From NCBI GenBank assembly GCA_902550285.1, contig CACCYQ010000005.1, positions 1-42,103 of the forward strand: DNA of 42,103 bases. The letters are read 5' to 3'. The DNA is from an uncultured Pelagibacteraceae bacterium (GTDB taxonomy: Bacteria > Pseudomonadota > Alphaproteobacteria > Pelagibacterales > Pelagibacteraceae). Under the pieces are notes generated by a model. The model worked only from the letters and a program-made list of their open reading frames with translations, made no database searches and was not told the origin of the DNA. How positions within the stretch are numbered: position 1 is the stretch's first letter; the number at the start of each line of letters is the position of its first letter. Positions 1 to 42,103 of the stretch are shown piece by piece. Made by a program: the position numbers and the translations under genes.

Positions 1-1061
1 TTCTTTTTCTTTTTATTTGCTTTTTTCTTTTTATTCTTTTTCTTTTTATTTACTTTTTTCTCTTTAGTTTTCTTTTCTTTTATTACTTCTTTTGTCTCAA
101 TAGCTGGAGTTGTTTCAATCTCAGGAGTTTCTGGTTCTGCTATTTCTGGTTCTGCTATTTCAGTTTCTGTCGCTTCATCTGCTCCTTCAACTACATCTTC
201 GCTTTCTATTTCCAGAGCTTCTGCATCAGACAGTTCTCCTCTCTCTTTAAGTAATACAATTCTTTTTTCTTTATCTTTTTTAAGGTTTTCTTTTATTATT
301 GCTTTAATTTCTTCTTTTTCAAAACCTTGTGCTTTTAATTCTTTTCTAATTTTCTTTCTAAGAGCTTTCTTTTCTTCTTTTGATGCACCATCGAGTTTTG
401 CAACTCTAAGTGCTTTCATTTTCTTTTTGAATTTTTTAAGTTGATTTTTTGAAATCTGTCTGGCTTTTGCAGGAGCTTTTCCAGCTTGCATACTTGTAAA
501 GCTATTTGGCCTGTTTAATAAAGTTTTTCCAAATTTGTTTCCAACCTCAACTGCCCCAGGTCTTAAGCCTAATGTATTATTTTTTCCTGGTCCTATTAAT
601 AAAGTATCTGTTCTTTTTTTCGTAACTAGTGTTTGGAATTCAGTTCCTCTAGATCCTAGTGTTCCTTCTGGAACTTTAACAGTTAAGTTGTCAGGATTTT
701 TTTTACTTATTAATCCTGAAATTACTTTCAAGCTTCCTTGCTTAACGCTGGCAACAATTTTACCATCATTGGTGCTTGGATCATAAATAAAAGTGTCCAT
801 TACTACTTCAGAATCTGATCCAATAGTAAAAGTTGATTGATCTAATAGTAATATTTGAGTACCTGAATCTGCGCCAGATAATATGGTTTCACCTAAATAA
901 ATTTTATCACCAGTTTTTAATTCTCTAGTTTGGGTTTTTACTGTTCCTGATATCGCTCCCAAAATTCCTATTAGTTGTTTTTCAACACTAATTTTTTCTG
1001 CTGCTTGTAGGTTAGAAACCATAAGCATAAAACCAACAACTAATGATAGAATTTTTTTCAT
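1..1061 (-). CDS. FecR-domain secreted protein, partial (3' end runs off window)
   Basis: Open minus-strand frame from ATG at 1061 to the window edge, missed by the ORF track because it has no stop. N-term MKKILSLVVGFMLMVSNLQAAEKISVEKQLIGILGAISGTVKTQTRELKTGDKIYLGETILSGADSGTQILLLDQSTFTIGSDSEVVMDTFIYDP is FecR-like; C-term is acidic and then Lys-rich. Confidence 0.75.
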   Translation of the reverse strand, partial: MKKILSLVVGFMLMVSNLQAAEKISVEKQLIGILGAISGTVKTQTRELKTGDKIYLGETILSGADSGTQILLLDQSTFTIGSDSEVVMDTFIYDPSTNDGKIVASVKQGSLKVISGLISKKNPDNLTVKVPEGTLGSRGTEFQTLVTKKRTDTLLIGPGKNNTLGLRPGAVEVGNKFGKTLLNRPNSFTSMQAGKAPAKARQISKNQLKKFKKKMKALRVAKLDGASKEEKKALRKKIRKELKAQGFEKEEIKAIIKENLKKDKEKRIVLLKERGELSDAEALEIESEDVVEGADEATETEIAEPEIAEPETPEIETTPAIETKEVIKEKKTKEKKVNKKKKNKKKKANKKKK

Positions 1062-1171
1062 ATAAAAAAAATTATATACCAATTTTTACGTGCTTATAAA
1101 GTTTTTTTTGAACCATATTGGGCCCTTTTATGGGGTTTTTTAAATAATATTATTAGAGAATTGTTAATATC

Positions 1172-2902
1172 TTATTTATTTAGCTGAACGGACTTAGCAA
1201 TTCCAAATGAGAAAGAATCTGAAATATAGTCGTAGTTTATTATATTTGCTTCAGAAAATAATTTTTCATACGAAATAGTAAGTTCTATACTATTAGTTGG
1301 GTCAAGTGCAGGAAAAATTTCACCTAAAGATTTGATCAACATTATATCAAAAGTATTTGTGTAGTCGGATCTAATTCTGTTTTCATCTATACTTGTATCC
1401 ACATGATAGTAATCATTAAAGCTTAAAGCTTCACCTACTGATACATAAGCCCATGGAAAAGCAAAATTAAATCTATAACTAAAATCATATGTTGCGGTAT
1501 CATTAGTTCCATCTACCGCTTCAGATACACTAAATCCTAAACCAGTTTCTGAAGAAACTATTTCATTAATTGCTATGCCGTAAGCAAGTGAAATACCGTG
1601 TCCAATTGCATTAGTGTTATGAGCTGTTGTATCGGATGAATTCATATTTCCTTTTGCATCAGAAAAACTATAACCATAACTAAAAGAATGTCGATCTACG
1701 GCAAAGGATCCAGATAAACCTGCCGCTAGCGAAAAACTGTCTGCATCTTCATCATAATCAACTTTACCAAATGAAATATTAGAACTTAAAGATTGGTTTT
1801 TAAACATTGTATCAAAGCCTAGATATAAACTATAGCTTTGAAAGTCGTCTGATGTTTCGTCATCTTGTCTAGACTCAGTGAAAGATGGAAGAATTGTTAA
1901 TGAAGATTTTTCAGTTAAAGTTCTCACTGCAGTTAAGCCTAAAGTTCCAGTATATGTTCTATCTACTCTTGCTGAATTAAATTCTTCCATAGCATTAGAA
2001 CTTAATTTCCTTCTTGATTTTGAAACAGAATTAACATTGTTATTTTGAATTCCTCCAAGATTAAAATCAGCAGCAATATACCATCGCTTAGGTGCGCCCC
2101 TTGCTTTCATTTCTTCTTCAATTTGATTGACTACTTCTAAATCTTCAGCAGTTACATCTTCATTATTTTTAATTTCTTCTATTACTGTTAAAGCTTTATT
2201 GGGCGAGTCAGCAGAAACAAGTACAGAAAGTAAGTAAAGTTTTATCTCAAGATTGTCTGGATATAACATGTTCAATCTTTCGAGGGTCGCAATAGTTTGC
2301 TTAAAATTTCCAACATCGCTCTGTTGTTTTGCGTATTTTAAATTTAAATCTAAATCGTTTGGATTTTGCAGTATCTGCATATAAGTTATATTTTTATCAG
2401 AAGAACCTGGAATTAAAGTTTCCTCCCCATTGATTGTAATTGATTTAGTTTTGGTATCTGCGGCTAATTTAATAGTTTCTTCAACTTTAGGTGCATCAAC
2501 AATAGTATCTTTTTTTACGGTTTCTTTAATTTCTATTTTTTCCTCATTAAAACTAAAATCAGTATCAACAATTTTGGCAATAATTATTTCTTCTTTTTCT
2601 TTAAGTAATTTATCTTTATTGGGTATTTCTTCTACTTTAAGAGCAGCTTGTACTTTAGTATATTTATTTTTATTATTATTTTTTAGGAATTTTTCTTCAA
2701 AAATTTTAGAATTTAACTTGGGAACTTTGTATGATATATTTAAAAAATTATCACTATAAGCTCCTACTGGAATTGTTCGCATTGTTTCAGAAAATAAAGA
2801 TATTAAAGCAACAACAAACAAAACTGGTAGTATTCCAGTTGATCTATTTGTCTTTTTTAAAGATTTTTTTCTTTTTATTCTTTTTCTCCCCTTTTTGTAC
2901 AT
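1172..2902 (-). CDS. TPR-containing protein with C-terminal beta-barrel-like region (Slam/DUF560-like outer membrane protein)
   Basis: 576 aa. Very basic N-terminus and one hydrophobic segment; TPR-like stretch (NPNDLDLNLKYAKQQSDVGNFKQTIATLERLNMLYPDNLEIKLYLL); C-terminal half is alternating amphipathic strands. Confidence 0.5.
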   Translation of the reverse strand: MYKKGRKRIKRKKSLKKTNRSTGILPVLFVVALISLFSETMRTIPVGAYSDNFLNISYKVPKLNSKIFEEKFLKNNNKNKYTKVQAALKVEEIPNKDKLLKEKEEIIIAKIVDTDFSFNEEKIEIKETVKKDTIVDAPKVEETIKLAADTKTKSITINGEETLIPGSSDKNITYMQILQNPNDLDLNLKYAKQQSDVGNFKQTIATLERLNMLYPDNLEIKLYLLSVLVSADSPNKALTVIEEIKNNEDVTAEDLEVVNQIEEEMKARGAPKRWYIAADFNLGGIQNNNVNSVSKSRRKLSSNAMEEFNSARVDRTYTGTLGLTAVRTLTEKSSLTILPSFTESRQDDETSDDFQSYSLYLGFDTMFKNQSLSSNISFGKVDYDEDADSFSLAAGLSGSFAVDRHSFSYGYSFSDAKGNMNSSDTTAHNTNAIGHGISLAYGIAINEIVSSETGLGFSVSEAVDGTNDTATYDFSYRFNFAFPWAYVSVGEALSFNDYYHVDTSIDENRIRSDYTNTFDIMLIKSLGEIFPALDPTNSIELTISYEKLFSEANIINYDYISDSFSFGIAKSVQLNK

Positions 2903-3042
2903 GAGAAGGAATAAAGCACGTTTTAAAAAAAAATGGAACTATATATAAATTAGATAATACCTCATTTTATTAGTTTTGCTTTTCCAAGCCCCATTTTGTG
3001 TCAATTTAATAGAAAATTATTGAGTATTTTATTAATGTTTAA

Positions 3043-3495
3043 CTAACAATCATCATCATTTAAGATACCAGATTGAGTTAACCTTAATGTGCAGTCCCCA
3101 GCACCTTCGGCAACTATTTCAAAACCATTACCAACTGTTGCAATGCACATTAAAAATCCACCTTCAGCAGTTATAACGTTCTCACCTTTAGGATCACCTG
3201 CTGCATCTTCTCCTGCTGGGAAAAGTTCTTTTTCAATACTGTCAGAAGAGGCTTCTGTTGGATTGCATGTAGCAGCTGCGTGAGTTACGTGGTAACCTCC
3301 CATGCTTGATAAATATTCTGTTTGCATCAAAGCTATTTGCTGCATTACACTTTTTGCTGAACTTATTTTTGCTGAACCCACATAACCCTGATAGGCTACT
3401 ATACCGACGCTAGCTAGAATTCCAACTATTGCGACAACTACTAAAAGCTCTATTAAAGTAAATCCAGAGCTTTTAGTAGCCATAATTTTTTTCAA
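3043..3495 (-). CDS. type IV pilin (prepilin)
   Basis: Class III signal/N-methylation motif KSSGFTLIELLVVVAIVGILASVGIVAYQGY. Confidence 0.9.
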   Translation of the reverse strand: MKKIMATKSSGFTLIELLVVVAIVGILASVGIVAYQGYVGSAKISSAKSVMQQIALMQTEYLSSMGGYHVTHAAATCNPTEASSDSIEKELFPAGEDAAGDPKGENVITAEGGFLMCIATVGNGFEIVAEGAGDCTLRLTQSGILNDDDC

Positions 3496-3506
3496 CTAAA
3501 TAAAAT

Positions 3507-4046
3507 TTAGTCACCAACAGTAAGCTCATTACCTACTGTAGTATCATCTGTTGCTACACAAGGTGTTTCAATACATGTTGCAACAAATACAACAGTTCCA
3601 TCACCTGTCTTAGGAGCTATTAAAACTTTTCCTGAGTTAGCATAAGCGCCATCTGTTTCTGTAGCCGCTATAGTTTTTAATGCAGCCAAATTTGCTACTG
3701 CTTCATTAGTGGCAACTGCAGATGTTGTAGAAGAATAAGGATTTTTAATATCTGCTAGCGCTGTTACTGCTGCACCAGTTATAGTTGTACCTGTTCTAGT
3801 AAGACAATTAAAGTCAGTTGTTCCAGTTCCTTCGTTTTTTCCAAAAACTTTTGCAGCTCCCGCTACACACTTAGCGTCTTCAGCAACCAAGTACTTAACT
3901 ACTGTTGCATGATTTGTCTTAGCTGAATTCTTTTTTGCTGCTGATGTATATCCTTGGTATGCAACAGTACCTACTGCAGCCAAAATACCAATAATTGCTA
4001 CAACAACTAACAACTCAATTAGCGTAAAACCTTTATTGTTTTTCAT
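3507..4046 (-). CDS. type IV pilin (prepilin), tandem paralogue
   Basis: MKNNKGFTLIELLVVVAIIGILAAVGTVAYQGYTSAAKK; same N-terminal module as the neighbouring pilin. Confidence 0.92.
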   Translation of the reverse strand: MKNNKGFTLIELLVVVAIIGILAAVGTVAYQGYTSAAKKNSAKTNHATVVKYLVAEDAKCVAGAAKVFGKNEGTGTTDFNCLTRTGTTITGAAVTALADIKNPYSSTTSAVATNEAVANLAALKTIAATETDGAYANSGKVLIAPKTGDGTVVFVATCIETPCVATDDTTVGNELTVGD

Positions 4047-4207
4047 TTTTTACCCTCGATTTTTAATTAATTAATTAAAGTATGTAATTCTTAATAATAT
4101 TTTTAAATAAGTAAACTGTTTAATAGGCCTTAAAACAATAAAACCTATTATTTTTTGCCCATTATGGGTTTTGTATTCATAAATAATTGTGTTATCACTA
4201 AATCTTT

Positions 4208-4507
4208 ATGACATACAAAGTTACAGAAGAAGGCAATATCAGTACTGTTTTTTTAAATGGTGAAATTGACATGGATGTTACTGACAAAGCAAAAGAGGTT
4301 ATTCTACCAATCGTCGACTCTGGTAAAGAAGTTCACTTAAATTTAAAAGATGTACAGTATATGGACTCATCTGGAATTTCAGTTTTAATTGAAAGTCATC
4401 AAAGAGCATTAGAAAAAAATACAAAAGTAGTAATCAAAGAAGTAAGTAAATCTGTTTTAAAAGTAATTATGATGGCAAAACTTGAACAGATTCTTAACCT
4501 TGAATAA
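4208..4507 (+). CDS. STAS-domain anti-sigma factor antagonist (RsbV/SpoIIAA-like)
   Basis: 99 aa with VHLNLKDVQYMDSSGISVLIESHQRA, the canonical DSSG phosphorylation-site region. Confidence 0.9.
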   Translation: MTYKVTEEGNISTVFLNGEIDMDVTDKAKEVILPIVDSGKEVHLNLKDVQYMDSSGISVLIESHQRALEKNTKVVIKEVSKSVLKVIMMAKLEQILNLE

Positions 4508-4920
4508 TGAACCTATCAGAATCTAAAGATTTTCTTGTAAGTAGCTCAAGCTTAAAAGAGGTTAGAGTTTTTTCAAGAGATGTTTTTGAAAAAATAAATT
4601 TACCACAGGATCAAAAAGATGAGTTGGTTCTTGCAATTGCAGAGGCAGCACAAAACATTGTCAAACATGGATATAAAGGAGTAACTGAAACCACAGATAG
4701 AATGGAAATTAAAATTTCATTAAAAGATGGTGATTTAGAAATAGGTTTTTTTGATAAAGGAAAAGCAGTTGTTCCTGAAAATGTTCAACATAGAAAACTT
4801 GATGATATAAAGCCAGGTGGTTTAGGTACTTTCTTTATAAAACAAATTATGGATGCTGCTGTTTTTAAAAAAGATGAAAAAGGATGGGTTAATCATCTTA
4901 TCTTAACTAAAAAGATTTAA
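4507..4920 (+). CDS. HATPase_c anti-sigma-type serine kinase (RsbW/SpoIIAB-like)
   Basis: 137 aa. N-box-like DELVLAIAEAAQNIVKHGY and glycine motif KPGGLGTFFIKQIMD; start overlaps the STAS stop codon (TAATG). Confidence 0.88.
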   Translation: MNLSESKDFLVSSSSLKEVRVFSRDVFEKINLPQDQKDELVLAIAEAAQNIVKHGYKGVTETTDRMEIKISLKDGDLEIGFFDKGKAVVPENVQHRKLDDIKPGGLGTFFIKQIMDAAVFKKDEKGWVNHLILTKKI

Positions 4921-6167
4921 CCTATTAAAGCTCCAACATTAAATATTGGCGAATACATCGCGATCATTAATCCACCTATCATGATTCCCATAAAAACAAT
5001 CATAATTGGTTCAATCAAACTAGACATATTATCTACAGTAGTATCAAATTCTTCTTCATAATACGAAGCGACAGAGCCAAACATTTCATCTAATTGACCA
5101 GTTTGTTCCCCAACTGAAATTAGTTGGCTAAATGTTGGAGGAAACAAAGGTTCTTTTAAAAATAGTTTTGTTAAAGTATCTCCAGAAAAAACTCCTTTTT
5201 TAACATTTTCTAAAGCTTCAGTTACAACGACATTATTACTAACAGACTTTGCAATCTCTAAGCTCTCTAAAAGATTTACACCCGCTGCACTAAGATTACC
5301 TAAAATTAAAGATATTCTTGCTAACAACGACTTTAAAATCATATCCCCAAATATAGGTAGTTTTAAAACTTGTTTATGCCATTTATATTGAACTGTGGCA
5401 TTTTTAGTTGTTAAATATCTAAAAACAAAAACAAAACCAATAATTCCAAATAATAAAATCATTCCGCCAGTTCCTCTTAAAAAATCACTCATGGCCATAA
5501 TAACTGCCGTTGGTTTAGGAAGAGCTATACCCATACCATCATACATTTTAGCAAATACTGGTACCACTTTTATCAACATAAATGCGCTCACAGTAATTGC
5601 TACTGAAAACATTATTCCTGGATACATTAATGCACTTTTAATTTTCTTTTTGATTTTTTCTTTTTTCTCAAGTGCGTCAACAATTTTCAATAAAAAGACA
5701 TCTAGTTTACCGCTAGCCTCTCCGGCTTTAATTAAGTTTACGTAAACGTTGTCAAAATATTGTGGGTATTTATCAAAACATTTAGATAAAGTTACACCGC
5801 CCTCTAAACTTTTTCTAATATCTTCTATAATTTCTTTCATTCCAGGATTTTCAAGTTGGTCTCTTAACATGCTAAGAACTTCTAAAATTGGCAGACCTGC
5901 TTTTACCATTGTTGCAAATTGCTTTGAAAAGATAAGTATATCTTCTGTCTTTGGCTTCTTTTTTCCAGAAAAAAGTGAAGAAAGCCCACCACCTTTGCCC
6001 TTGGCTTTTGTCTTTTCATTACCTTTTTTTTTCTTAGATCTTGATAAATTTGTAATAATTACTTTTTGTTCTTTAAGCTTATGTGAAGCTTCGTCTTGGT
6101 TTAAAGCTTCAATATCACCCTCAACATACTTTCCCTCTGAAATGCCTTTGTATGTGAATAATTCCAT
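4917..6167 (-). CDS. pilC: type IV pilus inner-membrane platform protein PilC (GspF family)
   Basis: 416 aa. Duplicated T2SSF-type domains (ILIFSKQFATMVKAGLPILEVLSML; LARISLILGNLSAAGVNLLESLEIA) with three TM segments. Confidence 0.93.
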   Translation of the reverse strand: MELFTYKGISEGKYVEGDIEALNQDEASHKLKEQKVIITNLSRSKKKKGNEKTKAKGKGGGLSSLFSGKKKPKTEDILIFSKQFATMVKAGLPILEVLSMLRDQLENPGMKEIIEDIRKSLEGGVTLSKCFDKYPQYFDNVYVNLIKAGEASGKLDVFLLKIVDALEKKEKIKKKIKSALMYPGIMFSVAITVSAFMLIKVVPVFAKMYDGMGIALPKPTAVIMAMSDFLRGTGGMILLFGIIGFVFVFRYLTTKNATVQYKWHKQVLKLPIFGDMILKSLLARISLILGNLSAAGVNLLESLEIAKSVSNNVVVTEALENVKKGVFSGDTLTKLFLKEPLFPPTFSQLISVGEQTGQLDEMFGSVASYYEEEFDTTVDNMSSLIEPIMIVFMGIMIGGLMIAMYSPIFNVGALIG

Positions 6168-6177
6168 TATTAATTAA

Positions 6178-7932
6178 TTATGAAGATAAAACTCGCTCGT
6201 ACTCTCTAAAATTAAGATCTCCATTTGCAATCATTCTTCTTCCCATATCTTGCATGGTTTGAAAACCCTCTTTTATTGCAATTTCTTTTAATTCAGGAGT
6301 GGTAGCTTGTCTAAGTATGGCTTCTTTAATTGGTTTAGTAACTACTAAAATTTCATAAATACCTTGTCGTCCTTTGTAACCTGTGTCTTTACATTTTGGA
6401 CAACCTTTTCCTTTAATTGCTTTTACTCTTGATGCTTTTTCTGGAGTAAAACCTAAATCAGTTAAAACTTTTGGATTAACATCTTCATCTGGCACTCTAC
6501 ATTCTTTGCAATTTCTTCTTGCAAGTCTTTGTGCTAAAACCATCTGGGTTGCAGCACTAATTAAGTAATCTGGTGTTCCCATGTTTTGTAACCTGGTAAT
6601 TGTACTTGGCGCATCATTTGTGTGAAGTGTACTAAATACTAAGTGTCCAGTAAGTGCAGCTTTTAATCCAATATCAACTGTTTCCTTATCCCTCATCTCT
6701 CCTACTAAAATTATTTCTGGGTCTTGACGAAGAAAAGATCTTAGCGCTGCAGAAAAACTTAGTCCTATATCATCTTTAATTTGAACTTGTCCTACTCCAT
6801 CCAGTTCATACTCAACAGGATCTTCTGCTGTTAAAATATTTAAATGTGGTTTGCTTACTTCTTTAAGAATACTATATAAGGTTGTTGACTTTCCTGAACC
6901 TGTTGGTCCAGTAACAAGAATTAATCCTTGGGTGCTATGAATTGCTTTTCTTAAGTTTTTTAAATCTGCATCTTCAAAATTTAGCTGTTCTAAAGTTATA
7001 TCTCCTGCGTCTTTATTTAAAACCCGCATTACAATTCTTTCATTGCTGGCAGTTGGCAAAATAGACAATCGTAAATCGACAACTTTACCATCTATTTTAA
7101 AATTTATTGCACCATCTTGTGGCAATCTTCTTTCTGCAATATCTAACTTACCCATAATTTTAAAACGAGTAACTACTGCACCATAATTATCATGAAGGAA
7201 TTTTCTATACTGTTCTTGTTCTTGCAACATACCATCTAGACGATAACGAACTCTTGAAGAAAATCTGTATGGTTCAATATGGATATCACTTACGCCTGAT
7301 TTAATTGCATCAGCTACAACGGCTGTACTAAATTTTATAACTTCTGACTCATTTTCTAGTGCCTCAATATCTTCTTCTGGTGGTTTCTCAAGAACTTCGC
7401 CTGCTTCTCCTAAATCGCTATCAAAAGTTTTTGTTTTTTCTTTTGCTACATTTTCTTCTCTAATTTTTGCAGCAGTTACATCTCCGCTTTCACTCAATAA
7501 CTTTTCAATAAAATCAGAAATTTGAGAAACTTTTGCTGCATGTAATTCAATATTTTTTTTTGTAATTGCTTTTAAGTTTCTCATTAGACCAAGTTTTGAA
7601 CTATCTGAAATTGCAATATGAAGTGTTTTGCCATCTACCTTAAAAGGAGCAACAAAATTCATATTTATATAATTTGAAGGAAGTACTGTTTTTATTTCAT
7701 CGCTAATTTGGGCTTTTGTTAAATCAACAACTTCAAGATTTTGTTCCTTAACCAAAACATCTAAAATTTTATTTTCATCAGTTAACTTAAGCTCAAAGAC
7801 AGCATCTATCTGAGACTTTTTACCTTCGCTGCTTAACTTCTTTATATTGGGTAAATCTTTTCCTGATATAATGTCATGATCAATCAAGACATTAATTAAA
7901 TTTATTTCACTTTCCCTACTAATTTTAAGCAT
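6178..7932 (-). CDS. pilB: type IV pilus assembly ATPase PilB (GspE/MshE family)
   Basis: Walker A GPTGSGKSTTLYSIL, LRQDPEIILVGEMRD, tetracysteine CKEC...CPKC, N-terminal GspE_N-like domain. Confidence 0.95.
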   Translation of the reverse strand: MLKISRESEINLINVLIDHDIISGKDLPNIKKLSSEGKKSQIDAVFELKLTDENKILDVLVKEQNLEVVDLTKAQISDEIKTVLPSNYINMNFVAPFKVDGKTLHIAISDSSKLGLMRNLKAITKKNIELHAAKVSQISDFIEKLLSESGDVTAAKIREENVAKEKTKTFDSDLGEAGEVLEKPPEEDIEALENESEVIKFSTAVVADAIKSGVSDIHIEPYRFSSRVRYRLDGMLQEQEQYRKFLHDNYGAVVTRFKIMGKLDIAERRLPQDGAINFKIDGKVVDLRLSILPTASNERIVMRVLNKDAGDITLEQLNFEDADLKNLRKAIHSTQGLILVTGPTGSGKSTTLYSILKEVSKPHLNILTAEDPVEYELDGVGQVQIKDDIGLSFSAALRSFLRQDPEIILVGEMRDKETVDIGLKAALTGHLVFSTLHTNDAPSTITRLQNMGTPDYLISAATQMVLAQRLARRNCKECRVPDEDVNPKVLTDLGFTPEKASRVKAIKGKGCPKCKDTGYKGRQGIYEILVVTKPIKEAILRQATTPELKEIAIKEGFQTMQDMGRRMIANGDLNFREYERVLSS

Positions 7933-9503
7933 TATAAAATCCTTGGTGCAATAAACACTAATAGTTCATTAAGTGTATCCGAATTTTGTGTTCCTTCAAA
8001 GAGTTTTCCTATAATAGGTAATTTGCTTGCTCCGGGCACCCCTTGTCTTGAATCACTTATTGCGTTCTTTTTAATACCACCAATAACTACTATATCTCCA
8101 TCTGCTATTAAAAGCTTAGTGTTTATTTCCATTTTATTAATTCCAACTGCTCCAGGATTTGTCCTGTCTGGTGTATCATTGTTAACCTGAACTTGTAAAA
8201 GCACGTTGCCATCACCAATAATGCTTGGCGTAACTGTAAGTTTTAGAGCTGCGTCCTTAAATGTAGGAGGACTATCTCCACTACCTGCAACAGGAATTTG
8301 TACACCTTGAGTAATAGAAGCTACTTGATTATCTAAAGTAAATAATTTTGGATTAGAAATTGTTTTTCCAAGGCCTTCTGACTCTAATGCCTCTAATTGA
8401 ACTTTTAATACTGCAGAACCTGTTTTTCTTAACACTCCTATACCACTAGTTGCTCCAACAGCATTAAAACTATACAAGCTGTCTGCTGCTCCGCTACCCG
8501 CTCCACTTATTGGTGCAGTGTTTGCTGAAATACTTGCATTAGATCCAGTAGCAGCACCAACTGAACTTCCACCAACTGTACCGCCTGCTCTAGTTCCTCT
8601 TCTTGTGTATGCACCACCAAGTTTACTTCCTAATGCTTTTTCAAATGTAGAAGATGCTTCAACTATAAATGCTTCGATTAAAACTTGTTTAGTTCTAACA
8701 TCAATCTCTCTAATAACTTTATCTACAACGTCTAAATCTTTTTCTTTTCCTCTGACAATTACAGATCTTGTTGTTTTTTCTTCTGTAACTTGTATCGGTG
8801 AAAATGCTGAACCTTCTCCAACTGCAGTAAATAACTCTGTAATCGTAGCTTTTGCTTCACTTGGTGTAATATAATATAATCTAAATATTTCTGAAACAAT
8901 AGGTTCAACTGAGTTTTCAAGCTCCACTTTTTTTCTAACTGCTGTTGCTCTTGCAGATTTATAACTTTCCTGAGAAGTTAATGTTGAAGGAGAGTGCACT
9001 CTTATAATATTACTTCGAACATCAATATCTGCTGCAAAATTTTTCATATCCAATAAAGCATTAAATGCTTTATCCCATGGCACATCTGAAAGTTCCGCTG
9101 TTATTGATCCTGCAACTTCTTCACCTACTAAGATATTAACATCTCCTACTTTTGCCATTAAACCCATTGCTTCTCTATAATCTAGGTTTTGAAATTTAAA
9201 TGTAACTTTTTGTTTTAGAAGCATATATTCTTCAGGTATCAACAAATAATTTTTTTCTTTAACCGATGAAATTTGTTTTCTCTTTTTTAATTTTTTAACA
9301 TCACCTTCTATTGGCGTTGGTCCCATTTCAGCACTTTTATCAAGTTCTTTTTTTCCTAAAGCTTTTACGTCTTGTTTAATTAATGGAGTGTTGTGCTTAA
9401 ATACTTTTTTTGTTTTTTTTCCAACTTTAAGTGTTTCACAACCACTTAATAAGAAAACCAATAAAGGAAGGAGTGCTAATAATTTAAAATTTTTAAATTT
9501 CAT
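7932..9503 (-). CDS. pilQ: secretin (PilQ/MshL-like), predicted lipoprotein
   Basis: STN-like domain (VTFKFQNLDYREAMGLMAKVGDVNILVGEEVAGSITAELSDVPWDKAF), secretin core (LESEGLGKTISNPKLFTLDNQVASITQGVQIPV), lipobox LLSGC. Confidence 0.9.
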   Translation of the reverse strand: MKFKNFKLLALLPLLVFLLSGCETLKVGKKTKKVFKHNTPLIKQDVKALGKKELDKSAEMGPTPIEGDVKKLKKRKQISSVKEKNYLLIPEEYMLLKQKVTFKFQNLDYREAMGLMAKVGDVNILVGEEVAGSITAELSDVPWDKAFNALLDMKNFAADIDVRSNIIRVHSPSTLTSQESYKSARATAVRKKVELENSVEPIVSEIFRLYYITPSEAKATITELFTAVGEGSAFSPIQVTEEKTTRSVIVRGKEKDLDVVDKVIREIDVRTKQVLIEAFIVEASSTFEKALGSKLGGAYTRRGTRAGGTVGGSSVGAATGSNASISANTAPISGAGSGAADSLYSFNAVGATSGIGVLRKTGSAVLKVQLEALESEGLGKTISNPKLFTLDNQVASITQGVQIPVAGSGDSPPTFKDAALKLTVTPSIIGDGNVLLQVQVNNDTPDRTNPGAVGINKMEINTKLLIADGDIVVIGGIKKNAISDSRQGVPGASKLPIIGKLFEGTQNSDTLNELLVFIAPRIL

Positions 9504-10006
9504 TAAAATGGATCCGAAGTTTCTTTAATTTGATTTTTAAAATTAATATGTAAGTAAGAGTCAATTCCTTTTTCAAAAACAGCTTTTTCAGGTTGTAAAG
9601 CAATAAGTTTAATTCCGGGACTTAACTCTTCATTCATTTGTAATGTAATAATTTCTCCTGATGAATTTATTAATGAAACATAACTTTCATATTCTCCTGT
9701 CATTATGCCAATAAGTTTAAAATTATATAAGCTTGCTTTTTTTACATCTTCACTAGATCCAGAAACTAAAGATACTGAAGCTCCACCTTGTCCCAAAGAT
9801 TCATCTCCTGCAAATGGATCATTAAGTGGCAACGGCTCTTCAGGTGTAGCCTTAGCTTTATCAGCTTGATCTAACTTAACTTTTTGATTTATTTCTTTTG
9901 CTTTTTCTAAAATTTCTTTTTCAGTAGTGTCATGGTTATCACCAAAAACATTACTTGCTAATAATAACGATATAAAAATCAATGTTATTACTTTAAAAAA
10001 ATTCAT
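9503..10006 (-). CDS. pilP: PilP-like periplasmic pilus assembly protein
   Basis: Signal peptide; position between PilO and the secretin; C-terminal small beta domain (YNFKLIGIMTGEYESYVSLINSSGEIITLQMNEEL). Confidence 0.7.
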   Translation of the reverse strand: MNFFKVITLIFISLLLASNVFGDNHDTTEKEILEKAKEINQKVKLDQADKAKATPEEPLPLNDPFAGDESLGQGGASVSLVSGSSEDVKKASLYNFKLIGIMTGEYESYVSLINSSGEIITLQMNEELSPGIKLIALQPEKAVFEKGIDSYLHINFKNQIKETSDPF

Positions 10007-10655
10007 CTGTAAGCCCCACTATAGTTAAAATTCCTGTAACTCTTATCGCTCCAGTTGAATCTCCTTGTATCACTGAGATAGACTCTTTGTCAAAGTTTAA
10101 CATCTTATTAGATAGCGATAATGCTCTTTTAAACTTTATATAACCTAAAAAATTTCCATTTATCTCAAAAGTGACGGGTATCGTATAATAGGCAACATCT
10201 TTCTTTTTAGTTACTTTTTGGTTTTCTGCTTTTTTGCCTGATGCTTTAGCTAATGCGGCAGCTTTGCTAACTTGTTTGATATCCTTTTTTTCAATTTTAG
10301 AAATAACCAATCCATTTATTCCAGCATAATAGCTTAATGTTTCGTATAAACCTTCAACCTCGGCTCTTGAATGAAATAAGGTAGAATAATTTTCATACCT
10401 AGGTGTAAGTTTTTTAATTTTTGCTTTTTTCGCATTTATACCATTGATGAATTGAGTGGTCTCTTCCTCCATCTTGTTCATCTCTGATAACTTTAATTTC
10501 TTTTTATTAACAATGGGATTCAAAATTGCATAATATATAATTAAAAAAAATAATACTGCTCCTACGGATATTCCAATTTTAATTAAAGTTTTTTTGTCCG
10601 CATATTGCAAAATTAAGGGTTTTAAATCTTCAATTTTTAAATTTTTTAAATCCAT
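9993..10655 (-). CDS. pilO: PilO-like pilus assembly protein
   Basis: Single N-terminal TM, coiled coil, C-terminal ferredoxin-like region (YYTIPVTFEINGNFLGYIKFKRALSL); gene order. Confidence 0.8.
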   Translation of the reverse strand: MDLKNLKIEDLKPLILQYADKKTLIKIGISVGAVLFFLIIYYAILNPIVNKKKLKLSEMNKMEEETTQFINGINAKKAKIKKLTPRYENYSTLFHSRAEVEGLYETLSYYAGINGLVISKIEKKDIKQVSKAAALAKASGKKAENQKVTKKKDVAYYTIPVTFEINGNFLGYIKFKRALSLSNKMLNFDKESISVIQGDSTGAIRVTGILTIVGLTDEFF

Positions 10656-10657
10656 TT

Positions 10658-13048
10658 TTATCCTTTTGTATTAGGGTCTATTTTTACAAAAACCCTAAAA
10701 CCTTTCATTGATACTGTTCCTGATTTATATGTTGGTAGTTTCATAGAAGATAAAGAAGCTTGTGCGATTAAATTTTGCTTTCCTAGGTTTTCAATAAATT
10801 TTAATATGTCTTGATCGCTTGCTGCAATTCCCTGAATAACAACATTTCTTTTCCCATTATAATCTACTTTGTTAAACTTTACTCTTTTTGGAACACTAGA
10901 TGCTATTTGTGCTAGTATCCTATAACTAAGATCTTTATTAGATGTTAGGCTATTACTTAGTTTTAAGGCTGTAGTTATTATTTTTAATTCTTTACTTATT
11001 TTTTGGTCTTCTTTGGTTTTTTGTGCGTGTACTAACTGTATTTGATCAAAGTTTTCCAATTGTTTATTATATGAATGAATATTCCAAAAAGATAAACCAA
11101 ACAAAATCAAATACAATGCAGCTATTCCTCCAGCTACTCCTTTAAATGCAAAATTTGAAATTGCTTTCATTTTCTTTTTCTTAAACATTCCTTGTCTATC
11201 AGGAAGTAAGTTTATATTTTTTACTGCTGTGACAAATTTGTAATAACCAAATACATCAAGTTTTCTAAACGCAAGTCCAACTACTGTAGAAAGATATGAT
11301 CTGTTAGGTATGTTTATTCTTTCTTCAATTTGCTGCGGAATTTTTAGACCATCGATAGGGTCAAAAGGAGTAAAACCAATATTTACTAAATTTTTTCTAA
11401 ATTGCGATAAATAGTTGTCTAAATTATTTAGATCAGAAACGACTTTAATATTTCTTATTCTTTTTTCATATTTAGTTTCAAAATCTTGAACAGCTTGTTT
11501 TACTTGAGTAGTGTATCTTCTAACTAAACCTTCAATCTCTTCCTGATTTTGTGAATCAAATAATATTTTTCTATCCTGGCCTCTTAAAAAAATATCAGTA
11601 ATTATTGGGTTATTATCATATAATATCATTAAATAATTTTCATCCAATCCAAACTCTAGTACAGCTGTTAAATTTGCATCTTCAGCCTTTTTTGAAATTT
11701 GGTTAATTTGGTCTACAGCAGATTTTAATGCAAAACATTTTACATCAATAATAACTGGATTAAGTCCACCTGATTTAATTATTGAAGTATAACTGTTTAT
11801 ATCTGAAAGTTTTGAAGCAACGAATAATATATCCATAGTGTTGTCTTTTTGGTTTCTATTTATCACTTGGTGAAATATAGAATAGTCATCAAGATTATCT
11901 GTTAATTGAACTAAGTTTTCCCAAAGAGAATTTGTTTCAATTGCTTTTTGTAACTCTTCTTCTTTCATCAAAGGAGCTGTTACCACTCTTATAATTGCAC
12001 TAGTTACTGGAATTGCGATTGCAGCATTTGGTGTTTTAATTTTTGCTTTTTGCAAAGCAACTGATAACTCTCCTCCTAATCTTTCTGCATTATCCAATAC
12101 TGTTGCATCTACAGGCAAATCTACTTTGTGTATAAAAAAGTTTTCTAAAACCCATTGGTTTGCTTTGTTGCTTGAAATTTGTGACAATCTTATTTCTTTG
12201 TTTGTAATTTCTACTCCTACAATTTCTTCTCCTTGTGCAGTTGATTTTCCTAATCTTGATTTAAAAAACCCTTCTAGCTTACCTTTAAAATCAATTTTGC
12301 CTTTTGCAGATATGTTTGCTGCTTTATCTCCACCGCCAAATGACGGTTTTTTAAATTTAAAAGCTTTTAGTTTATTGAGCATTCCACCCATTACATTTTT
12401 TGGCTCTTCAGTTTTAGTTTCTTCTATTGGTGCGGTTACCGTTTTTACTGCAACTGCTTCAGATGTTTTTTCAATAGGAGACGCTTCTGCTACTGGAGGA
12501 GTCGAAGTAACCGGAGGTGTAACTTGTTCTTGTGAAGCAGACGATTGTTCACTTGTGCTAACTTGAGTGTCTTCTGGTACTGTTTCCTCTTTTCCTTTGT
12601 TCGACTGAACATCATCAAACCATTTTTCTAAAATAGGTATTGCTTCTTCAAGATTAGGTGTTCCTGATGAAGAAATTTTTTGTTTTCCATCAATATAAAG
12701 TCTTCCTACCCAATTTTTTGATTTTAATTCACCTTTATACTTATCCTGCCTTACATATATGTGTAATCTTCCATCTTTTTTATGAATTACCTCGTGTTCT
12801 TTCTTATCTTCTGTTTTAGTTTCCAAATTTTCAGAAGTTTCTGTACTGGGCTGTTCAGAAGATGTTGGAGCTACATCATTGGCTTGAATATTTTCACTTT
12901 CAGGTTGTTTTTCATCCTGACTTTGATTTTCTTGAGCATTGTCATCAACAGAAGTATCATCAGCAGGTGCATTTACACCCTCTGATTGATTTTCTTCTGT
13001 TTTAAACTCTTCCTCTTTATTTATATCTTTGTTATCTTCATCGCTCAT
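10658..13048 (-). CDS. PilM-PilN fusion protein with N-terminal acidic/extra domain
   Basis: 796 aa. PilM-like actin-fold region (EIVGVEITNKEIRLSQIS...AIAIPVTSAIIRVV...) followed by TM and PilN-like region (LAQIASSVPKRVKFNKVDYNGKRNVVIQGIAASDQDILKFIENLG). No stand-alone PilM or PilN in the operon. Confidence 0.8.
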   Translation of the reverse strand: MSDEDNKDINKEEEFKTEENQSEGVNAPADDTSVDDNAQENQSQDEKQPESENIQANDVAPTSSEQPSTETSENLETKTEDKKEHEVIHKKDGRLHIYVRQDKYKGELKSKNWVGRLYIDGKQKISSSGTPNLEEAIPILEKWFDDVQSNKGKEETVPEDTQVSTSEQSSASQEQVTPPVTSTPPVAEASPIEKTSEAVAVKTVTAPIEETKTEEPKNVMGGMLNKLKAFKFKKPSFGGGDKAANISAKGKIDFKGKLEGFFKSRLGKSTAQGEEIVGVEITNKEIRLSQISSNKANQWVLENFFIHKVDLPVDATVLDNAERLGGELSVALQKAKIKTPNAAIAIPVTSAIIRVVTAPLMKEEELQKAIETNSLWENLVQLTDNLDDYSIFHQVINRNQKDNTMDILFVASKLSDINSYTSIIKSGGLNPVIIDVKCFALKSAVDQINQISKKAEDANLTAVLEFGLDENYLMILYDNNPIITDIFLRGQDRKILFDSQNQEEIEGLVRRYTTQVKQAVQDFETKYEKRIRNIKVVSDLNNLDNYLSQFRKNLVNIGFTPFDPIDGLKIPQQIEERINIPNRSYLSTVVGLAFRKLDVFGYYKFVTAVKNINLLPDRQGMFKKKKMKAISNFAFKGVAGGIAALYLILFGLSFWNIHSYNKQLENFDQIQLVHAQKTKEDQKISKELKIITTALKLSNSLTSNKDLSYRILAQIASSVPKRVKFNKVDYNGKRNVVIQGIAASDQDILKFIENLGKQNLIAQASLSSMKLPTYKSGTVSMKGFRVFVKIDPNTKG

Positions 13049-13066
13049 AAGTATTTTTTTTTATTT

Positions 13067-13412
13067 CTCTAACACAAACTTACGAATCTCTAACACAAAT
13101 TTTAAAAAAGTCTAACACAAAATCTATAGTTGTGTGCTCACATTGGGTCAAAATAAATAAAAATTGTAAAAAAGTCAATAAAATCAACACTTATTTCAAT
13201 TTATTGAAATTGTAAAAAAAAAACAAAATAATTAAAATTTTTCTTAAACTCTAACACAAATAAGAAAAACTCTAACACAATTCAATTTTTAAATTTGTGT
13301 TAGAGTAAAAAAAAAAATAAAAAAATTAAAAAAGCTAATAAAATCAACGTTTTTCCATTTTTCAATTCAAAGTTTATTTTTTGTGTTAGAGTAATTATTT
13401 TTTGTGTTAGAG
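13067..13412. repeat. Array of 8 copies of CTCTAACACAAA in both orientations
   Basis: Forward copies at 13067-13078, 13088-13099, 13110-13121 (1 mismatch), 13249-13260, 13270-13281 (1 mismatch). Reverse copies (TTTGTGTTAGAG) at 13294-13305, 13380-13391, 13401-13412. Adjacent same-strand copies start 21-22 bp apart. Confidence 0.95.
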
Positions 13413-13582
13413 TATCTAATTAATGCTAAATTTATTTTTTATATAAATTTAATTTACAAATTTAGTTATTAAAATTTGAAAAAAACTATTGGTTGTACTG
13501 AAATTTTATAAATTTTTAACTATTTTTTTATAATTTTACAATTTTTAATAGAATTTTAAATAAAAAAACTTTTTTTACATAA

Positions 13583-14812
13583 TTAAACATTTTTTACACT
13601 CATCATTAATAAAAAACCCAAAAAGAAAAATATTGAGATAGATAGCAGACCAACTCTTTGTGAAAACATATATGTCATGGTTCCAACTAGTAACGGTCCA
13701 GCAAAAGCAGTAATGCGGCCGGAGAAACTAAAAAGACCAAACCCTTTTCCTAAATCATTTGTTTCTAATAATTTTGTCATCATAACACGACTAGCGCTTT
13801 GTATTGATCCTATAAACAATGAAATTACCATAACGTTATAAAAAAATTCACTTTTTGTTTCAGCAATCATTGATCCATAAAAAACTGTTAAAGTTAATAC
13901 AGCAATACAAACTAAAATAATATTTTTAGAAGAATATTTATCATTTAAATATCCTCCTATCATTACTCCGATGAATGCAACTATGTTAGCAACTATTGCA
14001 AGTTTTAATAATTCACCTGAAGTATAATTAAAAACTCCTGAAGCATAAACACCACCGCCAGCAATTAAAACTATTAGTGCATCGGAGTATATCATTCTTG
14101 CTAAAAGAAATTTACCTGTAGTAGTAAATTTATTTTTCCAAATAATTTCAATAATTTTTTTTGATGTTGGTGTTTCATCTACATTATCGTCATAAGAAAT
14201 TTTATTTTTAAAATAATATATCATTGGTAATGAAAAAATTAAAAACCAAATTGCAACAATGAAAGGAATGAATCTTATATTTTCAAAATTACTTTTATCT
14301 AACCCGAAAGGAACTTGTTCTGGCAATACAAATAAATATAAAGAAATTAAAATCATTGGAACACATCCAATGTAACCTAATGCAAAACCAAAACCAGAAG
14401 TTTTTCCAATATTATTTTCATCAGAACATTTTTTTAATAAAGAATTATAAAAAATTGATGCGGCTTCATAAAAATAGTTTGAAATAAAAAAAATAAATAA
14501 AGTATATAAAATATAATTTGAATTTGGTTTTGCAAACCAAAACAAACAAGTTGTTATAATACAAAGTAAAGTAAATTTTTCTAAATAATTTACTTTACCT
14601 TTTGGTTTTTTGTCCGCCATTGCACCAAGGTACGGTCCTGATAATGCAATTGCAATTCCACAAGCACCTGCTGTCCACTGCCAATAAGCTGCACCTATTT
14701 GTGGATCACCTACTATTTGTTTTGCAAAGTACGCTGAAGTAATAAATGTAATTATAATAATGCTGTAGGCTGAGTTTGCCAAATCATATAACGCATAAAA
14801 TAATTTATTCAT
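13583..14812 (-). CDS. MFS transporter, UMF1/Atg22-like
   Basis: ~12 TM segments; N-term FYALYDLANSAYSIIIITFITSAYF typical of the UMF1 family. Confidence 0.85.
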   Translation of the reverse strand: MNKLFYALYDLANSAYSIIIITFITSAYFAKQIVGDPQIGAAYWQWTAGACGIAIALSGPYLGAMADKKPKGKVNYLEKFTLLCIITTCLFWFAKPNSNYILYTLFIFFISNYFYEAASIFYNSLLKKCSDENNIGKTSGFGFALGYIGCVPMILISLYLFVLPEQVPFGLDKSNFENIRFIPFIVAIWFLIFSLPMIYYFKNKISYDDNVDETPTSKKIIEIIWKNKFTTTGKFLLARMIYSDALIVLIAGGGVYASGVFNYTSGELLKLAIVANIVAFIGVMIGGYLNDKYSSKNIILVCIAVLTLTVFYGSMIAETKSEFFYNVMVISLFIGSIQSASRVMMTKLLETNDLGKGFGLFSFSGRITAFAGPLLVGTMTYMFSQRVGLLSISIFFFLGFLLMMSVKNV

Positions 14813-15357
14813 TAAAGTTTATCCATTTCTAATAATTTTTGTAACGCACCACTATTTTTCCATTTTTTAATCAAAACACTAATGTCTGTAGTTGTTTGAG
14901 TAACAAACTCTTTATAAATTGATTTATAGCTTGGTCCTAATTTAATTCCCTCTGTTGAATTAAATTGTAAAATTCCTATCTTGCATAACTGTAATACTTT
15001 TCTTCTTACTGTTTCTCTAGGAAGCTGTAGAACTTCTGCAATACTTGCAAATGTTAATTTTCTGTTTTTATTATTCTCTCTTATATTTGATATTTCATAT
15101 TCAACTTCTGAATAAGTTTTTGAGCCTGTTTTGTTTAGCTCATAAAGATTGTGGCTAACCACTACCTGAAGTATCACAAACGATTCTATATCCATTTTTA
15201 ATGTGCTTCTTACTCTAGAATAAAAATCAATCACAAACATTATCCAATGATAAAGTCCTTTAGAAAAAATTGGCTCCCCTTTTGCAGTTTCATTTGAAAT
15301 TTTTTCAAATGAAATCACTGTACTTGCATCACTCATTTTAGTTTTATTGCTACTCAT
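14812..15357 (-). CDS. winged-helix/HTH transcriptional regulator
   Basis: C-terminal LTFASIAEVLQLPRETVRRKVLQLCKIGILQFN is a wHTH. The track start at 15414 is TTG; ATG at 15357 (MSSNKTK) is the likelier start. Confidence 0.7.
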   Translation of the reverse strand: MSSNKTKMSDASTVISFEKISNETAKGEPIFSKGLYHWIMFVIDFYSRVRSTLKMDIESFVILQVVVSHNLYELNKTGSKTYSEVEYEISNIRENNKNRKLTFASIAEVLQLPRETVRRKVLQLCKIGILQFNSTEGIKLGPSYKSIYKEFVTQTTTDISVLIKKWKNSGALQKLLEMDKL

Positions 15358-15483
15358 TGTAGGTAAATTTTCCCCTGTATTAGTTACTCTACAACCTATA
15401 TTAGGCAGAATCAACCTTTTACACCAATATAGGTTTTTAAACCATATTAGTAAAAAATTTATGAAAAATAATTAGTTTTTTTA

Positions 15484-15786
15484 TTAATTTGGGTTTCCTT
15501 TTATATCTGTATTTAGCTCTTGATAAATTATCACAGTTATAGTTTGCAAATTATCTATCACTCTATCTATATCCCAGTCTAAATCAACATCATTACAATT
15601 TAATTCTTCATAAAAATAATATTTTGCGTTGCCCAGTGATGGATCCATTTCTTCAGTTATAATATTTAAAGTATCTGTTCTTTTTTCAACCGCAAAATTA
15701 TATCTACAAACATTTGAAGCTGCCCAATATAGTATACTACTTATAACTATTGCAAAAAAAATCATAACTTTTGGTACGCCAAACAT
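15484..15786 (-). CDS. hypothetical protein with single N-terminal TM
   Basis: 100 aa ORF, tightly spaced with the SpoIIE-phosphatase gene. Confidence 0.6.
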   Translation of the reverse strand: MFGVPKVMIFFAIVISSILYWAASNVCRYNFAVEKRTDTLNIITEEMDPSLGNAKYYFYEELNCNDVDLDWDIDRVIDNLQTITVIIYQELNTDIKGNPN

Positions 15787-15787
15787 T

Positions 15788-17068
15788 TTATTTTCCGTCT
15801 ATTACAACAACTGTTAAATCATCTTTCTGAATTTTTCCTGATTTAACTATGTCTTCAACAATAGCTTTAAGTCTTTCATTGTTTGGTGTTGATTGATATT
15901 TTTTAATATAGTTTTGAAAACCTTCTGCACCAAGCATTTCACCATTTGGATCTTTAATCTCTGTTATTCCATCTGTAAAAATATACATTGAGCTTTCTTT
16001 AAAAGGTATTGTTGTTTCTTTGTATTTTATTTTAGACATTATACCTAATGGTGGGCCTGCTTCAGAATAATTAGAAAATTTTCCATCTCTTGAATAAATT
16101 AATGGTGGTTCGTGTCCTGCGTTTGCAAGTAACAATTCTTTTTTGTTACTGTCATAAATCCCAATAAGCATTGTAACAAACATTCCGCGTGCAGCTGTTT
16201 CACATATTTCTGTATTTAATAAGTTTAATAGTTCTGCGGCAGAAAACATTGTTTTGCTTAAACATCTATAAAGACTAGAAGCTTTTGACATAAGTAATGA
16301 TGATTTAATTCCTTTTCCTGATACGTCTGCAACTCCAAACCCAAATCTTCCATCGCCTAGGTCTGAAAAATTATAAAAGTCTCCAGACACTACCTTTGCT
16401 GGAATATTTATTCCTGAAATAGGAAAAGGATCTTTTTTATTTTGTGAAAGCAAAGTTTTTTGAATTTCACCAACTATTTCTATTTCTTTTTGCATTCTAT
16501 TTTTATCAACAAGTTCTTTAGCCATTCGTGCATTTCTAATCGCTAGAGCAGCTGGTGCTGAAAGAGTTTCTAAAAGTTTTCTATCACTTTCTTCAAAAAG
16601 TTTATTTGTTGTTTTTTTATTTAAGCAGTGAATTACACCAATACATTCATTTGCTGCTATAAGAGGTGCGCATAAAACAGAGTATGTTGTAAAATTTGTT
16701 TTATTATCCAAATCAAAATAAAATTCGGCAATTTCTCTTACATCTTTTCTAACATCTCCCACCCTAATACATTTCTTTTGTAATACTGCCTTACCCATTA
16801 CACCTTGGGTTAAAGGTATTTCATATTCATCTAAGTAAGCTTGATGCTTTGACGCTATGCATTGAAAAACTTGTTTTTTTTCTTCAATTAAAAAAATATT
16901 TGCTGCTTGAGCATTAATTCTTTTGATTATTACTTCTAAGGCATTTTGAAGTGTTTCGTTTAAATCAAGAGTTGTTGCTAAGTCTTGATTCATTTGAGTA
17001 ATTATTTTTAAGTCTTGTATTCTTGAATCTTCTTTTACTGGTTCGGCTTTTTTTGATTTAAAAAACAT
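15788..17068 (-). CDS. GAF-domain SpoIIE/RsbU-like PP2C serine phosphatase
   Basis: GAF-like N-terminus; SGDFYNFSDLGDGRFGFGVADVSGKGIKSSLLMSKA, YIFTDGITEIKD, DDLTVVVID. Confidence 0.92.
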   Translation of the reverse strand: MFFKSKKAEPVKEDSRIQDLKIITQMNQDLATTLDLNETLQNALEVIIKRINAQAANIFLIEEKKQVFQCIASKHQAYLDEYEIPLTQGVMGKAVLQKKCIRVGDVRKDVREIAEFYFDLDNKTNFTTYSVLCAPLIAANECIGVIHCLNKKTTNKLFEESDRKLLETLSAPAALAIRNARMAKELVDKNRMQKEIEIVGEIQKTLLSQNKKDPFPISGINIPAKVVSGDFYNFSDLGDGRFGFGVADVSGKGIKSSLLMSKASSLYRCLSKTMFSAAELLNLLNTEICETAARGMFVTMLIGIYDSNKKELLLANAGHEPPLIYSRDGKFSNYSEAGPPLGIMSKIKYKETTIPFKESSMYIFTDGITEIKDPNGEMLGAEGFQNYIKKYQSTPNNERLKAIVEDIVKSGKIQKDDLTVVVIDGK

Positions 17069-17114
17069 TTTTTTATATTTCCATTTTATCTCTTTTTTGA
17101 TACTTTCAACAAGG

Positions 17115-17228
17115 ATGGAAGTTATAATATATTCGCCAAATTTTTATTTACATCTGCAAGACGCAGCTGTATTCATCCAATATTGCATAGATGGCATATT
17201 GCACATAGCATCTCACATAAAAATATAA
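17115..17228 (+). CDS. candidate small ORF/leader peptide upstream of prepilin peptidase
   Basis: ATG..TAA encoding MEVIIYSPNFYLHLQDAAVFIQYCIDGILHIASHIKI, ending 3 nt before the GTG start of the peptidase gene; below the track's length cutoff. Confidence 0.3.
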   Translation: MEVIIYSPNFYLHLQDAAVFIQYCIDGILHIASHIKI

Positions 17229-17231
17229 TCA

Positions 17232-17996
17232 GTGTTTTATTTCTTGGTATTCATTTTGGGAAGTATTTGGGGAAGTTTTTGTAATGTCTGTATATATCGA
17301 CTTCCCAGCAATGAAAGTATGTTTAAAAGCAGATCATTCTGCCCCTCGTGCAAAAATCAAATAAATTGGTATGATAATATTCCATTTCTTTCATTTATAT
17401 TTCTTAAAGGCAAATGTAGAAATTGTAGCTACAAAATAAGCTTTCAATACTTTTTGGTTGAGTTAATTGCAGCGATTAGCTTTCTATTAGTTTATTTTTT
17501 ATATGGAATATCTGTAAAATCATTATTGCTAATAATATTAAGTATATTTTTTATAATAATTTTTTTTATTGATTTAAAACACTTTATAATTCCAAATGAA
17601 TTAACATTCCCTTTAATGGTTATTGGATTTTTAAAATCTTTTGATCCTAATTTAGATCAAACAATATTTCCAAATTATATAAATTCCATATTAGGAGGAT
17701 TCATTGGTTACTTTTTAATTTGGTTAGTTATTTTTGTTTATGAAAAAATTAGAAAAAAAGAAGGAATGGGATTAGGAGATGCTAAACTAATGGCTGCAAT
17801 CGGATTTTGGTTTGGATGGGTTAGCATTCCATTTACAATTTTCATTTCATCATTAGTTGCATTAATTTTTGTAATGCCCTCTCTACTTAATAAGACCAGA
17901 AAAGTATCATCTCAAATACCTTTTGGTCCCTACATTATTATTGGATGTATAATTTATGTTTCATTTTCAAACCAAATAAAATATTTTCTTCTCTAA
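17232..17996 (+). CDS. pilD: prepilin peptidase (A24 family)
   Basis: GSIWGSFCNVCIYRLP, CPSCKNQINWYDNIPFLSFIFLKGKCRNC, IDLKHFIIPNELT, GLGDAKLMAAIGFWFGW (both catalytic Asp motifs). GTG start. Confidence 0.95.
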   Translation: MFYFLVFILGSIWGSFCNVCIYRLPSNESMFKSRSFCPSCKNQINWYDNIPFLSFIFLKGKCRNCSYKISFQYFLVELIAAISFLLVYFLYGISVKSLLLIILSIFFIIIFFIDLKHFIIPNELTFPLMVIGFLKSFDPNLDQTIFPNYINSILGGFIGYFLIWLVIFVYEKIRKKEGMGLGDAKLMAAIGFWFGWVSIPFTIFISSLVALIFVMPSLLNKTRKVSSQIPFGPYIIIGCIIYVSFSNQIKYFLL

Positions 17997-18190
17997 TGGA
18001 AAAATTTTTATTCTTTAATGTTATTGTTTCAGCACTTAATGTTTTTATAATTGTTTATGCTTATTCCTTAAATTTTTTTCCAAAAAAATGGAGAAAGAAA
18101 GTTGACCAAGATACTTTGGTAGGCTTTGCATTAATTTTCTCTACCATGCTTACAATGTTTTCTTGGATAATATATTTTTACTTAGTTTAG
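17996..18190 (+). CDS. small two-TM membrane protein
   Basis: ATG at 17996 overlaps the pilD stop (TAATG); product MEKFLFFNVIVSALNVFIIVYAYSLNFFPKKWRKKVDQDTLVGFALIFSTMLTMFSWIIYFYLV. Confidence 0.6.
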   Translation: MEKFLFFNVIVSALNVFIIVYAYSLNFFPKKWRKKVDQDTLVGFALIFSTMLTMFSWIIYFYLV

Positions 18191-21100
18191 TAACCTGTTT
18201 CTCTCCAGCTTCCTCTGGCACTAGTAACTTCACCTGCTGCTGCTAAAACTTGATATAGTGTTCTAGCATCTTCTTTTGGTCCTGCAACGTTAGCAAAAAG
18301 TGTATCTCCAAATATTACTAACTCAGATAATATACCTTCTCTAACAAAATTACATTTTGTTCCCTCTGGTCTTGCTCCTTTTTGTAATAAATGTGAATTA
18401 TTTGTTCCACACTCATCATCAGTAACACAAATAAATGCATTACCAATACCACATGCATCACCACCTCCTGGTGGTTCATAAATTGGGAAATAAACATTTC
18501 CTCTAAATATTGTTGGAGTTGCCGAAACTTTTCTAAATGTATGTTGTGTTATAGGATTTTTAGTTGCTGGATCTATTAATTCAGGATCTATACCGTCTAA
18601 AGTATCCAAATGAACAACCCAAGCAAAATTTGCTTGCTTTGGACATTTAACGCCAGTGTTATCACCTGTTACATCTATACAGACAGTACCGTAATCATCA
18701 ATTCCTTTGGCTGAATCTGCGCCTGTGTGAGCGGCTTCTAAAAAACCTCCTTCTGTGCCTCTTGGAATTATAACTGAATTTAAATGTTTAAAGTATGGAT
18801 AGTCAGGATCTTTTATTCCGTACAATATGTTATCCATTTCAGGATCTACTCCTCCAATATTATTAAAATCACCTGTTCCTCCAAAAAGCCAAAATTCATT
18901 ATTAGTTAAACCCACTCCTGCATCCATTTGAAAATAACTATATCTTTTATTGATTGTTGATGCGTCTAATCTAAAAAGAGTTGTTTGATCAAACATTCTG
19001 ACAGTTCCATAATTTTCATTATCTTGGTTTGTAAGATTAATTTTAGTAATTTTACCTTCTAAATCATTTATATAAACCATAGCTCCTCTCCAAGGTATAT
19101 TGAATGCTGTCTCTGGAGTTATTACAACTGGTGGAGCTGGCATTGCATTTCCAATATCGCTTCCTTTGGTAGTAGTAATCTTTCCATCATCTGTAAGCAG
19201 TCCTCTAGGGTCAGTGTCTACAATAGTAATTGGGCCACCATTAACATCTGCTCCATAAATCCTTCCTGCTGTCATATCACCCAGGCCTGACTCTAAATCT
19301 ACTATATAAAAAGCATTCCCAGCACACATACTCACATTTCCCATACCTGCTCCAAATGCAGCTACATATCTATCTTCCGATATATCGCTAGCTCCCACTG
19401 CTGTATAAGATGGAATTCTAAATATTCGAGGATTAGACCATGTTTCTCCTAATTGACTATAGTCATAATTTTGATCTATACCTCTATCAGCAATACATGA
19501 AGTGGAAATATTAAATTCTGTAGTTGGAGGAAGCTCTATTTCAGCACCATTTACTGTAACCTTTCCTGGTCCTCTTGGATTATAAGTTTTATTTGTAGAA
19601 AAATAAATTGTAGTTAATCCATTTTCATACTCAGCCTTATCAAAATCTATATTAGTCATCACACCATCAATTCTTTCTGCAACTCTTAGATTTTGTTTAG
19701 GAATTTCGATTGAACCAGCGCCTTTTGTTTCCATTTCTCCCATGCTAAAAGTAAAAGTTCTACCTTCATAACATGAGGCAGTTCCTTCTGCACGGAAAGG
19801 ACCTGTAAAGGCTGGTGTAGCTGATCCAGCATCCGCATTTTGTTGACATTCTGCAATTGCATCTTGTTCGGTTGTAACATCGTTATCAGGCCAACCGTCG
19901 TCATCTTGAGCTGTTTGAAAATTTGAATCTGCTTGTTCAGCTTCAAGTGACTCTCCTATGCTAGTTGAGCTTGAATTGTATTCAAGCGCCGTTAACCTTC
20001 CATCTCTATCGGAGATAAAAACTTGATTATTTATGGCATCATTAAAGACTGAAAACATATGACAAGGACCTTCGGCAGCTGTAATAAGCGGATAAGTAAT
20101 ATCTAGTACTGAAAACCCAGCTCCACCTCTTCCGTAAGGAACAAATAATACTGTATGCCATGATTTTGTAGCTTCATAAGCGCACCCATTAGCGCCATCA
20201 TATCCTTGTATAAATACATCATGAGCTACTGGTGATCCATCTACACCAAAAATGGCATTAGATCCTCCATCTGATCTTGATTCTGCAAGATTAACTTTAC
20301 CATCAAGGGCTTTACTAATTACAGTTGGAAGCGATGCTACTATAAATGGTGGAATAAATGCCCACATCTCTCTTCCACCACGTTCTGGCGGATCTATAGT
20401 CCCGGCAAAAAATGCGTGAAGCAATCCACTATTTGCACCAGCATAAACTACTGGAGTTCTTTCTCTGTGTTTTGCTTTAAACCCATAATAATTATTTTTA
20501 AATCTGTAATAAGTTTCCTCATTTGTATTTGTAAATTCTATATCTCCATCTGGAGGTCCAATTTCAATTAATTGAGAATGATAGATGTCTCCAAGGACTT
20601 TTTCTCTTACTTCATCAACTCCAACTTGTCCCAAGACATCACAATCGCCATCATAATCAAAATAGTCAGATCCTTTAATAAAATTTATTAGTCCTATCTC
20701 ATCATCGTGTGACCCATCTTCTCCAACGTTTGCACAGTGAGAAGTGGAATGATGATAGTCAGGAATATCGTGTTCAAGTAAAGCAAAAAGATCAGTTATA
20801 GCAGCATCATTATTTTCATTAAAATTATCCCAAGCGCTATCTACATATGATGCGCCCTCCATTGCTGTCCAAATATTTCTAGTATCTCCATCACCTGCGG
20901 GTGATGTTTGTTTCAACAATTCTGTAGCTGCGTTCCAATTCAAAGCTGCTTCGCCATCTTCCACGCATTTTGCGGAAGAATTATAATTTTCTTCACCAGG
21001 AATTTCGTGACAAACCACGTTATCTTTATTAATTGACTTCCTTAATAACGTACCTTCCCATTCTCCATATTGTTTGTAGGTAAATTGAGCTTGATACAAG

Positions 21101-23124
21101 GATCCACCTTCTTGAACATTCGCCGTAATTGATGGAGCAGTAAACGAAAGTCTCTCAGCAAGAATTTGTCTGATTCTTGCGGTAATTTCTGTCTTAAGAT
21201 CAGCAGGTGTGTCGGCTCTAATTGTTTCCTCACAAGAGTCATGACCTTCCACACCTCCTTCGCAAGATCCTGCTACTGCCAATTCATCAAATTTATTCAG
21301 TCCTCTTGTTGAAATTCCACCACCATAAGCAACCATTAATGTTTTAACTGGATTATCCATGCCTCTTAGTAGTGTTAAGTATTCTTTAGCAGCATCTAAA
21401 TTCATCATTTCACCATCTCCAATTACAATTATGTAATTTAGTTGACAGGTTGATAGCGGCTTATAAGGGTGTCCTTTTAAACCGCCGTCTGCATTCAATG
21501 AAAAATATTCATAACCCATCTGAGCAAAAGCCTTAGCATCAGTACCCCAGGCAAGTCCTTGGGGCATTAGCTCATCTAAAATGTCATTTTTTCCGTTTTC
21601 ATTTGGTGCAACTTCAAAACAGTGATCTCTATTACATTGTGATGATTGACCTTTTACATGGCTAGACTCTCCTGCAGAATTCGTGCCATTTGTCCATCCA
21701 GTCCAATAATTGCAATCATCCCATCCTCTGTGACATCTTCTTCCTCCTAAAGCAGTGTCCCTACCTCTTCCGTGTTCACCCGCATTCCAGTGTCCATATC
21801 CAAAATGTGCGCCAGTAGTAAGCGAAGTATCACTTAAGATTGCAGCAATTGCTTTTTTTACTCCAGTCCATCGAGTTAATCTTCCACCTCCCATCTGTAA
21901 CAGCCAAGAAGTGTCTACATTTGTAGCATTAAACTTATCTTCATCAAATACATCGATGGTTGCACCGCTTTGAGATGTAACTAAAATTCTAGTTGATGTG
22001 ACGGTTACACCAACAGGTCTAAAAAATCTTACGCTATTAGCTGCAAGACCACCTGCAGCCTCAATATTCATCCTACGTGATCGTCTTCCAGTACCTGCTC
22101 TTTCAACAATATTAAAAGTAGTATCGCCAGTTAATTCGACTTTTTGAAGTGCATGTCTACGGGCAGAAACTACATATAAAATATCATCATCATCGGTTGC
22201 AACATCTATATCGGTAGCTGGAGCCAATCTAGTATCTAATTGGCTTCTTCTAGCATTACCTGTATATCTTCTTGTTTGTCCAATAATTTCATAATTGTTT
22301 CCAACTCGTTGCAATGAATAACCATAAATATCGTTTGAAGCTAAATAATAAAATGAAGCACTATTATCAACTGCAGACCTCCAGGTCCTACTCATAATTC
22401 TTCCAGTTGTTGCTCCTGTTCCCAAATCTTGAAGAGGTCCCATCTCTGCGGTAGTTATATTAAAAGTTCTAAAGACACCATCGACAGATCCAAATTCTTG
22501 TCCACTTGCAAATATAATGTGCTCATCTCCTATTTCCATTACATCAAATGTATTTACCCAAAACCCCATTTCTACAAAAAGTTTGCAATCTACTCCGTTT
22601 TCTGAAACACCAACTATTGATTGTCTTAAATGCCAGTCACCAGAATGAAAAAGAATTAAATTTTCATCAGTCCATCCACCATCATTGGTTGCGATGCCTC
22701 TTACTGAATTAGTATTATGTGTATGTCTTGCAGTAGTATTACGATTTGCTGTAGTATAAACTCCAGGAGCCGCACCTGTAAAAGTTTTTTCACAAGAATC
22801 AATAAAGTCACCTGTCCATCTTCCAAGATTATTATTATATTCTCTATCTCTTGAACCAGACGAATCAAATTTCACTTGACCTAATGTTCTTCCTTGACCT
22901 GCTATTATACTTCCATCAGTAGTAAAAGCTGCACCAGTAATTCCTGCTACTGCATCTCTATTATTTATTCTTCTTTTCATACTAGCTGAGCTATCTATTA
23001 AAAATATAATATTAGCAGCAACATCACCTTCACCTGATCCAGGTGGTACTGGTTTCGCTTCAACTTGAACATTAAAATCCAAAAGAAAAACAATAAGTAA
23101 AAAATATTTTATAATTTTTTTCAT
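18187..23124 (-). CDS. pilY1: PilY1-like pilus tip/adhesin protein with vWA domain and C-terminal beta-propeller
   Basis: 1645 aa. Signal peptide, MIDAS motif NIIFLIDSSASM, YIIVIGDGEMMN; C-terminal PilY1 region (PVVYAGANSGLLHAFFAG..., WAFIPPFIVASLP, DGSPVAHDVFI, HTVLFVPYGRGGAGFSVLDIT). Lies next to minor pilins. Confidence 0.9.
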   Translation of the reverse strand: MKKIIKYFLLIVFLLDFNVQVEAKPVPPGSGEGDVAANIIFLIDSSASMKRRINNRDAVAGITGAAFTTDGSIIAGQGRTLGQVKFDSSGSRDREYNNNLGRWTGDFIDSCEKTFTGAAPGVYTTANRNTTARHTHNTNSVRGIATNDGGWTDENLILFHSGDWHLRQSIVGVSENGVDCKLFVEMGFWVNTFDVMEIGDEHIIFASGQEFGSVDGVFRTFNITTAEMGPLQDLGTGATTGRIMSRTWRSAVDNSASFYYLASNDIYGYSLQRVGNNYEIIGQTRRYTGNARRSQLDTRLAPATDIDVATDDDDILYVVSARRHALQKVELTGDTTFNIVERAGTGRRSRRMNIEAAGGLAANSVRFFRPVGVTVTSTRILVTSQSGATIDVFDEDKFNATNVDTSWLLQMGGGRLTRWTGVKKAIAAILSDTSLTTGAHFGYGHWNAGEHGRGRDTALGGRRCHRGWDDCNYWTGWTNGTNSAGESSHVKGQSSQCNRDHCFEVAPNENGKNDILDELMPQGLAWGTDAKAFAQMGYEYFSLNADGGLKGHPYKPLSTCQLNYIIVIGDGEMMNLDAAKEYLTLLRGMDNPVKTLMVAYGGGISTRGLNKFDELAVAGSCEGGVEGHDSCEETIRADTPADLKTEITARIRQILAERLSFTAPSITANVQEGGSLYQAQFTYKQYGEWEGTLLRKSINKDNVVCHEIPGEENYNSSAKCVEDGEAALNWNAATELLKQTSPAGDGDTRNIWTAMEGASYVDSAWDNFNENNDAAITDLFALLEHDIPDYHHSTSHCANVGEDGSHDDEIGLINFIKGSDYFDYDGDCDVLGQVGVDEVREKVLGDIYHSQLIEIGPPDGDIEFTNTNEETYYRFKNNYYGFKAKHRERTPVVYAGANSGLLHAFFAGTIDPPERGGREMWAFIPPFIVASLPTVISKALDGKVNLAESRSDGGSNAIFGVDGSPVAHDVFIQGYDGANGCAYEATKSWHTVLFVPYGRGGAGFSVLDITYPLITAAEGPCHMFSVFNDAINNQVFISDRDGRLTALEYNSSSTSIGESLEAEQADSNFQTAQDDDGWPDNDVTTEQDAIAECQQNADAGSATPAFTGPFRAEGTASCYEGRTFTFSMGEMETKGAGSIEIPKQNLRVAERIDGVMTNIDFDKAEYENGLTTIYFSTNKTYNPRGPGKVTVNGAEIELPPTTEFNISTSCIADRGIDQNYDYSQLGETWSNPRIFRIPSYTAVGASDISEDRYVAAFGAGMGNVSMCAGNAFYIVDLESGLGDMTAGRIYGADVNGGPITIVDTDPRGLLTDDGKITTTKGSDIGNAMPAPPVVITPETAFNIPWRGAMVYINDLEGKITKINLTNQDNENYGTVRMFDQTTLFRLDASTINKRYSYFQMDAGVGLTNNEFWLFGGTGDFNNIGGVDPEMDNILYGIKDPDYPYFKHLNSVIIPRGTEGGFLEAAHTGADSAKGIDDYGTVCIDVTGDNTGVKCPKQANFAWVVHLDTLDGIDPELIDPATKNPITQHTFRKVSATPTIFRGNVYFPIYEPPGGGDACGIGNAFICVTDDECGTNNSHLLQKGARPEGTKCNFVREGILSELVIFGDTLFANVAGPKEDARTLYQVLAAAGEVTSARGSWRETGY

Positions 23125-23127
23125 AGT

Positions 23128-23664
23128 TTAAAAAAACATCTCCTCTACTTCTTCTTGAAGAGTAAAATCAACATATTGTTCATTAGAAATATCTAAAACT
23201 TCATGTGTTTCACCAAAGTCTTTATATTTTGAATAATATATTAATTTTCCACCTGTGCTTAAATTTTTATATCCTAGCCATTCATCGCTCTCAACTTCGC
23301 TATCCACAAAACCATATGTATTTTTTATATATTCATAGATTTTGTTTTTTTTACTGGGATCCCACGTTTCTAATTGTATTCCTGCAACTTTTGAGTCGTA
23401 AACAAATATATTAAGTGCCGTGCTTTCAAGTCCGACATTTGGACAATACATTTCTGTCATGCCTCTATATTTAAATGTTACATCTTTTTCATTGATTTCT
23501 TCATCTGCATCAGGAAATTCATCTTCATTAACAAAATTCAAATAATTTGTAATTTTTTTAATCTCAGTTCCAATTTCAATATTTAAAGCATCACACGTGA
23601 AAGCTTTTGTACTTAGAAAAGTAATAAAAATACTAGTTAATGATATTTTAAAAATATTTTTCAT
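23128..23664 (-). CDS. secreted protein of unknown function in the minor-pilin/PilY1 cluster
   Basis: 178 aa with signal peptide (MKNIFKISLTSIFITFLSTKAFT); no recognised family. Confidence 0.65.
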   Translation of the reverse strand: MKNIFKISLTSIFITFLSTKAFTCDALNIEIGTEIKKITNYLNFVNEDEFPDADEEINEKDVTFKYRGMTEMYCPNVGLESTALNIFVYDSKVAGIQLETWDPSKKNKIYEYIKNTYGFVDSEVESDEWLGYKNLSTGGKLIYYSKYKDFGETHEVLDISNEQYVDFTLQEEVEEMFF

Positions 23665-23708
23665 TTTAATTCATTATAAAAAAATTATTTAATAATCCAA
23701 ACATAAAT

Positions 23709-24512
23709 TTAGCTCGATAATACTAGAATTGTTTCAAGAGGAACTAGTATATCTATTTCATTTAATAAGCCTCTTTCCAGGTACCCGCAACCAAAGATTT
23801 TATAACTTGTTCCTTTTCTCTGAATATTTGTTGTAGATTTTTTTAAACTAGAACCTTCTCCTTTAAAACTTGACTCCCCTATATTTAAAATAAAATATTC
23901 AAACTTATAGTCTTCCATACGTTCTTTTTCTTTTTCCATTTCGTTATCGGTAGCTGTTGCATCTATCGTATTGTAATTTGCAGCTTCAAGAAGAGGAAAA
24001 ATTATTAAATCAGCAAAACTTTGATCTTTTTTGTGTACTACAACTTTAAGGTTATCTCTATTAAGTATGTTTCTATAACTTTTAAAACATTGGGTTGACG
24101 TATCTAATCCACTTACACGGTCTCCTTCTACGTAATCAGGTTCGCCTACTGATTTTTCTACATTGATTGGAACATACCTGCCATCCAAGTTTCTTGCCAT
24201 ATCTCCTACTTTGTTATCTTCAAGAGTTTTTATATAAGCGGCATGCTCAGCAGCATCTGCATTAGCTTGAAGAGGTACATTTGCATCATTTGGCTCTACC
24301 CACGGTCCCATCATTTGATTAAGCAGATATTTTTCAGCTTCTAACAATGCAGTTTCCGCAACATAAAATGATTGCTGGTATTCATCACTTGTGTTGTTGC
24401 TTTGATGATCTCCTGAAGTAATAACAATTAAAGAACCTCCTAATAAAGACATTACAAGAAGTAAAGTTAGAGAAAGAACTAAAGCAAAACCTTTTTCATT
24501 TTTATTTTTCAT
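23709..24512 (-). CDS. pilX: PilX-like minor pilin
   Basis: KNEKGFALVLSLTLLLVMSLLGGSLIVITSGDHQSNNTSDEYQQSFYVAETALLEAE. Confidence 0.85.
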   Translation of the reverse strand: MKNKNEKGFALVLSLTLLLVMSLLGGSLIVITSGDHQSNNTSDEYQQSFYVAETALLEAEKYLLNQMMGPWVEPNDANVPLQANADAAEHAAYIKTLEDNKVGDMARNLDGRYVPINVEKSVGEPDYVEGDRVSGLDTSTQCFKSYRNILNRDNLKVVVHKKDQSFADLIIFPLLEAANYNTIDATATDNEMEKEKERMEDYKFEYFILNIGESSFKGEGSSLKKSTTNIQRKGTSYKIFGCGYLERGLLNEIDILVPLETILVLSS

Positions 24513-24515
24513 AAT

Positions 24516-25496
24516 TTATGTTCCTATGTTCCTTGTAAAAACTGTTACTATAACAGAATCTCTTAAGTATCTGTCTTTAAATGCTTTTCCTCTTGTTCCT
24601 CCAAGTCCTTGGATTAATTTTTTTGCTTTTAATCTAAAAAAATTACTTTTTGATCTAAATGTTATTCTTAAATCTATAGATCTTATTTCATAAATCTTTG
24701 CAGCATCCACGTCAGATCTTACGGTAGGTATTATTTTTCCATCCTTATCGAACGCCATAAACTCCATATCAACTACATGATCACGAATTTTTTGTTCAAC
24801 ATAACACTCTGCACATAGATCAACGTCACCTGTCCATTCACCATTATCAGGATCATCTCCAGCAGGTACCTGTTCCTGTTGCCACAACTCAAGTGTTTTA
24901 TATATTGAATAATAATTATCAGGATTTTCAGTTGTGCCTCCTGTTTCAGGTAGTGCGTAGTAAGTTACTCTATATCTTTTATAATATTGTTCATCTTCAT
25001 CCCATTGATTGAAATCATCATAAACGATATGAATTCTATCACAGCAGGTGTCTTCACCCTCATTATGCCTTTTTATATCTGCAGGTGCATAATCTGCCAT
25101 ACCATTTTCGGTTCTTCCTTTTGCATAACCCAATGCAGATTCAGTAGGGCCTTTATCTTTAATTATTGAAATAGGATCATGAGATAAATGGACAGCTCCT
25201 CCAGTGATAAAATTTAAATATGTTCTTTGCGGAACTTGATCACCATTTTCAAAACTATTATTTGTACCAACGACATATCTAAATCCTGCTAACCTAATGT
25301 CTCTAATTAACATTTCAATTATATCTCTTCCTGAACGACTTATTTTAGCTTTATTTGTTACTTGGGAATAACTTTGATTGACAACTGTGTAGGTAGTATA
25401 CATCGCTCCCATAATTATAGTTGAAATGACTATTCCAATAAGAACTTCAATTAAGGTTAATCCAGAAATATGTTTTTTAAATTTAGCCACCAGCAT
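24516..25496 (-). CDS. pilW: PilW-like minor pilin
   Basis: HISGLTLIEVLIGIVISTIIMGAMYTTYTVV...RDIIEMLIRDIRLAGFRY. Likely start MLVAKF at 25496 rather than the track start 25526. Confidence 0.85.
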   Translation of the reverse strand: MLVAKFKKHISGLTLIEVLIGIVISTIIMGAMYTTYTVVNQSYSQVTNKAKISRSGRDIIEMLIRDIRLAGFRYVVGTNNSFENGDQVPQRTYLNFITGGAVHLSHDPISIIKDKGPTESALGYAKGRTENGMADYAPADIKRHNEGEDTCCDRIHIVYDDFNQWDEDEQYYKRYRVTYYALPETGGTTENPDNYYSIYKTLELWQQEQVPAGDDPDNGEWTGDVDLCAECYVEQKIRDHVVDMEFMAFDKDGKIIPTVRSDVDAAKIYEIRSIDLRITFRSKSNFFRLKAKKLIQGLGGTRGKAFKDRYLRDSVIVTVFTRNIGT

Positions 25497-26154
25497 TTCC
25501 TCCGTCTCCCATACCTGCTGGTTCATCTCCTTCTTTATTAATCTTGAATTCTTTTAATTCATAATCAGCTTGGAAATATAAATATTTTCTTTTTTTACCA
25601 CCATTTAAATTGATTTGAATTCTGCCTATGTACATTCCTTCATCGGTGACATTTGTATTTTGCAAAGTACAACTATCCCATTTACATATTTTATAAACTC
25701 TTACTGTTTTTATGTCATTTTCGTTTTGGCATTTAACAAATCTATTTCCTTTAAATAAAGATTGCCATTTTGCGTCTTTAACTGCATAAGCTTTATCATC
25801 AGCTGCGGGTGCAACATCATCATAAAGATTTGATACTTTGCCATCATCCGTCGCGCCTAGATTGACGCCATCTGCAAGTTTTTTTGGTCCACATTGATCA
25901 ACTTCAGCAACAAAGGATTTGTTAGATAGTTCATCCATATATTTAACTCCAGTTTTGTTTATAGAATCTTTGCTACCAATTATGTCTTCGGCTATCATAT
26001 TTACTATAAAGTTTGCTTTTGTTCTTTCACCTGAGGTGTCAATCGATCTAACTGAAAAAGAAACCATTTGTAAGACCGCTACAAACCCTATTCCAACAAT
26101 TACTGTTGCTACAAGAGCTTCTATTATTGACAATCCAAAAATTCTTTTGTTCAT
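25483..26154 (-). CDS. pilV: PilV-like minor pilin
   Basis: RIFGLSIIEALVATVIVGIGFVAVLQMVSFSVRSIDTSGERTKANFIVNMIAEDI. Confidence 0.82.
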   Translation of the reverse strand: MNKRIFGLSIIEALVATVIVGIGFVAVLQMVSFSVRSIDTSGERTKANFIVNMIAEDIIGSKDSINKTGVKYMDELSNKSFVAEVDQCGPKKLADGVNLGATDDGKVSNLYDDVAPAADDKAYAVKDAKWQSLFKGNRFVKCQNENDIKTVRVYKICKWDSCTLQNTNVTDEGMYIGRIQINLNGGKKRKYLYFQADYELKEFKINKEGDEPAGMGDGGNAGG

Positions 26155-26162
26155 AAATTATT

Positions 26163-26873
26163 CTATTGTAATACCCAAGCTGGATCTTTTGTAGCAGTTT
26201 GATATCTATATTTATCTACTGTTACTTCTCCAAATCTACTCCAATTAATTGAATGAGCAAGTTCAGTTGTAGCATTCGCTTTTCCTCTTACGTCTTCTGT
26301 CCAGTCATTCATTACACATGTATTAAAAGCATTTGTTCTTCTACAAAGAATTAAGTAATCTGCTCCATCTAATGGGGTATAATATTTTCCAGTTTTAGAA
26401 AAACATACTGCATAAATGGCAGGTGCTCCTGCGGTTAAATTTGTTGCAGTTTTTTCTAAAACTATTTGATTAACTTCAACAAGATTTCCAACTCCTCCAA
26501 TATCATTCCAATAAGGGTTGCCATTTAATATATTTTCAGTCCTACATCTTAAATTAATATTTCTTTCCCACCAATCACTTTGGTTAAATAGATCTGAAAA
26601 TGTTGAAGTGTTCATTCCTTTTGACGTTAAGGTTATATCGTTTGCTGTAACCGCTATCTCGACTTGTACAAAAGCGTACTGACCTCTTTTCACTTGCGCA
26701 TTGATTGCTTGGAATACACTTTTTGCTCTTTGAATATCATCTTGTACTTGCCGCGTTGTTCTCCAATCTCTAAAATTTGGATAAGCAACACTGGATACTA
26801 CTCCAATGATCATAAGTACAATTAATAATTCTAAGACTGTAATACCCTTAATGCTCTTTACCTGCGCTAGCAT
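26163..26873 (-). CDS. FimT/FimU (GspH-type) minor pilin
   Basis: SIKGITVLELLIVLMIIGVVSSVAYPNFRDWRTTRQVQDDIQRAKSVFQAINAQVKRG. Confidence 0.82.
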   Translation of the reverse strand: MLAQVKSIKGITVLELLIVLMIIGVVSSVAYPNFRDWRTTRQVQDDIQRAKSVFQAINAQVKRGQYAFVQVEIAVTANDITLTSKGMNTSTFSDLFNQSDWWERNINLRCRTENILNGNPYWNDIGGVGNLVEVNQIVLEKTATNLTAGAPAIYAVCFSKTGKYYTPLDGADYLILCRRTNAFNTCVMNDWTEDVRGKANATTELAHSINWSRFGEVTVDKYRYQTATKDPAWVLQ

Positions 26874-27861
26874 CTATTTTACCTGCTTTCACTAGTTCTT
26901 CTAATGACTTGGTCATGGTTATCATTCCATCTTTAACTGCAGTTTGCATGATGCTCGGAATTTGATGAATTTTAGATTCTCTAATTAAGTTTTGAATAGG
27001 AGCAGTACACTTCATCACTTCAAAAGCACCTACACGACCTTGGCCATCTTTTGTTTTTAATAATCTTTGTGTCACTACCATTTTTAATGATGTAGAAATT
27101 TGTGCACGTATCTGTGCTTGTTGTTCAGGTGGAAAAACGTCTATAATTCTATTTATCGTACTTGGGGCTCCACTTGTATGCAATGTTCCAAAAACTAAAT
27201 GTCCTGTCTCTGCGGCTGTTAATGCAAGTCCAACAGTTTCTAAATCACGCATCTCTCCAACAAGTATTACATCTGGGTCTTCTCTTAGTGCAGCCTTCAG
27301 GGCACTTGCAAAACTCTTTGTTTGTTTCCCCACTTCTCTATGAGAGACAATACTTTTTATATCTTTATGTATAAACTCTACTGGATCTTCAACAGTAATT
27401 ATGTTTGAAGTTCTTGTTTTATTAATCTCATTAACTATTGCTGCAAGTGTTGTGGATTTTCCTGAACCTGTTGGTCCTGTTACTAAAACCAGTCCTTTAT
27501 GCATATCAATAATATCATAAAGTACTTGTGGTAAATCAAATTGTGCCATTTCAGGCATTACAGTTTCTACTCTTCTAAGTACGGCAGCAGGACCATTAAT
27601 AGTTTTATAAAAATTAGCTCTAAATCTTAATCCGCTTAAAGTTACAGATGAATCCAATTCATGTGTTTCTTGAAACCTTTTAGTCTCAACCTCATTACAG
27701 TTGCTAGCCATAAGGTCCATAAGATCTTGTGCCTTAACAACAACTTCTTTTACCTTATAGATTTCACCAGTCTGTCTATAGCCAAGTGGTGATCCAGATC
27801 TAATGTGAAAATCTGAAATTTTTTTATTATTTTTTGCTAATTCTTCTAATTTATCAAACAT
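26848..27861 (-). CDS. pilT: twitching motility/pilus retraction ATPase PilT
   Basis: GPTGSGKSTTLAAIV, ALREDPDVILVGEMRDLETVGLALTAAETGHLVFGTLHT; PilT-like N-terminus. Confidence 0.93.
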   Translation of the reverse strand: MFDKLEELAKNNKKISDFHIRSGSPLGYRQTGEIYKVKEVVVKAQDLMDLMASNCNEVETKRFQETHELDSSVTLSGLRFRANFYKTINGPAAVLRRVETVMPEMAQFDLPQVLYDIIDMHKGLVLVTGPTGSGKSTTLAAIVNEINKTRTSNIITVEDPVEFIHKDIKSIVSHREVGKQTKSFASALKAALREDPDVILVGEMRDLETVGLALTAAETGHLVFGTLHTSGAPSTINRIIDVFPPEQQAQIRAQISTSLKMVVTQRLLKTKDGQGRVGAFEVMKCTAPIQNLIRESKIHQIPSIMQTAVKDGMITMTKSLEELVKAGKIDASAGKEH

Positions 27862-27899
27862 AAAAATTTTACTATATAATAATAAAAATCAACAAATAA

Positions 27900-27915
27900 C
27901 AAAGTTTAAACTTTG
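27900..27915. promoter_or_regulatory. 16-bp perfect palindrome upstream of pilT
   Basis: CAAAGTTTAAACTTTG in the rodA-pilT intergenic space. Confidence 0.45.
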
Positions 27916-27978
27916 AATTATACCCAAAATAGTTAAAAAAAATTCAATATTTTAAGTAATTTTAACTCTAATAGCAGC

Positions 27979-29103
27979 TTATGAAACTAACTGCCTTTGA
28001 TAAATATTGGCACTCATAACTATACTAAAACCTATCATGGTTGCCAGCATTGAAGATCCTCCGTAAGACATGATTGGTAAAGGAGATCCAACGATTGGCA
28101 ACAGTCCTAAAACCATACACATGTTTACCGAAATATATATGAAAATTGCTGAAGCAAAACCAAAGCAAAATAATCTTCCAAAAAAACTTCTTGATTGATA
28201 TCCTATTCTTATAATTCTAAATATCATTATCGCGTAAACTAATAATAATACTAATGAACCTAAAAATCCGAATTCTTCTGAAAATAAAGTGAAAATAAAA
28301 TCTGTATGTTTTTCAGGTAAAAATTCTAAATAACCTTGAGTTCCTTTTAAAAATCCCTTTCCAAATAATCCTCCAGATCCAACTGCTATTTTAGATTGTA
28401 TTATTTGATATCCGGCTCCAAGGGGATCTTTATCAGGATTGAAAAAAGTTAATATTCTTAATTTTTGGTAAGGTTTTAAAAAAGAAATTACAAATGGTGT
28501 AGAAATAATAAATATTAAACTGCTGTATACAAAGTATTTTACATTTACACCTGCTAACCACAAAACCATCAAACCACTTAGGGCTATTAATATTGAAGTA
28601 CCCAAATCAGGTTGTGCTACTACTAAAAATATTGGAATAATTAATATTACTATTGGAATAGCTAATGAAATAATTTTATTAACGTTATTAATTTGTACTC
28701 GATGATAATATTTTGCAAAACATACAATTATAGCAATTTTCATTAATTCAGAGGGTTGCAAATTTATAAAGTATAAATTAATCCATCTTTGTGAACCTTG
28801 AGCTGTCACTCCATAAAAAGAAGCTGCTATTAATAATAATAAAACTATTATATAAAAAACATATCCTGTAGCGTGCCAAAATTTTATATTAACAAAAGAC
28901 ATGAAAATCATTAATGAGAAAAAAATTATAAATCTTAAAATATGATTTTTAGTATGGTAAAGTGCATCTCCACCATCTGTAGAGTACATTGCAAAAATAC
29001 TTATAATTCCAATAATTAAAATGCAGATCAATAATGTAAAATCAAATGATCTTATTTTTTGAAAAAACGTTAATTGATTTGAATAATGAAATTGCTGAAG
29101 CAT
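27979..29103 (-). CDS. rodA: rod-shape determining protein RodA (SEDS glycosyltransferase)
   Basis: SEDS hallmarks: QPSELMKIAIIVCFAKYYH, VVAQPDLGTSILI, FLPEKHTDFIFTLFSEEFGFLG, PIVGSPLPIMSYGGSSMLA. Confidence 0.96.
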   Translation of the reverse strand: MLQQFHYSNQLTFFQKIRSFDFTLLICILIIGIISIFAMYSTDGGDALYHTKNHILRFIIFFSLMIFMSFVNIKFWHATGYVFYIIVLLLLIAASFYGVTAQGSQRWINLYFINLQPSELMKIAIIVCFAKYYHRVQINNVNKIISLAIPIVILIIPIFLVVAQPDLGTSILIALSGLMVLWLAGVNVKYFVYSSLIFIISTPFVISFLKPYQKLRILTFFNPDKDPLGAGYQIIQSKIAVGSGGLFGKGFLKGTQGYLEFLPEKHTDFIFTLFSEEFGFLGSLVLLLVYAIMIFRIIRIGYQSRSFFGRLFCFGFASAIFIYISVNMCMVLGLLPIVGSPLPIMSYGGSSMLATMIGFSIVMSANIYQRQLVS

Positions 29104-31070
29104 TAAACTTTTACACCTTTTTGGTTAGTAGTTTTTTCTCTTAATTCATGTCTATCAATTATTAATTTAAACAATTTTTTTGCTATAGGAGCTGCTGCTT
29201 TACTTCCTGAACCCCCGTGTTCAACAAGCACACTCAATGCATATCTTGGTTCTTTGTAAGGACCAAAAGCAACAAACCATGCATGGTCTCTATCTTTGTA
29301 AGGAATTTGGTAAGTTTCTAAATCCAGCTCTCTTTCTTCCTCAGTTATTCTTTTTACCTGAGAAGTTCCAGTTTTTCCTGCATATTGATATTTTGGATCG
29401 TCAATTCTTGAACCATAAGATGTTCCATAAACTTCGTTTGTTGATCTAAACATTGCATCTAAAACAAATTTTATATTTTCATGATTTCTAACCAGAGACT
29501 TATACTTTGTTTTTTTTCTCAATAAATCACCCGTCACATTAAACAATGTATCTTTTCTTTTTTTTATTTCATCTTTGGCTTGAAGCATTTTTTTTCTTAT
29601 TTCTTCAGCAGATTCTTGGTTTTTGTTTATAGTAATTCTTGGATATATTTTATAACCTCCATTTGCTAACTGCGCAGTCATTAAACATAATTGCAGCGGG
29701 TTAGTTTGAATGTAACCTTGGCCAATACCAGTAATAATTGTTTCTCCCAAATACCAATTTTGTCCGATATTTTCTTTCTTCCATTTAGTAGAAGGAACAA
29801 CGCCTTTTTTTTCATTAGGAAAATAATCACCAAGAACCTGTTTCCCTAGTCCAAATTTCATTGCAGTTTCATTTAATCTATCGACACCAAGCAATCTTGA
29901 AGCTTCATAAAAATAAATATCACATGATTGTTTAATTGCATTTTTTAAAGACATATATCCATGACCCTTTTTTTTCCAACAGTGATAAGTATGTCCATAC
30001 ATTTCAATTTTACCTTGGCATCTCACCTGCATTTTTGTACTTAATACATCATTTTCTAAGGCTGAAAGTGCAACAATAGGCTTTATTGTGGAGCCAGGAG
30101 CGTACAATCCTGATAATGTTTTATTTAGCAAAGGTTTAAGTGGATCTTTTTTAATTTCATTCCATTTTTGAAAATCAACTCCATATAAAAATAAATTAGG
30201 ATCAAATGCAGGAGAAGAATTCATAGCAATAATTTCTCCAGTATAAATATCCATCACACTTATAGAGCCAGCTTTATCTTTAAGTAGTTCTTGCGTGAAC
30301 TTTTGTATTTCACTATCAATAGTTAATTTTATTGTTTTTCCTTCTTCTCCTTCAATATAATCAATTTGATTAATTCTTTTTCCATAGGCATTTACCTCAT
30401 ATCTCTGAATGCTGTTTGTTCCAATGAGCTCATTTTCAAAATTTTTCTCTAGACCAGATTTCCCGACTCTTAAACCTGGGACATTTCGTTGTTTTATTAT
30501 TTCGCTATTATTTAGGTCTTCTTTACTTACTTGCGCAACATATCCTAAAACATGGGTGTAACTTTTGCTATAAGGATAGCTTCTTCCAATAGTTATAATA
30601 GGTTTTGCACCAGCTAAATCATGAAGGTAATAATTTATTTTTGAAAATTCTTCCCAGCTTAAATTTTCAGAAACAATTAAAGTTTCCCAGGGCTTTTGCT
30701 TATTTTTTTTCTTAATTAATTTTGCTAGTTTTGCATTATCAAAACCAAGGATATCTCTAAGCCTTACCATCAGATATCTAAAATCCTCAACTTGTTCTGG
30801 AATAACATGTAATTGATAAACTTCCAAATTTCCTGCTATTGTGTTTCCAAAGTAATCTAAAAATTTACCTCTTACAGGTGGTAATCTAGATTCTCTTAAT
30901 CTGTTTTTATCTGAAAGTGTTAAATATTTTTTGTTTTCGCTTATCTGTAAAGAAAAAAGTCTTCCAACAATTCCTGTAAATACAACTGCTTTGGCTAATG
31001 AGAAAATAAACATTCTTCTGTTTATTGTGCTCAGCTTTCTAAAAACTGTATTGCCGCCTTCTTCAATCAT
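29103..31070 (-). CDS. mrdA: penicillin-binding protein 2
   Basis: SLQISENKKYLTLSDKNRLRESRLPPVRG; active-site SxxK (APGSTIKP), SCD, KTGTSQ. Confidence 0.96.
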   Translation of the reverse strand: MIEEGGNTVFRKLSTINRRMFIFSLAKAVVFTGIVGRLFSLQISENKKYLTLSDKNRLRESRLPPVRGKFLDYFGNTIAGNLEVYQLHVIPEQVEDFRYLMVRLRDILGFDNAKLAKLIKKKNKQKPWETLIVSENLSWEEFSKINYYLHDLAGAKPIITIGRSYPYSKSYTHVLGYVAQVSKEDLNNSEIIKQRNVPGLRVGKSGLEKNFENELIGTNSIQRYEVNAYGKRINQIDYIEGEEGKTIKLTIDSEIQKFTQELLKDKAGSISVMDIYTGEIIAMNSSPAFDPNLFLYGVDFQKWNEIKKDPLKPLLNKTLSGLYAPGSTIKPIVALSALENDVLSTKMQVRCQGKIEMYGHTYHCWKKKGHGYMSLKNAIKQSCDIYFYEASRLLGVDRLNETAMKFGLGKQVLGDYFPNEKKGVVPSTKWKKENIGQNWYLGETIITGIGQGYIQTNPLQLCLMTAQLANGGYKIYPRITINKNQESAEEIRKKMLQAKDEIKKRKDTLFNVTGDLLRKKTKYKSLVRNHENIKFVLDAMFRSTNEVYGTSYGSRIDDPKYQYAGKTGTSQVKRITEEERELDLETYQIPYKDRDHAWFVAFGPYKEPRYALSVLVEHGGSGSKAAAPIAKKLFKLIIDRHELREKTTNQKGVKV

Positions 31071-31584
31071 CGCTTTTACCTTTAAAAACTATTTTTTTAT
31101 ACATCTCAAAAATATATGAAAAAAAATAATAAAGAAGAAATGTAAATAAAATATTTGTAGCTATTTCATAATAGTTAACTTCAATTAAAAAAAATGTAAT
31201 TAACATTAAATAATTAATTGCTGTAACTACCATTACTGTAAAAAGAAAAAATAACCACTCGTTAATTAAATTTGGTCTTAAAGTAATGTTTCTTAAATAA
31301 GCTGCAAAACCACAAATTAATAAATACGTTAAACCACTTGTGCCAATTGGAAAACCTATTACTACGTCGTTAAACAATCCGGCTATAAATATATAGCCAT
31401 AGCTTAAAGTTTGGGCTCTTTTTAAACTCCAATAAAAAATTAATATGAAAGGAAAATTGAATGAAAAATATTTATAATTTAAATAATTTAAATCAAATTC
31501 ATTCATTACCGAGATATATAATAATATTAATGGTCCAAAATTTAAAATCTTTCTAAATATTGATGATTTGGTTTGAATGGCCAT
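31063..31584 (-). CDS. mreD: rod-shape determining protein MreD
   Basis: Small multi-TM protein between mreC and mrdA; YIFIAGLFNDVVIGFPIGTSGLTYLL. Confidence 0.88.
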   Translation of the reverse strand: MAIQTKSSIFRKILNFGPLILLYISVMNEFDLNYLNYKYFSFNFPFILIFYWSLKRAQTLSYGYIFIAGLFNDVVIGFPIGTSGLTYLLICGFAAYLRNITLRPNLINEWLFFLFTVMVVTAINYLMLITFFLIEVNYYEIATNILFTFLLYYFFSYIFEMYKKIVFKGKSDD

Positions 31585-32430
31585 TTAGTTTTCCTCAGCT
31601 GAAAATGAAACTAATTTTATAAAATTCAGTTGCGAAAGATCTGAAAAAAAAATAATAGAATAATTTTCTTCATCTAATTTTTTTACTTTTCCAATAGGAA
31701 TTCCAGATTTAAATATTCCTCCAGATCCAGATGTATAAACTATATCATCTTGGTTCACGCCAGACCCTTCTTTGAAATATTGCAAATATCCATTATTTTT
31801 TCCTGTGCCTGATAAGATTGATTGAATGTTGCCTGGTTCTATTGATACTGGGATTTTACTATTTAAATCTGATAACAGCAAAGCTCTGGAAGTTGAATAG
31901 TTTACTTCAACTATTTTACCAACTAAATATTCTTTATCTAATACAGCCATTCCAATTTGAACATCATCTTTACTACCTTTGTTGATAATTATTGATCTTA
32001 AAAAGGGACTATTTTTATCTAATAAAACTTTTCCAATTAATTCTTCAGAATTATTAATATATTCGTCTATTAAAGTTCTTAATCTTTTATTTTCTTCAAT
32101 AATAAATTTTGTATTGTATTCTTTGGATTGTAATTCTTTTAAATTTTCTTTTGTAGATTCATAATCCCTATAAAGTTCAAAATGATCTTGAATTGCTCTT
32201 CTAGAGTTTAGAATTTGTTTTTCGGGGATAGATGCAATAAATGATGCTCTATAAACTACTTCGTTTAAAGATAATTTAAGATAATTTATTGCAGAAAAAT
32301 TAAATCTACTTAGGACTATTAACAATATAGAAAATGTTATTAAAAAAAATAAAGAGAATCTTTGTTGATTATCCCTTTTTAAAAAAGCAGATCTAATAGC
32401 TATTACGAAATCGTCTCTGCTCGCTGCCAT
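31585..32430 (-). CDS. mreC: rod-shape determining protein MreC
   Basis: N-terminal TM, coiled coil, VLLDKNSPFLRSIIINKGSKDDVQIGMAVLDKEYLVGKIVEV. Confidence 0.93.
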   Translation of the reverse strand: MAASRDDFVIAIRSAFLKRDNQQRFSLFFLITFSILLIVLSRFNFSAINYLKLSLNEVVYRASFIASIPEKQILNSRRAIQDHFELYRDYESTKENLKELQSKEYNTKFIIEENKRLRTLIDEYINNSEELIGKVLLDKNSPFLRSIIINKGSKDDVQIGMAVLDKEYLVGKIVEVNYSTSRALLLSDLNSKIPVSIEPGNIQSILSGTGKNNGYLQYFKEGSGVNQDDIVYTSGSGGIFKSGIPIGKVKKLDEENYSIIFFSDLSQLNFIKLVSFSAEEN

Positions 32431-32436
32431 AATAAA

Positions 32437-35059
<2,623 letters not shown>

Positions 35060-35106
35060 ATGTGTAATTTTTCGGTAAACAAATATACAATCTATAATAG
35101 ATTTTG

Positions 35107-35157
35107 CAAAATAATTGTTTAATTATTTTGAATTATATAACCATTTTGAACGGTTAT
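35107..35157 (-). terminator. candidate tandem hairpins after the VTC-domain gene
   Basis: ATAACC/GGTTAT (35137-35142/35152-35157, overlapping the stop), then a 10-bp perfect stem CAAAATAATT-gttt-AATTATTTTG (35107-35130). Confidence 0.35.
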
Positions 35158-35828
35158 GAGTAAAACTTTGGAGTCTCAAAAGCTGAATTAACAAATTTAG
35201 AATTTTTTGACAGTCTCAAAGTAATTTCTTTTAAATTTTCTCTTACATACTTGTCCATCTTTGTTAAATATTTAAGCTCCAAAATTGTAACAAATGAAAA
35301 ATTTTTTACTAAATTTAATTGGCTATTATTTTTTAAAAATATACTTTTTAAATTATAGTCTACGGTAGCTCTAATCATTCCATTATTAGAAATAAAATAC
35401 TCCCTATCATAATGGGTGCTTAATAAAGGATATATTGTTTTTTTATTTTTAATTTTATTATTTATTACACTTTTTATAACTTCTAAATTATTTTGATTGG
35501 GAAACTTAAGGTTATTTAAATCATTAATTTTAATACTAATTTTTTTTGTCTCAGAGCCTTTTTTACTTTTAATTTCTAGTAAAGGATTTAATAATTTTTT
35601 TTCTTCATCATACCATCTAATTCTAACTTTCTTTTTGTTACTAACTCCATCTAAATTTTGTTTAATTGAAGAATAGTCTAAACTATCAAAGTAAATTGAA
35701 TTTACATTTCTTTTAGGATACTGCGACATAAAAAATAATTTAGATCTTATTAGGCAATTAATTAAGCTTAGATAGTTTCCACTTTTGAAAATCCATTTTC
35801 GCTCAAATCTATTTACTTTATTCATCAT
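35154..35828 (-). CDS. VTC-domain (polyphosphate polymerase-like) protein
   Basis: NRFERKWIF, NSIYFDSLDY, KKVRIRWYDE, LLEIKSKKGSETKK, ELKYLTKMD: VTC-type tunnel-fold motifs. Confidence 0.82.
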   Translation of the reverse strand: MMNKVNRFERKWIFKSGNYLSLINCLIRSKLFFMSQYPKRNVNSIYFDSLDYSSIKQNLDGVSNKKKVRIRWYDEEKKLLNPLLEIKSKKGSETKKISIKINDLNNLKFPNQNNLEVIKSVINNKIKNKKTIYPLLSTHYDREYFISNNGMIRATVDYNLKSIFLKNNSQLNLVKNFSFVTILELKYLTKMDKYVRENLKEITLRLSKNSKFVNSAFETPKFYS

Positions 35829-35832
35829 TCAG

Positions 35833-38445
35833 TTATTGCTTTAATAAAAACAATTTTTTTTCATAAACTATTGGAAGAATTTTTTTTGTTTCCATTACTA
35901 TAGGCATATCATCAATTATAATATTTGATTTTTTATCTTTAATCCACTTGGTATAAGAATTTTTAATTTTATAATTTTTTACAATTAAGGAACCGTGATT
36001 ATATTCCTTTTTTTTTTGATATGCCGCAAATGGAATCTGAACACCATCAAAATTAATATCTGTTGAATATACCTCTGAGCCATCTTTGCTAATAATTCCT
36101 GCATGAGAATTTATTCCGTTAATTTTTGAAATTTTAATTTTTGAATTTTCTCCGACACTTACTAGCTTATCATTTACATTATTAAATTTTAAGTTGTATA
36201 TAAATGCTTTTGATCCTGAAAAATCGATTGCATCATTTTTAACGTTTTCAAAATTTGCAGAAGTTATTTCACCATTACTAAAATCAATATCTATTGCATC
36301 TGAAATAATATTTTTGTAGCTACTATCTTCAATTTTAAAGGAAGATCTAAATATATTAATTGCATCTTCAGAATAAATATTTTCAAAAGTGGCATCTTTA
36401 ATTTCAGCTTTTGTTTGATGAAAATTAATTGAACCGAGAATTAAAAATTCATGAATTAAATTTTGATTAATACCTGATAAATAAGAAAATTTTGTATTTT
36501 GAATTTTTGAAACTTCGATATTATCACTAATGAGAATGCCTCCACCTAAATTATTTTCTTCTCCAGTTATAATTACCTTTCCTTTTTTTCCACCTATAGT
36601 CCAAGATGAATTCGATATTATGAAAGCATTGTTAGTAAGAATTATTTTTTGATTTGGTTTTACAATAACTTTATATCCTTTGGGAATATAAAGGTTTTTA
36701 TCGATAGAAATTTGATTGCCTTTTAAGAATAATTTTCCATTTTTTTCAACAAAATATTTATTAAACATTTTAGATTCTGGGTTATTAAATTTTTTATATT
36801 TATAATCAGAATTTATATGATCTATTTTTAAAACAATTGAATTTCCATTGAATTTATTGACAAAATTTACATGGGTACAACTGGAGTCTTTCGCTAATTC
36901 TGTTGGTAAATAAACAGTTGTATTTGAAAAATTATTTAATCTTTTGTTAATATTAATTTCAAAATTATTGTTATTTTTACTACATATAAATGTGTTTATA
37001 AATAATTCTCCATAATGTTTGGAATGTCTTTTTATCAAATATTCAGAATTATTTTCTTTTATAACTTGAATATTTCTTTTAATTTTTATTTTACTTTGAA
37101 TATTTTTTGCTTGATGGAAAAAGTCATTTAATGAAAAGTAATATAAACCTGATCCATAGTTCCTGCTGTTATCGTAGTAAAAATAATCTGAATAAATATG
37201 GGAGTTGATTTCATTTATTTTTTTTAAATTTTTCTTTAAAAATTTATCTGTATATTTTTTTGAACTTATAGTTGATAAATTTTTTATGTATAGATCGTAA
37301 AAATTTTGATTTAAATTTTGATCTTTAAAAAAAAATCTATTAATCCAGGTTAGAGATTCTTCATCAAAATTTTGTGGATCTGATATAATGTCAATCAAAA
37401 TTCTATTATCATAATTTGTATTATATTTGTGGTAGTTTGGTTTTAGCCTATGTCCATCAAAAGGTATTGGTTCGAAAAGTCCATTAATTGGATTGTAGTA
37501 AAACTTAACACTCTTTAATAATGCACCGTGAAGGTTTGATGTCATATCAACAATCGCAAAATAAGCTGACCACTTTTCTAAATCAAATATATTTTCTGCG
37601 CTTTCCGTTCCATTAAAAAAATCTCTTAATTTTTGAGATGCAATTCTTGCTATAGAATTATTTTCTGGTCTAGCCCAATAATTTTTATTATAAATTTCGA
37701 AAACAGGATTGTTAATGTCATCTAAAACATCTTCGTCTATACCAAATATTGGTCCGTTTCTTCTTTCATTTCTTTCAATTAACTCTTTTCCAAAACCTTC
37801 TTCAATTACATAAAGTCCTAAATTCTCACCGTTTATATCTAGATTAACAAAATCATATTTTATTTTTATTATATTAAAATCTTTTGCCATCTCATGAAAT
37901 ATCCACTCATGTATATAATTTCTTAATCTTGGTTTTTGAATTGAAAATTTCTTTATTCCAAAAAGATATTTATTTCTATCTAGTTCTACTTTGTAAGAAG
38001 ATTTTTTTTTTTCTTCGAAATGAGCTTTTCTATCGCCTTTAAGTCTTATATCACCTCGATATTTCTTTCCCTCAAAAATTATATTTGCTTTTACTCTCGG
38101 TATTAATTCTGTTGGACCTAAATCTCCCCTATCAATCGCATTTTTCCTAAAATTTTCTATTATAAGAACGTCTTTAAATTGTATTTCCATATCTATCTTA
38201 TTAATTTTATAAAAATTACTTTTAAAAGCTTCTAATCCTATTTTTGGTAGGAACAAATATTCATATCTTCCAGCTTTCGAAAAATAAATCAGGAAACTAT
38301 TTTTTGCTTTAACAAAAGTATATGAATTTATTATAAATCCAAGAGATATAGATCCAAGAATTAAAGTTACTACAAAATAGATAAGCAAAAATTTATTTGC
38401 TGAAAGTATATATTTTTTTTTATCTTTCTGCTCCTTTAGGATCAT
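35833..38445 (-). CDS. CotH-like kinase domain protein with C-terminal right-handed beta-helix region
   Basis: 870 aa. N-terminal TM; CotH-like RLKGDRKAHFEEKKKSSYKVELDR, FVNLDINGENLGLYVIEE, PIPFDGHRLKP; C-terminal parallel beta-helix-like repeats. Confidence 0.72.
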   Translation of the reverse strand: MILKEQKDKKKYILSANKFLLIYFVVTLILGSISLGFIINSYTFVKAKNSFLIYFSKAGRYEYLFLPKIGLEAFKSNFYKINKIDMEIQFKDVLIIENFRKNAIDRGDLGPTELIPRVKANIIFEGKKYRGDIRLKGDRKAHFEEKKKSSYKVELDRNKYLFGIKKFSIQKPRLRNYIHEWIFHEMAKDFNIIKIKYDFVNLDINGENLGLYVIEEGFGKELIERNERRNGPIFGIDEDVLDDINNPVFEIYNKNYWARPENNSIARIASQKLRDFFNGTESAENIFDLEKWSAYFAIVDMTSNLHGALLKSVKFYYNPINGLFEPIPFDGHRLKPNYHKYNTNYDNRILIDIISDPQNFDEESLTWINRFFFKDQNLNQNFYDLYIKNLSTISSKKYTDKFLKKNLKKINEINSHIYSDYFYYDNSRNYGSGLYYFSLNDFFHQAKNIQSKIKIKRNIQVIKENNSEYLIKRHSKHYGELFINTFICSKNNNNFEININKRLNNFSNTTVYLPTELAKDSSCTHVNFVNKFNGNSIVLKIDHINSDYKYKKFNNPESKMFNKYFVEKNGKLFLKGNQISIDKNLYIPKGYKVIVKPNQKIILTNNAFIISNSSWTIGGKKGKVIITGEENNLGGGILISDNIEVSKIQNTKFSYLSGINQNLIHEFLILGSINFHQTKAEIKDATFENIYSEDAINIFRSSFKIEDSSYKNIISDAIDIDFSNGEITSANFENVKNDAIDFSGSKAFIYNLKFNNVNDKLVSVGENSKIKISKINGINSHAGIISKDGSEVYSTDINFDGVQIPFAAYQKKKEYNHGSLIVKNYKIKNSYTKWIKDKKSNIIIDDMPIVMETKKILPIVYEKKLFLLKQ

Positions 38446-39155
38446 AATGAAAGATCATCATTATATGCTAAAATCACTTTTGAATTTGGGAATTTCTTTT
38501 TTATTTTTCCAGTCACAGAAGTTAGTTCTTCAAAAGTTTTAGGTTTTAAATCTAAATTAATATTTGTACTTTGATTTGTTCGTGACATTGAAATAAATCT
38601 TAACTCTTTTGCAACTTTTTTAATTTCATTCATAAGATAATTTATTTTCATATCTGAGATATTTTCTTCTATAATAATTCCAAGATTGATTTTTTCTTTA
38701 AGATCATTTTTAGAACTCTTCAAATAGCCTGAATAGATCATTATTATTAATAAAGAAAATAAGATTCCCACAGAAATAATAATTAATTGATTAGCGCCAC
38801 AACCTAAGCCAATAGCTATAATTAAAAATAAGTATACTAATTCCTCTGGTTCTTTAATTGCTGCTCTAAATCTTACAATTGATAATGCTCCAACTAATCC
38901 TAAAGAAAGAGCCAAAGAGCTTTTTACAATCATAATTACAATACAAGTCGTGACCCCCAATATTACAAAATTTTTAGAAAATTCTTTTCTATTAGAAAGT
39001 GTTGAGGAGTATTTAATATAGAACAATTGTACTAGAAAACTTAATATCGCTGCACATAGCAGGCTTATTATAAAACTCGGTATATCTATTTGGATATTTT
39101 GGTTGATAAAAAAATTATTAAGATCTGCTCTTGTTAAATTTTGTAATGTTTCCAT
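38442..39155 (-). CDS. DUF4956-family membrane protein
   Basis: TM segments with SLALSLGLVGALSIVRFRAAIKEPEELVYLFLIIAIGLGCGANQ, the DUF4956 hallmark; 4-nt overlap with the CotH gene. Confidence 0.82.
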   Translation of the reverse strand: METLQNLTRADLNNFFINQNIQIDIPSFIISLLCAAILSFLVQLFYIKYSSTLSNRKEFSKNFVILGVTTCIVIMIVKSSLALSLGLVGALSIVRFRAAIKEPEELVYLFLIIAIGLGCGANQLIIISVGILFSLLIIMIYSGYLKSSKNDLKEKINLGIIIEENISDMKINYLMNEIKKVAKELRFISMSRTNQSTNINLDLKPKTFEELTSVTGKIKKKFPNSKVILAYNDDLSL

Positions 39156-39170
39156 ATTAATATTTTATTA

Positions 39171-40211
<1,041 letters not shown>

Positions 40212-40760
40212 CTATCTAAATGTATCAGCGCCTCTGGTCATTGCAACGGCACCTGTTCTTGATAAACTAATCAAGCCTAGTCTTTTTAAATTTTTTGCCA
40301 TCAAGTCTATTTCCCTTCTCATTGCAGTTATTTGAATAACGCAAGATTTGTTAGTTTTATCCAATATTACAGCGTTATACTTTTTACAAGCATTTAAAGC
40401 TTTTTTTCTTTTAGAGTTATTGCCCACTACTTTAAAAAGTGCCATTTCTTTAAATATAACCTTTTTGTCATTTCTCATGAAATCTGCAACTTTATGAACG
40501 GGCACTAGTTTTTTTAGTTGAAGTTTTATTTGTTCTATAACTTGGGGTGTTCCAGTGGTTACAATTGTAATTCTCGAAATATTTAATTTTGGATCGACTT
40601 CTGCAACAGCTAGGGATTCTATATTGTATCCCCTTCCAGAAAATAACCCAACTACTCTTGCTAAAACTCCTGCTTCATTATCTACCCAGACTACTATTAT
40701 ATGGGTATCTAATTTGCCTTTCTTTCCAGGTATGCTATATGCCGATTTTGCTTTTGCCAT
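40212..40760 (-). CDS. ilvH: acetolactate synthase small (regulatory) subunit
   Basis: ACT domain: HIIVVWVDNEAGVLARVVGLFSGRGYNIESLAVAEVDP. Confidence 0.95.
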   Translation of the reverse strand: MAKAKSAYSIPGKKGKLDTHIIVVWVDNEAGVLARVVGLFSGRGYNIESLAVAEVDPKLNISRITIVTTGTPQVIEQIKLQLKKLVPVHKVADFMRNDKKVIFKEMALFKVVGNNSKRKKALNACKKYNAVILDKTNKSCVIQITAMRREIDLMAKNLKRLGLISLSRTGAVAMTRGADTFR

Positions 40761-42103
40761 TATACTAATGTTTTTCCTTTCCCTGTAATCTTCTTATCTT
40801 TTTGATCATTTGGACCTAGTAACATTTGATTATGCGGCTTACCTGATGGTATCATTGGAAAACAATTTTCTATTTTATCAACACGACAATCAAAAATTAC
40901 TGGTCTTTCAGTGTTTAGCATTTCAATTATTTTATCATCAAGCTCTTCTGGAGTTGATGCTCTTATTCCAACACAACCATATGCTTCTGCTAATTTAACA
41001 AAATCTGGTAGTGCAGCCGTGTAACTTTCAGAATAATTTTTATCGTGTAATAATTCCTGCCATTGACGTACCATTCCCATATACTCATTATTTAGAATAA
41101 ATATTTTTATTGGTAGACTATATTGAACTGCAGTCGACATTTCTTGCATAGTCATTAAAACTGATGCTTCCCCAGCAATATCAACTACTAATTTACTTGG
41201 ATGAGCAACTTGAACACCAATTGCAGCAGGCAAACCATACCCCATAGTTCCTAATCCACCTGATGTCATCCATCTATTTGGTTTATCAAATTTGTAATGT
41301 TGAGCAGCCCACATTTGATGTTGACCAACCTCAGTTGTAATAAAAGTATCTTTATCTTTTGTTAGTTCATAAAGTCTTTGGACTGCATACTGTGGTTTGA
41401 TTGTTTCTTCGCTATTAATATAATCAAGAGAGCGTACGGATCTCCATTTTTCAATTTTTTCCCACCATTTAGAAATTTTTTGTTTATTTGATTTTCCAAA
41501 ATTTGGTTTTTTCTTTTTAATTGATTTTAATATAGCATTTATGACATCGTTCACATCGCCAACAATTGGCAAATCTACTTTTACATTTTTGTTTATTGAA
41601 GATGGATCAATATCAATATGAACTTTTTTTGATTTTGGAGAAAACTCATCTATCTTTCCAGTAATTCTATCATCAAAACGTGCACCAACATTTATCATTA
41701 AATCACAGTCATGCATTGCATTGTTGGCCTCGTAGGTTCCATGCATACCTAACATGCCTATAAATTGATTATCATTACCTGGAAACGCACCAAGACCTTG
41801 TAGAGTTGAAGTGATTGGAAATCCTGTGGCATAAACTAATTCTCTTAATAAGGTACTTGCCTTTGGGCCTGAGTTTATAACACCTCCTCCAGTGTAAAAA
41901 ATTGGTTTGGATGAATTGCTCATTAATTTTATTAGTTCATCAATTTCAGCTTGGTTAAAATTATTTTTAGTTTTGCCATTTAGTTTTTTTTGTTTTTTAT
42001 ATTTTGTGTAACTAGTTTTTTGAAACTGAACATCTTTTGGAATATCAACAAGTACTGGCCCTGGTCTTCCAGTTGTTGCAACTTCAAATGCTCTATGAAT
42101 AAC
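40760..42103 (-). CDS. ilvI: acetolactate synthase large subunit, partial (5' end beyond window)
   Basis: ThDP enzyme motifs; the frame continues upstream of the track start to the window edge as VIHRAFEVATTGRPGPVLVDIPKDVQFQKTSY... Confidence 0.96.
   Translation of the reverse strand, partial: VIHRAFEVATTGRPGPVLVDIPKDVQFQKTSYTKYKKQKKLNGKTKNNFNQAEIDELIKLMSNSSKPIFYTGGGVINSGPKASTLLRELVYATGFPITSTLQGLGAFPGNDNQFIGMLGMHGTYEANNAMHDCDLMINVGARFDDRITGKIDEFSPKSKKVHIDIDPSSINKNVKVDLPIVGDVNDVINAILKSIKKKKPNFGKSNKQKISKWWEKIEKWRSVRSLDYINSEETIKPQYAVQRLYELTKDKDTFITTEVGQHQMWAAQHYKFDKPNRWMTSGGLGTMGYGLPAAIGVQVAHPSKLVVDIAGEASVLMTMQEMSTAVQYSLPIKIFILNNEYMGMVRQWQELLHDKNYSESYTAALPDFVKLAEAYGCVGIRASTPEELDDKIIEMLNTERPVIFDCRVDKIENCFPMIPSGKPHNQMLLGPNDQKDKKITGKGKTLV

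Follow-up and report, generated by a model that had tools for sequence, protein, structure and literature searches.

Upstream of the type IV pilus operon in a 42,103-nucleotide stretch of SAR11 DNA (called the window below, always at its full length), eight near-identical 12-mers form a helically phased array. We consider it probable, from sequence comparisons, that these 12-mers are the sites of a small domain of PilMN, the PilM–PilN fusion protein encoded by the first gene of the same operon, and that PilMN, tethered to the membrane, would loop its own promoter and most likely repress it when present in excess. We strongly infer that the domain, at residues ~86–150, physically binds the eight sites; the looping, the repressive sign and the trigger we infer. 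The source organism belongs to the Pelagibacteraceae, as indicated by named records of related contigs, and SAR11 bacteria are among the most abundant cells of the ocean and possess few regulators. Our reading suggests that a surface machine of SAR11 regulates itself via a structural subunit with an integrase-related DNA-binding domain. If true, this would be a new route from mobile-element parts to regulators. The reading also names a binder and a site, CTCTAACACAA, both open to direct testing, and would explain a puzzling intergenic array of high conservation.

The array, its operon and a predicted promoter

A motif scan of the window with CTCTAACACAAA, allowing at most one mismatch, returned eight copies at 13067–13412, six of them exact. 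All eight lie where the first-pass annotation had placed them, five forward and three reverse within 346 bp, and the same-strand spacings of 21, 22, 21 and 21 bp were also read correctly. The proximal trio is on the forward strand: site 1 (13067–13078, exact) is the closest to the pilMN ATG, at 18 bp, and lies at about -30 from the ATG in relatives; site 2 (13088–13099, exact) lies at about -51 in relatives; and site 3 (13110–13121, G in first place) overlaps the predicted transcription start and is abutted by a promoter-like element. The five distal sites, upstream of the promoter, begin with site 4 (13249–13260, exact) and site 5 (13270–13281, T in last place) on the forward strand. They continue in the opposite orientation with the exact sites 6 (13294–13305, 24 bp from site 5), 7 (13380–13391) and 8 (13401–13412), the 86 bp (eight turns) between sites 6 and 7 being a conserved spacing. 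The two inexact copies, sites 3 and 5, thus each deviate by a single mismatch at a terminal position.

The rest of the window contains 58 further matches to the 12-mer, every one with two or three mismatches, and the total of 66 matches with zero to three mismatches compares with 69 expected by chance, in keeping with the earlier remark that no other full copy was seen. The 11-mer core TCTAACACAAA has seven copies in the whole assembly (877 kb, 44 contigs, 67% complete), all seven inside the array, and a control reading the core backwards has none. A DNA uptake sequence was rejected, since the exact core copies sit in one array and are not dispersed. We also rejected an oriC or iteron reading: the array always accompanies pil genes, and no replication gene was found among the neighbours checked. 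The surroundings are AT-rich, as had been noted (GC 0.22 over 13001–14000), and the array is flanked by the start of pilMN (10658–13048, minus strand) and the 3' end of an MFS-type gene (13583–14812, minus strand).

The first gene downstream of the array, pilMN, encodes 796 aa with Pfam matches to PilM_2 (1.6e-17) and PilN (2.4e-8). Both domains and the place in a pil operon identify its product as a type IV pilus PilM–PilN platform protein. The remaining operon genes (4917–10655, minus strand) were assigned from Pfam matches and gene order. Two genes between pilMN and the secretin have no Pfam match and are PilO/PilP-like by position, followed by the Pfam-matched genes for the secretin (7932–9503), a PilB-type ATPase (6178–7932) and PilC (4917–6167), all on the minus strand. 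Further along, there are genes for a prepilin peptidase, PilY1 and a PilT-like ATPase with pilin-like genes.

The array upstream of the pilMN fusion gene is conserved across Pelagibacteraceae, and clusters of the same motif word are present in other genera of the family, always adjoining pil genes. The first-pass annotation had proposed a search genome-wide and in relatives; such a search showed that the motif is not scattered and that it is conserved upstream of pilM homologues. Stray single copies of the 11-mer in some relatives (three in G051, for instance) are about as frequent as those of the backwards control. In gene orientation, the sites are usually laid out as F-21-F-86-F-24-R-21-R-~130-R-22-R-21-R-ATG, and in two genomes (G013 and G056) the array sits between divergent pilMN and PilT-like operons. 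Over 391 sites from 57 dereplicated arrays, conservation reaches 96% or more at motif positions 2–11, and the flanking DNA is unconstrained. We also observed enlarged arrays, apparently duplicated, at L044/L082, L067 and L077, with up to 14 sites and reaching ~890 bp upstream of pilMN.

Site spacings follow a period of 10.7 bp with a resultant of 0.85 (570 pairs); this and the figures that follow are to be read with the shared ancestry of the arrays in mind, which makes them other than independent trials. With the period taken from the 20–23 bp spacings only, the long gaps measure 8.03, 10.92, 11.98, 12.99 and 13.93 turns, and one class of 8.6 turns, present in two loci, is out of phase. The resultant is 0.80 over all 93 long gaps, and p = 0.04 once their lengths are merged into classes. 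Gap lengths between sub-arrays differ mostly by whole turns, and the forward–reverse offset is conserved at 24/25 or 34/35 bp, one turn apart. Such whole-turn spacing, conserved in relatives, is that of a helically phased operator array, as the earlier reading had it, and it suggests that binding would be cooperative.

A promoter can be predicted within this layout from the family alignment and an offset scan. Across 43 loci, a -10-like hexamer shows a sharp peak directly before the third proximal site; 16 of the 43 also have a -35-like hexamer 16–18 bp away with at least four of six positions matching in both elements, and other offsets yield at most five. The corresponding window elements are TTGACC at 13146–13151 and TATAGA at 13123–13128, both on the minus strand and separated by a spacer of 17; the latter ends 1 bp before site 3, which puts the predicted transcription start near 13116, within that site. 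A simple consensus promoter scanner did not list the window element because its rules are stricter, so that for the window itself the promoter is predicted from the family. The region between the predicted hexamers (13129–13151 in the window, e.g., CCAAAATGAGCATACAAC) is itself conserved across loci and might be bound by a second regulator.

A domain shared by PilMN and two integrases

Residues ~86–150 of PilMN (12599–12793, minus strand) form a separate domain between two long, variable, disordered-looking linkers. No other part of the protein is as conserved: mean pairwise identity is 90% in the domain, 79% in PilM, 61% in PilN and 20–26% in the flanking linkers. Integrase homology, conservation and a structure model together make it a candidate integrase-arm-type DNA-binding domain. 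The AlphaFold model contains four strands and a helix (pLDDT 77). A hydrophobic stretch near residue 637 is expected to be the PilN membrane anchor, and the domain would then be cytoplasmic. Searched against Pfam, the domain matched no family at E ≤ 10, the Pfam arm/AP2 integrase models included; PDB sequences gave no meaningful match, and Foldseek with the model (PDB, BFVD) gave none at E ≤ 0.001. We know of no DNA-binding domain on PilM, and a literature search of partial coverage returned no description of such a domain or of pilus regulation in SAR11.

Profile searches of 349 genomes of the genus and 348 of the order (overlapping sets) gave strong domain matches outside PilMN in only two proteins, both of integrase size, from G218 and G912. 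Both have Phage_integrase matches, and the homology lies at their N-termini, so the PilMN domain is homologous to the N-terminal part of these tyrosine recombinases; the G218 integrase aligns with PilMN over 63 aa at 62% identity (E 5.6e-20). Identity to the domain falls to 35% in G393, in an integrase of another family, with E 6.9e-5, a range that also holds false matches. Weak profile matches in G189, G802 and G981 (antisense of an rpoB-like gene) and in G1014 (a histidine-kinase-like ORF) were discarded as chance after reading.

Both integrase genes adjoin tRNA-Leu(caa), and their attachment regions contain arm-type sites, CTCTTACACAA, near-identical to those of the array. In the whole G912 genome, CTCTWACACAA occurs 10 times, six copies being at the pil array (A form) and four within 5 kb of the integrase (T form). 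G218 has three exact sites, two of them close to the integrase and one away from it, and G035 and G043, whose PilMN has no domain, contain no copy. Paired CTCTTACACAA-type sites in G912 flank three copies of the tRNA-Leu anticodon-loop segment TTTTGAGT, and the arrangement in G218 is similar. The anticodon-loop repeats are crossover-like with paired sites near each, and a 24-bp paired-site unit recurs exactly at 4784 and 9701 of the G912 contig L246. Cognate sites thus flank the attachment region, and the paired sites around the G912 integrase look like arm-type sites.

The gene pilMN and the integrase gene are otherwise unrelated and share only the domain, and each is accompanied by the same site class; such a distribution indicates that the domain binds the motif. 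We regard this shared site class as the strongest evidence for the putative binding; it comes from one element type in two genomes. The direction of transfer was presumably from integrase to PilMN, because such domains occur generally in integrases. A phage origin was set aside, as neither the integrase nor the domain had relatives in our scans of the phage collection and IMG/VR. The first-pass annotation had offered a transposase-type multi-site end as an alternative, and this is right in part as regards ancestry, in that the array sites correspond to those of the arm type at a related tyrosine integrase. The surrounding regions (L246:4690–9800 in G912 and L190:4700–9900 in G218) have the form of an integrative element at tRNA-Leu with a tyrosine integrase and a serine resolvase; its three anticodon-loop repeats appear as if two units stood in tandem.

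Joint distribution of domain and array

Of the loci with 110 bp or more of upstream sequence, 76 have both the domain and the array, 14 have neither (five of these being distant PilM-like proteins of 23–25% identity) and a single locus, L163, has the domain without the array. Within positions 1–500 of L163, the contig end joins an inverted SpoIIE-type reading frame to pilMN; this end is therefore probably chimeric, a single-cell amplification chimera. Apparent domain losses at L086 and L097 were dismissed as contig-edge truncations.

In a tree of the PilMN core, the members without the domain fall into a single clade within the genus, plus G059 (g5) from another genus. Nested inside the domain-less clade is the domain-bearing L076, in which the array is present again. 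No alternative upstream repeat was found at the domain-less pilMN loci. Independent switches of domain and array are few (about three), and since the two adjoin, a single recombination could swap both; co-occurrence taken alone is therefore weak evidence. The SAR11 clade of L087–L093 has a PilMN of ~570 aa with neither domain nor array and represents a natural set of control strains.

Proposed autoregulation and other readings

Under the proposed mechanism, the inner-membrane/cytoplasmic platform protein PilMN, whose own gene is preceded by the array, would hold its domain in the cytoplasm, between linkers and beside the membrane-anchored PilN part. PilMN would bind in several copies, cooperatively and along one face of the DNA. 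The proximal trio (13067–13121) would cover the predicted transcription start and the 5' leader, and the distal five (13249–13412) would sit upstream of the promoter, so that PilMN bridging the two groups would loop the DNA across it. Free PilMN in excess would then lower transcription, a negative autoregulation by the abundance or assembly state of the machine. One could go further and suppose that the pilus platform holds its own operon, PilMN clamping the eight phased sites and thereby coupling pilus assembly, promoter looping and where in the cell the locus lies; we regard this extension as doubtful.

A related possibility is that the array chiefly tethers or positions the DNA of the pil operon at the membrane-bound platform, transcription control being secondary. 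Its binder would belong to a membrane-anchored machine, eight sites of opposed orientation over 346 bp would suit a multivalent anchor, and the linkers are long and variable. Yet the proximal sites extend over the predicted promoter start, an indication of transcription control, and there is one locus per genome, so that we hold tethering as the main function to be rather unlikely. As to the sign of regulation, PilMN might be recruited by the distal sites as an upstream activator or enhancer, given the phased distances at which five sites precede the promoter; but with site 3 directly next to the -10 element and three sites downstream of that element, the arrangement is the one that repression would predict, and activation seems to us unlikely.

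Binding by a separate transcription factor, with the PilMN domain acting otherwise, would be quite surprising. The first-pass annotation had pointed to a nearby wHTH protein, whose gene (14812–15414) lies two genes upstream and gives weak HTH matches, and helically phased operators are indeed typical of classical regulators. However, the wHTH is absent from three array-bearing genomes, namely G051 (99% complete, with a full array), G247 and G056, and is only weakly matched in several others. Any separate factor, unlinked ones included, would also leave unexplained both the tracking of the array by the domain and the near-identical motif at an integrase that bears the domain. It is hardly credible that the array is a non-functional fossil, left from the attachment region of the element that donated the domain. 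The motif does coincide with the class of arm-type sites found at the related integrase, but a fossil would scarcely keep the conserved motif positions between unconstrained flanks described above, nor the spacings in helical phase.

The preferred reading, autoregulation by PilMN, has partial counterparts in known systems. In tyrosine integrases of the lambda Int and Tn916 Int class, arm-type sites are bound by an N-terminal arm-binding domain. The PilMN domain is likewise short (~65 aa, modelled as strands and one helix), lies at or near the N-terminus, faces tandem sites ~11 or 21 bp apart and is homologous to two SAR11 integrases whose own sites match. Unlike the integrases, PilMN has no catalytic recombinase domain, its only matches being PilM_2 and PilN, and its sites are at a promoter and not at an attachment site; unlike the known arm domains, its domain has no match in Pfam or among solved structures. 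The "trigger" autoregulator PutA is a membrane-associated enzyme with a ribbon-helix-helix domain and several sites in its own promoter region. PilMN would resemble it as a membrane-associated functional protein with a candidate DNA-binding domain for several sites at its own promoter, differing in that it is a structural component of the pilus and that its domain is integrase-like. The AP2/ERF transcription factors derive from mobile-element DNA-binding domains, and PilMN would be a similar reuse for gene regulation, although in a different lineage, fused to a pilus machine protein and with no Pfam match to AP2.

PilS/PilR is a two-component system that senses pilin and acts via separate regulators. 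Feedback between pilus state and pil expression would be common to it, to other regulation of type IV pili and to PilMN, although PilMN is not a classical pil regulator. Finally, we would like to mention a partner-switching set within the type IV pilus locus, consisting of a STAS protein, a HATPase_c_2 anti-sigma-type kinase and a GAF-SpoIIE phosphatase (4208–4920 and 15788–17068 in the window); it recurs at the type IV pilus locus in relatives and may be a signal input to pilus control.
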